From contig NZ_BFBR01000006.1 of the NCBI RefSeq assembly GCF_003112735.1, positions 124,001-188,000 of the forward strand: a stretch of 64,000 nt of DNA. Direction: 5' to 3'. A program made the translations under genes and the position numbers. The notes under the pieces are model-generated. The model was given only the letters and a program-made list of their open reading frames with translations. It was not told the DNA's origin and did no database searches. This DNA comes from Candidatus Phycosocius bacilliformis. GTDB taxonomy: Bacteria; Pseudomonadota; Alphaproteobacteria; Caulobacterales; Aquidulcibacteraceae. This document shows, piece after piece, positions 1-64,000 of the stretch. How positions within the stretch are numbered: position 1 is the first letter of the stretch; each line of letters opens with the position of its first letter.

Positions 1-145
1 TCATGCCATCACCCACATCCGCCTGCTACATCCTGCCCGCCATCGCTGCACCCGCACGCAAGACAAGCTGAATCGACACAAACGGATGTGACAGGACTTC
101 GCGGCGTCTGTCAGCCCCTGCCGACAGAAAACACCCCATTCATCC

Positions 146-232
146 TCACCCGATGACAGCGCCCCAACCCCAAGCCATCAGGGTGAAAGCGAGAATGGCA
201 GCAAACGCAGCAGCATCTTGAAGTTGGGCCAT
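146..232 (-). CDS. SidA-like 28-residue SOS-induced membrane peptide
   Basis: This 28-codon reading frame begins with ATG at 232 and stops with TGA at 146-148. It is preceded by a strong ribosome binding site, GGGAG at 243-239, six bases from the start. The product begins MAQLQDAAAF, followed by a single hydrophobic helix (about residues 8-28) ending GWGAVIG. A perfect LexA box lies 14-28 bases upstream. Known: Caulobacter SidA is a 29-residue LexA-controlled inner-membrane peptide that blocks division at FtsW/FtsN. Inference: this is a SidA-type division inhibitor, from size, single membrane helix, SOS box and position downstream of lolD. I could not align it to SidA, so the symbol is withheld. 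Confidence 0.72.
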   Translation of the reverse strand: MAQLQDAAAFAAILAFTLMAWGWGAVIG

Positions 233-245
233 GATCCTCTCCCAT

Positions 246-260
246 GTTCTTGCTTCGTTC
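246..260 (-). promoter_or_regulatory. LexA box (GTTC-N7-GTTC)
   Basis: The plus strand reads GTTCTTGCTTCGTTC, a perfect match to the alphaproteobacterial LexA operator GTTC-N7-GTTC. It lies just upstream of the 28-codon peptide gene, where bound repressor would block its transcription. Two one-mismatch copies overlap or follow it (GTTC-N7-GTTT at 257-271 and ATTC-N7-GTTC at 262-276), giving a tandem operator. Confidence 0.8.
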
Positions 261-336
261 TATTCTTGTTTTGTTCTCATGGCAAGGGCTCTTTTGCAGC
301 TCCCACCGCACATGCGGACCTGCTTCAATCTAGGCG

Positions 337-1029
337 TCAATCTTCAACAAGACGGCCGGATTCGATACGGAAAACCCGGTCCATTTGGCGGGCCAGGTCG
401 AGATTATGGGTGGCGACCAAGGCCGCGCTGCCCTCGTCTCGTGTTGCCTTGCGGAAGATGTCGAACACAAAGCTGGAGGTGGCCGGGTCGAGATTGCCGG
501 TCGGTTCATCGGCAATCAAGAGTGCGGGCTTATTGGCTAAGGCGCGAGCGATCGCCACTCGTTGCTGCTCCCCGCCCGATAATTGGCCAGGCTGATGGTG
601 CTGGCGATCTTGCAGACCCATGGATGACAAGAGCGCACCCGCCCGCGCACGCGCAGCCTCAGTAGCCACCCCGCCGATCCATTGTGGCAGGGCCACATTA
701 TCCAGTGCGCTAAACTCGGGCAGCAGATGGTGGAACTGATAGACAAAGCCCAATGCCTGCCGCCGTAAAGCTGTGCGGGCAGCGTCTGGAAGGCTGGTAG
801 CATCCTGTCCAGTCAGCTCTACTGTGCCACCTTGGACAGCCTCAAGAAGGCCCGCAGCATGCAAGAGCGAGGATTTGCCAGAGCCCGATGGGCCAATCAG
901 AGCCACGATCTCGCCCGGATTGACCACCAGATCGACACCTTTGAGAACTTCAAGCTCCCCAGCTCGGGTGTGATAGGCCCGGCGTAATTGGGTTAGACGC
1001 AAGACGGGTGGACGGACCTCATCACTCAT
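337..1029 (-). CDS. lolD: Lipoprotein-releasing ABC transporter ATPase LolD
   Basis: ATPase that powers extraction of outer-membrane lipoproteins from the inner membrane by the LolCDE complex. The 230 residues carry Walker A GPSGSGKS (46-53), a Q-loop at Q98 in the Lol-typical context YQFHHLLPEF, signature LSGGE (150-154), Walker B LLIADEP followed by TGNLD, and the switch histidine at about 208. Length is normal for LolD. The start overlaps the end of lolC by 8 bases, so the two are translationally coupled. MacB-type ATPases are similar, but the FHHLLPEF segment and the LolC partner favour LolD. Confidence 0.95.
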   Translation of the reverse strand: MSDEVRPPVLRLTQLRRAYHTRAGELEVLKGVDLVVNPGEIVALIGPSGSGKSSLLHAAGLLEAVQGGTVELTGQDATSLPDAARTALRRQALGFVYQFHHLLPEFSALDNVALPQWIGGVATEAARARAGALLSSMGLQDRQHHQPGQLSGGEQQRVAIARALANKPALLIADEPTGNLDPATSSFVFDIFRKATRDEGSAALVATHNLDLARQMDRVFRIESGRLVED

Positions 1030-2299
1030 AGCGCAAAGCCTCTACCGGATCGAGCTTGGCTGCACGCCAAGAGGGCGGCAAGGTCGCCAATATGCTGGCC
1101 AGTGCGGCGAACACGGCCGTCGTTATCACTTCATGCCATTCCACTTTGGCGGGGATCTGACTTAAGAAATAGATGTCGGCATTGAAAACAGGGCCAAAAA
1201 CGAACTCTACTGCCTTCTGGATCGCTGCAATATTGAGACAAAACAATGTCCCGCCGAGCGCCCCTGCCAGCGTGGCCAGAATGCCGACACTGGCACCTGC
1301 CATCATGAACACGCGCATGATCGAACCGCGCGTGGCTCCCATCGTGCGCAAAATGGCAATGTCTCGCCCCTTATTCTTCACCAGCATGACAAGCCCAGAA
1401 ATGATATTCATGGCCGCAATCGCCACGATCAACATCAAGATGAGGCGCATCACATTGCGCTCAATCTGCAAAGCAGACACCAGGCTTTCAGACTGCTGAC
1501 GCCAATCGCTCACGTAACGGCCTTGGCTGAATTGGGCGACTTGCAGGGCAAGCTGGTCGGCCACATCTGGATCTTGGATGCGCAATTCCACTGTGTCCCA
1601 ACTGGTTTCTTTAGAAAAAAACAATTGGGCTTGTTCGATCGGCATATAGATGAAAGTGGCATCATACTCGCTCATGCCAATGTCAAATATCGCCGAGACG
1701 ACATAATCCTTTACCCGCGGGGTGGTTCCAAACGGGGTGGAGGCCCCTTGTGGCGAGATCAATTGCACCACATCGCCCGGCAAAACGCCCAAAGCCTCCG
1801 CGAGGCGCGAGCCCATGGCAATTTCATCGCCGCCATACTCGCCTTTTCCCCAGGTATTCAAATTGCCGCCGACTAGATTGGCCGACACCAGTTTTAAGCG
1901 GGCCAGATCGTCTCGGGCAAGCCCGGTCACAATCGCCCCACGCGCCAGATTACCGCCCTGCCCTACCGCCATCACTTGGCCTTCGACCTTGGGCATGACG
2001 TCCAGAACGCCCGGCAAAGCTTTGGCCTTGGCAATGATGGTTTTGGCATCGGCGATCGGCATGTTGCGGACGTCGACAAACACATGGCCGTTGACGCCCA
2101 GAATGCGGCCCAAAAGCTCAGCCCGAAAGCCGTTCATCACGCTCATGACGATGATCAGCACCGCCACAGCCAGGAAAATCCCTATAAAGCTGATGAGCGA
2201 GATCAGCGCGACCCCGCCATCCTCACGCTTGGCGCGCAAATAGCGGGCCGCCAACATGCGTTCCCACATGCCAAAAGGCCGGGCGCGCTCTGTGGTCAT
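1022..2299 (-). CDS. lolC: Lipoprotein-releasing ABC transporter permease LolC/LolE
   Basis: Inner-membrane permease of the Lol system. The 425 residues have the MacB/FtsX layout: an N-terminal membrane helix (about 27-52, [20 protein letters not shown]), a periplasmic domain of about 220 residues, then three C-terminal helices (about 280-310, 325-360, 385-405), ending in the family-typical [15 protein letters not shown]. Only one permease gene is present, as in most alphaproteobacteria, where it probably acts as a homodimer with LolD. It overlaps proS by 4 bases at its start, so proS-lolC-lolD form one coupled operon. Confidence 0.94.
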
Positions 2300-3645
2300 G
2301 CTTTGGCCTTGTCAGTCAGACGCGCCAATGCGCTTTCTAGGGAGACTTCCTCGCGTGAGCCGGACTTGCGATCTTTGACTTCCACCACGCCATTGGCCAG
2401 CCCCTTGGGTCCGACAATCAATTGGGTAGGCACCCCAATCAGATCCATGGTGGCAAATTTCGCCCCGGGCCGGTCGCTGGTATCATCATAAAGCGGATCC
2501 AGACCGGCTTGAGACAACGCCTGATAGGCCTGCTCGCAGACCTGGTCGACCGCCTCATCGCCTGCCCGCAGGCTGACAACGCCAACTTTGAAGGGTGCCA
2601 CGGCTTCCGGCCAGATGATGCCATTTTCATCATGGCTGGCCTCGATGATCGCCCCCACCAAACGGGAAACACCAATACCATAAGAGCCCATCTGGACCAG
2701 GATGTCCTTACCATCAGGGCCTGATACTTTGGCATTCATTGGTGCCGAATATTTGGTCCCAAAGAAGAAGATATGGCCAACCTCAATCCCGCGCCCCGTT
2801 CGGCGGCGCTCGGCTGGTACTTCAGCGTTGAAACGCGCCTCATCATGAATTTCATCGGTGGCAGCATAGGCCTTGACGATGCGCGAGACGGTTTCGGCGC
2901 GCTTAGCGCGGGCCGCGTCATTATTGTCAAAGCTGATATCCATGCCGGCCCAGTCGGTCTCATCATAGACAGCATCGTAAAAGACCCCGCTTTCCCCCGT
3001 GGGGGCGAGGACCAAAAACTCATGGCTCAAATCCCCGCCAATCGGGCCGGTATCGGCGCGCATGGGCACAGCCTGCAGGCCCAAGCGCTGGAACGTCTTG
3101 AGATAGGCCAGGAACATTTTGTTATAGGCGTCGCGCGCGCCTGCTTCATCCAGATCAAAGCTATAGGCATCTTTCATCAGAAATTCGCGGCCACGCATCA
3201 CACCAAAGCGCGGGCGCACTTCATCGCGGAACTTCCATTGGATGTTATAGAGATTGAGCGGCAATTCCTTATAGGACCGCACATGGTTGCGGAAAATATC
3301 GGTCACGACTTCTTCGGCCGTGGGTCCAAACAATAGGTCGCGCTCATGCCGATCGGTGATGCGCAGCATTTCAGCACCATAAGCGTCGTAGCGGCCGCTT
3401 TCGCGCCACAAATCAGCGCCTTGCATGGTTGGCATCAAGACTTCCAGCGCGCCAGAACGGTTTTGTTCCTCGCGCACAATGGCTTCGATCTTTTGCAAGA
3501 CTTTCAAGCCAAGCGGCAGCCACGAATAGATGCCAGCAGAATGCTGCTTGATCATGCCGGTGCGCAGCATCAGCTTGTGCGAGACGATTTCGGCATTGGC
3601 GGGGGTTTCTTTGCTGACAGGCAGGAAATAGCGCGACAGGCGCAT
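2296..3645 (-). CDS. proS: Proline--tRNA ligase (short alphaproteobacterial type)
   Basis: Class II aminoacyl-tRNA synthetase charging tRNA-Pro. From ATG at 3645 it has 449 residues, the short form that lacks the inserted editing domain of the E. coli enzyme. Visible landmarks are the N-terminal GIYSWLPLG segment, motif 2 with [17 protein letters not shown] and LMKDAYSFD, motif 3 [14 protein letters not shown], and a C-terminal anticodon-binding domain. ATG 3645 was chosen over the in-frame GTG at 3654 because AGAAGG lies eight bases upstream. It heads the proS-lolC-lolD unit, separated from the nuo-side genes by a terminator. Confidence 0.96.
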
Positions 3646-4189
3646 GATGATCACCTTCTTCTTGTGTGATTGCCATAGTCTGTGCCGTGGCGTGAGGCAA
3701 TTCAGGCTGCTGCGGGTTGTGGGTATTGGGGCAAGCAGAAGTTCTTTTCGTCTAGACCCATTTGGATGATTACGATGTTTCCCCAGAATAGATGATCGAG
3801 GGTGAGACCAATTGAGACAGCGGTTTGCTGGACCAGAATGGGTGCCACAGCGCTTCTTAGTATTTCGATTTTATCGAGTGCTCTCCCCTCGTCCCCAAAG
3901 GGGAAGAGGGCCGTGCGTAACGATGCGCAGCTGGTGGTTCACGCGCTCCATCTTTCAACACTGCCCACCCCAAATGAAAAAAGGCCGCGCCATGAAAATC
4001 AGGCGCGGCACAAAGGTTCTGGGAGGAAACGCCATCAGGCATTTACGAGGGGGCGACAGGCCCGTCTCGCAAGTGCACAATCGGCCCGAACTTTCGCACA
4101 TGCAACACAATTGCTGCGAAGACAGGCACGTCTTGGCCGCTTGCCTCTAAACCACCCATTAGCAGCCATGAGCTGCCCGCTTTTTGGGC
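3646..4189. other. Intergenic stretch upstream of proS
   Basis: About 540 bases without a supportable protein gene. It holds a Rho-independent terminator for minus-strand transcripts (3976-4009) and, between that and proS, room for a separate proS promoter, though I could not pick convincing -35/-10 elements. Several open frames on both strands show no ribosome binding site and no family resemblance. Confidence 0.6.
3976..4009 (-). terminator. Rho-independent terminator after the DUF1467 gene
   Basis: On the minus strand, GCCGCGCC (4009-4002) and GGCGCGGC (3991-3984) form a perfect 8-bp GC stem with a 10-base loop, followed by CTTTTTT (3983-3977). The orientation ends transcription arriving from mce and the DUF1467 gene, before proS. 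Confidence 0.85.
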
Positions 4190-4453
4190 TTAGCGGGTCA
4201 AACGCCCGAAAGGATGCTCCAGCGACACCCAACCTGACGTCACAATCAGCGCGAAAACACACCAAATGACCACCGTTATGCCGGTGGTTACCAGCATTTT
4301 CTGCTTGATATTAGCAATGACGGGGGCTCCAGGCTCAGTCCCTGCGACAATTTGCCCGGTTTCTTCCTGGCTGCGCACACCAATTGGCAGAACGCAAAAC
4401 AGGACAACCCACCACATGGTGAGAAAAATCGCGGTGCCCGTAAACCAGTCCAT
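4190..4453 (-). CDS. DUF1467 family small membrane protein
   Basis: An 87-residue protein with two membrane helices (about 5-25 and 54-75). The segment WWVVLFCVLPIGVRSQEE after the first helix is the hallmark of DUF1467, a family of unknown function found almost only in alphaproteobacteria. Its start codon abuts the stop of mce with no gap (mce stop at 4454-4456), so the two are probably translated together. Placement between proS and mce is a recurrent arrangement in the Caulobacterales as I remember it. Function unknown. Confidence 0.88.
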   Translation of the reverse strand: MDWFTGTAIFLTMWWVVLFCVLPIGVRSQEETGQIVAGTEPGAPVIANIKQKMLVTTGITVVIWCVFALIVTSGWVSLEHPFGRLTR

Positions 4454-4879
4454 CTAGTGGTCACCCTTCGGCGTTTCCATCAGCTCAATCAACACGCCAT
4501 TGGAGTTTTTGGGGTGGACGAAGATGATGAGCGTGCCATGGGCCCCGATACGCGGTTCGCCCAGCACGGTGGCACCTTGTGCCTTCATGGCGTCGCGGGC
4601 AGCATAAATCTCAGGGACCTCGAAGCACACATGATGCTGGCCGCCGGCAGGATTTTTCTCCAAAAACTTATGGATGGGTGAGGCCTCCCCCAAAGGCTCG
4701 ATCAATTCCAATTGGCTGTTGGGAATATCGATAAAGGCTACTTTCACGCCCTGCTCGGGCATATCGCGGACGGGGGTGATATCATCGTCGACAACCCCAT
4801 ACAGAGCCTTGTAGTTTTCAAGAGCGGCAGCGATGGAAGGCACTGCGATACCGACATGATTGAGGCGACCAAGCTTCAT
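4454..4879 (-). CDS. mce: Methylmalonyl-CoA epimerase
   Basis: Interconverts (2R)- and (2S)-methylmalonyl-CoA in the propionyl-CoA to succinyl-CoA route; a metal-dependent vicinal-oxygen-chelate enzyme. The 141 residues start MKLGRLNHVGIAVPS, with the first metal-ligand histidine in NHVGIAV, a second in GGQHHVCFEVP and the glutamate in GVLIELMETPKGDH. ATG 4879 gives the canonical N terminus; an upstream in-frame start at 4999 would add 40 residues without family resemblance. Lies next to the DUF1467 gene and divergent from the M20 hydrolase. Confidence 0.93.
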   Translation of the reverse strand: MKLGRLNHVGIAVPSIAAALENYKALYGVVDDDITPVRDMPEQGVKVAFIDIPNSQLELIEPLGEASPIHKFLEKNPAGGQHHVCFEVPEIYAARDAMKAQGATVLGEPRIGAHGTLIIFVHPKNSNGVLIELMETPKGDH

Positions 4880-5056
4880 GATGGACTTCCTGTTCTGAAG
4901 GCTTCTTCCATCACGACATATCGGCGGCGCGTCAATCAAGTCCCACAGATGGCGCATCACAAGTGCGTAGACAATCACTATCCCGCCGCTTAGGCTCACG
5001 GGTCTGTGAAGTTGGCATGATGCAATATGCCAAAGGGTAATGTTCGGGGGGATAAT

Positions 5057-6397
5057 ATGACATCAAGACCGCTACTGGCTTCGCTGATTGCTGTGGCATT
5101 ATTGGGTGCGGCCGCCCCCAAGCCGACTGCACCGGTGCAAGCGCTGCAAATTCCTGAACTGAGCAGCAGCGTCGCGGCTGACTATACTGGCTCCCTCAAA
5201 GCCTTGTGGGAGGATTTGCACGCCCATCCCGAATTGTCCTTCCGCGAAACCCGCACCGCGGGCGTGGTCGTACGCGAATTGCGCGCGATTGGCGGGATTG
5301 AAATTACCGAGCAAGTCGGCGGCACCGGTGTGGTCGGTGTCATCCGCAATGGGGCAGGTCCGGTGGTCATGTTGCGTGCGGATATGGATGGTCTCCCGAT
5401 CCAGGAGCGTAATGGCCTGCCGTATGAATCCAAAGTGCGCCAGATTGATGCCGATGGGATTGAAATGCCGGTCATGCATGCATGTGGTCACGACGTGCAT
5501 GTGGCCTCCTTGATTGGGGCTGCGCGGCAATTGGTGGCCCGGCGCAAGGCTTGGCGCGGCACGATTGTGCTGGTGTTCCAGCCTGCCGAGGAGCGCCTGG
5601 GCGGGGCACTCGCCATGTTGAAAGATGGCCTCTATACCCGCTTCCCCAAACCCGACATCGCCCTTGGCTTGCACATTGCCAGTGGGATAGAGCGCGGAAA
5701 ATATCGGGTTGAGACCCGTGTCGCCAATTCAAGCTCTGATGCGGTGGATATTGTCGTGCGTGGGGTTGGTGGGCATGGGGCTTCGCCACAGCAAACAGTG
5801 GACCCGATTGTGATTTCCTCCAACCTGGTGATGGCGTTGCAAACACTGGTGAGCCGCTCAATCTCACCGCTGGAGCCCGGGATCGTCACTGTTGGCGTGG
5901 TCCATGCTGGGACCAAGCGCAATATCATTCCCGAAGAAGCCCGACTTGAACTGACTGTGCGGGCCGATACGCCCGAAGTGCGCGCCAAACTGCTCGACGG
6001 GATCAAGCGGATCTCTGACGGTGTGGCCAAAACCTATGGCGTCCCCGCCGATCGCATGCCAATCGTGAGCTTCCGAGACGAGAAAGCCCCGCCTAATCTC
6101 AACGATCCTGAAAATGCCGATAAGTTGCGCACCAGCCTCGCAACAGCTTTCGGGGTTGATCGCTTATCCAAGATCGAGCGTTCCAGCATGGGCGCTGAAG
6201 ACTTTGCCTATTATGGCGCACCAGAATGGGGTGGGGTCAAAAGCGTCTTCTTCAATGTCGGCGGCAGCATTACCGATGACATGAGCAAAGCCCCACCCCA
6301 TCACTCGCCGCTCTTCCGGATTGAACCTGAAGCCTCGGTGCGCGCCAGCGTGGAAGGCTATGTGGTGGCCGCCATGACGTTTTTGGGCACGCCCTAA
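5057..6397 (+). CDS. Exported M20 family amidohydrolase/carboxypeptidase
   Basis: Zinc metallo-amidohydrolase of the M20D type (hippurate hydrolase / IAA-amino-acid hydrolase-like) that cleaves N-acyl amino acids or small peptides. From ATG 5057, with GGGGGG just upstream, it has 446 residues. A signal peptide (about 1-20, LASLIAVALLGAAA) suggests periplasmic location. Metal-site motifs are MHACGHDVH, PAEERLGGA and a late HHSP; the dimerisation lid lies in the middle. It is the only plus-strand gene between mce and RNase J, and its stop overlaps the RNase J stop tail to tail. The exact substrate cannot be told. Confidence 0.88.
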   Translation: MTSRPLLASLIAVALLGAAAPKPTAPVQALQIPELSSSVAADYTGSLKALWEDLHAHPELSFRETRTAGVVVRELRAIGGIEITEQVGGTGVVGVIRNGAGPVVMLRADMDGLPIQERNGLPYESKVRQIDADGIEMPVMHACGHDVHVASLIGAARQLVARRKAWRGTIVLVFQPAEERLGGALAMLKDGLYTRFPKPDIALGLHIASGIERGKYRVETRVANSSSDAVDIVVRGVGGHGASPQQTVDPIVISSNLVMALQTLVSRSISPLEPGIVTVGVVHAGTKRNIIPEEARLELTVRADTPEVRAKLLDGIKRISDGVAKTYGVPADRMPIVSFRDEKAPPNLNDPENADKLRTSLATAFGVDRLSKIERSSMGAEDFAYYGAPEWGGVKSVFFNVGGSITDDMSKAPPHHSPLFRIEPEASVRASVEGYVVAAMTFLGTP

Positions 6398-8073
6398 ACC
6401 GTCATAACCACCACGTCGACAATTGGGCGTTTGCCAAAGATCCGATCAGCCGCCTTGCGCACCGCGCGCATGATGAAGCCTTCGGCGACTTCCTCATCAA
6501 CCCTTTGGTCGTGCTTGAGGCGGTTAAAGGCTTCCTCGGCTGCATCAGCCAATTGTTCAAGCCGAGCCTCAGCGGGATTGCCGTTGCGTTCTGAAAGACC
6601 ACGTGCGCGCACATCAGGGCCAGCCTTGATCTGGCCTTTGGCATTGATGGCCAAAGACACCATGACATAGCCATGCTCGCTGAGGCGCACGCGGTCGCGA
6701 ATGGTCTCGCTATCGGAACGGATGACGGCCTCGCCATCGACCAAGAGACGCCCCGTTGGCACTTCATCAATGACGCTGGCGGGGCCGGGAGCCAGCCGAA
6801 CCATATCGCCATTCTTGATGGCCAAGGCTTCGGGAACCTGCAGGCTGAGCGCGAATTTGGCATGCTCCATCAAATGGCGTTGCTCGCCATGGGTCGGAAT
6901 GGCGATCTGAGGTCGAACCATCTCATACATGGCGCGCAATTCATCCCGGCATGGATGACCAGAGACGTGGATGTGGCGATCACGCCCGGTGATGACCTCC
7001 ACCCCGCGCTGTGCCAGCTTATTCTGCAATTCCAGAATCGCCCGCTCATTGCCGGGAATTTCACGGCTGGAGAACAGGCACGTATCCCCCCGCCCGAGGC
7101 TCACATGAGGATGGGTACCGTCTGCGATGCGGGCGAGTGCGGCGCGCGGCTCGCCTTGGCTGCCCGTGCACAGATAGAGGATCTGGTCATCGCGCAAATG
7201 GCGGGCCTGCTCTGGCTCAATAAAGCTGGCGTCCTGCAATAGGCCTACCGCCCGCGCCGCCCCGGTAATGCGAACCATGGAGCGGCCAATTAAGGCCACG
7301 GCACGACCCGCCGCTGTTGCAGCTTCGACCGTCGAGAGAATTCGGGCAACATTGGAGGCAAAGCAGGCCACCGCAACTTTGCCCTTCTGCTCGCCAATTG
7401 TGGCGATCAATTCAGACCGCACACCCGCTTCCGATCCGGCTTCGCCTTCAGAAAACACATTGGTGCTGTCACACACCATGGCCAATACCCCGGCTTCACC
7501 CATCTCTTTTAAGCGGGCGATGTCGGTCTGCTCGCCAATCAAGGGCTCAGCGTCAATCTTCCAGTCCCCTGTATGCAGCACCGTACCCAGCGGCGTATGG
7601 ATTGCCAGACCATTGGGTTCGGCGATCGAGTGGGTCAGGGTCACATATTCAATGTCAAAGGGACCTAATTGGAAGCGGTGCTTTAGGGGCACTTCATGGA
7701 GGGCGACTTTGCGTTCAATACCGCGCTCACGCAATTTGTCGCGCAACAAATGGGCCGTGAACGGCGTGGCATAGACGGGGGCGGGTATACGCGGCCATAA
7801 CCAACCCATAGCCCCGATATGGTCTTCATGAGCGTGGGTGAGCACGATGGCAAGAATGTCATCCTTATTGGCTTCCAGAAATTCTGGGTCAGGCAGAATG
7901 AGGTCGACGCCTGGAATGCCTTCCTCGCCGGCAAAAGTAACGCCGACATCCACCACAATCCATTTGCGGTCGCCGTCTGGCCCATAGCCATAAGCGTTCA
8001 GATTCATGCCGATTTCATTTGAGCCGCCAAGGGGGAGAAAGACGAGCTCGTCAGTTTTTGTTTTTTTGGTCAC
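6394..8073 (-). CDS. rnj: Ribonuclease J
   Basis: Metallo-beta-lactamase/beta-CASP ribonuclease with 5' exonuclease and endonuclease activities in RNA decay and rRNA maturation. The 559 residues show the zinc motif THAHEDH, the LHTGDWKID strand, CDSTN, the beta-CASP segment [12 protein letters not shown], and HVSGHP near the end of the catalytic region, then a C-terminal domain. Length fits RNase J (about 550-560). Its start overlaps the coaX stop by 4 bases, so it is coupled to coaX. It meets the M20 gene tail to tail with a 4-base overlap. Confidence 0.95.
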
Positions 8074-8861
8074 ATTGGGTTCCGTTGGACGGCTCTGCCG
8101 CCATTGCGTTCAAAGATTTCAAGAAGGCCTACCGTGGTCAGATCCTGATCATAATGATCGATATGGGACGACGCGCCCTCAAACAAAGAGGCGACACCAC
8201 CCGTGGCGATCACTTTCATCGGTTGGCCATATTCGGCCTTGATCCGATCAATCAATCCATCGATTAGCTCAATATAGCCCCAAAACACACCCGATTGCAT
8301 GGCCCCGACCGTGTCGGTGCCGATCACTTTGTCAGGTTTGCGGATTTCGATGCGTGGCAAGCGGGCCGCAGCAGTATGTAGCGCTTGCAGCGACAAGTTG
8401 ATGCCGGGCGAGATGATACCCCCTTCAAAGGCACCGTCGCCACTGACGATGTCGAAGGTTGTTGCTGTGCCGCTATCAATCACGATCGCAGGTCCGCCAT
8501 ATTGGATAAAGGCCCCAATGGCATTGACCAGCCGGTCGGCACCCGCCTCGGACGGTTTGGGAATGCGAACATCAATGCCCAGCTCAGCATTGTCACCCAC
8601 GACCAAGGGCTCTGCCCCAACATAGCGACGCGACAGATTGCGCAAATGGAAGAGGGCTTGAGGCACCACGGTTGAAATCACGCAATGATTGAGGTCCGAT
8701 AAAGCCAAACCTGCAAAGCGCATGGCGGCGTCCAGCCATACGGCATATTCATCCGCCGTGCGCGAGGAATTACTGGCCGCACGCCACGTACCGCGCCAGC
8801 GTTGCCCGTCATGAACGGCAAATTTTGAATTGGTGTTACCCACATCAATCGCCAGCAGCAT
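8070..8861 (-). CDS. coaX: Type III pantothenate kinase
   Basis: First step of coenzyme A synthesis: ATP-dependent phosphorylation of pantothenate. The 263 residues begin [19 protein letters not shown], the ASKHA phosphate-binding loop of Coa[12 protein letters not shown] and [12 protein letters not shown] are the other two family motifs, including the catalytic aspartate region. Start ATG 8861 has GGGGAG upstream. It follows birA after 92 bases and overlaps the RNase J start by 4. Type III kinases require a monovalent cation and resist CoA feedback (family knowledge). Confidence 0.95.
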
Positions 8862-8953
8862 TGGCTCCCCCTCTGCGCATTTCCCTTAACCCGGCCTGCA
8901 TGCCCGGCGCTAGGCAAGATAGCGGCACTGATCATGCCGGTAGTTGTGAACGC

Positions 8954-9712
8954 TCAACCGCCAAAGAACACATCGCCTGCGGTCACTTCAGTGATACGGC
9001 CAGCTTCATCGGCCAGTTGCAGCGCGCCTGTCAGTCCCAGACCGGCAAAGCGGCCATGCAAACGGCTGTGCGGCAAGCGCACTTCGATGGGGTCTCCCAA
9101 GCCCGTTGCTCGGGCAAGCCAAGCTGAAGCAATCGGGGCAAAGCCATCGGCCTGCCAGATCCCGGCAAAATGGTGGAATTGGCTACGGACCCCGTCAAAC
9201 AAGGCTTCGGCAGTGCAGAAAGGCCGATTGGGCAGCGCGTGATCGCGTATGCAGGTAACGGGCTGATCAAGGCCGTCTGGATGTGTCAGCACATTGATGC
9301 CGATGCCAACAGCCAGATGCAGCTCACCCCCCTGCCCGTGCCAGCTTTCCAACAAAATGCCGCACGCTTTGCGCCCGTCGAGCAGCACATCATTGGGCCA
9401 TTTCAGCCGGACAAGATCGGACGGCACCCACGCAGATATGGCCTCGGCCACGGCTAAGGCGGCGACAAACGACAGATTGGCAGCTTCCTGAGGTGGGCAG
9501 CTTAAGGTGAACAGGCCGGTTGTATACACATTACCCGGCGCACCCAGCCAAGTCCGGCCGCGCCGCCCGCGGCCGCGTGTCTGGACTTCAGCACGCACCC
9601 ACAGAGGACCGGTCTGACCAGCCGCAGCGAGGCGTCGCACTTCATCATTGGTGGATTCCACCTCTGCCAGCAGCAAAGCCTCACCTGGCCCGCTGCTAAA
9701 GCCCAAGATCAC
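8954..9712 (-). CDS. birA: Biotin--[acetyl-CoA-carboxylase] ligase
   Basis: Attaches biotin to the biotin carboxyl carrier protein. The 252-residue product has the biotin-binding loop RGRGRRGRTWLG (about 46-58) and the catalytic KWPNDVLLDGRKACGILLES segment. It lacks the N-terminal winged helix of E. coli BirA, so it is a monofunctional ligase and not a repressor. Translation probably starts at GTG 9712, whose GTGA overlaps the nuoN stop by 4 bases, coupling it to the nuo operon. The nuoN-birA pair is common in alphaproteobacteria. Confidence 0.94.
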   Translation of the reverse strand: MILGFSSGPGEALLLAEVESTNDEVRRLAAAGQTGPLWVRAEVQTRGRGRRGRTWLGAPGNVYTTGLFTLSCPPQEAANLSFVAALAVAEAISAWVPSDLVRLKWPNDVLLDGRKACGILLESWHGQGGELHLAVGIGINVLTHPDGLDQPVTCIRDHALPNRPFCTAEALFDGVRSQFHHFAGIWQADGFAPIASAWLARATGLGDPIEVRLPHSRLHGRFAGLGLTGALQLADEAGRITEVTAGDVFFGG

Positions 9713-11172
9713 GAGAAGCCGGCCCCGGCAATCGTAGCAGCCGAGCCGACCAAGCCGATCAGCAAGGTCAGGGCAGCAAGCACAAAGGTTGCTCCGGTCA
9801 AGGTCAATGCCGTTGCTGTGCCAACTGGCACCATTGTGGCCACAGGTTCATCAAACCAGACAGTCTTGATGATCCGCAAATAATAGAAGGCCGACACCAC
9901 TGAGGCCAAGATCAGGGCAATCGCCAATGGCAACAACCCGACCGAACTGGTGGCCAGAATGATCTCCCACTTCCCGAAGAAGCCAGCCAATGGCGGAATG
10001 CCCATGACGGAGAACAACAACATCGTCAGGGCTGCTGCCAGCAAGGGGTTGCTGCGTGACAAACCCGACAACCCTGCAATGGTCTCCACCCGCTCGCCGT
10101 CGGCCGTGCGCAACGACAAGACAACACCGAACAGTCCCACCGAGGTTACGGCATAGATGGACACAAACACCAATAGCGCTTTGGGTCCAAACTCAGGACC
10201 ACATGCAATCGCCACCAAGGCATAGCCCATATTGGCGATTGAGGAATAAGCCAAAAGGCGCTTGATATTGGTTTGCTGTAGCGCAAACAGCGCCCCGATC
10301 ACCATCGACAGCAGCGCCATGATCACCACAATACCCAACCAGTCTTTCTGGGCAGGGCCAAAGGCTTCAAAGCAAACCCGAGCAAACAAGACGGCGGCTG
10401 CCACTTTGGGCGCGGAAGCAAAAAACGCGGTCGAAACAGTGGGCGAGCCTTCGTAAACATCCGGCGTCCACATATGGAATGGGGCAGCCGACATTTTGAA
10501 GGCTAAACCGCACAGAATGAAGACGAGCCCGAAAATAACGCCAATATCGCGGCTAGCTGCAACATGGGCAGAAATGACGTCGAACTTGACCGAGCCCGTA
10601 AAGCCATAAACCAAGGAACAGCCATAGAGCAGAAGCCCGGACGACAGCGCGCCAAGTACGAAATATTTCAAGCCCGCTTCCGAGCTTTTGGCATCATCAC
10701 GGGCATAAGCGGCCAGAACATAGAGGGCCAAGGATTGCATTTCGACCCCAACATAGAGCGCGATCAGATCATGGGCTGAGACCATGATAAACATGCCCAA
10801 TGTGGCCAGCATGGCCAGAACCGGGAACTCTGGTTTGTCGAGCTTTTTGTCGGCCAGAAAGTCAACCGACAACAACAAGGCGCTGCTGGCGGTCAAGGCA
10901 ATGATCAGCTTGGCATAGGCTGAAAAACCGTCAGCTGCATAGGAGCCCGAAAAGACCACGACTTGCTCAGGCGGCATGTGCAGGACCGCCATGGCACCAG
11001 CCGCCAGCATGACAGCGACACACAGCCACGTGACCAAGCGCGACCCCCGGTCGCCCATAAAGGCCCCGATCAGCACAATGATCAACGCCCCCGCCGCCAA
11101 CGTAATCTCGGGCAAAATATAGGGGACCTGCTGGAAGAAAAGCTCAGCCGTCATGGTCTGGTTCATGCTCAT
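9709..11172 (-). CDS. nuoN: NADH-quinone oxidoreductase subunit N
   Basis: Proton-pumping, antiporter-like membrane subunit (ND2 homologue) of complex I. From ATG 11172 it has 487 residues and about 14 membrane helices. The conserved glutamate of the channel is in VGVEMQSLALYVLAAY and the key lysine in AFKMSAAPFHMWTPDVYEG. A GTG at 11187, overlapping the nuoM stop in GTGA, is an alternative coupled start, and ATG 11166 another. It is the last nuo gene and runs into birA with a 4-base overlap. Confidence 0.96.
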   Translation of the reverse strand: MSMNQTMTAELFFQQVPYILPEITLAAGALIIVLIGAFMGDRGSRLVTWLCVAVMLAAGAMAVLHMPPEQVVVFSGSYAADGFSAYAKLIIALTASSALLLSVDFLADKKLDKPEFPVLAMLATLGMFIMVSAHDLIALYVGVEMQSLALYVLAAYARDDAKSSEAGLKYFVLGALSSGLLLYGCSLVYGFTGSVKFDVISAHVAASRDIGVIFGLVFILCGLAFKMSAAPFHMWTPDVYEGSPTVSTAFFASAPKVAAAVLFARVCFEAFGPAQKDWLGIVVIMALLSMVIGALFALQQTNIKRLLAYSSIANMGYALVAIACGPEFGPKALLVFVSIYAVTSVGLFGVVLSLRTADGERVETIAGLSGLSRSNPLLAAALTMLLFSVMGIPPLAGFFGKWEIILATSSVGLLPLAIALILASVVSAFYYLRIIKTVWFDEPVATMVPVGTATALTLTGATFVLAALTLLIGLVGSAATIAGAGFS

Positions 11173-11183
11173 GGCCGCACCGG

Positions 11184-12674
11184 TCACTTGAAGTTGGCGT
11201 GGAAGGCGTCCACGAGCGCAACGGCAGAAGTCGCCGTCTGGTCAAAGATGATGTTGGGCTGGAAGCCCAAATAAAGGGCTGCCGCGATCAAAGGCACGAA
11301 GATCAAGATCTCGCGCGCATTCATGTCTGTGATGTCATTCAGCGCGGGATTTACGATGGTTCCGAAAATCACCTTGCGGTAGAGCGTCAACATATAGGCT
11401 GCCGACAGGATCACACCGCTGGCCGCGACCATGGCGGTTACCGGGTCGACGATGAAAGCGCCCTGCATGGTCAGGATTTCACCGACAAAGCCCGATGTGC
11501 CTGGCAAGCCGACATTGCCCATGGTGAACAGCATGAAGACCGCGGCATAAATGGGCATGCGGTTTACAAGTCCGCCATATTGGGCGATTTCGCGCGTGTG
11601 CATGCGGTCATAAATAACCCCAACGCAGAGGAACAAGGCCCCGGAAATGACCCCGTGGCTGAGCATTTGGAACAATGCTCCCTGCACGCCCTGCTCATTG
11701 CCCGAGAAAATCCCCATGGTCACAAAGCCCATGTGGGCGACAGAGGAATAAGCAATCAGCTTCTTGATGTCAGTCTGCCGGAATGCGACGAGCGAGGTGT
11801 AAACAATGGCAATGCCGGACAACAAGAAGACCAGCGGCGCAAACATGTTGGACGCGTCTGGGAACATCGGCAGCGAGAAGCGCAGGAAGCCATAACCGCC
11901 CATCTTCAACAGCACACCTGCCAGAATGACCGAGCCTGCCGTTGGGGCTTCCACGTGGGCATCGGGCAACCAAGTATGCACGGGCCACATCGGCATTTTG
12001 ACGGCAAAAGAGGCGAAAAATGCCAACCACAGCCACGTCTGAGCGTGTTTGGTAAACTCAAATGCCTGCAGATCTGGGATTGAGGTGGTCTTGGCTGTTA
12101 CCGCCATCCACGCCACAGCGATCAACAAGAAGAGCGAGCCGAGCAGTGTATACAGAAAGAACTTGTAAGCCGCATAAACCCGGTTCTTGCCGCCCCAAAT
12201 CCCAATGATCAGATACATGGGGATCAGGCCTGCCTCGAAGAAAACATAGAACAGCACGATGTCGAGTGCGCAAAACACGCCGATCATCAGGGTCTGCAAG
12301 ATCATGAAAGCGGCCATATATTCCACGACGCGCTTTTGCACCGACGTCCAACTCGCAAGGATGCAAAGCGGCATAAGGAATGCCGTCAACAGGATGAGCA
12401 GAACCGAAATACCATCAATCCCCAGATGATATTGGATCATGCCATACCAGTCGGCCCGCTCGACAAATTGATAAGCTGGATTGGTCTCATCAAAAGCAAC
12501 AGTCATCCAGATTGCCAGAACCAACACGACCAAGGTCGCAATCAGGGCAATCCAGCGGGCCGCATTGGCGCGTGCTGCTTCCGGGCTGGTGATCAGCCGT
12601 GGCAGAAGCAGGATCAAAACGGCCGCCACACTTGGCGTCCATGTGAGGATCGAGAGGATGGGCAAGTTGTCCAT
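11184..12674 (-). CDS. nuoM: NADH-quinone oxidoreductase subunit M
   Basis: Proton-pumping antiporter-like subunit (ND4 homologue) of complex I, 496 residues. The start [12 protein letters not shown] (ATG 12674) falls just after the nuoL stop; a longer frame from 12713 would overlap nuoL by 32 bases and adds nothing family-like. Channel residues are seen in [17 protein letters not shown] (glutamate) and [21 protein letters not shown] (lysine and histidine). About 14 membrane helices. Large antisense open frames over this gene are codon-bias shadows. Confidence 0.96.
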
Positions 12675-12681
12675 GATAACC

Positions 12682-14829
12682 TCAGGCACCCCGGTAGAGA
12701 ATAAATGCGCCAAGCGCGACCGCCGCGATCAGCATCAGGAAGGCATAGTGATACACATAGCCAGATTGAATCTTGACGGCTTTCTTCGAGCCAAAGTTCA
12801 AGGCGGCCGCAATCCCATTGGGACCTAATCCATCAATCAGCTTGCCATCGCCAATCTTCCAGAACAGGTCACCCAGAGCGCGCGCGCCCTTCACGAACAC
12901 AGCCTCATAGAGTTCGTCAAAATACCATTTGTTCTCGAGGAAGGCATGGGCCAGCCCCTTGCGGTCAGCGATTTTCTTGCCAAGACCTTCATTGAACAAA
13001 TAGAAATAAAGCGCTGCAGCCAAACCAATCAGCATCACCACCAGCGGGGCGTAGAAGACCCAGGTCGGCACTGAATATTTGTCTTTCAGGACGTTATTGT
13101 CGGGCGCGGTATAGATCGCATTGCCCCAGAATTCCTTGGCATAATGGCCGACAAAGGCATCATAGAAGATCGACCCGGCAAATACCGCCCCAAAGGCCAG
13201 GATAATGAGCGGTATCAACATCACCAGCGGGCTTTCATGCGGTCCATGCCAAGCATGGTGCGCATGATCATCATGGCTGCCTGCAGCGTCATGCGCCACT
13301 TCGCCGACATGGGCCACAGCTGGCTGGGCATGCGCATGGGCTGAATCGGACGTCTCATGGCCCGCGCCATGATCGTGGTCATGACCGTGATCTGCGTCCG
13401 CCTTCCACTTCGGCGTGCCATGGAACGTCATGAACGCCAGACGCCATGAATAGAAGCTGGTCAGGGTTGCTGCAATCAGCGCCATCCAGAAAGCCAACTG
13501 GGCCGCTGTGTTGCCCGTCATGCCAGCCGCAAACGTCGTCTCCAGGATCGCGTCTTTTGAGAAGAAGCCCGCAAAGCCAAAGGGTGTATGCGGGATGCCA
13601 ACGCCCGTAATAGCCAAAGTGCCGATCAGCATGATCACAAAGGTGATCTTCATGTGCCGGGCAACATCGCCCATTTTGCGCATATCTTGCTCATGATGCA
13701 TGCCATGAATGACGCTGCCTGCCCCCAAGAACAAAAGCGCCTTGAAGAAGGCATGGGTGAACAAATGGAACATGGCGGCCTGATAAGCACCGATCCCGGC
13801 GGCAAAGAACATGAAGCCCAATTGCGAACAGGTTGAATAGGCAATCACCCGCTTGATGTCGTTCTGGGCAATGCCAACTGTGGCCGCAAACAAAGCCGTT
13901 ACCGCCCCGATCACCGTAATAAAGCCCGCCGTTGCCGGGGCTGCCTCATAGATGGGCGAGCACAGGCAGACGAGCACGACACCAGCCGTCACCATGGTTG
14001 CGGCATGGATCAAGGCCGACACTGGCGTGGGGCCTTCCATGGCATCAGGCAACCAGGTGTGCAGGAAGAATTGCGCCGATTTGCCCATCGCGCCGATGAA
14101 CAAGAGGAAAGCGATGATTTCAATAGCTGGCAGGTGGAACACACCCCACGCCAGCATCATGTCGGCCTTTTGCGGGATTTGGTCAAAAACCTGTTTGAAC
14201 TCAATCGAGCCAAACACAAAGAAGACCGCCATAATGCCCAAGGCAAAGCCGAAATCGCCAACCCGATTGACCACGAAGGCCTTGATCTGGGCGTCATTGG
14301 CCGAGCGTTTGTGATACCAGAAGCCGATCAAGAGGTAAGAGGCCAGACCCACCCCTTCCCAGCCGAAGAATAGCTGCATGAAGTCTGCCGCCGTCACCAG
14401 CGACAGCATGGCAAAGGTGAAGAGCGACAAATAGGCAAAGAAGCGCGGCTTATGCGGGTCTTCGGCCATATAACCCCAGCTGTAGAGGTGAACGAGCGAG
14501 GACACGCCGGTCACCACAATCATCATCACTGCACTGATGGCATCAAGGCGAATGGACCAGGTGCTTTTGAAGGCCCCTACGTCGATCCAAGTGGCCAGGC
14601 GAATGGGTTTAGCGGGCAGATGGAGACTATGGTTCCAATGGCCGATAAAAATGGTCGCGGCACATGCGGCAGCAACAAACAACAAGGCTGTGGCGACAAA
14701 CATCGCCACCTTCTCGCCGATAAAGCGATTGAACAACCCACAAATCAGCGCCCCCAAGAGTGGGGCCAACACCACCACATGCGCGAGGGTTTCAGCAAGG
14801 CCAGAAGCGGCGTGAGGTTCTGCAGACAC
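12682..14829 (-). CDS. nuoL: NADH-quinone oxidoreductase subunit L with histidine-rich insert
   Basis: Largest antiporter-like proton-pumping subunit (ND5 homologue), 715 residues, starting at GTG 14829 three bases after the nuoK stop. It has the channel glutamate in [17 protein letters not shown] and [21 protein letters not shown], plus a C-terminal extension that in known structures forms the lateral helix along the membrane arm. Longer than the usual 610-660 residues, largely because of a histidine-rich loop at about 478-533 (roughly 15 His in 57 residues) between two late helices. Caulobacterales homologues have His-containing loops here as I recall, but this one looks long. Confidence 0.96.
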
Positions 14830-14832
14830 GCG

Positions 14833-15138
14833 TTAGCCCTTCATCAGATTAAGGTCTTCAACCGCGATATTGCCGCGGTTTCGGAAATAGACGACCAGAA
14901 TGGCAAGACCGACAGCGGCTTCAGCGGCCGCCACAGTCAGCACGAACATGGCAAAAACCTGCCCGACCAGATCGCCCAAGAAGGACGAGAAAGCCACCAG
15001 ATTGATGTTGACTGCCAACAAGATCAGCTCGACCGACATCAGAATAACGATGACATTCTTGCGGTTCACGAAGATGCCGAACACGCCAATGGTGAACAAA
15101 GCGGCCGCAACCGCCAGATAATGGGACAGGCCAATCAC
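14833..15138 (-). CDS. nuoK: NADH-quinone oxidoreductase subunit K
   Basis: Small membrane subunit (ND4L homologue), 101 residues, three helices. Both buried glutamates needed for proton translocation are visible: in [14 protein letters not shown] (helix 2) and [13 protein letters not shown] (helix 3). It starts at GTG 15138, within GTGA overlapping the nuoJ stop by 4 bases, so it is translationally coupled. Confidence 0.96.
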
Positions 15139-15752
15139 AGCACCACTCCTTGCCCGGGTTTCGGGTCAGTCATTTCAACGCCCTGCTCGCGCGTGCGCCC
15201 GACTTGGGCGGTGACATTCTGGCGGCGTATGCCATCACGGTGGCGCAAGGTGAGGGCAATCGCCCCCACCATGGCGATGAACAGAACAATGCCGGCCGCC
15301 TGAAACAGGAAAATATAGTCGGTGTAGAGAATGCGGCCGATCGCCTCAGCATTGGAGACGGCCGCCGCTGCGGGTGTTGGTGCGGCAATCGAGGCTGCGG
15401 CGACTGATTTTTCCACCCAAGCCCCGCCAACCATGACGAACTGGCCGAACAATATCAGCGCAATCAAGCCTCCAAACGGCAGATAAGTGAGGAAACCCGC
15501 TTTCAATTCGGCAAAGTCGATGTCGAGCATCATCACCACGAACAAGAACAACACCGCCACCGCGCCGACATAGACAACGATCAACAGCATGGCGAGGAAT
15601 TCTGCCCCCAAGAGCACAAACAAGCCCGCGGAGGTGAAGAATGTCAGGATGAGGAACAGGACCGAGTGCACCGGATTGCGCGCCACCACGACCATGAAGG
15701 CCGAGGCGATGGCAATCGCACTCAAGATGTAAAAGGCAGCGACTGCAATCAT
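15135..15752 (-). CDS. nuoJ: NADH-quinone oxidoreductase subunit J
   Basis: Membrane subunit (ND6 homologue), 205 residues, five helices. The family segment [20 protein letters not shown] and the helix with [17 protein letters not shown] are clear. The C-terminal tail after the last helix is soluble. It lies 88 bases downstream of nuoI and overlaps nuoK by 4 bases. Confidence 0.95.
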
Positions 15753-15840
15753 CGCGTCTGTCTTCCCCTCTGCGCCTTTGCTCCCGGTGAGGGACGGCGC
15801 TGTTTCAACTCACATTTACCGCTGGCTATGGATCAGCCCC

Positions 15841-16326
15841 TCAGCGGTATGGCGCATCCAAAGCCAAATTCTTGGCAATCTCGCGTTCCCACCGGTCGCC
15901 ATTGGCCAAAAGCTTGTCCTTGTCATAGAACAATTCTTCCCGGGTCTCGGTGGCAAATTCGAAATTCGGTCCTTCGACAATCGCATCCACCGGGCAGGCC
16001 TCCTGGCAGAAACCGCAATAGATACATTTGGTCATGTCGATGTCATAACGTGTGGTGCGGCGCGAGCCGTCATCCCGGGGCTCTGCCTCAATCGTGATGG
16101 CTTGAGCCGGACAAATGGCTTCACACAATTTGCACGCGATGCAGCGCTCTTCGCCATTGGCATAGCGGCGCAAGGCATGTTCGCCCCGGAATCGTGGGCT
16201 CAACGCCCCCTTTTCGAACGGGTAATTGATGGTAAATTTCGGCTCGAAGAATTTCTTCATCGCAAGGCCGAAGGCACCTGCAAAGTCGAGCATCAAAGCG
16301 CCTTTGAGAGCTTGGGCAATGCTCAT
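15841..16326 (-). CDS. nuoI: NADH-quinone oxidoreductase subunit I
   Basis: Peripheral-arm subunit (TYKY homologue) carrying the two 4Fe-4S clusters N6a and N6b that pass electrons to NuoB. The 161 residues hold [16 protein letters not shown] and [16 protein letters not shown], both complete. An N-terminal amphipathic region anchors it to the membrane arm. Its ATG sits in ATGA overlapping the stop of an extra 89-residue membrane protein gene, so it is coupled to that gene and not directly to nuoH. Confidence 0.96.
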
Positions 16327-16592
16327 GCCATATCCCCATTTCGATTATGCTTCGATGGCTTATCAACCATCAACAATCCCCGAGCGCCTGACAACGCGAG
16401 GAAGATGGTCGCAACAAACAGAAAAAAACCAAGTGGGATGAGCCACAAGCTATTCTCAGAAACCGTCCCACCGGTGTAAAGAAGGATGCAAGCGATGCCT
16501 AGGACAAAGCTCATGGCGCTCAGCGCCACGGTCACCAGCGAACGACGTTGATCCAAGGTAAGGCCCTTGTCCCAGTTTATGCCCGCCATCAT
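16323..16592 (-). CDS. Small two-helix membrane protein between nuoH and nuoI
   Basis: Unrecognised 89-residue protein. Seen: a short cytoplasmic N terminus with [11 protein letters not shown], two membrane helices (about 20-40 and 47-68), and a basic tail. There is no gap to the nuoH stop (16593) and a 4-base overlap with nuoI, the tightest possible coupling. An insertion here would have to be translated with complex I subunits, which suggests an accessory or assembly role for complex I; that is inference. Alternative: a lineage-specific passenger with no link to respiration. Confidence 0.72.
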
Positions 16593-17684
16593 CTACCTCC
16601 CGAAGTAAGCGACATGGCCGCCTACCACTGCCACGGCGACCAAAGTCGTGGGCAAAAAGATTTTCCAGCCAATACGCATCAGCTGGTCATAGCGATAACG
16701 GGGCACAATCGCCTTCACCATGGCGAACATGAAGAAGACGAGCCAAATCTTGATATAGAGGATCAAGAAGCCGACCCATGGGTTCTCAATCGGGCCCCAA
16801 GGTGCGTTCCAGCCGCCTAAGAACAGGATGGAGATCATCGCGCACATCAGCACGATGGCCAGATATTCCCCGATCATGAACAAAAGATAGGGGGTGGAGC
16901 TATATTCGACTTGATAGCCGGCCACGAGTTCAGATTCAGCTTCGGGCAAATCAAACGGCGGGCGATTGGTTTCGGCCAAGGCCGAGACAAAGAAAATGCC
17001 CAGCATCATGAACATCACCAGGCCAACGACAAAGCCATAGAGTGTGCCGACTACGCCTGCCCCTTCCTGAGGATTGATCAAGGCGCCGATGAAGGAAAAG
17101 GCGTGCCAATCCCAAATGCCCGCCTTTTGATGGTCGACAATGTCGGTCAGATTGAGGCTGCCAACCACCAAAAGCACGGTGATCAACACAAAGCCGATCG
17201 AGACTTCGTAAGATACCATTTGGGCTGCAGAACGTAGCGAGCCTAAGAAGGGATATTTGGAGTTAGACGCCCAGCCGCCCATGATGATGCCATAAACACC
17301 CAAGGACGACATGGCGAGCAGGTACAAAATCCCGACATTCATGTCGGAAATCACCCAGCCTGGCGCGAAGGGCACAACCGCATACGCAACAAAGGCCAAA
17401 GTAATGGTGATTAGTGGGGCCAAAATGAATACGGTCTTGTTGGCCCCGGCGGGAATAACAATTTCCTTGACGACAAACTTCAAGAAGTCGGCAAAGCTCT
17501 GCAACAGACCGAACGGACCAACCACATTGGGGCCCTTGCGCATCATGACCGCTGCCCAGACCTTGCGGTCAAACAACAGAATGAAAGCCAGTGTCAGCAA
17601 CAGCATGACCATGATGGCGAGGATTTGGCCCACCCCGCCCAAAACGCCCCATACCGGGCCCCAATCGCGTACAAGATCCTGCAT
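16593..17684 (-). CDS. nuoH: NADH-quinone oxidoreductase subunit H
   Basis: Membrane subunit (ND1 homologue) at the junction with the peripheral arm, forming part of the quinone chamber and the entry of the proton path. The 363 residues have eight to nine helices and the conserved loop [20 protein letters not shown] rich in acidic residues, plus [19 protein letters not shown] near the N terminus. It starts six bases after the nuoG stop. Confidence 0.96.
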
Positions 17685-17689
17685 GGCTC

Positions 17690-19774
17690 CTACTCCGCGG
17701 CTATCGCAGCTTGATCAGCTGCTTTTCGGGCTTTTGAGCAGTCAGCCATGATCTGGCTGGCCCGGGCAATGGGGTTGGTCAGGTAAAAATCACTGATGGG
17801 ACTGACGAACGGGGCGGCATCGACATCTCCAGCCACCCCAACGAGCTTAAGCTCGAGCGCTGTGCTGGCACCGGGGGCAAAATCTAGCCCGGCGAAGCTG
17901 GGGCAATCGGCCATCAATTTCGCGCGCAGCGCATCCAGATTGTCGTAGGGCAATGTCTTGCCCACCAGCGCTGAAACGGCCCGGAAGATTGCCCAATCTT
18001 CGCGCGCATCACCTTTCGGGAACACGGCACGACGGGCCTGTTGAACCCGACCTTCGGTATTCACATACGTGGCGTTCTTTTCGGTATAGGCGGCGGCGGG
18101 CAAAATCAGGTCTGCCCGTTGGGCACCGGCGTCACCATGGCTGCCGACATAAACCACAAATGTCCCGGCTGGAACGTCGATCTCATCAGCCCCCAGCAAG
18201 ATCAGCGTATCTAATGCACCGGGCTGGACCATGGCGTGTGTTGTCAGGCCGCCCTGTGCAGGCAAGAAACCCAAATCGAGCGCGCCAACCCGCCCGGCGG
18301 CGGTGTGCACCACATTCCACCCATTCCAGCCGTCGCGCACGATCTTGGCCTTCATGCCGATTTCAGCGGCCAATTTGAGCACTTGGGCCCCATCGGGACG
18401 GGCCAAAGCACCCATGCCCACAATCACCATCGGGCGCTCTGCCTTGGCAAAACGCTTGAAGAATTCACCCTTACCTTTGGCCAGATCGGCCAAGGTCTTG
18501 GGGCCTGCTCCCAGATGGTCATAGCGATAGGTCAGATCGGCGGCTTCGCCAACCACACCAATCAAGTCCAAGCTGCCCCGCAACCAGGTTTTACGCACGC
18601 GCGCATTGATAAGGGGAGCCTCGGTACGCAGATTGGCCCCAATGATCAGCAGGGCATCAGCATCCTCAATCCCCATGATGGAGCTATTGAACAGATACTC
18701 ACCGCGCTGTCCTGACAGGCCAATCGCCGCGCCGTCTTGGCGGCAATCAGTATGGGCAACACCAAGACTGCGCAGCAAATCCAAAGCAGCTTTCAGGCCT
18801 TCGGCATCGGCAAGATCACCTGCAATCGCGCCAATCCGGGACGCATCACCTTTCAAGCGCGCAGCGAAGGCTTCCAAAGCTTGTGGCCAGCTAACCGGGG
18901 CCAATTTGCCATTGGTTTTCAGGTAGGGCTTGTCCAGACGCTGGCGGCGCAGACCATCAACGGCGTGGCGGCTCTTGTCCGACAGCCATTCTTCATTGAT
19001 CTCTTCATTAAGGCGCGGCAGCACGCGCAACACATCATTGCCGCGCGCATCAACCCGAATGTTGGAGCCAACGGCATCCATCACATCCACAGTTTCGGTC
19101 TTCTTCAACTCCCACGGGCGGGCATTGAAGGCATAGGGCTTCGACGTCAGAGCACCAACTGGGCACAGGTCGACCACATTTGCCGACAATTCGCTGGTGA
19201 GAGATTGTTCGAGATAGGTGGTGATCTCCATATCTTCGCCACGGCCAATCGCACCCAGTTCAGGCACGCCGGCAACCTCAGTGGCAAATCGCACGCAGCG
19301 GGTACATTGGATACAGCGGGTCATCACCGTCTTGACCAGCGGCCCCATGTTCTTTTCTTCAACCGCGCGCTTATTCTCATCATAGCGCGATCCAGCCCGG
19401 CCAAAGGCCACGGCCTGATCCTGAAGGTCGCATTCCCCGCCCTGATCGCAAATCGGGCAATCGAGCGGGTGGTTGATGAGCAGGAATTCCATGACCCCTT
19501 CGCGGGCAGCCTTCACTTTGGCGGACTTGGTCACAACAACCGGCGGCTCGCCATTGGGGCCCGGACGCTGGTCGCGGACTTGTTGGGCGCAGGAGGCAAC
19601 CGGCTTAGGGGCCCCTTTGACTTCAACCAGACACATGCGGCAATTGCCGGCAACACTCAGACGTTCATGATAACAAAACCGGGGGATTTCGGCTCCGGCA
19701 GCTTCACACGCCTGCAACAGCGTGTAGTCGCCTGGTACATCCACTTCGGTTCCATCGACGACGATCTTCGTCAT
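17690..19774 (-). CDS. nuoG: NADH-quinone oxidoreductase subunit G
   Basis: Large iron-sulfur subunit of the NADH dehydrogenase module, 694 residues. N terminal 2Fe-2S site ([15 protein letters not shown]), the His/Cys ligand region of cluster N5 ([17 protein letters not shown]) and two 4Fe-4S cysteine sets (CIQCTRC and later CPVGAL) are all complete. The remaining two thirds is a molybdopterin-oxidoreductase-like domain without cofactor motifs, as usual for this subunit. Unlike typical operons, nuoF is not directly upstream: about 1.8 kb with a hypothetical gene and a yefM-yoeB module intervenes, so nuoG probably has its own promoter. Confidence 0.95.
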
Positions 19775-20166
19775 CCGTTTGCCCCATCCTTAGACACAGA
19801 CTCAGCCACCCTGACCCGCCGCTCGCCGAAATACGACGCTGCGCCTCAATTTGCCACCGCCAATCGCACTCATTACTCAGCAAAATCCAGCCAGATACAG
19901 CGGGGTTATCATGCCAGCTCTCACCGCGTCACATGGTCACGCCATAGGGGACACAGATCATGTGGGTTGGGAGGATGTCAGCCGCCCTTTTCGGCCGTGT
20001 GTGGAGACGATTTGCCAGCATCCTTTGTCCAGACTGGGTGTCAGGCCTTGTCAGAGGCCGCTCACTCGCCGGTATAAAAATAGCCAAAGTGTCGGTCTGA
20101 TGTGCCGTGGGGAAAGTGGTCAGCTGTTTGGAGACGCCGAGATGGACTGATCGCACGCCAAAGGGC
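19775..20166. other. Non-coding gap upstream of nuoG
   Basis: About 390 bases between nuoG and a hypothetical gene. Open frames of 60-100 codons exist on both strands, but none has a ribosome binding site or a recognisable product. It must contain the leader of nuoG; I could not define promoter elements. Confidence 0.5.
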
Positions 20167-20778
20167 CTAATGCCGAATGACGTAAATTGGCATATCTTTG
20201 AACGTCATCTCAGGAACTTTTGCGGCCAAGAGAGCCCAAACCGCGGCGGAAGTTTCATAGGTGCATTCTTCCGCCGAAGCCCCATCACAGACTGGCACCC
20301 GAAGCGCCAGCTCTTGATCTGGTGCCTCACTCCGTGTGGCTTTGATCAACACCATACCATAGTAGGCGGAGGCTGCTCGGTCTTGAGAAATGCGCAGGTC
20401 AGACTTGGTTTTGTGCCCCTCCGTATCCTCTGGGAGGTCAGACTTTGGGATCGCATAGCCATAGACGCGGCCCAGCGCGTTTGAGCCCAGATATTTTATT
20501 GAAACTCGGCCATTTAAGTCGCCCTCACCCGGTGACGACGCCAAAAACTGGATGCCATCCATGGTACGCGACAAACGAATTGTTTGAGGTGGTGGAAACA
20601 GAGATTCAAGCGGCTGAAGCTCCAACGTCACTTCAGTCACATCCTTGCCAAACGGCCAATCACGAACTGTGGGATACGGCCCAACCAATAATGTGCAGGC
20701 CGCCGTGAGCGCGAAAGCGCACAGCGCCAAGGCCAGTTTTGCCCACCGCCAGTCCCGACTGATCCGCTCCAAAGCCAT
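20167..20778 (-). CDS. Hypothetical membrane-anchored or lipoprotein-like protein
   Basis: Unrecognised 203-residue product. ATG 20778 is chosen because GAGGA lies eight bases upstream; a longer frame to 20832 lacks this. After a basic N terminus (ERISRDWRWAK) comes a hydrophobic segment LALALCAFALTAAC, which could be a signal peptide with a weak lipobox (LTAAC) or a membrane anchor. The rest is soluble, with a beta-rich look, and two cysteines (VCDGASAEEC) that could pair. It lies between nuoG and the divergent yefM-yoeB module and has no visible link to complex I. Confidence 0.62.
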   Translation of the reverse strand: MALERISRDWRWAKLALALCAFALTAACTLLVGPYPTVRDWPFGKDVTEVTLELQPLESLFPPPQTIRLSRTMDGIQFLASSPGEGDLNGRVSIKYLGSNALGRVYGYAIPKSDLPEDTEGHKTKSDLRISQDRAASAYYGMVLIKATRSEAPDQELALRVPVCDGASAEECTYETSAAVWALLAAKVPEMTFKDMPIYVIRH

Positions 20779-20964
20779 GCTGAAATCCTCACCTAAAGTC
20801 AGGATTTGGGCACGCACTTGGCTATTCGTCAAACGATGAAAATGACGTCGGAGATATGTGATTTTGGCGACGTATTACGAGAGCAATTTGACCTGCTTGA
20901 AGTCGATTGGCCGATCACGCGAAGGGGGGACCAGCGACCAAGCAAACCCAAGCCCCACCTTGCA

Positions 20965-20976
20965 CTTGTACAAGTT
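20965..20976 (+). promoter_or_regulatory. YefM-type operator palindrome with TGTACA core
   Basis: ACTTGTACAAGT is a perfect 12-bp palindrome 18 bases before the antitoxin ATG. Known: E. coli YefM-YoeB autorepression uses palindromes with a TGTACA core. The site is therefore a good candidate operator for the downstream module. Confidence 0.72.
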
Positions 20977-20994
20977 CCCTGCTAATAAACGAAC

Positions 20995-21291
20995 ATGTCC
21001 AATTCTGCGCTCGATGTCGTCACATATTCCCATGCCCGTCAGAACTTTAAGGCGGTGATGGATCGTGCCACCGATGACCACATGCCAGTCGTGATCAGCC
21101 GCCGCGATGGCAAGCCCGCGGTACTCGTGTCTCTAGAAGACTGGAATGGCATGCAGGAAACCGCCTATCTTTTGGGCACTGAAGCCAATCGCAAAGTGCT
21201 ATTGGAGAGCATTGCCGAGGCCGAGCGCGGCGAAACAATAGAAGTCGAACTCGATGCAAATGGCGACATCCGGGTGGTCGGCGAACCATAG
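20995..21291 (+). CDS. yefM: Type II antitoxin, Phd/YefM family
   Basis: Antitoxin and autorepressor of a type II toxin-antitoxin pair. The 98 residues show the Phd/YefM N-terminal fold: DVVTYSHARQNFKAVMDRATDD, then PVVISRRDGKPAVLVSLEDW, and the long acidic C-terminal helix that masks the toxin (LLESIAEAERGETIEVEL). It lies six bases upstream of the toxin gene, and a TGTACA palindrome precedes it. The module sits on the plus strand inside the minus-strand nuo cluster, which makes it a likely insertion. Confidence 0.93.
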   Translation: MSNSALDVVTYSHARQNFKAVMDRATDDHMPVVISRRDGKPAVLVSLEDWNGMQETAYLLGTEANRKVLLESIAEAERGETIEVELDANGDIRVVGEP

Positions 21292-21297
21292 TCTGTC

Positions 21298-21564
21298 ATG
21301 AAAATCAGCTTCACATCAACGGGTTGGACACAGTTCCAGCATTGGATGGAGCATGATCCTACTATGTTGGCGCGGATATCCAAATTGATTGAACACTGTC
21401 GCCGTTCACCCTTTCAGGGTATTGGCAAACCTGAGCCCCTGAAGAATGAATTACGCGGTTGGTGGTCCAGACGGATCGATGCCGAACATAGACTCGTGTA
21501 TCGCGTCACGGGAACAGGCGACGATCAACGCTTAGAGATCGCGCAATGCCGCCACCATTATTGA
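21298..21564 (+). CDS. yoeB: Type II toxin, Txe/YoeB family mRNA interferase
   Basis: Ribosome-dependent mRNA-cleaving toxin. The 88-residue length matches YoeB (84). Catalytic positions known from E. coli YoeB are present: E46 in GKPEPLK, R65 in EHRLVYRV, and the C-terminal His-Tyr in CRHHY. All appear intact, so the toxin should be active unless neutralised. It ends 17 bases from the nuoF stop, tail to tail. Confidence 0.93.
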   Translation: MKISFTSTGWTQFQHWMEHDPTMLARISKLIEHCRRSPFQGIGKPEPLKNELRGWWSRRIDAEHRLVYRVTGTGDDQRLEIAQCRHHY

Positions 21565-21581
21565 TTTAGCGTTTGCCGCAG

Positions 21582-22886
21582 CTACTCTGCCGCGATTGCG
21601 GCCCCTAAGACGTGGGGCTTGCCCAGACGATAGCGGTCGATACGTTCCTCGATTTCACCGCGGAAGCGCCAGATCAGGCCTTGCACCGGCCACGCAGCCG
21701 CATCGCCCAAAGCGCAAATCGTGTGGCCTTCAACTTGGCCAGCCACTTCCAGCAACAGGTCGATTTCGCGATGCTCGGCTTGTCCAACCGCCATACGTTC
21801 AAGCACGCGCCACATCCAGCCAGTGCCCTCGCGGCACGGTGTGCATTGGCCACAGCTTTCATGCTTGTAGAAATAGGCCAGACGGGCAATCGCTTTGATG
21901 AGGTCGGTCGACTTATCCATCACGATCACGCCCGCGGTACCAAGGCCCGACTTCAAGGCAGACAGACTGTCAAAGTCCATCAAGGCATCTTCAGCCATTT
22001 CCTGGGTGATCATGCGCACCGATGACCCGCCGGGAATGACGGCCTTCAAATTCGACCAACCGCCGCGCACGCCGCCGCAATGTTCTTCCAACAGATATTT
22101 GAGCGGGATCGACATTGCATCTTCAATATTGCAGGGCTTGTTGACATGGCCCGACACGCAGAAGACTTTCGTGCCTGTATTATTCGGGCGGCCAAAGCCG
22201 GCAAACCACTGGGCACCCCGGCGCAAAATGGTTGGCACCACCGCAATTGATTCCACATTATTGACCGTGGTGGGGCAACCATAAAGACCCGCATTGGCCG
22301 GAAATGGCGGCTTGAGGCGCGGCTGGCCCTTCTTGCCTTCAAGGCTTTCGAGCAGAGCGGTTTCTTCCCCGCAAATATAGGCCCCTGCCCCGTGATGGAC
22401 ATAAAGGTCAAAGTCCCAACCGTGGATGTTATTCTTGCCGATCAGCTTGGCCTCATATGCCTCCTTGATCGCTGCTTCCAAACGCTCGCGCTCCAGCACA
22501 TATTCGCCGCGAATATAGATGTAAGCGGTATGGGCCTGCATGGCGAATGAGGCAATCAAGCAGCCTTCGATCAGCAAATGTGGATCATGGCGCATCATAT
22601 CACGGTCTTTGCAGGTTCCAGGCTCAGACTCATCGGCATTGACGACCAGATAATGCGGCCGATCCTTCACCTCTTTGGGCATAAAGGACCATTTGAGGCC
22701 TGTCGGAAAACCCGCCCCTCCTCGGCCCCGCAGACCTGAATCCTTGACCTGCTGGATGATCCAGTCCCGGCCCGCATCAATCATGTCCTTGGTGGCATTC
22801 CACGCCCCACGCTGTTTTGCCCCATCTAAGCGCCAGTCATGGCGGCCATAGAGGTTGAGAAAGATACGATCTTTGTCGGCAATCAT
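21582..22886 (-). CDS. nuoF: NADH-quinone oxidoreductase subunit F
   Basis: NADH-oxidising subunit with FMN and cluster N3, 434 residues. Visible: the glycine-rich FMN/NADH site [16 protein letters not shown], a second nucleotide region at [17 protein letters not shown], and the 4Fe-4S motif [12 protein letters not shown] with a distal cysteine (HTICALGDA). Length is standard. Upstream it is cut off from nuoE by an M48 protease gene on the other strand, so a separate promoter is expected in 22887-23281. Confidence 0.96.
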
Positions 22887-23281
22887 TGAAAACTCTGACG
22901 GTTAAGCGTGGTCGTTTGTCTTGAGGCTTCTATAGGGCTTCACGCAGCCTGCCAACGACTTTTGCTTGGGCAAGTGCACTTGTCCTGCGCAGGTCGAAAC
23001 TCTCATCAATGGATCTGTGTTTCTTAAAAAAATGCGGGTTGATGGTGATATTCAAAGCAGTCGCCTCAGCTGCAAGGGTCACAGAATGTGGCGACAAGGT
23101 CCAAGTGGTGCTGCTTGGCCTTGAGACAATCAAGTTGTGGAATTGTGGGAACACGATGCAACCCGTCTCTTTCATGCACCTTGGGGGCAGCGCGCATGGC
23201 TTTAGGCACCCCAAGCGCCTGCGAATTTGAATAGCCAGATCAAGCTACTGTCGCCATCATGCAGACCAAATTTGGAGACAT
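22887..23281. other. Divergent intergenic region between nuoF and the M48 protease gene
   Basis: About 395 bases that must hold the promoters of both nuoF (minus) and the protease gene (plus). A 94-codon minus-strand frame (22930-23214) is open, but it has no ribosome binding site and no recognisable product, and I do not call it. The middle is AT-richer than the flanking genes. Confidence 0.55.
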
Positions 23282-24724
23282 ATGATGCGCAAGACTTGGG
23301 TGCTTCATGGGGCGTTGGCAGTTATGGCCGCGCAGATCGCCACGCCTGCTTTCGCCCAAATCGTCAAGCCGAGTGAACGGGCGCAGGCGGCCAAGCAGCA
23401 CCCAGAGCTTCTGCGGCAATTTGGCGGAGAGGTTACCGGCCCCGTCGCGACCTATGTCAGCGCAGTCGGCAACAAAATCGCCACGGCCGCCACCTTGAAG
23501 GATCAATGCACGTTTACCGTGCTCAATTCTGATGTGGTCAATGCTTTTGCGGTTCCTGGCTGCTATATTTACATCACGCGCGGCCTGCTGGTGATCATGA
23601 ATTCAGAGGATGAGCTGGCCTCTGTGCTGGGGCATGAAATTGGCCACATTGTCGGCAAACATTCCCGCAAGCGCACCCAGACCGCCACTTTGTCAACGCT
23701 TGGAGCCATTGCGCTTGGCCTTGCAACGAAGTCTGAAGACGTGATGCAGACGGCAGGCCAATTGGCCCAGATTTATACGCTGTCTTATTCGCGCAATCAG
23801 GAAAATGAATCCGATGATTACGGCGTCCGCTATCTGACAGCGACAGGTTACAACCCATATGCAGCTTCTGACATGCTGGCCGCACTCGGCGCACAAGAAG
23901 CCCTTGATGCACGTGTGAAAAACCGACCCGTCAATTCGACACCCAGTTGGGCACGCAGTCACCCGATCACCAGCGAACGTGTGACCCGCACCGCCAATGC
24001 TGCCGTGGCAAGCAACGCCAGCCGAGACCGCCCGCCTGAACTTGTTCGCCCTTATTTGACGGCTTTGGCTGGGATGCGGGTTGGTGATGATCCTGAACAG
24101 GGCTTTGTCGACGGCCGTCGCTTTTCCCATCCCGGCATGAAGATCACCTTTGAAGTCCCGACTGGCTTTGCGCTGAAAAACAGCCCGGACGCGGTTGAAA
24201 TTGAAGGTCCGAACCGGATCAAAGGCCAGTTTTCTGGAGGGGCAATCCTATCAGGCTCTTTGTCCGATTATGCCATCGCGCGCGCACGGTCCGCTTTGGG
24301 TCGAACCCCAGCCAGCATCGGCATTCCGACCCCAGGCACTGTCAATGGCCTGCCCACCGTCACACTGCTCGCCAGAGCGCAGACCTCGTCTGGCCCGGTG
24401 GATGTTGGTATCGTGGCCTATGAAGTTCAGGGCCGTGCCGTTCATTTCGCCATGATTGGTCCTGCCAACGCCTTATCACCCAGCTTTCCCATCACCCAAT
24501 CCTTCCGCACGCTGAGTGCGGTCGAGGTTTCAGCCCTGCGCCCACGTGAGCTTGAAATTGTGACCGTCCGCAGTGGCGACACTGTCGAGAGCTTGGCTGC
24601 GCGCATGGCCTATAGCGACTTCAAGACAGAGCGCTTCTTGATGATCAACGGCATGCGAGAGGCCCGCCCCCTAAAGCCAGGCGAACTTCTAAAGATCGTC
24701 CGCTTTAGCCCGGCTGGTCGCTAA
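23282..24724 (+). CDS. M48 family metalloprotease with C-terminal LysM domain
   Basis: Periplasmic zinc protease related to BepA/LoiP, probably in outer-membrane protein or envelope quality control. The 480 residues carry a signal peptide (about 1-25, cleavage near TPAFAQ), zinc motif HEIGH at 118-122, the third ligand glutamate in NQENESDDYGV, and a C-terminal LysM peptidoglycan-binding domain (about 425-472, VRSGDTVESLAARM). The start may be either of two adjacent ATGs (23282 or 23285). It lies against the direction of the nuo operon, and its last 36 bases overlap the end of a convergent membrane protein gene. Confidence 0.9.
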   Translation: MMRKTWVLHGALAVMAAQIATPAFAQIVKPSERAQAAKQHPELLRQFGGEVTGPVATYVSAVGNKIATAATLKDQCTFTVLNSDVVNAFAVPGCYIYITRGLLVIMNSEDELASVLGHEIGHIVGKHSRKRTQTATLSTLGAIALGLATKSEDVMQTAGQLAQIYTLSYSRNQENESDDYGVRYLTATGYNPYAASDMLAALGAQEALDARVKNRPVNSTPSWARSHPITSERVTRTANAAVASNASRDRPPELVRPYLTALAGMRVGDDPEQGFVDGRRFSHPGMKITFEVPTGFALKNSPDAVEIEGPNRIKGQFSGGAILSGSLSDYAIARARSALGRTPASIGIPTPGTVNGLPTVTLLARAQTSSGPVDVGIVAYEVQGRAVHFAMIGPANALSPSFPITQSFRTLSAVEVSALRPRELEIVTVRSGDTVESLAARMAYSDFKTERFLMINGMREARPLKPGELLKIVRFSPAGR

Positions 24725-25129
24725 TGCGTGAAACGTGGCACAAGCACTCCACGCTGTGAGGCTGGCACATAGGCCATAGAGCAAGCGCGCGGCCACATCG
24801 CGCGTATAGAACAGACCAAACCGAAGCCATGCCCCAGTGACAACAATCATCACAGCCAGCATGAGCCAGGCGGTGGTGCGGGGTAGGCGCATAGAAATCT
24901 GCCAAGGCCGCTCTATGCCTTTGAAAATCGCAAGGCCAAGCAGGCTAACGGCTGCAACTGCCATGAGATTGAGCGCCCAACGATCAACGACAAGCAAATC
25001 ATCAACGGATTGGGCTACCCATGACAAAAACATGGAGGCCCAAAAGGCAGCGTCACTGGTGACAGGAATCCCAATGCGGTTTGGATCATTTTGCGGGCGA
25101 AGAAAGGGCGGCTTGGAACCCGTATTCAT
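24689..25129 (-). CDS. Hypothetical membrane protein downstream of nuoE
   Basis: Unrecognised 146-residue protein from ATG 25129; a longer frame to 25210 would run into nuoE. Four hydrophobic stretches (about residues 23-40, 48-70, 82-102, 112-135) suggest a four-helix membrane protein. It starts 25 bases after the nuoE stop on the same strand and may be cotranscribed with it. The 3' end overlaps the M48 protease gene tail to tail by 36 bases. No family recognised; the frame quality is good, but a role in complex I is only a guess. Confidence 0.62.
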   Translation of the reverse strand: MNTGSKPPFLRPQNDPNRIGIPVTSDAAFWASMFLSWVAQSVDDLLVVDRWALNLMAVAAVSLLGLAIFKGIERPWQISMRLPRTTAWLMLAVMIVVTGAWLRFGLFYTRDVAARLLYGLCASLTAWSACATFHALATSRAKADDL

Positions 25130-25154
25130 GGGAAATCCAGCCCCTGACCTTGGC

Positions 25155-25814
25155 CTAAGCCTTCTCGGGCAAGTTTGGTAGTTTGATCTTTTTGGCGAGG
25201 CTGCCGTCAAACAAGCTCTCGTCCTTCAAGACATTGGGGCCACCATCGGGTGCACTGGTTAGGCGACCAATAGCAGAACCTGGCGTGACGTCTTTGCCAG
25301 CGGCCAAATCGTCGATAATCGCGCTCAAGCTCTCAGCCGTCAGATCTTCATGGTAATAATCGTGGATGGCAACGATGGGCGCATTGGCGCAGGCCCCCAT
25401 GCACTCCATTTCTTCCCACGAGAACAAGCCATCCGGCGTGACATGGTGGTGATGGCCAATGCGTTTCTTGCAGACGTCAATCAAGTCGCCAGAGCCGCGC
25501 AGCATGCAGGGCGTGGTGCCGCACACTTGCAAATGATGTTTGCCGACCGGGGCCAAGTGGAACATGGTATAGAAGGTCGCGACTTCATAGACGCGGATAT
25601 AGGCCATGCCGAGATCGAGCGCGATCTTGCGCAACGCAGGCTCGCTCACCCAGCCTTCTTGCTTTTGCGCCAGCCATAACAGCGGGATCACCGCCGATTG
25701 CTTGCGGGCTGCTGGATATTTACCCAGCCAAAACGCAACTTTCACGGCACTATCTGCCGACCAATCAAACGATTTGGGCTGAACTTCGGGGGGCGCGAGA
25801 CGACGTGTGGCCAT
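25155..25814 (-). CDS. nuoE: NADH-quinone oxidoreductase subunit E
   Basis: Thioredoxin-like 2Fe-2S subunit (24 kDa homologue) carrying cluster N1a, 219 residues. The four cysteine ligands are in VCGTTPCMLRG and CMGACANAPIV, both intact. A C-terminal extension of about 50 residues rich in Lys/Pro follows, as is common in alphaproteobacteria. It starts two bases after a 129-residue membrane protein gene, so it is coupled to extra genes and not directly to nuoD. Confidence 0.96.
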   Translation of the reverse strand: MATRRLAPPEVQPKSFDWSADSAVKVAFWLGKYPAARKQSAVIPLLWLAQKQEGWVSEPALRKIALDLGMAYIRVYEVATFYTMFHLAPVGKHHLQVCGTTPCMLRGSGDLIDVCKKRIGHHHHVTPDGLFSWEEMECMGACANAPIVAIHDYYHEDLTAESLSAIIDDLAAGKDVTPGSAIGRLTSAPDGGPNVLKDESLFDGSLAKKIKLPNLPEKA

Positions 25815-25816
25815 GA

Positions 25817-26206
25817 CTAAATGCCTTGATGAGATTTGCCAGAGTTATTGTGTTTGCGGGCGGAGATATCGGCTTCCTCAAGCTCTGCGAAAAGCGGGAG
25901 AAGCGGGCCAGCATAGAAGAGCGACAGCACACCGGCAGCTACAAACAAGCATGTGAACCCGACGACCCAAGACCAGATTGTACCATTGAGCCATAACGCA
26001 CTCGCTAATCCTAAGTAGGCGATATACATTGAAACACTTGGCAAAAGGTCTCTTAGATACAGAGCTTTGCGTAAGGCCGCGTCGCTGCCGCGAAAATGGT
26101 TCCGCAGTCGTTTGAATTCCTTGCCATCCCTTGGCACAAATGTGAAGGCAAAGGCGGCCAAGAACACCCAAATATACCAAATCAAGTCAGGCGAAGAATC
26201 ACTCAT
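25817..26206 (-). CDS. Hypothetical membrane protein between nuoD and nuoE
   Basis: Unrecognised 129-residue protein with an N-terminal helix (about 8-24), a basic stretch (RDGKEFKRLRNHFRG), two further helices (about 56-74 and 77-100) and a polar tail. Its ATG overlaps the stop of the SnoaL-like gene by 4 bases, and nuoE starts two bases after its stop. Such tight packing means it is translated along with complex I subunits. No function is assigned. Confidence 0.7.
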   Translation of the reverse strand: MSDSSPDLIWYIWVFLAAFAFTFVPRDGKEFKRLRNHFRGSDAALRKALYLRDLLPSVSMYIAYLGLASALWLNGTIWSWVVGFTCLFVAAGVLSLFYAGPLLPLFAELEEADISARKHNNSGKSHQGI

Positions 26207-26883
26207 TTCACAAAGTCCACGCGCGCGATTTTCCCGTCGCGCACGGTGTAAATCGCCAGCACTTCAAAGGGCTCGCCCTCAGGGCTGCGACGGACGCGCT
26301 CGTGATCGACGACGACATTGCCGCAGGCGAGACGGTTCACAAGCTCGGCATGGTTTTTGGGATATTGCGCAAATACCCCTTGATAGCGGGCGCGATAATC
26401 GCCGATGCCATGCAGGTTTTCTGCGCCATTGAGGTCCGCAATCACCACATCATCGGCAAAGCAAGCGACATGGGCATCGAGGTCTTGCTTATTATAGGCT
26501 TCAAGCTGTTTGGCGACGACCGCGACGGCGGCCGCTTCATCGCCTTGCTGCGAAATCGACTCACAGCGCGCAATCAAACCATCGCGCACAGTATAGATCA
26601 TCATCACATCGGCGGCGGGGGCTTTAGACCCCTCACCCGGCTCGGAATGTTCGCGTTTGATGGTAACATTGGCCAAGTCCATCCGGCCCAACACCTCGGT
26701 GCGGTCCATGGGATAATCAACCAAATGGCGCGCATACATTTTTCGCGCCCCGTCCTTGCTGGTCAGCCAGGGTGCGCCACCAAAGGGCGAGACAGTGTAA
26801 TCATCCGCTAATGTGGCCAACACGCCTTCAAGGTCGTTGGCGGCATAGGCAGCATAATTGGCATCAACCGCATGAACCATCAC
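26203..26883 (-). CDS. Tandem SnoaL/NTF2-like domain protein
   Basis: The 226 residues contain two related halves, each an NTF2-like cone fold by pattern: domain 1 (about 1-105, with [20 protein letters not shown] and later [15 protein letters not shown]) and domain 2 (about 118-226, with [19 protein letters not shown] and [15 protein letters not shown]). The repeated YTVRDGxIAR ending shows internal duplication. SnoaL-like domains serve as isomerases, cyclases or plain ligand-binding folds, so no reaction can be inferred. It overlaps nuoD and the next gene by 4 bases each, so it is fully embedded in the nuo transcript. Confidence 0.85.
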
Positions 26884-28109
26884 CTGTCCACCTCACCAAA
26901 CACGATGTCGAGCGAGCCAAGGATGGCTGACACATCCGCGAGCATGTGGCCTTTGTTCAGGTGACTCATCGCAGCCAAATGGGCAAAGCCTGGGGCGCGG
27001 ATTTTGGCCCGGTGTGGCCGGTTGGTGCCGTCGGCCACCAGATAGACACCAAACTCACCCTTGGGGGCTTCAACAGCAGCATAGACTTCGCCTGCTGGCA
27101 CATGGAAGCCTTCGGTATAGAGCTTGAAGTGATGGATCAGCGCTTCCATCGAGCCCTTCATATCGGCGCGACGCGGCGGGGTCACTTTCGAGTTTTCTGC
27201 GAGAACCGGGCCCTTGGGCATCATCTCAATACATTGCTTGATGATGCTGGCACTCTCGCGCATTTCATCCATCCGGCACAGGTAGCGATCATAACAATCG
27301 CCATTCTTGCCCACAGGCACTTTGAACTTCAGCTCAGAATAGACTTCATAGGGCTGACTACGGCGCAAGTCCCACGCAATACCCGACCCACGCACCATCA
27401 CGCCCGAGAAGCCCCAGTCAAGAATGGTCTTCTGGTCAACCACGCCAATATCGACATTGCGCTGCTTGAAGATGCGGTTATCGGTCAACAGGGTTTCGAT
27501 ATCATCGCAAAGCTTCAAAAACGGGTCGCACCAGTCATAGATGTCGCGCACCAGCACATCGGGCAAATCCTGATGTACACCGCCGGGGCGGAAATAGGCC
27601 GCATGCATGCGCGAGCCCGACGCCCGCTCGTAAAAGCCCATCAGCTTTTCACGCTCTTCAAAGCCCCACAGCGGCGGGGTCAGTGCGCCCACATCCATGG
27701 CCTGGGTGGTGACATTGAGAAGATGCGACAGGATGCGGCCAATCTCTGAGAAGATCACACGGATGAATTGCGCCCGACGTGGCACCTCAATCCCGGCCAA
27801 ACGCTCAATCGCCAAGCACCACGCATGCTCTTGGTTCATCGGAGCAACATAATCCAGCCGGTCGAAATAGGGCATAGCCTGCAGATAAGTCTTGTATTCG
27901 ATCAGCTTTTCGGTGCCGCGATGGAGAAGACCAATATGGGGGTCGACGCGCTCTACAATCTCGCCATCCAGCTCCAGCACCAGACGCAAAACGCCGTGGG
28001 CGGCGGGGTGCTGAGGCCCGAAATTGATGTTGAAATTGCGCATGGCGGTCTCGCCCGGCAAAAGCTCAGCCGAAGCGGGGGTTGCAGGGGTCTGATTTCC
28101 GTCGGCCAT
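26880..28109 (-). CDS. nuoD: NADH-quinone oxidoreductase subunit D
   Basis: 49-kDa homologue forming the quinone-binding site with NuoB, 409 residues. [19 protein letters not shown] near the N terminus carries the quinone-site histidine, and the sequence ends with the conserved [16 protein letters not shown] 28109 is used because AGGA lies about eight bases upstream; an in-frame TTG at 28115 is less likely. Separate from nuoC here, although in many bacteria nuoC and nuoD are adjacent or fused: four genes (vapBC, a GNAT, a membrane protein) lie between them. Confidence 0.95.
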
Positions 28110-28221
28110 GAGCAAAGTCCTACCAGATCATACGCGGAACAGCGTCCGATTCACTGCGCTCTTGTGGGCCAAGATGACCGCAGGATCAATAGTTTTGCCT
28201 GCGGTTTTCATGCGCATGCGT

Positions 28222-28623
28222 TCAAGAATTCGCCGCAGAAACCAAACCCAAATGTTTCACAAAAGGGTCAAAGTCGCGATCGCTGAAAAGGAGGGGAATA
28301 TCGTCTATGATGCATCGCGTTGCGATCAGCGTATCGATAGATTTGCTTGGCGTAATGCCGATCCCTCGCAACTGGCGGTAATGTTGTGCGGCATGGATGG
28401 CGCAATCGGGGCCTGCAATCGAAATAGTCCTGTAAGCACCCAATTCTTGAAGGACCATTTGTGCCTGTTGTTCGTTCCGTACCCCCTGAAGAAGCTCCAT
28501 CAAAACCAGATCGCCGATCAGAATCTCAACATCCGTGTCCAAGAACAAATCGAGTAAGGCGGACTCTTTGCTATCCACCGCCCGGAAATAGTCAATGAGA
28601 ACACTTGTATCAACGATGATCAT
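28222..28623 (-). CDS. vapC: VapC-type PIN-domain ribonuclease toxin
   Basis: Toxin of a VapBC pair, a magnesium-dependent ribonuclease. The 133 residues show the PIN acidic set: D5 (VDTSVLID), E43 (LMELLQG), D97 (SIDTLIAT) and an aspartate in the terminal SDRDFDPF. All are present, so the toxin looks intact. It overlaps the antitoxin gene by 4 bases and ends about 110 bases before nuoD on the same strand, so nuoD may be read through from the vapBC promoter. Confidence 0.94.
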   Translation of the reverse strand: MIIVDTSVLIDYFRAVDSKESALLDLFLDTDVEILIGDLVLMELLQGVRNEQQAQMVLQELGAYRTISIAGPDCAIHAAQHYRQLRGIGITPSKSIDTLIATRCIIDDIPLLFSDRDFDPFVKHLGLVSAANS

Positions 28624-28829
28624 GGGGAACCGAGCGGATCGCGCCGCATCGCGTCAAGATCCCCAATCCATTCCACCTTACCGCGCAAAGCACGCAACCC
28701 GCGACCCTGTCTGCGTCGGTCCAACAACTCCCGCAACGCGGTTTCAACGGTTTCCCTCTTGGTCGAAAACCCGCCTTCCGCCATGGCAGCGGCCATCAAA
28801 TCATCATCAATTTCTATGTTCGTGCGCAT
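28620..28829 (-). CDS. vapB: VapB-type antitoxin
   Basis: Ribbon-helix-helix antitoxin and autorepressor, 69 residues, starting MRTNIEIDDDLMAAAM. The N-terminal strand and helix pair (TKRETVETALRELLDRR) is the DNA-binding fold, and the C-terminal tail should wrap VapC. ATG 28829 is preferred over 28847 because AGGGA sits about nine bases upstream and the RHH strand starts there. An inverted repeat just upstream is a likely operator. Confidence 0.92.
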   Translation of the reverse strand: MRTNIEIDDDLMAAAMAEGGFSTKRETVETALRELLDRRRQGRGLRALRGKVEWIGDLDAMRRDPLGSP

Positions 28830-28830
28830 T

Positions 28831-28860
28831 ATGTGTATCCCTGACAAGAGATCTACACAT
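28831..28860 (-). promoter_or_regulatory. Inverted repeat upstream of vapB (probable VapB operator)
   Basis: ATGTGTA (28831-28837) and TACACAT (28854-28860) form 7-bp inverted arms separated by 16 bases directly before the vapB start. VapB proteins repress their own operon through such inverted repeats (family knowledge); the assignment here is inferred from position. Confidence 0.6.
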
Positions 28861-28890
28861 TACCCGCAAGAATAAAAGGAAAAAGATAGG

Positions 28891-29487
28891 CTAAGAACTA
28901 CTCGGATCATCACGCGGCACGCGCAAACGATAGGCATCAAGCGTGAGCGGTGTGAGTGGCTTATACATCACATGGCTCAGATGTGTCTTGCCAGTCGGGG
29001 CGGTGCCTTGGCGTTGGCGGGTCTTTAAAAAGCCGTGACGGGTCCAAAACGCCATCCCGCGCGGATTGCCTTCCAAAACACCCAGACGCAGCACATCCAT
29101 GCCACGTCTAGCCAACCACGCTTCCAAGCCTTGATAGAGAAGATGCGCGAGACCTGTACCCTGCAAGGAGGTCGCGACTTGAAACAGGCCGATATGGCCA
29201 ACGCCCGTGTCGATCATGTCTTCGGTAACATCAATGATGGCAGCGATTTTGGCGGGATCTTGACGGCGGCGCGCGATGAGCTTGTGGGTATGGGTCCAAT
29301 TAAAAGATGCGGGCGGCAGGTCGGTCAGAAAATCCTCAACCCACTCGGTCTCATCGGGCACTTCCCCCGTTAGAAACACATCATATTCCGGATTGTCGCG
29401 ACAAAAGGCTGCCAAATCGGACCGGTCTGCATCGGTTGCGACCCAAATATCGGTATCGGCAAGGGAGAAGACGGGTTGGTGATCCAT
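28891..29487 (-). CDS. GNAT family N-acetyltransferase
   Basis: Acyl-CoA-dependent N-acetyltransferase of unknown substrate, 198 residues. The GNAT core is seen in the second half: HIGLFQVATSLQGTGLAHLLYQGLEAWL (acetyl-CoA-binding motif with Q/G-x-G-x-A variant), then LRLGVLEGNPRGMAFWTRHGF, typical of GNAT motif B. An ATG at 29487 gives a plausible N terminus. It lies between vapBC and a small membrane protein gene on the nuo strand, as part of the insert separating nuoC from nuoD. Confidence 0.86.
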   Translation of the reverse strand: MDHQPVFSLADTDIWVATDADRSDLAAFCRDNPEYDVFLTGEVPDETEWVEDFLTDLPPASFNWTHTHKLIARRRQDPAKIAAIIDVTEDMIDTGVGHIGLFQVATSLQGTGLAHLLYQGLEAWLARRGMDVLRLGVLEGNPRGMAFWTRHGFLKTRQRQGTAPTGKTHLSHVMYKPLTPLTLDAYRLRVPRDDPSSS

Positions 29488-29551
29488 TCGGCTGGATTAG
29501 CGGCTTTTGTAGGCTGCGTCACCGGGATGGGACACACCCTGCGTCGGCAAC

Positions 29552-29911
29552 CTATTCGGACTTTGCAGCTTTCGGTGGCTCTTCCAAATTGGCTAGCGCA
29601 TCGCGAATGTAAGGTAAGTTGCGCAAAATCATGCCGACCGCAACAGCGCAACCGATTACAACCAAAAAGGTCAATAAATTGAAATCAAAGTCACCCATCA
29701 TGAGGTCATTTTCATCCATAAAGAAAATGCCAAACATCATAAACGCAAAGATGGTTGCTTCAATCGAAGCTTCAAGAAAGCAATAAAAAAGAAATTTACC
29801 GCGCCCCAAGATTGCAGCTCTTCCGCGCTTACGTTGGAGCGTGAAGAGCAGTTTTACGATGAACATGATCCCAAAATACAAGGGAAGAGATTGCAAAAAA
29901 GAGTGCCACAT
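29552..29911 (-). CDS. Hypothetical small membrane protein (AT-rich)
   Basis: Unrecognised 119-residue protein with three hydrophobic stretches (about 8-25, 45-68, 78-98) and a charged tail LEEPPKAAKSE. Its coding sequence is clearly AT-richer than the nuo genes (for example about 38% GC over 29641-29700 by count), hinting at later acquisition. It lies downstream of nuoC after about 250 bases that contain no gene I can support. Confidence 0.6.
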   Translation of the reverse strand: MWHSFLQSLPLYFGIMFIVKLLFTLQRKRGRAAILGRGKFLFYCFLEASIEATIFAFMMFGIFFMDENDLMMGDFDFNLLTFLVVIGCAVAVGMILRNLPYIRDALANLEEPPKAAKSE

Positions 29912-30161
29912 AAAAACCGCTCGCGCGCCAAGTTCAAGCCTTAGCGTCGCAAAATTTCAACCTGAGGTCAAACCGTTTTTACGAGTGGGGCGGTTTACTA
30001 ATGGTCGTTTCACTTGGAACGCCTTTGCTGCAGGCTATGCCTACGCAAAGGCCGTGTTCGAGCTTGCGCAATAAAAATTATCGGGCGGCTCTAATGGGAG
30101 CAAAGCGAGGCATAGAGCCGTTCCACGTGTTGTTTCGGTTGCAGATTGAACTCCCCAACCC

Positions 30162-30746
30162 CTACTCGGCGGCCTTCTCATCGCCCGGCAGCATGCCTTC
30201 CCACGGGCTCAAGAAATCGAAATTGCGATATTCCTGGACGAGCTTAACAGGCTCATAAATCACCCGCTTCTGCTCTTCATCATAGCGCACTTCACCATAG
30301 CCGGTGAGCGGGAAGTCTTTGCGCAAAGGATGCCCGTTAAAGCCATAATCGGTAAGGATACGACGCAAATCCGGGTGGCCGGAGAACAAGATGCCATACA
30401 TGTCGAAGGCTTCCCGCTCAAACCAATCCGCCGCCGGCCACAATGCACAGGCGGATGCCACCGGTGTGTCTTCATCAGTGGTTACTTTGACGCGGATGCG
30501 CAGATTATGGCTCATGGATAGCAGATGATAGACAACATCAAACCGCTCAACCCGATCCGGGTAATCCGCCCCGCAGATGTCCACAAATGAGGAAAAGCCT
30601 TCAATGTCGCGCAAATGGCGCAGCACGGCGATATTGTCATCGCGGCGAACCAGCAGAGTCAATTCGCCTGCAGCTTGGCTCGCCGAGATGATCGAGGGGC
30701 CCAAGGCTGCAGTCAGACGCTCCTGCAAGGCGGTGAGGTCGCTCAT
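30162..30746 (-). CDS. nuoC: NADH-quinone oxidoreductase subunit C
   Basis: 30-kDa peripheral-arm subunit, 194 residues. The diagnostic region with [12 protein letters not shown], then [20 protein letters not shown] and [16 protein letters not shown] is complete. It overlaps nuoB by 4 bases. The reading frame ends with a short polar tail, and the next nuo gene downstream (nuoD) is over 2 kb away because of inserted genes. Confidence 0.96.
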
Positions 30747-31309
30747 CGCTCAATCGTTCCTTCGCGACGGATTTTCTTCTGCAATTGTAGAATGCCATAC
30801 ATGAGGGCTTCTGCTGTCGGTGGGCAGCCAGGGACATAAATATCCACCGGCACAATCCGATCGCAGCCGCGCACCACAGCATAGCTATAGTGATAATAGC
30901 CCCCGCCATTGGCGCATGATCCCATAGAGATCACATAGCGCGGGTTTGGCATCTGGTCATAGACTTTGCGCAAAGCCGGGGCCATTTTGTTGGTCAAGGT
31001 ACCCGCCACGATCATCACATCCGACTGGCGCGGGCTGGCGCGCGGGGCAAAGCCAAAACGCTCCATATCATAGCGCGGCATCGCCGCTTGCATCATCTCA
31101 ACCGCACAGCACGCCAATCCGAATGTCATCCACATCAGCGAGCCGGTACGCGCCCAAGTGATGAGATCATCGGCAGCGGCCACAACAAAGCCCTTATCGG
31201 CCAATTCATCAGACAGGCCCGAAAAGAAAGGATCATTGGGGATAATTTGGCTTGGCAGTTCAGTCCCGACAGGAAGCGCGCCGCCACGTGGGGGAAGCTT
31301 TAGTTCCAT
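30743..31309 (-). CDS. nuoB: NADH-quinone oxidoreductase subunit B
   Basis: PSST homologue carrying the terminal cluster N2, 188 residues. Ligand cysteines are in [23 protein letters not shown] and [17 protein letters not shown] 31309 gives the start [10 protein letters not shown] and overlaps the nuoA end by 10 bases; a longer frame to 31330 adds seven residues with no family support. Coupled to nuoA and nuoC on both sides. Confidence 0.95.
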
Positions 31310-31728
31310 TCCAGAGCCCCTTTCTTCCACTCATAGATGAAGCCTACCAACAAAATACCGAGGAAACTCATCATCGACCAATAGCCAAAGGGCCCGATCT
31401 CATCGAGCGCGAGGACCCATGGGAACAGGAAAGCAATTTCCAAGTCGAACAGGATAAACAGGATCGAGACGAGATAGAATTTCACGTCAAACTTCATGCG
31501 CGCATCATCAAACGCATTGAAGCCACACTCATAGGTCGACACTTTTTCCGGGTCAGGGCTTGAAGGTGCCAGAACCCACGAGGCCAACATAAAGGCACAG
31601 CCCAATCCAGCTGCAATCACCAGAAAGATCACAATCGGCAGGAAATCGAGCAGGAAAGCATTGGAAACCAGCGTCTTTTCAACGCTGGGCGCTGCCTGAC
31701 TCACTGCTGCCACGACGCTGTCGGCCAT
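31300..31728 (-). CDS. nuoA: NADH-quinone oxidoreductase subunit A
   Basis: Small membrane subunit (ND3 homologue), 142 residues, three helices. The conserved loop with [20 protein letters not shown] and the helix [14 protein letters not shown] are present. ATG 31728 is chosen because GAGGG lies eight bases upstream; the frame extends to 31827 without supporting signals. It is the first gene of the nuo cluster, so the operon promoter should lie in 31729-31866. Confidence 0.95.
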
Positions 31729-31866
31729 AGGTGCCCTCGCAAAACATTCCAGACGACGCCCCGAAAATCGGTCCGCCGCTGCTGGTTGAATCTGGCTTTT
31801 ACTAGGCTGGTGTGGGCCTTGGTGCAATGCGCGATGGCGGTAAAGTCCTGAGAAATGTCACCGTTT

Positions 31867-32721
31867 TCAGGCCAGTCCAGCAAAACAATCTGCCACCACA
31901 TCGGGATGGGTCAACATGCCGTCACGACTGGTCGGCACATCAATCCAATTCCAGCCGACTTCCTTGCCGGGTCCCCACATCGCCGGGCTTGATGGCGCAA
32001 ATGTCTGCAAGGTCGTGTGCACATATGTGCGCTTATGGTTCTCCCAGCCGCCATTGGCAAAGCTGAGCTTCTCGGTCCATTGCCCGGCCGGATGCCAGCT
32101 CAACTTGCGCTTGAGCAAGGCGATATTGGTCGTATCCTCCTCAGGCACCAGCATTTTAAGAGGATAATGGTCGAAAAACACCATTTTGTAGCCGTCGATG
32201 AAGTGGGTCTGGCGGTCTCGCCACCACGCAGGCCAACTGCCATCCGCCTCTGGCATCACCCAAGCTGGGCGGGTGCGCGTGGGAATAAACGCATCAAAGA
32301 AGACCAGTTGGGAAATCCTGCGCCCCAGCCGATCGGCCACACCTGTGATCGTCAAACCCCCAAAAGAATGGCCAACCAAGATGACATCTTCGGCGTCTTC
32401 CATCTCAATTGTCGCGCATATGTCTTGTACGTGTGTGGTTAGATTGGTTTCAGGGCGGATCAAGTGGGCCCGCTCACCACATCCTGTCGCGGTAGGGGTC
32501 AGCACACGATGACCTTGCCTCTGCAGCCTTTCAGCAACCTGTCGCCACACCCAGCCACCATGCCAGGTGCCGTGAACCAGCACAAAAGTGCGTTTGGGTG
32601 TTGATTGCACTGCCGGAGCAGCCACACTAGGACTTGTCTCAACTGTCGCCAGTCCGGCAGCTCCTGTGGCGGCCACCAACGTCTGGCGGCGGGTCAAACT
32701 GTGATTGTGTGCAGACTTCAT
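31867..32721 (-). CDS. Tat-exported alpha/beta hydrolase
   Basis: Esterase-like serine hydrolase, 284 residues. The N terminus has a twin-arginine signal (SLTRRQTLVAATGAAGLA), pointing to periplasmic location. Core motifs: oxyanion strand VLVHGTWHGGWVW, nucleophile elbow GHSFGG, an acidic residue after the LVFFDAF strand, and a late HPDVVADCF histidine. It resembles EstC/salicylate-esterase-type hydrolases. ATG 32721 was chosen so that the Tat motif is near the N terminus. Divergent from tRNA-Thr; substrate unknown. Confidence 0.87.
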   Translation of the reverse strand: MKSAHNHSLTRRQTLVAATGAAGLATVETSPSVAAPAVQSTPKRTFVLVHGTWHGGWVWRQVAERLQRQGHRVLTPTATGCGERAHLIRPETNLTTHVQDICATIEMEDAEDVILVGHSFGGLTITGVADRLGRRISQLVFFDAFIPTRTRPAWVMPEADGSWPAWWRDRQTHFIDGYKMVFFDHYPLKMLVPEEDTTNIALLKRKLSWHPAGQWTEKLSFANGGWENHKRTYVHTTLQTFAPSSPAMWGPGKEVGWNWIDVPTSRDGMLTHPDVVADCFAGLA

Positions 32722-32773
32722 TGCGCGTCTCTCTTGCAACCAGCCGCCCAACCCGTCTAAACACCGTGCCAAT

Positions 32774-32849
32774 GCCGGTTTAGCTCAGCAGGTAGAGCGC
32801 CCGATTTGTAATCGGATGGTCGCGGGTTCGATTCCTGCAACCGGCACCA
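32774..32849 (+). tRNA. tRNA-Thr (anticodon TGT)
   Basis: A 76-base cloverleaf: acceptor GCCGGTT pairs with AACCGGC, the D arm has TAGCTCAGCAGGTAGAGC, the anticodon stem CCGA/TCGG encloses TTTGTAA with anticodon TGT (reads ACA), and the T arm has GGTTCGATTCC. The CCA end is encoded (32847-32849). Confidence 0.97.
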
Positions 32850-33058
32850 TTTCCCTCACATTGCCACAAAACTGCAAGGCCCTCGATCTGTGCGGGGTGA
32901 CGCGACGGCTCATGCGTGGGGGCTTCACAATCAGTTGAAAGAACCAAGCCAGATTGTGATGTCGCGTGCCATGGGCGGCAACATGCCTGTGGCCTAAGTG
33001 GATGGCCTGCGGCCTCACCTCGGCCAACAGGGTTTAACATATCGATGGGGATTGGATC

Positions 33059-33613
33059 ATGAAGAAGCTTGCGATGAGCGTATTGCCACTGATGGCGCTG
33101 GCTGCCTGCGGGCAAGCCAACGATACTGCCAAGAAAGATGAGGCATCGGCCAGCACCCAGGCGCCGGCTGCTGCAGCCCCAGCCGAAACGCCCGCTGCAC
33201 CTGCCGCCCAGCCAGCGGCCCCTGCCGCTCCTGCCCCTGCAGCAGCTGCTTCTGAGGCAGACGCCAAAATCCTTGCCAGCCTGCCTGCCCCTTACAACAC
33301 AGGCGATCTTGCCAATGGTAAGCGCCAGTTTGCCAAATGCCGGTCGTGCCATGTGATCGAAAAAGGCGGGGCCAACCGGGTGGGTCCAGCCCTGCATGGC
33401 ATTTTTGGCCGCACCGCTGGGACGGCGCCGGGCTTCACCTATTCCCCGGCCTTGAAAGGCGCAGGCTTTGTCTGGGATGGTGATAAGTTAGACCAGTGGC
33501 TCGCAGATCCGAAAGGTTTCCTGCCCGGCAACCGTATGAGCTTTGTGGGCCTCAAGCAGGAAAAGGATCGCCGCGACGTCATCGCCTACATCAAGGTGGA
33601 AAGCTCGAAATAG
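33059..33613 (+). CDS. Class I cytochrome c, lipid-anchored
   Basis: Electron-carrier cytochrome of the c2/c552 type, 184 residues. Lipobox LMALAAC puts the acylated cysteine at 17; then comes an Ala/Pro-rich linker of about 45 residues, then a heme domain with CRSCH at 94-98 and the axial methionine in GNRMSF. Lipid anchoring with a flexible tether would let it move electrons between the bc1 complex and an oxidase, as the membrane-bound CycM does by a different anchor. ATG 33059 has GGGG upstream. Tail to tail with rodA. Confidence 0.92.
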   Translation: MKKLAMSVLPLMALAACGQANDTAKKDEASASTQAPAAAAPAETPAAPAAQPAAPAAPAPAAAASEADAKILASLPAPYNTGDLANGKRQFAKCRSCHVIEKGGANRVGPALHGIFGRTAGTAPGFTYSPALKGAGFVWDGDKLDQWLADPKGFLPGNRMSFVGLKQEKDRRDVIAYIKVESSK

Positions 33614-33628
33614 GCCGCACAGCTTGTG

Positions 33629-34789
33629 TCACCGCAGGCGGCGTGACGACTTAAAGCCCGATGCCAAGGTCTTGTCGCGGAACACTTTTGCGTTCTGGAC
33701 AAGGCCGAGGCCAAACATCAATGACAACATGACGCTGCCGCCATAGCTTAAAAAGGGCAGCGGTTCACCCACCACCGGCAAAATGCCCATAATCATGCCT
33801 GCATTGATCCCGACATAAATGAAGAGAAGCATCGTGACCCCGGCAGCGAGAAACTTGCCGAACGTGTGCCGGCAGCCGATCGAAATATAAATGCCAAACG
33901 CCATAGCAGCCAAATAAAGCGAGAGAACAAACACCCCGCCAACCATACCAAATTCTTCGAGCAGCATGGCAAAAACAAAGTCGGTATGGCGTTCAGGCAG
34001 AAAGTCGAGTTGGCTTTGGGTGCCCTGCATATAGCCAACCCCAAACAAGCCGCCCGACCCAATCGCAATTTTGGACTGGGTAATGTGATAGCCCGAGCCC
34101 AATGGATCACGCGACGGATCGAGGAAAGTCAGAATCCGGTTCCGTTGAAATTCGGCCATAAAGAAGAAAAAGGCCGCCAGGGCGAAAGTGGCGACTGAAG
34201 CACCCGCTGCAATCACATACCACCAAGACAGGCCCGCCAAAATTACCATTGTCGCGCCCACGCCTGCCACCATGATCGCAGTCCCCAGATCTGGCTGAAG
34301 CGTGATCAATGCTGCAGGTGCAGCCAGCATTATCAAGGGAATAAGATGGGCACGCAGCGTCCACATCCGATCTGAATCGGCATCCTGATAATAGCGTGCC
34401 AAAGCCAAAATCAGCGCAATCTTCATGAATTCAGATGGTTGCAGGCGAATTGGCCCGATCTCCAGCCAGCGCTGGGCCCCGAGCGCGACTTTACCGAACA
34501 ATTCTACACCAATCAGCATGATGAAGACGATGATATAGGCTGGATAGGCCGCATAATACCAAACCCGCACATCAATCGTGGCGACCACAAGCATCAAACA
34601 GGTCACCACAAAAAAGCGGATGACATGATCGCCTGCCCACGGCTCCCAACTGGCCCCAGCTGCGCCAAACAGCAAAATGGTGCCCATGAGTGAAATCATC
34701 GCCATAACGAAGACAAGGCCCCATTCGACACGGCGCAATTTACCCAAGAAGCTGTCCCGACCGGCCTCAATATCACTCAAGAAAGTCAT
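33629..34789 (-). CDS. rodA: Rod-shape peptidoglycan polymerase RodA
   Basis: SEDS-family glycosyltransferase that polymerises glycan strands for side-wall growth with PBP2. The 386 residues hold about ten membrane helices and the SEDS motifs GAQRWLEIGPIRLQPSEF, LQPDLGTA, GSGYHITQSKIAIGSGG and the late GEPLPFLSYGGS. Starts in ATGA overlapping the mrdA stop by 4 bases. Last gene of the mre operon. Confidence 0.96.
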   Translation of the reverse strand: MTFLSDIEAGRDSFLGKLRRVEWGLVFVMAMISLMGTILLFGAAGASWEPWAGDHVIRFFVVTCLMLVVATIDVRVWYYAAYPAYIIVFIMLIGVELFGKVALGAQRWLEIGPIRLQPSEFMKIALILALARYYQDADSDRMWTLRAHLIPLIMLAAPAALITLQPDLGTAIMVAGVGATMVILAGLSWWYVIAAGASVATFALAAFFFFMAEFQRNRILTFLDPSRDPLGSGYHITQSKIAIGSGGLFGVGYMQGTQSQLDFLPERHTDFVFAMLLEEFGMVGGVFVLSLYLAAMAFGIYISIGCRHTFGKFLAAGVTMLLFIYVGINAGMIMGILPVVGEPLPFLSYGGSVMLSLMFGLGLVQNAKVFRDKTLASGFKSSRRLR

Positions 34790-36696
34790 GCTTTGCCATC
34801 TCCTGGTGTGGCGGGGCCAGACGGTGGGGCGGCCTCGGCGGTCTTGGTGGCCGTGGTGAAGGCTGGGCGCGATGTGGGGTCCTTCAATAAGGTGGCGCGC
34901 ATGATTTCTCGGGCGCGCGGGGCTGCCGCCTTTCCACCACCCCCGCCATGGTCAACCACAACAGCGCAGCAATATTTTGGCTGCTCCGCCGGGGCATAGC
35001 ACACGAACAAGGCGTGATCGCGCTGCCGCCAAGGCAATGACTCATTTGAGCGCACACCGGTTCTGCGCTCAGCCATTGTGATGCGGCGCACCTGCGCAGT
35101 GCCGGTCTTACCCGCCATGCGTACGCCTTCAATGCCCAAATCGCCACGCCCTGTCCCGCCCGCCTCGTTGGAGACTGCGATCATACCTTCATGGACCAAA
35201 TGCATGTTTTTGTAGTCAAATGGCAGGCGTTTAAAAGGCGTCATCGGCACGGCACCCGGGCCTTCCCGGATGAGACGCGGCTCAACCGCAACGCCTTGGG
35301 AGGCGATGCGCGCAGTCATTACCGCCAATTGCAAGGGGGTCGCAGCGATCAGGCCTTGGCCGATGGCGACATTAAGGGAGTCGTAAACAGCCCAAGGGGC
35401 ACCCCGATTTTTAAGCTTCCACGCATTGTCTGGGACATGGGAGGCGGCAATGCCTGGAATCCCCAGATCAAAGCGCTGGCCAAAGCCGAAGCCACGGGCG
35501 ACTTCCGCCATTTTTTCCCCACCAATCCGCCGACCCATTTCGTAGAAATAAACGTCACAGGACACTTTGATCGCAGTATGCAGATTGACAGTGCCATGCC
35601 CCGACCGTGCATGACAGTGGAAACGGTGATTGCCCAACATGTAAAAGCCGGGGCACTGCACAGTCTCTTCTGGGTCTGTTACACCGGCCTCAAGCGCAGC
35701 CAAGGCCGTGATCATTTTGTACGTTGAGCCGGGGGGATAAATCCCGCGCACCGCCTTGTGGTATAAGGGGCGCATTTCAGCATTATTGTATTCGTTGAAA
35801 TCTGTTCGGCTGATGCCATCGACAAATTTGTTGGGATCAAAGCTCGGCGCTGAGACCAGAGCGAGCAATTCGCCACTGTGAATATCCATAACGACCGCCG
35901 AGCCCGCCTCGGCCGGACGATCTTCCTTAGGCTGAAACTGGTCATAGGCAACTTGCTGGATTTCAGCATCAATGGTGAGGACAATAGGCGCCCCACTCTT
36001 GGGGGCCAGTCGTGGATCCACCACCTCGCGGATCACCCTGCCATGAGCATTTACCTCGAGCTTGGTCGCACCATGTACCCCTTTAAGACCCTTCTCTTGA
36101 GACTTCTCGATGCCTTCTTTACCAACCCGAATACCTGGATGCCTGGCTTGAGGGTCAAGGGCGACGTCCTTATCATTGGCCTTGGCGACATATCCCAATA
36201 CATGCGCCATGCTTTCAGCCAAGGGATAGTTGCGTGCCTCACCCATGTCGCAGCGCACGCCGGGGAAGGAGGCCGAATACACGCTGACTTTGGAAAAGTC
36301 TTCCCACGACAAATTATCAGCCACCATTGAAGGCATAAATCGTGGAGCAACTTTTGCATCATTCAGCGCCGTTTCGGCTGCCTCCGGAGGCAAGCGCAGA
36401 ATGGAGGCAAGTGCCGTGACTGTCTTGGGCAAATCCTCCACATCCTCCCGCATGATCGAAACGCGGAAGTCGCGGCGGTTCACCGCAAGGGGGACGCCAA
36501 AGCGATCATAAACCGGTCCACGCGAGGCGGGATTAACCAGCAGGTTGAACTGGTTTTCAGCCGCTTCAAGCCGGAACTCCTCATTCTCAAAAATCTGCAA
36601 CTGCGCCATGCGCAGGCCAAGAATGCCGAAATAGAGCCCGCCGAGCGAGGATAAAACCACTGCACGCCGACTGAACAGATCATCGTTCTGGCTCAT
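34786..36696 (-). CDS. mrdA: Penicillin-binding protein 2
   Basis: Monofunctional transpeptidase partner of RodA in elongation. The 636 residues have an N-terminal anchor (about 13-32), a dimerisation/pedestal region, and the catalytic domain with the nucleophile S324 in PPGSTYKM, SCD at about 385 in place of the usual SxN, and MAGKTGTAQV at about 540. A Pro/Ala-rich tail (about 600-636) follows. Coupled by 4-base overlaps to mreD upstream and rodA downstream. Confidence 0.96.
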   Translation of the reverse strand: MSQNDDLFSRRAVVLSSLGGLYFGILGLRMAQLQIFENEEFRLEAAENQFNLLVNPASRGPVYDRFGVPLAVNRRDFRVSIMREDVEDLPKTVTALASILRLPPEAAETALNDAKVAPRFMPSMVADNLSWEDFSKVSVYSASFPGVRCDMGEARNYPLAESMAHVLGYVAKANDKDVALDPQARHPGIRVGKEGIEKSQEKGLKGVHGATKLEVNAHGRVIREVVDPRLAPKSGAPIVLTIDAEIQQVAYDQFQPKEDRPAEAGSAVVMDIHSGELLALVSAPSFDPNKFVDGISRTDFNEYNNAEMRPLYHKAVRGIYPPGSTYKMITALAALEAGVTDPEETVQCPGFYMLGNHRFHCHARSGHGTVNLHTAIKVSCDVYFYEMGRRIGGEKMAEVARGFGFGQRFDLGIPGIAASHVPDNAWKLKNRGAPWAVYDSLNVAIGQGLIAATPLQLAVMTARIASQGVAVEPRLIREGPGAVPMTPFKRLPFDYKNMHLVHEGMIAVSNEAGGTGRGDLGIEGVRMAGKTGTAQVRRITMAERRTGVRSNESLPWRQRDHALFVCYAPAEQPKYCCAVVVDHGGGGGKAAAPRAREIMRATLLKDPTSRPAFTTATKTAEAAPPSGPATPGDGKA

Positions 36697-37190
36697 GCGT
36701 CATCCTCAGAAAGATCAAACCATTGGGCGACCATCGGATAGATCAGTACCGCACTGATCACAGGCACGAGGCCACTCAGTATATTAACGCCTTTGCCGCT
36801 GGAAATCGACACAACCAGCATCGCTAAGAGATAGAAAAAACCAGTGATCAGAGCCGATCCAATGGTTGAGGGTAAGACAGTCACCGTCACGCGGGCAGCC
36901 ACCATTGTCATGACATGGGCCAAAAGCCCGATCAGGGCCCAAGCGCCAATTGGGCCGCCAGTCAGAACGTCCAGCCACAGGCCAAGCCCAAACAGCAAAA
37001 GAGCAATGATGGCGTTCGGCCCTTGATTTGCCCAGCCACACGCCGCCCAGAGTAAACTGGCAGGCCAAATGGCACCAAAGGGCCCAAGTTCTATGGCGGC
37101 CAGATTGAGCAGGCTCGTCGCAGCAACAATCCCGATTCCGGAAAATAGGCGAGACCTGGTCGATGGACGCCCAGGCAGCAACGTGCTCAC
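36693..37190 (-). CDS. mreD: Rod-shape-determining protein MreD
   Basis: Inner-membrane scaffold protein of the elongasome, 165 residues with five to six helices. Sequence conservation in MreD is low; the call rests on size, hydrophobic pattern, NQGPNAIIALLLFGLGLWLD with DVLTGGPIG-like motif, and position between mreC and mrdA. Starts at GTG 37190 in GTGA overlapping the mreC stop. Confidence 0.9.
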   Translation of the reverse strand: MSTLLPGRPSTRSRLFSGIGIVAATSLLNLAAIELGPFGAIWPASLLWAACGWANQGPNAIIALLLFGLGLWLDVLTGGPIGAWALIGLLAHVMTMVAARVTVTVLPSTIGSALITGFFYLLAMLVVSISSGKGVNILSGLVPVISAVLIYPMVAQWFDLSEDDA

Positions 37191-38380
37191 TGCTTGGGTG
37201 CCCCAGAAGTTGGTGGGGTGGCCGGTGGGGGCGAAGGCGGGCTGGCCGTTGCCGGGGCTGCTGCTTCAGACTTGGGTGCTGGGCTTGCTCCTGCAGGCGT
37301 ACCAACTGGCCGCCCCGTCGCTTCGCCCGCCGCGGAGTCAGACTTGGTTGCACCGAAATTCACAGGCCGGGGTTGAGGTGGTCGGGCCGTCGCCCCGCTT
37401 GAGGCGCGCGTATCTTGCGCAGCGCGAATAGCTTCAGGGGTCGCTGCAGACGGCACGCCCGCTGCCCCAGGTGCGAGCGGCAGAACACCACCTTGCGGGC
37501 TTGGCACTGCCGCCGTCCCAGCGGGTGGCGGGGCCAAAGCTGGTGCACTGACAGCATCAACAGGTGGTGGGAAATTCGACGGTGGTATCAAGCGAACAAA
37601 GTCGATCGGGGCGGCATTGGAGGCCAAGCGCACGCGCCATTGCTTGTCGGGGGCAATGCCGGCCTGCCCAACCGCAAGTCCACGCGGAAATATACCGTCG
37701 TCGCCCGACGTCATCACCCGTTCACCATCGCGCATCAAAGTGGGGGTATTCAGATGGGCCAAACGCGGCGCACTTGTCTTATCACCTGTCACCAAAGCGC
37801 GCGCGCGGGTCACTTCGCCCATAACCGGGACGCGACTATCGCCATCGGCCAGAAACAGAACGCGCGACGTATCGCTGCCCACCGCAATCACCCGGCCCAC
37901 TAGGCCATTTTGATTGAGCACAATCCAATTGACCTTAACGCCAGCTTTGGCGCCCAAATTCACAATGCCGGATTTCGAAAATGGTCCGCTGCTTTCACTG
38001 ATCAGCCGGCCAGTCAGACCTTGGGGCAATTGTTCAGCTTTAATGCCATGCAGCTTTTCATATGCATCGAGGCGCTCGGCCATGGCTTTGGCCTGATCGC
38101 GCCATTGCAGAAGGGCACGATTTTCTTCCATCAGCTTGTGGTTTAAAGCCGCACCCCCAAAAAAGGCGCTGACAGAGCTGGCAATCCCCTCACCCCAGCG
38201 CACCGGGGTCATCAACACGCCGCCAACCGTGCCGGCCACATCCGACGCAATCCCAGCGACCCCGCCATTACGTTGGTCTGTGACAACCAAGGTCGCCCCG
38301 ACCGAAATCAGCGCCGTCAGCACAGCCACACCGATCAAAGGACCAGCACCTCCGCCTCGCCGGTTACTTCTGCGCGCCAT
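37187..38380 (-). CDS. mreC: Rod-shape-determining protein MreC with long Pro-rich tail
   Basis: Bitopic periplasmic protein that activates PBP2/RodA. The 397 residues show an N-terminal anchor (about 12-30), a coiled-coil (about 75-108), and the beta-domain with NLGAKAGVKVNWIVLNQNGLVGRV. About 125 residues at the C terminus are Ala/Pro/Ser-rich and look disordered, beyond what E. coli MreC (367) has. Followed by mreD with a 4-base overlap; preceded by mreB after 73 bases. Confidence 0.94.
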   Translation of the reverse strand: MARRSNRRGGGAGPLIGVAVLTALISVGATLVVTDQRNGGVAGIASDVAGTVGGVLMTPVRWGEGIASSVSAFFGGAALNHKLMEENRALLQWRDQAKAMAERLDAYEKLHGIKAEQLPQGLTGRLISESSGPFSKSGIVNLGAKAGVKVNWIVLNQNGLVGRVIAVGSDTSRVLFLADGDSRVPVMGEVTRARALVTGDKTSAPRLAHLNTPTLMRDGERVMTSGDDGIFPRGLAVGQAGIAPDKQWRVRLASNAAPIDFVRLIPPSNFPPPVDAVSAPALAPPPAGTAAVPSPQGGVLPLAPGAAGVPSAATPEAIRAAQDTRASSGATARPPQPRPVNFGATKSDSAAGEATGRPVGTPAGASPAPKSEAAAPATASPPSPPPATPPTSGAPKQ

Positions 38381-38453
38381 GGCCTTGCTCCCTTATCACA
38401 GCGACATCGGTTTTATGGGGTTCTTTAGGGGTTTGATGGAGAGTTCAGTGGGT

Positions 38454-39524
<1,071 letters not shown>

Positions 39525-39533
39525 CTATGCGAT

Positions 39534-39552
39534 GATTCGCAAATGATGACTC
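39534..39552. promoter_or_regulatory. Paired GANTC sites in the mreB upstream region
   Basis: GATTC (39534-39538) and GACTC (39548-39552) lie 10 bases apart, about 37-55 bases upstream of mreB. GANTC is the CcrM methylation site in Caulobacter-type bacteria, where promoter-proximal sites can tie transcription to replication. Presence of CcrM in this organism is assumed, not seen. Confidence 0.4.
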
Positions 39553-39754
39553 CGGGTCGTGCCGCTTCACCGCGGCCAAATCAAGGCCACTTCCCTCAAT
39601 TCACCTGCGTTTTCTGCTGCTTCCCAGCAGTTCTTCACAGTTGGAGGCTTTTGCCTCCCGCGACAGGCGAAACCCCGCTGGAAGCGATCACGTTTCTGTC
39701 TTGGACCGAGCAGCGTGAAATGTGAACCCGCTTCACCCAGATCACGAATGGAAC

Positions 39755-40633
39755 CTATTTTGGCGCGGCAACTGCAGCCATGGTGACCCCCGGTGGCAAT
39801 GGCGTCTCCGCCGGCACAAAAAAGTCGGGCATCAGCTCTTTTGTCGGGTCGACGCGGTAGTGATCAAAAGACGTCACACCGGCCTCAGACAGCACCAGAT
39901 CGTCGATGAAGAAATGGCCTGTGCAGTCACGGGCAGGCCGAGTCAAAATGACATGGGCGGCATCGGCCATGATCTCAACCGTGCGGCAGTGGCGCAACCC
40001 CTCATCCCCGGCGAGCGCAAACTGAATGGCGGCGGTAGCAATCCCGGTGCGCGGCCACAGACAATTGAAGGCAATCCCAACAGCGCGGAATTCTTCGGCC
40101 ATGCCAAGCGCACACATGCTCATCGTGTATTTGGCCATCGTATAGGCGACATGATTGCCAAACCAATGCGCGCTCATGTCCAGCGGTGGTGAAAGATTGA
40201 GGACATGGGGATTAGCCGACTTCTTCAAGTAAGGGATGCAGGCGCGGCTGACCAGATAGGTCCCCCGGCCATTAACCTGATGCATCAAGTCATAGCGTTT
40301 CATTTCGGTTTGTAATGTGCCGGTTAATTGAATGGCGCTGGCATTATTGATGCAGATGTCAATGCCACCAAAATGGGCAACTGCCTGTTCAACCGCCCCC
40401 TGCACCGAGGCTTCCTCACGGACATCAACCACCAGCGGCAAAGCTTTGCCACCGGCTGCCTCAATCGCCTCGGCGGCAGAATGGATCGTACCGGGCAAAT
40501 GCTTGTGCGGGGTGTCGGTTTTGGCCGCAATCACGACATTGGCCCCATCACGCGCGGCGCGAAGCCCGATGGCCAAGCCAATCCCGCGGGAAGCCCCGGT
40601 GATGAACAAGGTTTTATCTTTCAGGCTGGCCAT
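39755..40633 (-). CDS. Short-chain dehydrogenase, HSDL2-like
   Basis: NAD(P)-dependent oxidoreductase, 292 residues from ATG 40633. Dinucleotide site TGASRGIGLAIG (about 12-23), INNASAI, a serine in the LSPPLDMS region and the catalytic YTMAK. The stretch AYTMAKYTMSMCALGMAEEF closely resembles hydroxysteroid dehydrogenase-like protein 2, a family linked to fatty-acid metabolism but with no certain substrate. A longer frame to 40732 is not supported. Confidence 0.9.
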   Translation of the reverse strand: MASLKDKTLFITGASRGIGLAIGLRAARDGANVVIAAKTDTPHKHLPGTIHSAAEAIEAAGGKALPLVVDVREEASVQGAVEQAVAHFGGIDICINNASAIQLTGTLQTEMKRYDLMHQVNGRGTYLVSRACIPYLKKSANPHVLNLSPPLDMSAHWFGNHVAYTMAKYTMSMCALGMAEEFRAVGIAFNCLWPRTGIATAAIQFALAGDEGLRHCRTVEIMADAAHVILTRPARDCTGHFFIDDLVLSEAGVTSFDHYRVDPTKELMPDFFVPAETPLPPGVTMAAVAAPK

Positions 40634-40728
40634 GGTCGCTCCCCTCCTTTGAGTTGGGTTTCGACATAGCGCCTTTGAGCGCGGGCGCAAGCCAGATAGA
40701 CGCGTCTGTGAGTTTCCCGAGGCGATTT

Positions 40729-41697
40729 TCACCGCATCGTGTCATGCAGACAGCTGGCGCTTTCTTCAAAACTGTGGCGGGCCAAACAGAACACATGTTC
40801 GTAAGGATAGCGGCTGGCGGCCAAGCACTGGCGTACATTGAGCTGTGCCCGCGTCATGCACATGCGACCGGCAGGACGTGCAATCAAGCGGGTGGCGCGA
40901 CCATCCTCACCCAGCGCATGGAAGGCAGCCGCCACGATCAGGCGGCTGGGTAATGGCGTATCTGCGGCCTGTTCGGGCATATCGGTTGAGGTCAAGGCCG
41001 CAAGGCTTACCGGGCTGGTCGCCGCCGCCCGATAAGCGGCCAAAAGCATTTGTGGATCAATTTCCTGCTGTGACCACGCCTCTTTCTGCACCCCATAGGC
41101 AGCCTCACCCAAATAGTGGCCAGCACGGTCCAGCGCAGCAAGGCTGTCAGCCATCACGCCAGAACCAATCAAAGCAGCCTGACGTGCGCCCGCGATTTGG
41201 CGCAAGAAACCATCAGGGTCTTGGGTCAATCTTTCAACCACCACGTCGGGTCCCAAAAGATCGCGGGCGGTCTGCAGGCTGGCGGCAAACGGGGGATAAG
41301 CCGCAGCAGCCATCACACCATAGGCCGCAGCCCCTTCTGATAATTCGGTCGCCGACAAACGCGCCGTCATGATCAGCGCACCCTCAACATTCTCACGCGA
41401 CAGCGCGCGCAGAGACGTCAAGCGGCGCGCTTCGCCCACAAAGGCGCGGTAACGGGCCGCAGCCGCGCCCATATCAAACAAGGCGGCTTCAGGTGGGGCC
41501 AGTGTTGTCATTGCCGGGGCTATCGCGGGCCGTGTTGCGGGTACATTTGCCATGACGAGTGGGCCCATAGCCATATTACCGGCTTCGACTTTGTCTTGAT
41601 CGGAAGCCTGCGCCCTCAAACTCGGCATCAGGCATGCTACGCCCACCAATGCACAAGCCAGTCTCTGCCCCAAACGGACACCAATATGTTGTTTCAT
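40729..41697 (-). CDS. Secreted protein of unknown function with C-terminal cysteines
   Basis: The 322 residues start with a signal peptide (about 1-32, cleavage near LRAQA), then an Ala-rich helical region. The C terminus holds CMTRAQLNVRQC, then HVFCLARH and SCLHD: four cysteines well placed for two disulfides in the periplasm. I recall similar proteins in sphingomonads and Caulobacterales, always as hypothetical proteins. It lies upstream of the SDR gene on the same strand with a 95-base gap and is divergent from trhO. Confidence 0.75.
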   Translation of the reverse strand: MKQHIGVRLGQRLACALVGVACLMPSLRAQASDQDKVEAGNMAMGPLVMANVPATRPAIAPAMTTLAPPEAALFDMGAAAARYRAFVGEARRLTSLRALSRENVEGALIMTARLSATELSEGAAAYGVMAAAAYPPFAASLQTARDLLGPDVVVERLTQDPDGFLRQIAGARQAALIGSGVMADSLAALDRAGHYLGEAAYGVQKEAWSQQEIDPQMLLAAYRAAATSPVSLAALTSTDMPEQAADTPLPSRLIVAAAFHALGEDGRATRLIARPAGRMCMTRAQLNVRQCLAASRYPYEHVFCLARHSFEESASCLHDTMR

Positions 41698-41877
41698 GAC
41701 ACACCTCTGAAACCGAAGCGTGACAAGCTAATCAGCAAAACTTCCTCAAGCCCTGCAATTGGTGTTCAATTTGAAATCGATTTGTCGCCGAGCCACATGG
41801 GGCGCATTAACCGTGGCAACTCGGTGATCTGCACGGCGGGGGTGCCAAGCAGGCGCGCGATTTGCTAGGAGGCGGGC

Positions 41878-42594
41878 ATGACTGCCAAGATTTGCGCCCT
41901 CTACAAGTTTGCCGATTGCCCGGATTTTGAGGTGTTGCGTGTCGATCTTTTGGCCAACACGCGCCAATGGGGCATTCTGGGCAGTCTGTTGATTGCCCCT
42001 GAAGGCATTAATGGCACGATCGCCGGCCCACCCGACAGCATTGATCGCTTTGTGCATTATCTTGAGAATGATCCAATCTTTTCAGGCCGCTTTCGGGATG
42101 CCGAAATCAAATATGCTCAAGAAGATAAAAACCCATTTGTGCGCATGAAAGTGCGGTTAAAGCGCGAGATTGTAACTCTGCGGGCCCCGAAGGCCGATCC
42201 GCGTAAAGCGGTTGGCACCTATGTGGCCCCATCAGATTGGAACGCATTGATTGCAGATCCTGACATTGTTTTGGTTGATACGCGCAACGAGTATGAGACC
42301 GACGAAGGTATTTTCAAAGGCGCGCTTGATCCCAAAATCCCCACCTTCACCGCCTTTAAGAAGTGGGCAGAAGAGAATTTGGACCCCGCGCGCGACAAGA
42401 AAGTCGCCATGTATTGCACCGGCGGCATAAGGTGTGAAAAGGCCTCGGCCTATTTGTTGGCCGAAGGATTTGAGACAGTCTATCATCTCAAGGGCGGTAT
42501 TTTGGCCTATATGGCACAAGTGCCGAAAGAAGAGAGCCTGTTTGAGGGTGGCTGCTTTGTGTTTGATGCCCGCGGGGTTGTCGAAGCTGATTGA
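41878..42594 (+). CDS. trhO: tRNA uridine(34) hydroxylase (rhodanese domain)
   Basis: Oxygen-dependent hydroxylation of U34 in certain tRNAs, the YceA/TrhO family. The 238 residues have an N-terminal domain (APEGINGTIAG) and a C-terminal rhodanese domain with active-site cysteine C180 in MYCTGGIRCEKASAYL. AGGAGG sits six bases before ATG 41878, an unusually strong site. Shorter than E. coli TrhO (350), lacking its C-terminal zinc-like region, which is normal for the alphaproteobacterial form. Tail to tail with the next operon. Confidence 0.92.
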   Translation: MTAKICALYKFADCPDFEVLRVDLLANTRQWGILGSLLIAPEGINGTIAGPPDSIDRFVHYLENDPIFSGRFRDAEIKYAQEDKNPFVRMKVRLKREIVTLRAPKADPRKAVGTYVAPSDWNALIADPDIVLVDTRNEYETDEGIFKGALDPKIPTFTAFKKWAEENLDPARDKKVAMYCTGGIRCEKASAYLLAEGFETVYHLKGGILAYMAQVPKEESLFEGGCFVFDARGVVEAD

Positions 42595-42598
42595 GGGC

Positions 42599-43042
42599 TT
42601 AATCGACAGGATTGGCGACTTCCAACTGTCGATAATGGTCGATAACCTGGCTGTCGCAGCTTAGCTTCTTGGCAATCTTGCTATCTGGCGCAATCAGCCG
42701 CCAGAACGGCACAACCTCTTGACTGGTCTTACCATCCGCCAGATCAGCCAGCGCGACTTCTGCCACGACCTTGAGATAGATCGCCGTGGTGACCGGGCAA
42801 GTTGCTTGCGCCCCATTCTTGCGCGCCAATTCGTTGCGCATCGCCTCAATGCTGCGAGTCTCACCAGTCGGGATCCGGGCGATATAATTGGCAATCGAGC
42901 CGGGTGAGCCGATATACATCGTGGTGCCGGTCTTGATGCCGGCAAAGTCAGTGTGCAACACAATTGTGTGCGGTTCCTTGGCTTTGGCAAAGCGTTTGCG
43001 CCAATCAGTCGGGCGCTTGGTCGTTGGTTTGGCTGCGGGCAT
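42599..43042 (-). CDS. Conserved hypothetical protein, possibly MGMT-like fold
   Basis: A 147-residue protein with segments TMYIGSPGSIANYIARIPTG, ELARKNGAQATCPVTTAIYL and VPFWRLIAPDSKIAKKLSC. The CPVTT and PFWRLI elements faintly recall alkyltransferase-like proteins, but no PCHR active site is seen, so no activity is claimed. Its ATG overlaps the stop of the SRPBCC gene by one base (TAATG), so the two are coupled. Known to me only as a conserved hypothetical protein of alphaproteobacteria. Confidence 0.7.
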   Translation of the reverse strand: MPAAKPTTKRPTDWRKRFAKAKEPHTIVLHTDFAGIKTGTTMYIGSPGSIANYIARIPTGETRSIEAMRNELARKNGAQATCPVTTAIYLKVVAEVALADLADGKTSQEVVPFWRLIAPDSKIAKKLSCDSQVIDHYRQLEVANPVD

Positions 43043-43557
43043 TATCGGGTCTCTCCAGTCTGCCGCCTTTGTGTTTCAGCCGCCAGCGCATCCAGATACT
43101 GGCGTGCAAAGGCGTCAGGATTAAAAAATAGCCGGGCAAGAATGCGGCCAATTGGGGCAGGTGTCGTGGCCTGTTCAGTCACAAAAATGTGGGTGCCCCC
43201 GCTGGGGGTAGGATTAAGTCGGCCCTCCCACTGACCATGATAACCATATGAGCTTGCAAAGCGCATGGTGATGCGATTGGCCTCTTTAGACGTGAGTTCG
43301 AAGGCGATCACTTCGCCGCGCTCGGTTGTTTCAGTCCATTGCGTTGCCGATTTAATGTCCACTTTGGCCAAATCCGCCCGCCATTGCGGCTGGCTTGCCC
43401 GATCCAGAATAACCGCTGACAAAGCAGCCGGGGAAACATCAATCACCCGGTCATGCTGGCCAGTCCTTGATGCAGGAAGCAAAAAGCCAATCAGCAAGGT
43501 GAGCCCCGCCACACATGCCAGACCTACAATCACCCCAATCACCAATTTCACCATCAT
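43042..43557 (-). CDS. SRPBCC-domain membrane-anchored protein
   Basis: The 171 residues start with a membrane helix (about 3-25, LVIGVIVGLACVAGLTLLIG), followed by a START/Bet v1-like (polyketide cyclase/SRPBCC) domain, seen in VIDVSPAALSAVILDRASQPQWRADLAKV and the middle beta strands with WEGRLNPTPSG. Such domains bind hydrophobic ligands; the ligand here is unknown. AAGGA precedes a double ATG, so 43557 or 43554 may be used. Confidence 0.82.
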   Translation of the reverse strand: MMVKLVIGVIVGLACVAGLTLLIGFLLPASRTGQHDRVIDVSPAALSAVILDRASQPQWRADLAKVDIKSATQWTETTERGEVIAFELTSKEANRITMRFASSYGYHGQWEGRLNPTPSGGTHIFVTEQATTPAPIGRILARLFFNPDAFARQYLDALAAETQRRQTGETR

Positions 43558-43655
43558 GTCCTTTCCTGTTTCGCCCCCTTGTCTAACAAGGGCAGGAAAT
43601 CGCACAATTATCTCACTTTTTTAGATTTAATTTCAATTATTTGGTACAAATTATG

Positions 43656-44219
43656 TCATCGGCCTGCAAGCGCTGCAGCACGCAAATGGGCCACGATCCT
43701 TGCAAGATCATCGTCTTCGGACACCGCCAGCAAAAGCGTGAAGCGGTCACTGCCGCCCAGTTTAGGTGCGGTTGGCAAGGGCGATTGGGACCGATCTTGG
43801 GCCACAAGTGCCAGCCATAGCAGCGCAGGGCCAGACTTGGGCCGGACAGCCACGCCAAATTGCCTGGATGTACCAATGCCAACATAGGTCTGGCGAACGA
43901 ACACCTGCACATTCGGCACATCTTGGCCCAATCGATCCAGAAGCTGGTCAAGGCGGGCAGCACCCGCCTGCCCCAATACCTCTTGGGTCGTAACAGCGGC
44001 TACCCTTGGTGCAGCGCGCTTGTTAAAATGCCGTACCAAGATTTGGGCGGTCACATGGCCCAACTGGTACTGGGTCTTAAGCCACGCGACCGCCTCACCG
44101 GGCTTTGCAAACGGTCCGGCAGCTGCAATCAGATCGAGCCAGTCTTCCGTGCTGCGGCCAGTGCGGGCGTGCAAATTGGCCAGAACGGCCGCATCCATTT
44201 CTTCGGGACTCAATGCCAT
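43656..44219 (-). CDS. DUF4287/DUF5655-type protein
   Basis: 187 residues. The N-terminal 65 fit DUF4287 (LHARTGRSTEDWLDLIAAAG, then WLKTQYQLGHVTAQILV) and the rest resembles DUF5655 (QVFVRQTYVGIGTSRQFGVAVRPKSG). These domains often accompany ArsR and SRPBCC genes, as here. Function unknown. It starts nine bases after the stop of the AHSA1-like gene, so it belongs to the ArsR operon. Confidence 0.85.
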   Translation of the reverse strand: MALSPEEMDAAVLANLHARTGRSTEDWLDLIAAAGPFAKPGEAVAWLKTQYQLGHVTAQILVRHFNKRAAPRVAAVTTQEVLGQAGAARLDQLLDRLGQDVPNVQVFVRQTYVGIGTSRQFGVAVRPKSGPALLWLALVAQDRSQSPLPTAPKLGGSDRFTLLLAVSEDDDLARIVAHLRAAALAGR

Positions 44220-44228
44220 GACAGCCGC

Positions 44229-44648
44229 CTAAGCCACGTGCTGAAGTGTGCCGACATAGGCCGGCAGTTTGCGCGCGATCAGATCTTTCCACCCCAGCCC
44301 CAAAGCAAAACGTGGGATCAGATTGGCAAGGCCTGCAAAGCCTTCATGGCGCACTGTCAGCCGGGTTTTTGTGCCTTCATCTTGGAGGTGAAACCGCACA
44401 ATCGTGTCAAGAGGCCCACCGCGCCAGCTTATGGCCAGACGTTCGGGCGGATCTATGTCCAGCACCTCGCAGCGAACAATGCCATCAAAACCAGGGGCCG
44501 GAGCGGTTTTGAACGTAAAGCGATGGTGCAAGACAGGCCTAAAGTCATTGGGCATCAACCAGGCTGCCAGATGGTCGGATTGGGTCAAAGCCTCCCACAC
44601 CATGGCGCGGGGGAAATCCAACACACGCTCTATCACAATATCTTTCAT
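44229..44648 (-). CDS. SRPBCC (AHSA1-like) protein
   Basis: 139 residues with the AHSA1 pattern: VIERVLDFPRAMVWEALTQSDHLAAWLMP at the N terminus and, at the end, GWKDLIARKLPAYV. This family commonly sits next to an ArsR regulator, as it does here 27 bases downstream. Substrate unknown. Confidence 0.9.
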   Translation of the reverse strand: MKDIVIERVLDFPRAMVWEALTQSDHLAAWLMPNDFRPVLHHRFTFKTAPAPGFDGIVRCEVLDIDPPERLAISWRGGPLDTIVRFHLQDEGTKTRLTVRHEGFAGLANLIPRFALGLGWKDLIARKLPAYVGTLQHVA

Positions 44649-44675
44649 GACCGGTATTCTCCGAAGCTGGTGCCG

Positions 44676-45002
44676 TCAGGTCTTCATGCGGGCCAAATGT
44701 GCATCGAGGGCATCCAGTCTGTCTGTCCAGAAGGCCTCATATTTGGCGATCCAGTCTGCAACACTGCGCAATTGCGCGGCGCGGACAGTATAAAGGGTTC
44801 GCCGTCCCTCTTTTCGCTCGTCCACCAGTCCGGCGAGCCGCAAAACCTGCATGTGCTGGGACGCGGTGGGTTGGGAAATCGCCAGAGCATCCGCCAATGC
44901 CCCCACGGTACAGGCATCCTGCAGCATCATGTCCAACATCTTCCGCCGATTGGGATCGGCAATGGCTTTGAATGCATCCTGATGGGGGGCGACATAGGTC
45001 AT
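44676..45002 (-). CDS. ArsR-family transcriptional regulator
   Basis: Winged-helix repressor, 108 residues from ATG 45002. FKAIADPNRRKMLDMML is the first helix, ADALAISQPTASQHMQVLRLAGLVDERKEGRR the helix-turn-helix and wing. No cysteine metal site (ELCVC-type) is seen, so it probably senses something other than arsenic; this fits the SRPBCC-linked ArsR group. A 16-bp palindrome just upstream is a likely operator, implying autoregulation. Confidence 0.92.
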   Translation of the reverse strand: MTYVAPHQDAFKAIADPNRRKMLDMMLQDACTVGALADALAISQPTASQHMQVLRLAGLVDERKEGRRTLYTVRAAQLRSVADWIAKYEAFWTDRLDALDAHLARMKT

Positions 45003-45026
45003 AAGGGCGTTTCCTCGCGCCCTTAT
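45003..45026 (-). promoter_or_regulatory. Leader hairpin holding the ArsR ribosome binding site in its loop
   Basis: On the minus strand ATAAGGGCG (45026-45018) pairs with CGCCCTTAT (45009-45001), and the loop CGAGGAAA carries the probable Shine-Dalgarno GAGGA. The 3' arm runs into the ATG at 45002. Could modulate translation; no ligand or partner is suggested. Confidence 0.45.
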
Positions 45027-45027
45027 T

Positions 45028-45043
45028 ATAGGCAATTGCCTAT
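45028..45043. promoter_or_regulatory. ArsR operator palindrome
   Basis: ATAGGCAATTGCCTAT is a perfect 16-bp palindrome 26 bases upstream of the ArsR start. Position and symmetry fit the operator of the homodimeric regulator, and it could also influence the divergent hydrolase gene at 45303. Confidence 0.72.
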
Positions 45044-45302
45044 GATGTCAACTGGGACTTCTTTTTCGGGAAGCGGGCACCGTGCCTTTAGTTATACATC
45101 TAAATTGAAGCCTCACAGACTGGCATCCGGTCCTTCTGGTTGTTCCGCCCTACCAATCGCCAAGTATATTTCAGTAAAATTGATATTCATTCTGAGTTCA
45201 TTTGGATGTGCGATAGTAATTGCAGAGCGAGATAGCTGGAAAGACAAATACATATAAGTCAATGCCGTTTGTGGCTAAATTCGAACGGCCATGGAGAACA
45301 AG

Positions 45303-46406
45303 ATGGCACACATTAGTGACGGAAAGCTGCTTTCAAGACCCCACAGTCGGCGCGGCTTTATGTTGGCCGCCGGGGCCGCTCTCATGTTTGCCTTGCCAGC
45401 TCAAGCAGACCCGTTTGCAGGTCGATCGGGTGCCTTGGCTAACCGGCTACGCCGCAAAAATGACGGAATGGGCGTCAATGTCATTGATAACATCCGGCTG
45501 ACTGACCCATCGCGACCTCGGAATTTTCTGGTGCGCGCCTATGTCCCAACTAGACCGGGACAATATCCCACCATTATTTTCAGCCACGGCTTTGGTGCGG
45601 ATATGGCCGCCTTTGAACAAACCAGCCGCGATTGGGCTGCGCGAGGATATGTGGTCATCCATCCAACCCACGCAGACTCGTTGCGCTATTCTGACCCTGC
45701 CGCACCTCCAGGCGGTAAAGCCGCACTTCTGGGTTCACTTGCTGCATCGCGTCAGCAACGCTCCCCTCGCGCTCGGTCCGCAGCTAATGGCAATTCGGCC
45801 CTGGTTGAACACTTGGAAAACCCCTTCTATTTGGCCAGCAGGATCGCCGATATCGCTTTTCTCATCAACTGCTTGGATGCAGGGCGCGGGATCGACCGCG
45901 CAGTGCATGACCGGGTAAAGCGGGGATCTTATGGTATGGCGGGCCACTCCTATGGAGCCTATACCACCCAAGTGTTGGCCGGGGCACGCCTTAAGACCGC
46001 AGAGCGTAACCCCTCGCCACAGCTAACGTCCCGCTTTGCCGCCTTCATGGCAATCAGCGGCCAGGGATCGGGCCGCCTAGACCTGACAGAACAGAGCTTT
46101 GCCACCATCAAACAACCGTTCTTTGCCATAACTGGCACTCAAGATACTGGGGCGGATGGGGAAACCCCAGAATGGCGGCTGGAGCCATATTACAAGAGCG
46201 CCCCCGGTATGAAGTTTGCTGGAATTGTCCAAGGCTTCACGCATATGAGTTTTGATGCAGATGATGAAAACGGTGCCGCGCTGCGGGTTATGCAAACCGA
46301 TTTCTGGGACAGCTTCCTCAAAGGAGATCGCCAAGCCAATAATCAGCTTCTGGCCGATGCCCGTCGCTCCTCACAGACAAACACGATCTGGCTTAGAACC
46401 CGATAG
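45303..46406 (+). CDS. Exported alpha/beta hydrolase (chlorophyllase/lipase-like)
   Basis: Serine hydrolase, 367 residues from ATG 45303, which has GGAG six bases upstream (an ATG at 45291 does not). The N terminus carries a Tat-like signal SRRGFMLAAGAALMFALPAQA. Motifs: PTIIFSHGFGADMAAFEQTS (oxyanion), GHSYGAY (nucleophile serine), GTQDTGADGE and GFTHMSF (probable acid and histidine region). The arrangement recalls chlorophyllase-like/dienelactone-hydrolase-like lipases. Divergent from the ArsR operon, with which it shares an intergenic palindrome; a link is possible but unproven. Confidence 0.85.
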   Translation: MAHISDGKLLSRPHSRRGFMLAAGAALMFALPAQADPFAGRSGALANRLRRKNDGMGVNVIDNIRLTDPSRPRNFLVRAYVPTRPGQYPTIIFSHGFGADMAAFEQTSRDWAARGYVVIHPTHADSLRYSDPAAPPGGKAALLGSLAASRQQRSPRARSAANGNSALVEHLENPFYLASRIADIAFLINCLDAGRGIDRAVHDRVKRGSYGMAGHSYGAYTTQVLAGARLKTAERNPSPQLTSRFAAFMAISGQGSGRLDLTEQSFATIKQPFFAITGTQDTGADGETPEWRLEPYYKSAPGMKFAGIVQGFTHMSFDADDENGAALRVMQTDFWDSFLKGDRQANNQLLADARRSSQTNTIWLRTR

Positions 46407-46549
46407 GGCCCACCCGCCGAAGGACCCAGTCCACAAAATCTGGGACCAGCCTTTAGCAGGATTCTGAAAGCTTGAATCTGCCAAGGGGCGCAGACACCAG
46501 CCCACAGACATCCGCGCCGCCCTCACCTTGGGCCGCTCATGTCGGAAAC

Positions 46550-46617
46550 AAAAAAACGGCGGACAGGACCGGCTAATGTTTGAACCCGTTAAGGTTCGCA
46601 AGGGTAACCGCCCGCCG
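46550..46617 (-). terminator. Structured Rho-independent terminator or small RNA 3' end
   Basis: On the minus strand CGGCGGGCGG (46617-46608) can pair over 10 bp, with three G-U pairs, with CTGTCCGCCG (46566-46557), followed by TTTTTTT (46556-46550). The 41-base interior contains a small GAACC/GGTTC hairpin. It lies about 54 bases beyond the end of tRNA-Ser, in the same direction, so it may end that transcript; the inner structure is more elaborate than usual for a terminator. Confidence 0.62.
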
Positions 46618-46670
46618 GCGCACTAGGGCCACCCCATTTGAGCCGCTTTGCCACGTGAGACAGAAAAAAA

Positions 46671-46760
46671 TGGCGGAGGAGGAGGGATTCGAACCCTCGA
46701 TAGGCTTGCACCTATAACGGTTTTCGAGACCGCCGCATTCGACCACTCTGCCACCCCTCC
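46671..46760 (-). tRNA. tRNA-Ser (anticodon CGA)
   Basis: A 90-base class II tRNA: acceptor GGAGGGG pairs with CTCCTCC, the anticodon loop CTCGAAA holds CGA (reads TCG), a long variable arm (around TATAGGTGCAAGCCTAT) is typical for serine, and the T arm has GGGTTCGAATCCC. The CCA end is encoded (46671-46673). Confidence 0.96.
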
Positions 46761-46932
46761 GGTGTGCGCTGCAAATCGTGTTGCAACGGGGTCAAGGGCG
46801 GCGTGTTTACGCACCTATTCCGCCGCTGGCAAGATAGGGGGTGCAGGATACTTGCAGGGATCAGGACCAGACCTGCCTGTCACTGGCAGGCCATCTGGTC
46901 AGGCGGTTGCAAGATGCGTAAAGCGGTCTGCC

Positions 46933-47640
46933 ATGACACATGCGACCTTTCCCCCTGCCCGGCAAGCACCCGCGCGGCCCGTGGCCGCGTTTGATGTGGA
47001 TGGCACGCTGACGTGGGCGGATTCCTATCTGTTGTTTCTGCGCTTTATCGCCGGACGGTGGGGTTTTGTCTTGGGCCTGGTGCGACTGCTGCCGGTTTTT
47101 TTGGCCTATCGGCTGGGATTGGTCGACAGGGCGCGGGTCAAGCAAGCCACATTGACACTTTTTCTCGCGGGCATGGCCCATGCGCATTATCTGGATCGGT
47201 GTCGGATTTTTGCGCGCCTGATTTACCCATTGATTAGCCGTCCAGATGGTCTGGCACGTTTGCGCGCCCATCAGGGTGTGCAGGATCAAGTCGCCTTTGT
47301 CTCAGCATCCTTACGCGATTATCTGATGGTATGGGCCGAGGATTTGGGCGTGGCCCATGTCTTGGCCACCAACGTCGAAGTACGAGATGGGCGGTTGACC
47401 GGGCAAATCCTGGGTGAAAACTGCTGGGGACCTGGCAAGTTGTCGGCCATCCGAACCGCCTTTCCCGACACCCAATTAGCAGCCGCTTATGGCGATACGC
47501 GCGGCGACCGTGACATGCTGGCAGCAGCTGATCAAGCCGGGTTCCGTCAATTTATAGAAGCCCCGCGGGATCGTCTTGCCCGCCTCATTGGGCTTTACGC
47601 TGGGGATTGGATGGAACGGGAAGCAGCGAATCGGCTTTAG
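46933..47640 (+). CDS. HAD-IB family phosphatase
   Basis: Haloacid dehalogenase superfamily phosphatase (SerB/PSPase-like, HAD-IB), 235 residues. Motif I FDVDGTLT (about 16-23), motif II FVSASL, and motif III/IV AYGDTRGDRDML are complete. It starts at ATG 46933; the frame upstream runs through tRNA-Ser antisense and is not coding. Helical cap with hydrophobic stretches (RFIAGRWGFVLGLVRLLPVFLAY) suggests a membrane-associated member, similar to lipid phosphate phosphatases of the family. Followed after 85 bases by the ELM1 gene. Confidence 0.9.
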   Translation: MTHATFPPARQAPARPVAAFDVDGTLTWADSYLLFLRFIAGRWGFVLGLVRLLPVFLAYRLGLVDRARVKQATLTLFLAGMAHAHYLDRCRIFARLIYPLISRPDGLARLRAHQGVQDQVAFVSASLRDYLMVWAEDLGVAHVLATNVEVRDGRLTGQILGENCWGPGKLSAIRTAFPDTQLAAAYGDTRGDRDMLAAADQAGFRQFIEAPRDRLARLIGLYAGDWMEREAANRL

Positions 47641-47725
47641 TAGGCGGGGTAACGAGAAAGTAGTGACCGAAGGTTTGGGTGGCTTGATACGGTTTCAAGG
47701 CAACCGCACGGGGGAGTTGTGAAGC

Positions 47726-48706
47726 ATGGATGGTCCTGAAGTCGCGGTCTGGTGTGTCTCTGACGGGCGTGCCGGGATTGAACGACAGACCTTAGCAGTG
47801 GCCCATGCCTTGGGAGAATTGGTGGCAACCCGCGTCCGCGTGCTTCGCCTTCAGCCAGAGGGCTTTCAACTAAACCTGCCACCGAGCTTGTGGCCTTTCG
47901 CGAAAGCAGCCTTGCCCGCAGAACAGGCAGCGCGTCTGCAGCCCCCCTGGCCTGACGTGTGGATCGCCAATGGCCGCCGTTCCATCCCCTATTCCCTCAG
48001 GATGAAGAAATGGAGTGCGGGGCAAAGTCTTGTGGTGCAATTGCAGGACCCGCGCGTAAACCCCAAGCGCTTTGATCTTGTAGCTCCACCCCAGCATGAT
48101 GGTTTGACCGGGGATAATGTGGTCTCCACGCTAGGTGCCCCAGTCTGGTATAGTGCCAAACAAATCGAGGCGGCCAATGCCCTGATCCCGCCGTCACGCT
48201 ATCCGGCGAAACGACAGGTCATGGTCATTCTGGGTGGGACGTCTAAGCGCCATCAGCTTAGCCTTGCGCGCGCCCATGCGATCGTGGCCGAATTACAGCG
48301 GCTGGCCCATCAGGATGTGCACCTGATGATCACCACGTCCCGCCGCACACCCAAGCCAGCAGAAGATCTGTTCCGCGCTTTTGCCTTTACCGCCAATGCG
48401 GACTTTTTCGCCAATGAAACCCGCGACGGGCCTAACCCTTATTTGGCGTGGTTATCGCGGGCGGAAGCCGCTCTGGTCAGCGAAGATTCCACCAATATGA
48501 TGACCGATGTCGCTTTCTTCGGCATTCCGCTCCATTTGATCAAGCTCGAAGGCGGGGATGCCAAATTTGACAAATTGCACACGGCTTTTGTCGACCGCGG
48601 GGCTGCGCGCTGGTTCAATGGCAGCCTGACGCCTTGGGCCTATGAGCCGATCCGCGATGCCATGGATATTGCCGAAGCGATCAAGGCCCGACTTATCACC
48701 GCTTAG
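47726..48706 (+). CDS. Mitochondrial fission ELM1 family protein
   Basis: 326 residues starting MDGPEVAVWCVSDGRAGIERQ, the characteristic opening of the ELM1/DUF1022 family. The fold is GT-B glycosyltransferase-like, with VMVILGGTSKRHQLS and SEDSTNMMTDVAF as conserved motifs. In plants ELM1 recruits a dynamin to mitochondria; in alphaproteobacteria the role is unknown but a glycosyltransferase activity is plausible. It follows the HAD-IB gene in the same direction. Confidence 0.92.
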   Translation: MDGPEVAVWCVSDGRAGIERQTLAVAHALGELVATRVRVLRLQPEGFQLNLPPSLWPFAKAALPAEQAARLQPPWPDVWIANGRRSIPYSLRMKKWSAGQSLVVQLQDPRVNPKRFDLVAPPQHDGLTGDNVVSTLGAPVWYSAKQIEAANALIPPSRYPAKRQVMVILGGTSKRHQLSLARAHAIVAELQRLAHQDVHLMITTSRRTPKPAEDLFRAFAFTANADFFANETRDGPNPYLAWLSRAEAALVSEDSTNMMTDVAFFGIPLHLIKLEGGDAKFDKLHTAFVDRGAARWFNGSLTPWAYEPIRDAMDIAEAIKARLITA

Positions 48707-48933
48707 CGCGCGTTGAGGGCCGCCTGACCATGGTTTCTGTGTCGCGCTTTCAGTGTACTGATCACAATGGCTGGAGACGAAGCCTTTTCACTAAAGACTT
48801 TGCGGCTGCCCCTTATGGCAACATAGGCTTCATCGCACCGATCAAAACAAATCCTGCTTCAGATGTCAGATATAAGGCCAGGTGATGGAAACCACTCATT
48901 CTGTTTCAATCGGGATAGTCCGTGATCCAAACC

Positions 48934-49587
48934 TCACCAGCGCAACAGCCTTGTTCCCAAGATCGCCCCCAAGGCTGCGGCCAGACCAATGCCCACCACA
49001 TACCAAATGGTCACGAATGTGACAGAATCGACCGAGCAGAACATGGCATAAACCATCGCCCCCATCCCGCCCGACAGCGCACCAACTGCGGCGCCGGCCA
49101 ATGTGAGCCGCGTCGGGGCTGCTTCTCGCAGCGCCCACACAAGCAACAAAGCGGTTGGCAAGCCAAACAAGGGGATCAAGAAAATGCACCATGGAAACCC
49201 ATTGCCCATAAAGGCGGCAAACCGCTCCCCCGGGGCCATTGTCAACAAGGTAACAGCGCCAATGGCCAAAGCCGCCAGCGCCAGAATGATCAGCGGCAGC
49301 CACAATCGCACAATCAGCTGACCCCGATCACCCAAAGGGCGCGCGAGCCGCAACGCAAGGCCGCCTGCGAATGTGGCAATCAGAGCCGAAAAGCCTGCCT
49401 TTAGTGCCACCATCGGGGCGGCCACGCCAATGTCAGGACGAAAACCCATGGTGACCTTCAACAAGACCAAGCCCACCAAAAAGCCCAACACCAATGCAAT
49501 CTCAATGCGCCGATAAAGACGCTTTGGCCCAGCCTTGTCAGAAGAACGCGCCAAAGCCGCAATCAGTTCGTCAGTTGTCACGGTCAC
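48934..49587 (-). CDS. nrsF: Anti-sigma factor NrsF-like (DUF1109)
   Basis: Inner-membrane negative regulator of an ECF sigma factor, 217 residues with six predicted helices, matching DUF1109. In Caulobacter NrsF two cysteines (131 and 181) 50 residues apart mediate the response to heavy metals; here cysteines 134 (FPWC) and 184 (MFC) have the same spacing, so sensing is probably conserved. Its start overlaps the sigma factor gene by 4 bases. Confidence 0.92.
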   Translation of the reverse strand: MTVTTDELIAALARSSDKAGPKRLYRRIEIALVLGFLVGLVLLKVTMGFRPDIGVAAPMVALKAGFSALIATFAGGLALRLARPLGDRGQLIVRLWLPLIILALAALAIGAVTLLTMAPGERFAAFMGNGFPWCIFLIPLFGLPTALLLVWALREAAPTRLTLAGAAVGALSGGMGAMVYAMFCSVDSVTFVTIWYVVGIGLAAALGAILGTRLLRW

Positions 49588-50132
49588 GCTCCCTTTGCTG
49601 TGCTGCCGACAAGTCGCATGAGCGCCTTGAGGCCGCGATGAATGGATATCTTGATATCAGACGGACTCCAGCCGGTTTGCGCCGCGGCCTCGGCGATGGA
49701 TAATTCTTTAAGTTTCACCAGTTCGATGGCCACCCGCTGCTTTTCCGGCAAGTCCTGTAACAATTTGGCGACGTCGCTCTTGGGATCGCCAGCTTCGGTC
49801 TCCTCTGCCGCCAAGGCATGTTCAAAATCCTCAATCGGCAGATCCAGACCGCGATTGCCTATCCGCCGCCAGCGGTCGATCATCCGATAGCGTGCAATGG
49901 CATAGACCCATGCCAGCAGGCGTTGCTCAGGATCAAACATGGATCGCTTGGTATAAATGGCAATCAAGGTCTCCTGCACCAAATCTTCAGCATCCTCAGG
50001 GCGGGCACCCTTGTTGCGGAAGAAGGCCCGCAAACGCGGCGCTAACCCGTCCAGCAATTGACGCGTGGCGACTGGATCGCCTGCCTGGGCGCCCAGCATC
50101 CAGCTGTGCAATTGTGCTTCATCTGCGACCAA
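49584..50132 (-). CDS. sigF: ECF RNA polymerase sigma factor, SigF-like
   Basis: ECF sigma factor that should drive a metal/oxidative-stress regulon when released from NrsF. Region 2 (LLDGLAPRLRAFFRNKGARPEDAEDLVQETL and RMIDRWRR) and region 4 (DLPEKQRVAIELVKLKELSIAEAA...WSPSDIKISIHRG) are complete. I prefer TTG 50132 as start (182 residues): GGAGGG lies six bases before it, while the ATG at 50150 is only four bases from the -10 element of the predicted promoter and would leave almost no leader. The longer ATG form would be 188 residues. Confidence 0.9.
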   Translation of the reverse strand: MVADEAQLHSWMLGAQAGDPVATRQLLDGLAPRLRAFFRNKGARPEDAEDLVQETLIAIYTKRSMFDPEQRLLAWVYAIARYRMIDRWRRIGNRGLDLPIEDFEHALAAEETEAGDPKSDVAKLLQDLPEKQRVAIELVKLKELSIAEAAAQTGWSPSDIKISIHRGLKALMRLVGSTAKGA

Positions 50133-50154
50133 ACCCAACCCTCCGGCCATGGAT

Positions 50155-50180
50155 TACGTACTCGGATGAGGTGTGGTTAC
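50155..50180 (-). promoter_or_regulatory. Predicted SigF-type promoter (autoregulatory)
   Basis: On the minus strand GTAACC (50180-50175), 16 bases, then CGTA (50158-50155). As I recall, SigF-dependent promoters of Caulobacter have GTAACC and CGAA-like elements with this spacing, and most ECF sigma operons are self-activated. It lies directly upstream of the sigF-nrsF pair. Confidence 0.68.
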
Positions 50181-50317
50181 AAGTCCGTGCTCATGTGATG
50201 CAGCCCGTTGCCGCGCACACAAAGTCACGGATGGCTGCACTTGCTCAAAATCGCAGCACCCAACGCGAATGCAGATGTAAGGCTTGCGCTTTTCCAGTTT
50301 TGGGCCACCTTATTCTC

Positions 50318-50887
50318 ATGAGCTTGATGATCCGCCGCGCCGACCAAAGTGATGCCCCTGCAATTGCTGAATTGCAGCAACTGACTTGGCGCGAAGCTTA
50401 TGCCGGCCTCTTGCCGACCCCACTGCTGGATGGCTTGGCACTGCCCCGCCTGTATCGAACGTGGCGCGCCGAACTTATCCGGCAAGATGGTGACTTGGAT
50501 CTGGGAATCTTCATTGCCGAAACCGAGGACGGCAAAGCCTTGGGCTATGCGACTTGTGGGGCAGCCACGTTGCAGTCTCAGGATTTATTGGGTGATGGGG
50601 AAATTCACCAACTCTATGTCAGGGCCTCACACCAAGGCCGCGGACTGGGGCGCGCTCTGATGTTGGCCTGCTCACGCTGGCTATTGATGCGAGGGCTTTT
50701 CAGCGGTGGACTTTGGGTGGTCAAAGGCAATGAACGCGCGCGTGCCTTCTATGAATCGATCGGCGGCGAATTGATCGGCGACCGGCGCGACTCGATGCAA
50801 GGCTGGCAAATCCCCGTCGTCGGATATGGCTGGGAAGATCTGCATGAATTGGCGGGCCTTGAATCCGAAGTTCCGAGCTGGCTTTAA
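50318..50887 (+). CDS. GNAT family N-acetyltransferase
   Basis: 189 residues, starting MSLMIRRADQSDAPAIAELQ. GNAT motif A is IHQLYVRASHQGRGLGRALMLA (acetyl-CoA pyrophosphate loop GRGLGRA), and motif B is VKGNERARAFYESIGG. Either ATG 50318 or 50327 could serve as start. Divergent from sigF. Substrate unknown. Confidence 0.9.
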   Translation: MSLMIRRADQSDAPAIAELQQLTWREAYAGLLPTPLLDGLALPRLYRTWRAELIRQDGDLDLGIFIAETEDGKALGYATCGAATLQSQDLLGDGEIHQLYVRASHQGRGLGRALMLACSRWLLMRGLFSGGLWVVKGNERARAFYESIGGELIGDRRDSMQGWQIPVVGYGWEDLHELAGLESEVPSWL

Positions 50888-50925
50888 TATCCGGCCTTAA
50901 CCATCTGTATCATAGAAGAATATTG

Positions 50926-51939
50926 CTAAAGCCATTTTCCCAGCCGGACGATGGTATAGATAAGTGCTGAGGAGAGCACCATCAGGCCCACCGCCCACCA
51001 AGGGCCTGCAGGGTCTTGAAACACGCTCATATGCTGGAAATTCATGCCCAAGGCTGAGGTCAGCAAGGTTGGGGGTGCAAACAGAAGCGTAACGACCGCC
51101 ATGACTTTCAAGGTCTCATTCTGACGGGCACTGACAAGCCCCAGCATGGCATCCAAAAAGAACGTCAAATCATTGGTCAGAGCTTCAGCTTGACGCTGAA
51201 GGGCTTCGATATCTGTTGCCAGCAACGTCAAGCGATCCTTGGGTACATGCCATTGTGCACCATGGGTCACTACATAGCGGGCCAGACGCGCAAGGCTGGA
51301 CAACGAGTCGCGCGATTGACTGACCCCAGCTCCCAATTGGCCAAGCCGCTTTAGAATGGTCTCAAGGCCGATATTGCGGCGGCTAACCAAGACCCGCAGA
51401 TTAAGGTCCTCAAGTTCCTTGGCGCTGGCGCTGAGAAAATCAGCCAATCGCTCAACCAGACTTTCCAGCAAAGCCAGCATAACTTCCGGTCCATCTTGGA
51501 CGCCATCAAGATTTACCGAGGCCCGCCCCGCATTGATCTCAAACGCGCGCAACGGGCATGTCCGCACAGTGATGAGGGCGCGCGGGGTGAGAAAAAAGCT
51601 CAAAATCTCACGTCTATGCGCGATAGCACGCAATTCTGCCGGCGCTTTCTTGGGCGCAATTGGTCCTTGATCCGAGCCTGATCGGGCGCGCGCCACCACT
51701 GTGGCATGGAGGACCAATGTGTCATTCTCGATGGAGAAGCGAGCTGACTCCTCCAAAGCAGCGCGCTCATTCTCTGAAGGGGCATCTATGCCAAAGGCAG
51801 CCTCAACGGCTTGTTCTTCAGCCTGAGTTGGCGCCAATAAGTCAATCCAAATCACATCATCATGGGCCAGATCGGCAAGGGTTGGTTGGGCCAGCCCAAC
51901 AGGCAGCGATGTATTCTTGGTTAGAATGCTAAGCGCCAT
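50926..51939 (-). CDS. corA: CorA-family divalent metal transporter
   Basis: Pentameric cation channel of the CorA/ZntB superfamily, 337 residues. A large N-terminal cytoplasmic domain and a long helix lead to two C-terminal membrane helices with the signature GMN (ALGMNFQHM) between them. The usual MPEL loop of CorA is absent (FQHMSVFQDP instead), so Mg2+ specificity is uncertain and a ZntB-like role is possible. No magnesium-sensing leader was seen. Tail to tail with the GNAT gene. Confidence 0.9.
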   Translation of the reverse strand: MALSILTKNTSLPVGLAQPTLADLAHDDVIWIDLLAPTQAEEQAVEAAFGIDAPSENERAALEESARFSIENDTLVLHATVVARARSGSDQGPIAPKKAPAELRAIAHRREILSFFLTPRALITVRTCPLRAFEINAGRASVNLDGVQDGPEVMLALLESLVERLADFLSASAKELEDLNLRVLVSRRNIGLETILKRLGQLGAGVSQSRDSLSSLARLARYVVTHGAQWHVPKDRLTLLATDIEALQRQAEALTNDLTFFLDAMLGLVSARQNETLKVMAVVTLLFAPPTLLTSALGMNFQHMSVFQDPAGPWWAVGLMVLSSALIYTIVRLGKWL

Positions 51940-52008
51940 TCACATTGCCTCCGACCAGACCTTAAGCTCCCACCCAGATCTGGCCTGGATGCAGCTTGAT
52001 CTATCTGG

Positions 52009-52914
52009 CTAAGCAAGTTCGCGGGTTTTGGTCCGCTTGGCAACGGCATGTTCAAGAGAATCAACGACCTGATTGGACAGATTGAGGTCCCGGCCTGCCA
52101 AGTCCAACAATTGCTTCACGGCATAGCCATGCATCTCGACAATGTCTGACTCAAGCGTGCCACGCGCCGTCGCCAAAGCAACATAGCGCAAAAGCGACAT
52201 GGCAGCTCTTTCCAGCAGTCCATCGCGTATCTTATTGGCCCGGGCTGCCGTCATCTCACCAATTTGAGAGATCGCATCTTGGGTTTCCTGCGTCGTAGTG
52301 TCGCGATGGCCCAGGTCAATCAGGATATCTGCATCCGTGCGGATGAGATCATGCTCATCTTCCAAATCAACCAGCACAGGCAAGCGGTCGTTTTCACGCC
52401 GCTTGAGGCCCGATAGAATTGGATCGGTCCGGCGACGCCGGCATGGCCCGATATAGCGGTCTGAGACAATGAAGGGCCGTTGCATATTGATTGCCGAATC
52501 CAAGCGTTCAGCCACTGCCATCGTGGTGAAGGGCTTGGCCAAAAACTCATCAACACCCGCGTCACGGGCTGCGATCAGACATTTCTTGGTCCCGAAACTC
52601 GTGATCATAATGATCGGAATCGACGGGTTGAAACGCGGGCTTGGTGAGCGCACTTCCTCCCGGATGCGCTGGGCAAGCGCAATCCCTGATTGACCGGGCA
52701 TGTTGAAATCAGTGATGACCAAGTCAATGGGCTCGGCTTGCATGGTCGACATAGCCTTGTCAGCACGGTCGGCCGTCGACAGGCGGAACATGCCAAGGCC
52801 ATTGAGGATGCTGGTGAAGATCGTGCGGACATGAATATGATCGTCGACAAGCAAAATCCGTTTATTCACAAAATCTTGTGATTTGGATTCTGTTAGTTTA
52901 CGCACAGCCGACAT
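52009..52914 (-). CDS. Stand-alone response regulator with unusual C-terminal domain
   Basis: From ATG 52914 it has 301 residues. A receiver domain (about 20-150) has all key residues: VDD acidic pair, phospho-acceptor in TDFNMPGQSG, T in MITSFG, and lysine in AKPF. The C-terminal 150 residues contain no DNA-binding motif, EAL/GGDEF or kinase fold that I can recognise; a helical region (ARANKIRDGLLERAAMSLLRYVALA) suggests protein-protein contact. No histidine kinase is adjacent. Could act in motility, cell cycle or stress; unknown. Confidence 0.88.
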   Translation of the reverse strand: MSAVRKLTESKSQDFVNKRILLVDDHIHVRTIFTSILNGLGMFRLSTADRADKAMSTMQAEPIDLVITDFNMPGQSGIALAQRIREEVRSPSPRFNPSIPIIMITSFGTKKCLIAARDAGVDEFLAKPFTTMAVAERLDSAINMQRPFIVSDRYIGPCRRRRTDPILSGLKRRENDRLPVLVDLEDEHDLIRTDADILIDLGHRDTTTQETQDAISQIGEMTAARANKIRDGLLERAAMSLLRYVALATARGTLESDIVEMHGYAVKQLLDLAGRDLNLSNQVVDSLEHAVAKRTKTRELA

Positions 52915-53031
52915 ACGACACCCAAGGATTGTGATCCTCAAGGCTAAGTCGTATTTGATAAAATAGGGTTACCCAAAGCCTGATAACAAGTTCTCATACA
53001 GCACAGGCTTAAGTCTTCAGCGCGGCTATAT

Positions 53032-54105
53032 TTAGGGCGTCATGCCAGCGCGAAGCGCAAACTCATAGGCTGACACCGCCAGCGGGCGAACCCGGTCGAC
53101 ATTTTCACCCGCATGCGCGCTCGCCGCAGTCCCGTCTCGCACACGACCAACAATGCCCTGAATAATTCCCGCAAGTCGGAACATATTGTAGGCAAAATAC
53201 CAATCCAGATTGTCAATACCGTTACGACCTGTGCCCTCGCAATAGAGCGCGACATAGCGTTCCATGGATGGAATACCCAAGGCGTCCAGATCTAGCCCCT
53301 TTAGACCTGAGCGTTGGCTTGCCGGCATGACCCAATTCATCAAATGATAGGTGAAGTCACCCAAGGGATCACCCAAAGTCGACAATTCCCAATCCAAAAC
53401 GGCCAGAACACGTGGCTCGGTGGGGTGCAGGATCATGTTATCCAAGCGATAATCGCCGTGGACAATGCTGGTGGTTTCCCCCTCAGGAATGCTGGTCGGC
53501 AACCATTCGATCAGGCGGTCCATTTCAGGGATTTTGCTGGTTTCAGACAATTGATACTGTTTGGTCCAGCGGCTGATCTGACGGGCAAAATAAGACCCGG
53601 CCTTGCCGAAATCCTCGAGCCCCACGGCCTTATAATCGGTGGCATGCAGCGCCGCCAAAGTCGCAATTTTTGCCTCATAGATGGCGGTGCGCTCTTCTGG
53701 GGTACTGTCGGGCAGGGAACCATCCCACAGAATGCGCCCATCGACCGAGTCCATGACATAGAACATGGTACCGATGACACCATCATCGGCGCACAAACCA
53801 AAAGGCTTGGCAACCGGAAAACCAGTCGGGTACAAGGCGGAAATAACCCGAAACTCACGATCCACGGCATGTGCCGATGGCAAAAGCTTACCCGGTGGCT
53901 TTCGCCGCAGCACATAATTCTGGGTTGGTGTCAGCAATTGGTAAGTCGGATTGGACTGGCCCCCCTTGAACTGGCGGATTTCCATCGGACCAGCAAATCC
54001 GTCAACATGGGCATGCATCCACGCAAGCAGGGCAGCCTCATCCAGACGATAGCGGGGATCGACGGGCTTGGTACCGCTGAAAATCTCGGATTCAAGTGCG
54101 GTCAT
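53032..54105 (-). CDS. APH/ACAD10-like phosphotransferase
   Basis: 357 residues with an aminoglycoside-phosphotransferase (protein-kinase-like) fold: N-lobe QLLTPTQNYVLRRKPPGKLL with lysine-containing strand, catalytic VHGDYRLDNM (Brenner motif) and metal-binding LDWELSTLGDPLGD. This subgroup lies next to acyl-CoA dehydrogenases (ACAD10/11) and probably phosphorylates a hydroxy-acyl substrate, not an antibiotic. ATG 54105 is chosen since GGAG lies eight bases upstream; 54111 is possible. No CoA gene is adjacent here. Confidence 0.9.
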   Translation of the reverse strand: MTALESEIFSGTKPVDPRYRLDEAALLAWMHAHVDGFAGPMEIRQFKGGQSNPTYQLLTPTQNYVLRRKPPGKLLPSAHAVDREFRVISALYPTGFPVAKPFGLCADDGVIGTMFYVMDSVDGRILWDGSLPDSTPEERTAIYEAKIATLAALHATDYKAVGLEDFGKAGSYFARQISRWTKQYQLSETSKIPEMDRLIEWLPTSIPEGETTSIVHGDYRLDNMILHPTEPRVLAVLDWELSTLGDPLGDFTYHLMNWVMPASQRSGLKGLDLDALGIPSMERYVALYCEGTGRNGIDNLDWYFAYNMFRLAGIIQGIVGRVRDGTAASAHAGENVDRVRPLAVSAYEFALRAGMTP

Positions 54106-54277
54106 GATCATGTCTCCCCGACGTTTGTTGGTTTGTTCTTGTGGTCTTGTTTAACTCGGTTGTCGGCAAGCGAAAGCCACTTTTTCAGCCCGCGCGAACC
54201 TGGCTCGAAATACTTACAATCCAGACCGCACCGGATTGAGCCTCTCAACATGTGATTGAGGATAGGTTTAGCAGAGC

Positions 54278-55564
54278 CTAGGCCTTGAGTTCGGGGTGCA
54301 ACTCGCGCCAGCCAATATCGCGGCGATGAAACCCCATCGGCCAAACGATCGCATCAACGACCCGATAGGCAGTCTCCACGGCACTGGCGAGGTCTGGGCC
54401 GACACCAATCGCGTTAAGGACCCGCCCACCCGCTGAGCGCAGCTTACCGTCGCCATCGCGTCGCGTGCCCGCATGTAACAAAACCCCATTGGGAATCGCA
54501 CTGGCACCAGCTTCGCCGCGTATCTCAGAACCTGTAATCGGATCTTCAGGATAACCTTGCGCGGCCAAAACCACCAGCGCTGCGGTTTGCTCTGAGAGCT
54601 TAAAGCTAGGCGCTGTGTCAATCTGACCCCGTGCGCAGGCCATCAAAATCGCCGCCAGGTCGCCCTCAAACCGAGCCATCAAAACCTGACACTCAGGATC
54701 ACCGAACCGGGCATTATATTCCACCAGTTTTGGCCCGGTGGGCGTCAACATGAGCCCTGCGTAAAGGACGCCGCAAAATGGGGTGCCCAATTGGGCCATG
54801 GCTGCTACCGTCGGCTCAATAAAGCGGGTCATGATGTCATCAATAAAGGCAGGGGTAGCATGCCGCGTGGGGGAATAAGCCCCCATGCCGCCAGTATTAG
54901 GGCCACGCTCACCGTCAAAGGCGCGCTTGTGATCTTGGGCAGACCCAAAGTAAATCGCCTTGTGCCCATCGCACAAGGCAAAGAAAGAAACCTCTTCCCC
55001 AGTCATGAACTCTTCAATGACCAAGCGATTGCCAGCAGGGCCGAACCGACCGTCGGCCATCTCTTGAATGGTTTCGCGCGCCTCTTGAAGCGTTTGAGCG
55101 ATCACAACGCCTTTGCCGGCTGCCAACCCATCGGCCTTGATCACATAAGGGGGCCGCACCTTGGTAAGGTGCGCCAAGGCAGCTTCGGTATTGTCGAAGG
55201 CTGCAAACCGCGCGGTGGGAATGTTTTTGGCCTCGCACAGGGTCTTGGTGAAGGCTTTGGAGCTTTCAAGTTGGGCCGCCGCCCGCGTTGGGCCAAAACA
55301 CGCAATCCCGCGCAAGGCCAAAGCATCCGCCAGACCAGCCGCAAGGGCTACTTCTGGACCGACAACCACCAGATCTATCCGTTCAAGTTGAGCGAGGCTG
55401 ACAAGGCCGGGAATGTCATCGGCAGCCACCGAGGCAACCCGCGTCACACCGCTGATCCCGGGATTGGCCGGGGTCACCATCAAAAAACGGACTGACGGGC
55501 TATTGTGCAGCGCCAGCGCCAACGCATGTTCCCGGCCTCCAGAACCAACCAGCATAACGCGCAT
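54278..55564 (-). CDS. purD: Phosphoribosylamine--glycine ligase
   Basis: Second step of purine synthesis, joining phosphoribosylamine and glycine with ATP. The 428 residues start MRVMLVGSGGREHALALAL, and show the ATP-grasp domain with DGLAAGKGV and YNARFGDPECQ. Length is standard. No purine riboswitch was seen upstream. It is divergent from the proline-rich protein gene. Confidence 0.96.
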   Translation of the reverse strand: MRVMLVGSGGREHALALALHNSPSVRFLMVTPANPGISGVTRVASVAADDIPGLVSLAQLERIDLVVVGPEVALAAGLADALALRGIACFGPTRAAAQLESSKAFTKTLCEAKNIPTARFAAFDNTEAALAHLTKVRPPYVIKADGLAAGKGVVIAQTLQEARETIQEMADGRFGPAGNRLVIEEFMTGEEVSFFALCDGHKAIYFGSAQDHKRAFDGERGPNTGGMGAYSPTRHATPAFIDDIMTRFIEPTVAAMAQLGTPFCGVLYAGLMLTPTGPKLVEYNARFGDPECQVLMARFEGDLAAILMACARGQIDTAPSFKLSEQTAALVVLAAQGYPEDPITGSEIRGEAGASAIPNGVLLHAGTRRDGDGKLRSAGGRVLNAIGVGPDLASAVETAYRVVDAIVWPMGFHRRDIGWRELHPELKA

Positions 55565-55823
55565 TCTATCCCCCTGCCTGAGGCGACTCGGTGGTGTTCG
55601 GGTGTTTCTCTTGGGCTAGGCAGTCAGAGCAGCTTGGTCAAGATCACTGCCGCATTGGACTTTGTGATCCTACAGCCCTTGCCTCGTGAACTTGCCTTTA
55701 AACCGTCCTGTTTACCCCTTATGGCAGCGAGGATGGCATTGTTGCCTTGCAGGCTGTGACAGGTTTGCGGCAAAGAAAGCCGCTGCGTTGGGCAGGACTT
55801 GGACCGCCAGAAGAGGTAGATTG

Positions 55824-57185
55824 GTGAAGACCAAGGATTTGGGACCCATAGTGATCGCCGATATGGGGCACACGCGGCCCCATTTCTGGACATTGGCGAC
55901 CGTGGGCACTCTCCACCTTGCCTTGACGGCTTTGGTGTTGAGCCTCCCAGAGCCGGCATTTGAGCCCCGCGTGCTTGAAACGGTCGAAATCGTCACCTTG
56001 AATGATGGCAGCACGCCTGCCGCTGTCGCTCCACCGCCCACACCAGCCCCTTTACCAGAGACCAATGCCGCACCCAATTTGGCGGCGACACCCCCTGATC
56101 AAACGACGCCCGCGCCCCTTCCAAGTCCATTGCCCACCTCCAGCAAGGCTGAAACGCGCCAACAAGAGACGGCGCTGCCACCCCGCCCGATGGTGCAGGA
56201 CACAAGCCCTGTCCAGGTTGCAGAACCTGTGACACCAGCCTCTGACGAACCGGCACCCATCCCATTTGAGCCTATCCCCGCCCCCCCTGCCAATCCCGTG
56301 ACATTGGCTCCTGCCCGGCCGGTCTTGGTTCGCCCCGATGCCCAGCGCCTGAAAATTGAAGCTGGCCAACTCGCCACCCGGACACAACCCAACGTGCAAG
56401 CCAACCCGGACCTTCGTTTGCCCGATCCGGTCGAAGCTGAAGTTGACGAACCCTTTCGCCCAGCCCCCGTTCCGGACCTCGCGCCGCCACCGGCCTACGC
56501 CTTGCCTGCGCCAGCACGTGCTCCACTCGTCCCGCGCGCCAGCACCGATCCCATCCGACTGCCCAGAAATGCAGCACCTCTGCCCAATGTCCAAGTGCCG
56601 CAGATCCGCAGTTCAGACTTGAAACTGCCCGAGCCTGCTGTTGAGCGAGCCGCATCGGGAGGATCTGGGGCGGCAAATGGGGCAGCCAGCGGGGCAGCCA
56701 ACGGGGCCAATTCCGCTGGGGGCTCTGGTGCCGGGGCCGCAGCGGCAACGGGCGGGGTCACCTCGCTTAGCGGTGGTATGATAGCTGGAGGTGCCCCGGC
56801 AACGGCCAATGGCGTCGCAAGCGGGGCCAGTGGCGGCCAGCCATCAGGAACAGGCGTCTTGCCGCGTCGGCCCGGTGGAGCTGGGGTCAAACAGGAGTTT
56901 CCAACTGGGGTTGGCGATTCAGTGCTGTCGCGGATGGCGCGCACAAGCGAATGCGCCCAGATCAATCGGCCACGCGATGCAAAATGTCCAACCTGGGACC
57001 CGATTGAGGGTCGCTCGCCGCGGCAAGCCCAACCCATCCCGGTCCCCGTGCCCAAGGATGCGGCCCCGGCCCGCTTTGCACCGGGAACCAATCCGCTGCC
57101 CCTGTGCAAGCCCGGCACGCCACAAGCACAGTTCGGCCTGTCTTGCCTGCCCCGCGATGATGGCCCTGGCATTCCCAAGCCTTGA
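55824..57185 (+). CDS. TonB-like N-anchored Pro/Gly-rich protein with cysteine-rich C terminus
   Basis: Unrecognised 453-residue protein. Start GTG 55824 has AGAGG seven bases upstream; ATG 55863 would shorten it by 13 residues. A single membrane helix (about 20-41) precedes a Pro/Ala-rich stretch (about 60-260) and a Gly/Ala/Asn/Ser-rich stretch (about 275-350). The C-terminal 70 residues hold four cysteines (SECAQINR, AKCPTWD, PLCKPG, LSCLPRD). The first half looks like TonB, but no TonB C-terminal domain is visible. Upstream of crcB in the same direction; role unknown. Confidence 0.75.
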   Translation: MKTKDLGPIVIADMGHTRPHFWTLATVGTLHLALTALVLSLPEPAFEPRVLETVEIVTLNDGSTPAAVAPPPTPAPLPETNAAPNLAATPPDQTTPAPLPSPLPTSSKAETRQQETALPPRPMVQDTSPVQVAEPVTPASDEPAPIPFEPIPAPPANPVTLAPARPVLVRPDAQRLKIEAGQLATRTQPNVQANPDLRLPDPVEAEVDEPFRPAPVPDLAPPPAYALPAPARAPLVPRASTDPIRLPRNAAPLPNVQVPQIRSSDLKLPEPAVERAASGGSGAANGAASGAANGANSAGGSGAGAAAATGGVTSLSGGMIAGGAPATANGVASGASGGQPSGTGVLPRRPGGAGVKQEFPTGVGDSVLSRMARTSECAQINRPRDAKCPTWDPIEGRSPRQAQPIPVPVPKDAAPARFAPGTNPLPLCKPGTPQAQFGLSCLPRDDGPGIPKP

Positions 57186-57243
57186 TTGGCACGTGTTCAT
57201 GCCGTGTCTTGTCAAAACTGCGGAAAGAGCCTCATAAGGCAGT

Positions 57244-57630
57244 ATGATACAGGCAGGATTGGTTTTTCTCGGTGGCGGGCTTGGCGCACTTGGGCGGTGG
57301 TTGTTCGGATTGTTAGCTGCTCGTCTGTTGGGTACTGCCTGGCCCTGGGGCACATTGGGGGTCAATGTCATCGGTGGCTTTGCCATGGGTCTGACCATGG
57401 CCATTCTTTTGCGCGGCGGTAGCCTCGGTGTGACAAGCGAGAATTGGCGGCTGTTCCTCGCCACCGGCATCTTGGGCGGCTTTACCACCTTTTCTGCCTT
57501 TTCCCTTGAAAGCGCGCGCATGATTGAAGCAGGTCATTGGGGTCAAGCCGGCCTTTATGCCATGGCGTCTGTCTGCCTGTCGGTGCTGGCCCTGTTTGCC
57601 GGCATGGCTTTGGGGCGCATGAGCAGTTAA
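57244..57630 (+). CDS. crcB: Fluoride exporter CrcB/FluC
   Basis: Dimeric fluoride channel, 128 residues, four helices. Signature GALGRWLFG, WPWGTLGVNVIGGFAMG and GILGGFTTFSAFSLE are complete, including the phenylalanine box. No fluoride riboswitch is seen upstream. It is followed 10 bases later by the pseudouridine synthase gene, so the two are probably cotranscribed. Confidence 0.94.
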   Translation: MIQAGLVFLGGGLGALGRWLFGLLAARLLGTAWPWGTLGVNVIGGFAMGLTMAILLRGGSLGVTSENWRLFLATGILGGFTTFSAFSLESARMIEAGHWGQAGLYAMASVCLSVLALFAGMALGRMSS

Positions 57631-57639
57631 AGGAAGCCC

Positions 57640-58650
57640 ATGACCTCGCCCATCACCCTTCCCGTGCGCGAAACCGATGGCGACGTACGCCTCGATCGTT
57701 TCCTGCGCCGCAAATTCACCACCCTGACCCAAGGCCGGATTGAACAAATGATCCGCAAGGGTCAAATCCGGATTGATGGCGTGCGCGCCAAAAAAGCAGG
57801 CGAGCGCTTGAGCCCCGGCATGGATGTCACCGCGCCTCAGGAAATCGTCATCCCGGATAAGAAAAATGACGGCGTGGTCCGCGTCCGTTTAAGTCCAGAA
57901 GATGAGCGCTGGCTGCGCGACATGGTCATCCATGAGGATGATGATGTCATCGTGTTGAACAAGCCTGCTGGCATTGCCGTACAAGGCGGGACCGGCATGA
58001 CCCGCCATCTCGACAAGATGATGGAGATTTTCGCTGAGGATGCCGACAGCAAACCGCGCCTTTGCCACCGGCTGGACAAGGACACATCCGGGGTTCTGAT
58101 CTTCGGACGCAACCCGGCAGCAACTGCCTTTCTGTCCAAGGCCTTTGCCGGACGCAAGACCACCAAAGTCTATTGGGCCGTCTGTCTGGGGACCCCGCAC
58201 CCTTTGTCGGGCGAAGTGCGTGGTTGGATGATTAAGGCGGGCAGTTCACGCAATCCCGACCTCGAGCTGATGCGTCGGGCAGCCCATGGCGAGCCCGATG
58301 CTGTGTTCGCTATCACTGATTACCATGTCATTTCAAATGCTGGGACAAAAGCCTCTTGGGTTGCGCTCAAGCCGGTGACAGGTCGGACCCACCAATTGCG
58401 CTTTCACATGGCTGAAATGGGCTATGCCATTGCCGGTGATGGAAAATACACCTGCGACCGGGAACCCATCGGCGGTTTGAGTCCGCAATTGCATCTCCAT
58501 GCCCGCGCGATCCGCATCCCTCATCCCCGCGGAGGTGTCCTCAATGTCACCGCTGATTTGCCTGCCCACATGGTTCAGGCCTTTGACGCTTTGGGCTTTG
58601 AAGAGATTGAGGGGCGCGACCCGTTTGAACATTTCCGGGTGGATGCGTGA
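57640..58650 (+). CDS. rluC: RluA-family pseudouridine synthase (RluC-type)
   Basis: Converts specific uridines in 23S rRNA to pseudouridine. The 336 residues contain an N-terminal S4 domain (about 10-65, LDRFLRRKFTTLTQGRIEQMIRKG), the catalytic aspartate in CHRLDKDTSGVLIF, and later KPVTGRTHQLRFHMAEMG. RluC-type is favoured over RluD by length and S4 presence. Overlaps the following HAD gene by 4 bases. Confidence 0.92.
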   Translation: MTSPITLPVRETDGDVRLDRFLRRKFTTLTQGRIEQMIRKGQIRIDGVRAKKAGERLSPGMDVTAPQEIVIPDKKNDGVVRVRLSPEDERWLRDMVIHEDDDVIVLNKPAGIAVQGGTGMTRHLDKMMEIFAEDADSKPRLCHRLDKDTSGVLIFGRNPAATAFLSKAFAGRKTTKVYWAVCLGTPHPLSGEVRGWMIKAGSSRNPDLELMRRAAHGEPDAVFAITDYHVISNAGTKASWVALKPVTGRTHQLRFHMAEMGYAIAGDGKYTCDREPIGGLSPQLHLHARAIRIPHPRGGVLNVTADLPAHMVQAFDALGFEEIEGRDPFEHFRVDA

Positions 58651-59318
58651 CCCCACGTCTGGCTGTCTTTGATGTCGATGGTACTCTGATCGACAGCCGC
58701 GCCATCATCACCGCATGTATGGATCGCGCTTTTGAGGCGGCCGGCTTGCCGCCACCTGGCTATGAGCGCACCCGCCGCATCATTGGGCTGTCACTTGGGC
58801 CGGGCCTGAATTATCTTGCCCCCGAAGCGGATGAGGCTCTGCGCGCCCAATTGCTGGATCATTATCGCACCGCTTTCTTCGACATGCGGCATGATCCCGC
58901 CTTTCAGTCCCCGGCTTATGCTGGTGCAGAGGCCTTGTTGCATGAGCTGGCTGAGGCGGGTTGGGTCTTGGGCATTGCCACGGGCAAATCCCGTCGAGGC
59001 CTGGACGCACTTCTTGAACAGCAAGCGTGGGCAGACTTGTTTTCGGTCAGCCTGTGTGCCGACGATGGACCGGGAAAACCACATCCCCACATGGTGTTGG
59101 CCAATATGGATGCCACCCGCATCGGCCCTGAGGCGACTTTTGTGATTGGTGATAGCGAGCATGATATGGCTATGGCCGTAGCTGCGGGAACACAGGGCAT
59201 TGGGGTGACTTGGGGTTTTGGGACCGCCCAAGAACTCGATAACGCCGGTGCCGCCCATGTCGTGTACACAATGGACGACTTATCGGCCTTGTTCAGACAT
59301 GGCCTCAGCGCGGCGTAA
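58647..59318 (+). CDS. HAD phosphatase, phosphoglycolate-phosphatase-like
   Basis: 223 residues with a HAD type I core: motif I FDVDGTLID, motif II GIATGKS, motif III lysine in GKPHP, and motif IV VIGDSEHDMAMA. The four-helix cap fits Gph-type enzymes. Coupled to the pseudouridine synthase gene by a 4-base overlap. The end overlaps the ion channel gene by 14 bases, tail to tail. Substrate not settled. Confidence 0.9.
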   Translation: MTPRLAVFDVDGTLIDSRAIITACMDRAFEAAGLPPPGYERTRRIIGLSLGPGLNYLAPEADEALRAQLLDHYRTAFFDMRHDPAFQSPAYAGAEALLHELAEAGWVLGIATGKSRRGLDALLEQQAWADLFSVSLCADDGPGKPHPHMVLANMDATRIGPEATFVIGDSEHDMAMAVAAGTQGIGVTWGFGTAQELDNAGAAHVVYTMDDLSALFRHGLSAA

Positions 59319-60099
59319 TCGCCGCACGTAACGCCTCAACTTCGCCGCGTAAGGCCTTCAATTCCTGCAACAAAGCCTCTTCACGCGCTTCGGCTGAGCG
59401 AACGGCGCTGACAGCCGCGTCTTGGGCCTCATCCTGCATGGCCCCCACCACCACACCAATGAACAGATTGAGCACCACAAAGGCGCTAAACAGGATGAAG
59501 GGCAAGAAGAATAACATGGCAAAGGGATGATCTTCTAAAACGGGCTTGACGATCTCGCCCGACCAGCCATCCAACGTCATCAATTGGAACAATGTGAACA
59601 GGCTACGGCCCAGATCGCCAAAGGCTTCAGGTTCTGTCGCCGCAAATAATTTGGTCGCCATGACCGAGCTGACATAAAAGACCAAGAGTAGAAGAATGAT
59701 GATCGACCCCATGCCAGGCAAGGCCGACAGCATCGCACCAACCACCCGCCGCAGGCTGGGGAGGATGGTGATCAAGCGCAAGACGCGCAGAACACGCAGC
59801 GCGCGCAGCACGCTCAATGGCCCAGTCGCAGGCACCAAGGCGATGGCGATGATGATGAAGTCAAAAATATTCCAGCCCGAGTGAAAGAATTTTCCCCGGT
59901 AGACCAAGAGCTTGGCTGCCAATTCTGCCACAAAGATGGCCAGTAAGATCTTGTCGGCCCAGATGAGGATTGGACCGAATTGGGCCATGATGGGCGCAGA
60001 AGTCTCAAGCCCCAGAATGATGGCATTGATCAGGATGAGGGTGGTAATCAGGCCTTCAAACCGGCGAGATTCGATCAATTGCTGCACATAGGCTTGCAT
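59305..60099 (-). CDS. Voltage-gated cation channel (NaChBac/CaV-like)
   Basis: Six-helix voltage-gated channel subunit, 264 residues from ATG 60099; longer starts (60138, 60159) are possible. The S4 sensor is RALRVLRVLRLITILP with arginines every third residue. The pore loop reads FQLMTLDGWSGEIV: the filter TLDGWSG differs from the Na+-selective TLESWSM/TLESWAS of bacterial sodium channels and resembles the EGW type of calcium channels. A C-terminal coiled coil (AREEALLQELKALRGEVEAL) should tetramerise it. Divergent from ATP12. Confidence 0.9.
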   Translation of the reverse strand: MQAYVQQLIESRRFEGLITTLILINAIILGLETSAPIMAQFGPILIWADKILLAIFVAELAAKLLVYRGKFFHSGWNIFDFIIIAIALVPATGPLSVLRALRVLRVLRLITILPSLRRVVGAMLSALPGMGSIIILLLLVFYVSSVMATKLFAATEPEAFGDLGRSLFTLFQLMTLDGWSGEIVKPVLEDHPFAMLFFLPFILFSAFVVLNLFIGVVVGAMQDEAQDAAVSAVRSAEAREEALLQELKALRGEVEALRAAITPR

Positions 60100-60267
60100 G
60101 GAAACGGGTCCGTTCGGGGGGAGGATTAACAGCGCCATCCCCTGCGATTTTGCGCCCATGGGGTCAAGCAGGCCGATGTTCAGGAAAATGTGATCATTGC
60201 ACAAATCCACGCCGACGACGGGCATGCCGACTGGCTTTGCCGTGGCAAAAGTCTTATGGAACCGGCC

Positions 60268-61020
60268 ATGACACCTGCCGCCCCTGCCCGCCGTTTCTAC
60301 AAGATTGTTGATGTTGTTGCCACCGACACCGGCTTTGCCGTGCGCCTGGATGGGGCGACGCCAAAGACGCCGGGTAAGAACCCGCTTATCCTGCCGAATG
60401 AAGCTTCAGCCCGACTGGTCGCGGCAGAATGGGACGCGCAAGACAAGGTGATCGATCCTTTCACAATGCCGATTACACGACTGGTCAATGTTGGACTTGA
60501 CCGAGGTGAAGCCACGCGCGAAGCCATGGTTGCCGAGGTGGTCAAATATGCCGGTACAGATTTGGTCTGTTATCGGGTCACGACGCCGGATTCCTTGGTG
60601 GCCGCACAGGCCAAAGCATGGGACCCCCTATTAGATTGGGCGCGCGCGGAGCTGGGTGTCGCACTTCGAACCACCCCCGGGGCGCTGGCGATTGATCAGC
60701 CCGAAACGGCCATGACAGCCATTGCCATTGCCGCACAGGCACTGCCCACCCTGAAACTGACCGCCCTTGCCTTTGCCACTGGCATTGCAGGTTCGGCCCT
60801 TGTGGCCTTCGCACTTATAGCAGGGCGAATTGATGGGGAAACTGCCTTTAAGGCCATACGGGTTGAAGAAGACTGGCAGGCCGAACGCTGGGGGCGCGAC
60901 CCGGATGAAGCCCACCTCGCCAATGCCCGCCGCCTCGACCTCATCGCGGTTGAAAAACTTGCCCTGGCACTGGATGCCCCCTCTCACCCCGTGCCCAAAA
61001 AGACTTCGGGGTCGGCCTGA
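60268..61020 (+). CDS. ATP12-family F1-ATPase assembly chaperone
   Basis: Assembles the alpha subunit of F1-ATP synthase; found in mitochondria and alphaproteobacteria. The 250 residues have the family opening FYKIVDVVATDTGFAVRLDG and PLILPNEASARLVAAEWD, later GTDLVCYR and WDPLLDWA. Start ATG 60268 (GGA about seven bases upstream) or 60256. Its last 37 bases overlap recG tail to tail. Confidence 0.92.
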   Translation: MTPAAPARRFYKIVDVVATDTGFAVRLDGATPKTPGKNPLILPNEASARLVAAEWDAQDKVIDPFTMPITRLVNVGLDRGEATREAMVAEVVKYAGTDLVCYRVTTPDSLVAAQAKAWDPLLDWARAELGVALRTTPGALAIDQPETAMTAIAIAAQALPTLKLTALAFATGIAGSALVAFALIAGRIDGETAFKAIRVEEDWQAERWGRDPDEAHLANARRLDLIAVEKLALALDAPSHPVPKKTSGSA

Positions 61021-63065
61021 TCAAACAGATGCAGCACAAGACGGGCGGCTTGCCCTCGTGGGCTGGTCAGAGTGGGATCTTGATCAACCAGAACGCGCGC
61101 GTCGCGTTGGGCAATAGCCAAGAGATCAGAATTCAAAGCCGCATCAGCCAGTTTAAATGCTGGTAGACCTGATTGACGCAGCCCCAAAAGATCTCCGCCC
61201 CCGCGCAGCTTGAAATCCTCTTCCGCAATCGCAAACCCGTCTTCGGTCTCGCGCAATTTGGCAATGCGACGCGCACCCATCTCGCTTAAAGGATTGGCGT
61301 ACAACAGCAGGCAATGGCCCGGCTTACCACCGCGTCCCACCCGACCGCGCAATTGATGCAATTGGGCCAGACCGAAGCGCTCGGCATGTTCGATCACCAT
61401 AATGCTGGCTTCTGGCACATCAACGCCCACTTCTATTACCGTGGTAGCGACCAGGATTTTGGCAAGGCCCGTCCGGAAGTCATCCATCGCAGCATCCTTG
61501 TCCTTTGATGACATACGACCGTGGATCAAGCGCACGCTATCGCCAAACATGGCTTGCAAGTCTTCAAATCTGGCGCTGGCTGCCGATACATCCAGTTTGT
61601 CACTTTCCTCAACCAATGGGCAGACCCAGAAAACACGGTCATCCTTCTCGATGGCGCGGGCCGTGGCCTCGGCCACTTCATCAAGCCGGTCGAGTGACAT
61701 GGCCAATGTCTTGATCGGGGCGCGTCCTGGTGGCTTTTCGTCCAGCCGACTGACGTCAAGGTCACCATAGACCGCCATTGCCAGCGTGCGCGGGATGGGT
61801 GTGGCGCTCATGGCCAGCACATGGGGAGCATAGCCTTTGTCAATCAGGCGACGACGGTCGGCCACGCCAAAACGGTGCTGTTCGTCGACCACAACCAACC
61901 CCAATTCATGGAAAGCGACGCCCTGCTGGAACAAGGCATGGGTGCCGCAGACCGCATGGATTTGGCCTGATGCCAAACCGTCGATCACCTCGCGCTTGGC
62001 GCTTGCTTTATCCTTGCCGGTCAAAACCGCCAGCCTGAGGCCCGCTTTCGCCATGAGGGGAGCAAGCCCTGCATAATGCTGACGCGCCAAGATTTCGGTC
62101 GGTGCCATCAAGGCAGATTGCAGCCCTGCCTCAGCGGCCCGTGCCATGGACCAGGCCGCCACAAGGGTCTTACCGGCCCCGACATCACCTTGCAGCAAGC
62201 GTAGCATCGGTGTGGCAGCGGCCATATCGGCCCCAATGTCAGCAAAAGCCCGGGCCTGCGCCCCCGTCGGCTGGTAGGGCAAAGCCTTCAGGAGTGCCTC
62301 GGTCAGGCGGCCTGTCCCGGCAATCGGCCGCCCGGGCGTGCGCCTGCGGGCAGCCCCGGACAAGTGCAAAGCGATCTGGCGCGCCAGCAGCTCATCATAG
62401 GCCAGCCTGCGTCGCGCTGGGGCCGTTGCCAGCACATCATCCTCATCTTGCGGGGCGTGCGCGCGCATCAAAGCGTGGCCAAAATCAAGCCACGCCTCAC
62501 GCTCAACCAAAGCCGGATCGGCCCATTCAGGCAGACCCAAGGCTTTTTCAGCCGCCCCCGCACAAATGCGCGCCAATGTGCGGTGCGACAGGCCTGCTAC
62601 GCTGCGATAGACCGGCTCAAATGGAATGGCGAGGTCGGGATCATCTGGGTTCAAAATGCGCGAGGGGTGAATCATTTGCCGCTCGCCCCGCCGCTCGCTG
62701 ATCTCGCCAGAGATCACCCGATGGGCACCTTCGGGCAGACGCTCAGTCAGATAGCGGGCATTGGGTTTGAAAAACAACAGGGTCAGAAAACCCGTCTCAT
62801 CCGACACGTGAATGCGATAAGGCTTGCCCATCATGCCTGGTTGATGGCGCTCCACCACGACATTCAACGTGCACAAGCGGCCAAGCTCGGCCTCCGCGAT
62901 CTGGGGCCGATAGCGCCGATCGACGATGCTTGTGGGCAAATGGAAGGCCAGATCGCGCACCAACTCGCCACCCGCAGCTTTGGCAGCCAATGGCGCAATC
63001 TTGGGGCCGACGCCAGTCAGCGTGGTCAGCGGTGCAAACAGGGCATTGAGGCGATCTGGGCGCAT
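60984..63065 (-). CDS. recG: ATP-dependent DNA helicase RecG
   Basis: Reverses stalled replication forks and branch-migrates Holliday junctions. The 693 residues have a wedge domain (N-terminal OB fold), helicase motif I GDVGAGKTLVA, DEQHRFG (DEAH-type motif II), SATPIPRT (III) and the late GRVGRG (VI). Length is normal. Ends 37 bases inside the convergent ATP12 gene. Upstream 63066-63099 separates it from tesB. Confidence 0.95.
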   Translation of the reverse strand: MRPDRLNALFAPLTTLTGVGPKIAPLAAKAAGGELVRDLAFHLPTSIVDRRYRPQIAEAELGRLCTLNVVVERHQPGMMGKPYRIHVSDETGFLTLLFFKPNARYLTERLPEGAHRVISGEISERRGERQMIHPSRILNPDDPDLAIPFEPVYRSVAGLSHRTLARICAGAAEKALGLPEWADPALVEREAWLDFGHALMRAHAPQDEDDVLATAPARRRLAYDELLARQIALHLSGAARRRTPGRPIAGTGRLTEALLKALPYQPTGAQARAFADIGADMAAATPMLRLLQGDVGAGKTLVAAWSMARAAEAGLQSALMAPTEILARQHYAGLAPLMAKAGLRLAVLTGKDKASAKREVIDGLASGQIHAVCGTHALFQQGVAFHELGLVVVDEQHRFGVADRRRLIDKGYAPHVLAMSATPIPRTLAMAVYGDLDVSRLDEKPPGRAPIKTLAMSLDRLDEVAEATARAIEKDDRVFWVCPLVEESDKLDVSAASARFEDLQAMFGDSVRLIHGRMSSKDKDAAMDDFRTGLAKILVATTVIEVGVDVPEASIMVIEHAERFGLAQLHQLRGRVGRGGKPGHCLLLYANPLSEMGARRIAKLRETEDGFAIAEEDFKLRGGGDLLGLRQSGLPAFKLADAALNSDLLAIAQRDARVLVDQDPTLTSPRGQAARLVLHLFDQADPEVFLGTG

Positions 63066-63099
63066 AATTGATGAGCTTAGCCGAGGCCGGACTGTGGCG

Positions 63100-63996
63100 T
63101 CACCCTTCTTTGCGGCCCTTCATGACCCGGATCAGACCTTCTTGGGCCACACTGGCAACCAGACGGCCATCGCGCGAAAAGATTTTGCCCCGGTTCATGC
63201 CGCGTCCCCGACCAGCCCATGGGCTGTCGGTGCAATAAAGCAGCCAGTCATCCGCGCGGAAATCATCATGAATCCAGACGGCATGATCAAGGCTTGCCGT
63301 CATCAATTCGCCGCGCATCCAGCTCAGACCGTGCGGACGGGCACATGTACCCAGCAATTGCATATCCGATGCATAGGCCAGAACGGCGCGGTGCAATTGG
63401 GGATCATCCCCCAAGGGGGCCACCGCCCGAAACCACGAATTCTGCTGCGGTGGCAGCTTATCTGAGCGCAACCATGCCGCTGGATCCAAAGACCGGAACT
63501 CAATCGGGCGAGGGGTCAGAAAAAAGGAATGGAACTTTTCTGGAACCAGATGGAGGGTCTGTTGCCGCCACGCGGTCTCAGACGGCAGGCTATCAGGATC
63601 GGGCATGTCAGGCATCGTGTCCTGATGGCTTAACCCCGGCTCCATCTTATGGAAGGACGCGGCCATGTTAAGGATGGGCACGCCCTGTTGCTGGGCGATC
63701 ACCCGGCGGGTTGAGAAACTACCCCCATCATAGTCGCGCACCACGCGATAGACGACGGGAAAATCCTCATTGCCGGGGCGCATGAAATAGGCATGCAGCG
63801 AGTGGGGTACGCGGTCGACGTCGGTAGATTTGCTGGCTGCCATCAAGGCTTGAGCGATCACCTGACCACCAAATACGCGTCCACGGCCACCCGGCTTACG
63901 CGCGCCGCGATAAAGATCAGTGTCAAGGGTTTCCACATCCAGAAGCGTGGTAAGGCCCTGGATCAAGCTTTCGGGGGAGAGGTCTTGTTCTGTCAT
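63100..63996 (-). CDS. tesB: Acyl-CoA thioesterase II
   Basis: Hydrolyses medium/long-chain acyl-CoA. The 298 residues form a double hotdog: RVFGGQVIAQALMAA, HSLHAYFMRPG, and in the second half HSLDHAVWIH-like SLDHAVWIHDDF with catalytic aspartate, plus TDSPWAGRGRGMNRGKIFSRDG at the end. Length standard for TesB. Begins four bases before the window edge and so is complete. Confidence 0.95.
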   Translation of the reverse strand: MTEQDLSPESLIQGLTTLLDVETLDTDLYRGARKPGGRGRVFGGQVIAQALMAASKSTDVDRVPHSLHAYFMRPGNEDFPVVYRVVRDYDGGSFSTRRVIAQQQGVPILNMAASFHKMEPGLSHQDTMPDMPDPDSLPSETAWRQQTLHLVPEKFHSFFLTPRPIEFRSLDPAAWLRSDKLPPQQNSWFRAVAPLGDDPQLHRAVLAYASDMQLLGTCARPHGLSWMRGELMTASLDHAVWIHDDFRADDWLLYCTDSPWAGRGRGMNRGKIFSRDGRLVASVAQEGLIRVMKGRKEG

Positions 63997-64000
63997 GCCC

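Follow-up and report, generated by a model that had tools for sequence, protein, structure and literature searches.

A sidA-like, LexA-boxed membrane micropeptide gene directly ahead of dnaE, probably a divergent orthologue of Caulobacter sidA

At the edge of the window (the whole 64-kb stretch of DNA that was analysed) lies a 28-codon gene which, with a probability of about 0.8, is a divergent orthologue of Caulobacter sidA, whose LexA-controlled peptide would hold FtsW inactive and thereby pause division. What can be observed is a coding gene, its conservation, a tandem operator, the sidA locus and a link to SidA via intermediates. The original prediction had read the gene as encoding a SidA-like SOS peptide, and every part of that reading that can be tested on sequence stood, with the exception of direct sequence recognition.

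The peptide gene, its operators and its surroundings

The gene occupies positions 146–232 of the minus strand, where a 28-codon frame had been predicted, and consists of an ATG start, 28 codons in all and a TGA stop (MAQLQDAAAFAAILAFTLMAWGWGAVIG). The predicted ribosome binding site is present as GGGAG at 239–243 (minus strand), separated from the ATG by a 6-base spacer. Hydropathy gives a single hydrophobic stretch, in agreement with the membrane helix that had been proposed, and the best 17-residue Kyte-Doolittle mean of the peptide is 1.84, so that a product of 28 residues with one predicted helix stands beside the roughly 29 residues and one membrane helix of SidA. No Pfam model (E up to 1) and no NCBIfam model (E up to 10) recognises the peptide.

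Among 60 genomes of its own family that were searched, the peptide is matched at 93–100% identity in all nine genomes of the genus, each of which has lolD upstream and dnaE downstream of it. Over these nine genomes 18 of the 28 codons are variable, only two of them with an amino-acid change, and the variable bases fall on codon positions 1, 2 and 3 in the numbers 1, 0 and 18 (18 of 19 at the third position). This third-position bias indicates purifying selection on the peptide, and marks the gene as real.

The perfect GTTC-N7-GTTC box of the original prediction is found at 246–260, which is 14–28 bases upstream of the ATG (putative LexA operator 2 from a motif scan, GTTCTTGCTTCGTTC on the plus strand and GAAC-N7-GAAC on the minus strand). 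Beside it, at 262–276, the scan gives a further putative box with one mismatch (operator 1, GAACAAAACAAGAAT on the minus, coding strand), and the two are accordingly read as an operator tandem. A putative −35 element (TTGCCA, 280–285, minus strand) and a putative −10 element (TAGAAC, 257–262, minus strand) were picked out by eye with a 17-base spacer between them; by the same inspection operator 1 fills most of this spacer and operator 2 overlaps the −10 element, such that both boxes would cover the promoter. A strict promoter scan found no promoter upstream of the peptide gene.

GTTC-N7-GTTC is the LexA motif of Caulobacter given in the available text of PMC12700426. Perfect copies number two in the 64-kb window against 1.25 expected, which is not significant alone, and it is conservation across the genus genomes that lifts the box above chance: a perfect box starts 28–30 bases ahead of the ATG in eight of the nine, and the GAAC-N7-GAAT box of operator 1 is present in all nine. 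The one genus genome lacking the perfect box, G003, has a disturbed second operator but an intact first one. The other perfect copy of the window (63532–63546, minus strand) lies within a 298-residue ORF (63100–63996, minus strand) that by eye resembles an acyl-CoA thioesterase, and is probably there by chance.

Over the whole genome there are 43 perfect boxes (22 and 21 by strand), compared with 138 and 141 for the backwards pattern. At the 30 of these 43 loci that were inspected, ORFs behind some boxes read as lexA, recA, imuA, uvrA/ssb, comM and uvrD, and 16 of the 30 boxes fall within ORFs of more than 200 residues; by these assignments the genome has a LexA regulon that uses GTTC-N7-GTTC. 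One further perfect box, on contig C5 (L026 1501–1515, GTTCTTATTTTGTTC), is close in sequence to operator 1 and lies 33 bases upstream of a 117-residue ORF that may be an SOS gene.

The window begins at base 124001 of contig C6, in a genome of 3.3 Mb and 21 contigs. The minus-strand order is proS-like, lolC-like, lolD, peptide, dnaE, followed past dnaE by lexA (plus strand) and gltX (minus strand), the names of the neighbours resting on a reading of their translations. The upstream neighbour lolD (337–1029, minus strand; lipoprotein export ATPase) also served as a tblastn probe. Only the start of dnaE (1–16, minus strand; the replicative DNA polymerase III alpha), a GTG at window base 16, falls inside the window, the remainder extending beyond its edge (L031 8420–12016). 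Since lexA (L031 7597–8307, contig C6) is just past dnaE, it is near the sidA-like gene; two perfect boxes lie between lexA and gltX, and a 525-residue ORF of the same genome (L031 4447–6024) resembles, by eye, two TetR-type regulators fused in tandem.

The sidA locus and the sequence link to SidA

In Caulobacter vibrioides DSM 9893 (L207), a 29-residue peptide that scores 72.4 bits with the NCBIfam model NF033228.1 (div_inhib_SidA, cut-off 35) directly precedes dnaE and has several LexA-type boxes upstream. There lolD ends at 1215 and the dnaE match is at 2501, the gap between peptide and dnaE being about 35 bases provided that ATG 2480 is the dnaE start. The original prediction had placed the peptide downstream of lolD, in agreement with the Caulobacter locus near dnaE; the order lolD-peptide-dnaE is indeed present in the window, and the synteny holds in C. 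vibrioides with lolD about 1.1 kb upstream. The two loci thus share a peptide of nearly equal length (28 and 29 residues) with one predicted helix and tandem LexA-type boxes, placed directly ahead of dnaE with lolD upstream, and differ in that lolD is directly adjacent to the window peptide, in contrast to the distance of about 1.1 kb in C. vibrioides. In the best 80 of 266 confirmed loci, a set that is hence biased to Caulobacter-like DnaE, a SidA-like peptide stands ahead of dnaE in all 80 and lolD is also present in 46. A small ORF with a LexA-type operator, upstream of dnaE and near lolD, identifies the window locus as the sidA locus.

Five families of the order were sampled (f1 to f5). 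By inference f3 is Caulobacteraceae, its DnaE matching mostly Caulobacter and Phenylobacterium, and f1, the window genome's own family, would be a distinct family of the same order, Caulobacterales. Of 396 genomes of the order, 42 exceed the cut-off of model NF033228, and every one of these belongs to f3. With E up to 0.01 as the limit, 79 genomes are matched (78 of f3 and one short match in f4), and among 14 named control genomes the model matches Caulobacter vibrioides only. SidA is therefore already recognised in f3, as the model itself shows. At E up to 10, NF033228.1 (cut-off 35 bits) has no match to the window peptide; in the genome that carries the peptide the model likewise finds nothing.

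Direct evidence for homology to SidA is thin. The alignment to SidA, which the original prediction had proposed as a check, yields 3 identities over 28 aligned positions with C. vibrioides SidA, and a model built from f3 alone gives the window peptide 1.9 bits, a score also reached by 58 of 1394 decoys (hydrophobic ORFs) and by 22 of 200 shuffles. A link through intermediates is supported, with f4 resembling both sides. The f4 peptide G129 (MRRMVQDISAATAILGFTWMITMWGSVLGSV) is identical to the window peptide at 13 of 28 positions and scores 23.7 bits with an f1-only model, above every decoy. A model of f3, f4 and f5, own family excluded, gives the window peptide 18.3 bits, which none of 200 shuffles reaches; 10 of the 1394 decoys score at least 18.3 bits, and all of these, when traced, proved to be sidA-like genes that had been missed and that have a LexA-type box. 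Among decoys lacking such a box the top score is 14.1 bits. With the same model the f1 peptide G017 scores 1.6 bits, and 49 of 200 shuffles are as high.

Profile-profile scores were obtained with hhalign against 100 column permutations per pair. None of the 100 permutations was as high for f4-f3 (32.2), f1-f5 (21.7), f1-f3 (13.0) and f5-f4 (17.6), compared with one for f1-f4 (17.6) and six for f5-f3 (7.7). The class set scored 27.7 with f3 (0 of 100 permutations as high), 31.6 with f4 (0), 28.9 with f5 (1) and 18.5 with f1 (2); permutation maxima near 130 in two of these class comparisons look artefactual and were kept in the counts. An acidic residue (Asp or Glu) immediately precedes the helix in every one of the 67 distinct Caulobacterales peptides aligned, and the hydrophobic character of the peptide is kept over several families.

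Distribution across families and orders

Searching the order with a peptide profile alone returned chiefly noise, with hits in 232 of 398 genomes at E up to 5. Most of the weak hits among the matches listed were short stretches of longer frames, and for this reason the search was anchored on dnaE. A carrier was defined by a GAAC-N7-GAA(C/T) box followed, within 110 bases, by an ORF of 22–50 residues that contains a hydrophobic stretch and terminates ahead of dnaE. Loci were read in 55 of 55 f1, 30 of 31 f2, 30 of 55 f3, 30 of 56 f4 and 28 of 28 f5 genomes with a dnaE match, the sets of 30 being the genomes with DnaE most like the query; for several f5 and other-order peptides the start codon was picked by eye among in-frame starts.

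Box and membrane micro-ORF precede dnaE in 15 of 55 f1 genomes, 0 of 30 f2, 25 of 30 f3, 30 of 30 f4 (29 peptides inspected) and 26 of 28 f5, giving 96 carriers in 173 genomes, one of which looks spurious. The reversed control yields none among the 173, with 0 in each of the five families, and shuffle means were 0.0–0.1. G414 adds a further f3 locus, with a box that is degenerate by eye. The f5 carrier G210 was judged spurious by eye and is still counted among the 26.

The expectation that the peptide would be conserved along with its flanks held for the genus, where it is kept in nine of nine genomes; across f1 as a whole it stands beside dnaE in 15 of 55. Two of the 40 f1 non-carriers have too little upstream sequence to tell. 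In six of the nine non-carrier f1 genera at least one genome has lolD upstream of dnaE with the peptide absent, a pattern read as lineage loss. G014 has, at L042 1501–1584, a peptide of 54% identity accompanied by a perfect LexA-type box, possibly a moved copy; neither dnaE nor lolD was found on this contig stretch, and the dnaE region of G014 shows no box. In G015 (L090) dnaE is preceded by a perfect box (GAACATAGTAGGAAC), possibly a remnant of a lost sidA, after which no membrane micro-ORF was found.

The GAAC-N7-GAAT box is present in 10 of 16 f1, 13 of 25 f3, 13 of 29 f4 and 16 of 21 f5 carriers, and in 0 of 12 from other orders. The spacing of the tandem boxes seen in the window recurs in 13 of 16 f1, 17 of 25 f3 and 13 of 21 f5 carriers, compared with 0 of 29 in f4 and 0 of 12 in other orders, so that operator layout provides no link to the latter two groups.

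Beyond the order, 108 of 110 genomes of the class with a dnaE match were examined (G447 and G509 being left out). A perfect box lies within 700 bases in 14 of them and 12 of these 14 have a matching ORF, so that 12 of the 108 genomes satisfy the perfect-box rule, where the reversed control yields 1 and shuffled sequence 0.05. With the model of f3, f4 and f5, 11 of the 12 peptides score above all 200 shuffles, the exception being G474, and with the model of f1, f3, f4 and f5 this holds for 7 of the 12. A candidate in G461, whose sequence resembles the tail of LolD, was judged spurious and is not among the 12.

FtsW and the competing readings

According to PMC4211646, Caulobacter SidA has 29 residues, resides in the inner membrane and interacts with FtsW, the effector being the peptide itself; the effects of SidA and of DidA are both relieved by the FtsW substitutions F145L and A246T, and those of SidA by A31K. 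AlphaFold 3 models in a 2026 paper, which that paper itself describes as not of high confidence, place SidA on TM7 of FtsW (PMC13396833). The FtsW of the window genome (contig C7, outside the window) has the same residue as C. vibrioides FtsW at 189 of 385 aligned positions, keeps F145 and A246, and has Leu at position 31 where Caulobacter has Ala. This copy lies near a MurD-like ORF, and its counterpart in C. vibrioides is the one with A31, F145 and A246, names being assigned by reading. A second gene of the FtsW/RodA family (PF01098), at 33677–34633 of the window (minus strand), was considered as FtsW and rejected; it adjoins a penicillin-binding-protein-like ORF and by position would be RodA rather than FtsW.

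Taken together, the Caulobacter work on SidA and FtsW and the FtsW comparison make a LexA-controlled one-helix peptide that keeps FtsW inactive the best account. LexA dimers on the two tandem operators overlapping the promoter would keep the gene off until DNA damage activates RecA, whereupon LexA would be cleaved and the 28-residue peptide made. The peptide would insert into the inner membrane as one helix, its short N-terminal tail ending in the conserved Asp, and, as with SidA, would keep the septal synthase complex of FtsW inactive; cells would then grow on undivided until repair is complete.

YneA of Bacillus, SosA of Staphylococcus and ChiZ of Mycobacterium are larger, have parts outside the membrane, are unrelated in sequence and belong to Gram-positive or mycobacterial hosts. 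They are likewise damage-induced membrane inhibitors of late division, and YneA interacts with FtsW (both PMC13396833). In the account of PMC4211646, DidA of Caulobacter likewise inhibits division as a small, damage-induced membrane protein, but it is SOS-independent and binds FtsN, whereas the window peptide has two LexA-type operators.

An unlikely alternative is that the gene encodes a LexA-controlled membrane micropeptide of another type, one that does not bind FtsW and instead depolarises or slows the cell in the manner of E. coli TisB or DinQ. TisB is a further SOS peptide of E. coli. Peptides of the DinQ kind do exist (PMC3567139), the length and single helix of the window peptide would fit this function equally well, and its direct similarity to SidA is weak, with 3 of 28 aligned identities and 1.9 bits with the f3 model. 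Such a peptide would not account for a position beside dnaE that is orthologous to that of SidA, for a tandem operator common to many Caulobacteraceae-type loci, for the sequence bridge to SidA, or for the acidic residue that precedes the helix throughout the 67 Caulobacterales peptides aligned.

Somewhat less probable again is that the LexA operator serves dnaE, so that damage raises the replicative polymerase, with the short ORF a mere leader. The peptide gene is directly ahead of dnaE on the same strand, at a distance of 129 bases (in C. vibrioides about 35, on the start codon assumed above), and a search of the interval for terminator-like sites gave none. Yet the amino-acid sequence as well as the position is conserved, under strong selection, its hydrophobic character is retained over several families, and the Caulobacter effector is the peptide itself (PMC4211646). 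Co-induction of dnaE can be reconciled with a divergent SidA that acts on FtsW. A chance ORF beside a chance box, for which 1.25 perfect boxes expected per 64-kb window might seem to allow, is refuted by conservation in nine of nine genus genomes with third-position substitutions and by the same layout in 96 of 173 genomes (one spurious) against 0 of 173 reversed.

The kind of gene is already known, and what seems new is a member beyond the reach of the curated model together with the breadth of the locus. The open literature searched holds no statement of SidA at the dnaE locus beyond Caulobacter, a distribution that the original SidA description may discuss; a division stop after DNA damage in Alphaproteobacteria other than Caulobacter seems little described, nothing having been found in the same literature. 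Division inhibitors of this kind are short and variable, and a search anchored on dnaE and guided by the LexA box provides specific candidate peptides in several families. The locus also offers natural variation around the contact between SidA and FtsW, with a conserved Asp or Glu in the peptide, FtsW F145 and A246 kept and position 31 changed. On balance, though with less assurance than for the gene itself, we favour the view that SidA represents an ancient checkpoint of the Alphaproteobacteria, a membrane micropeptide under LexA control that diverges fast yet keeps its place upstream of dnaE, in many cases where lolD and dnaE meet, and which would be present in four of the five sampled families and in scattered families of other orders, have been lost repeatedly elsewhere, and be hidden from annotation by its size and divergence.
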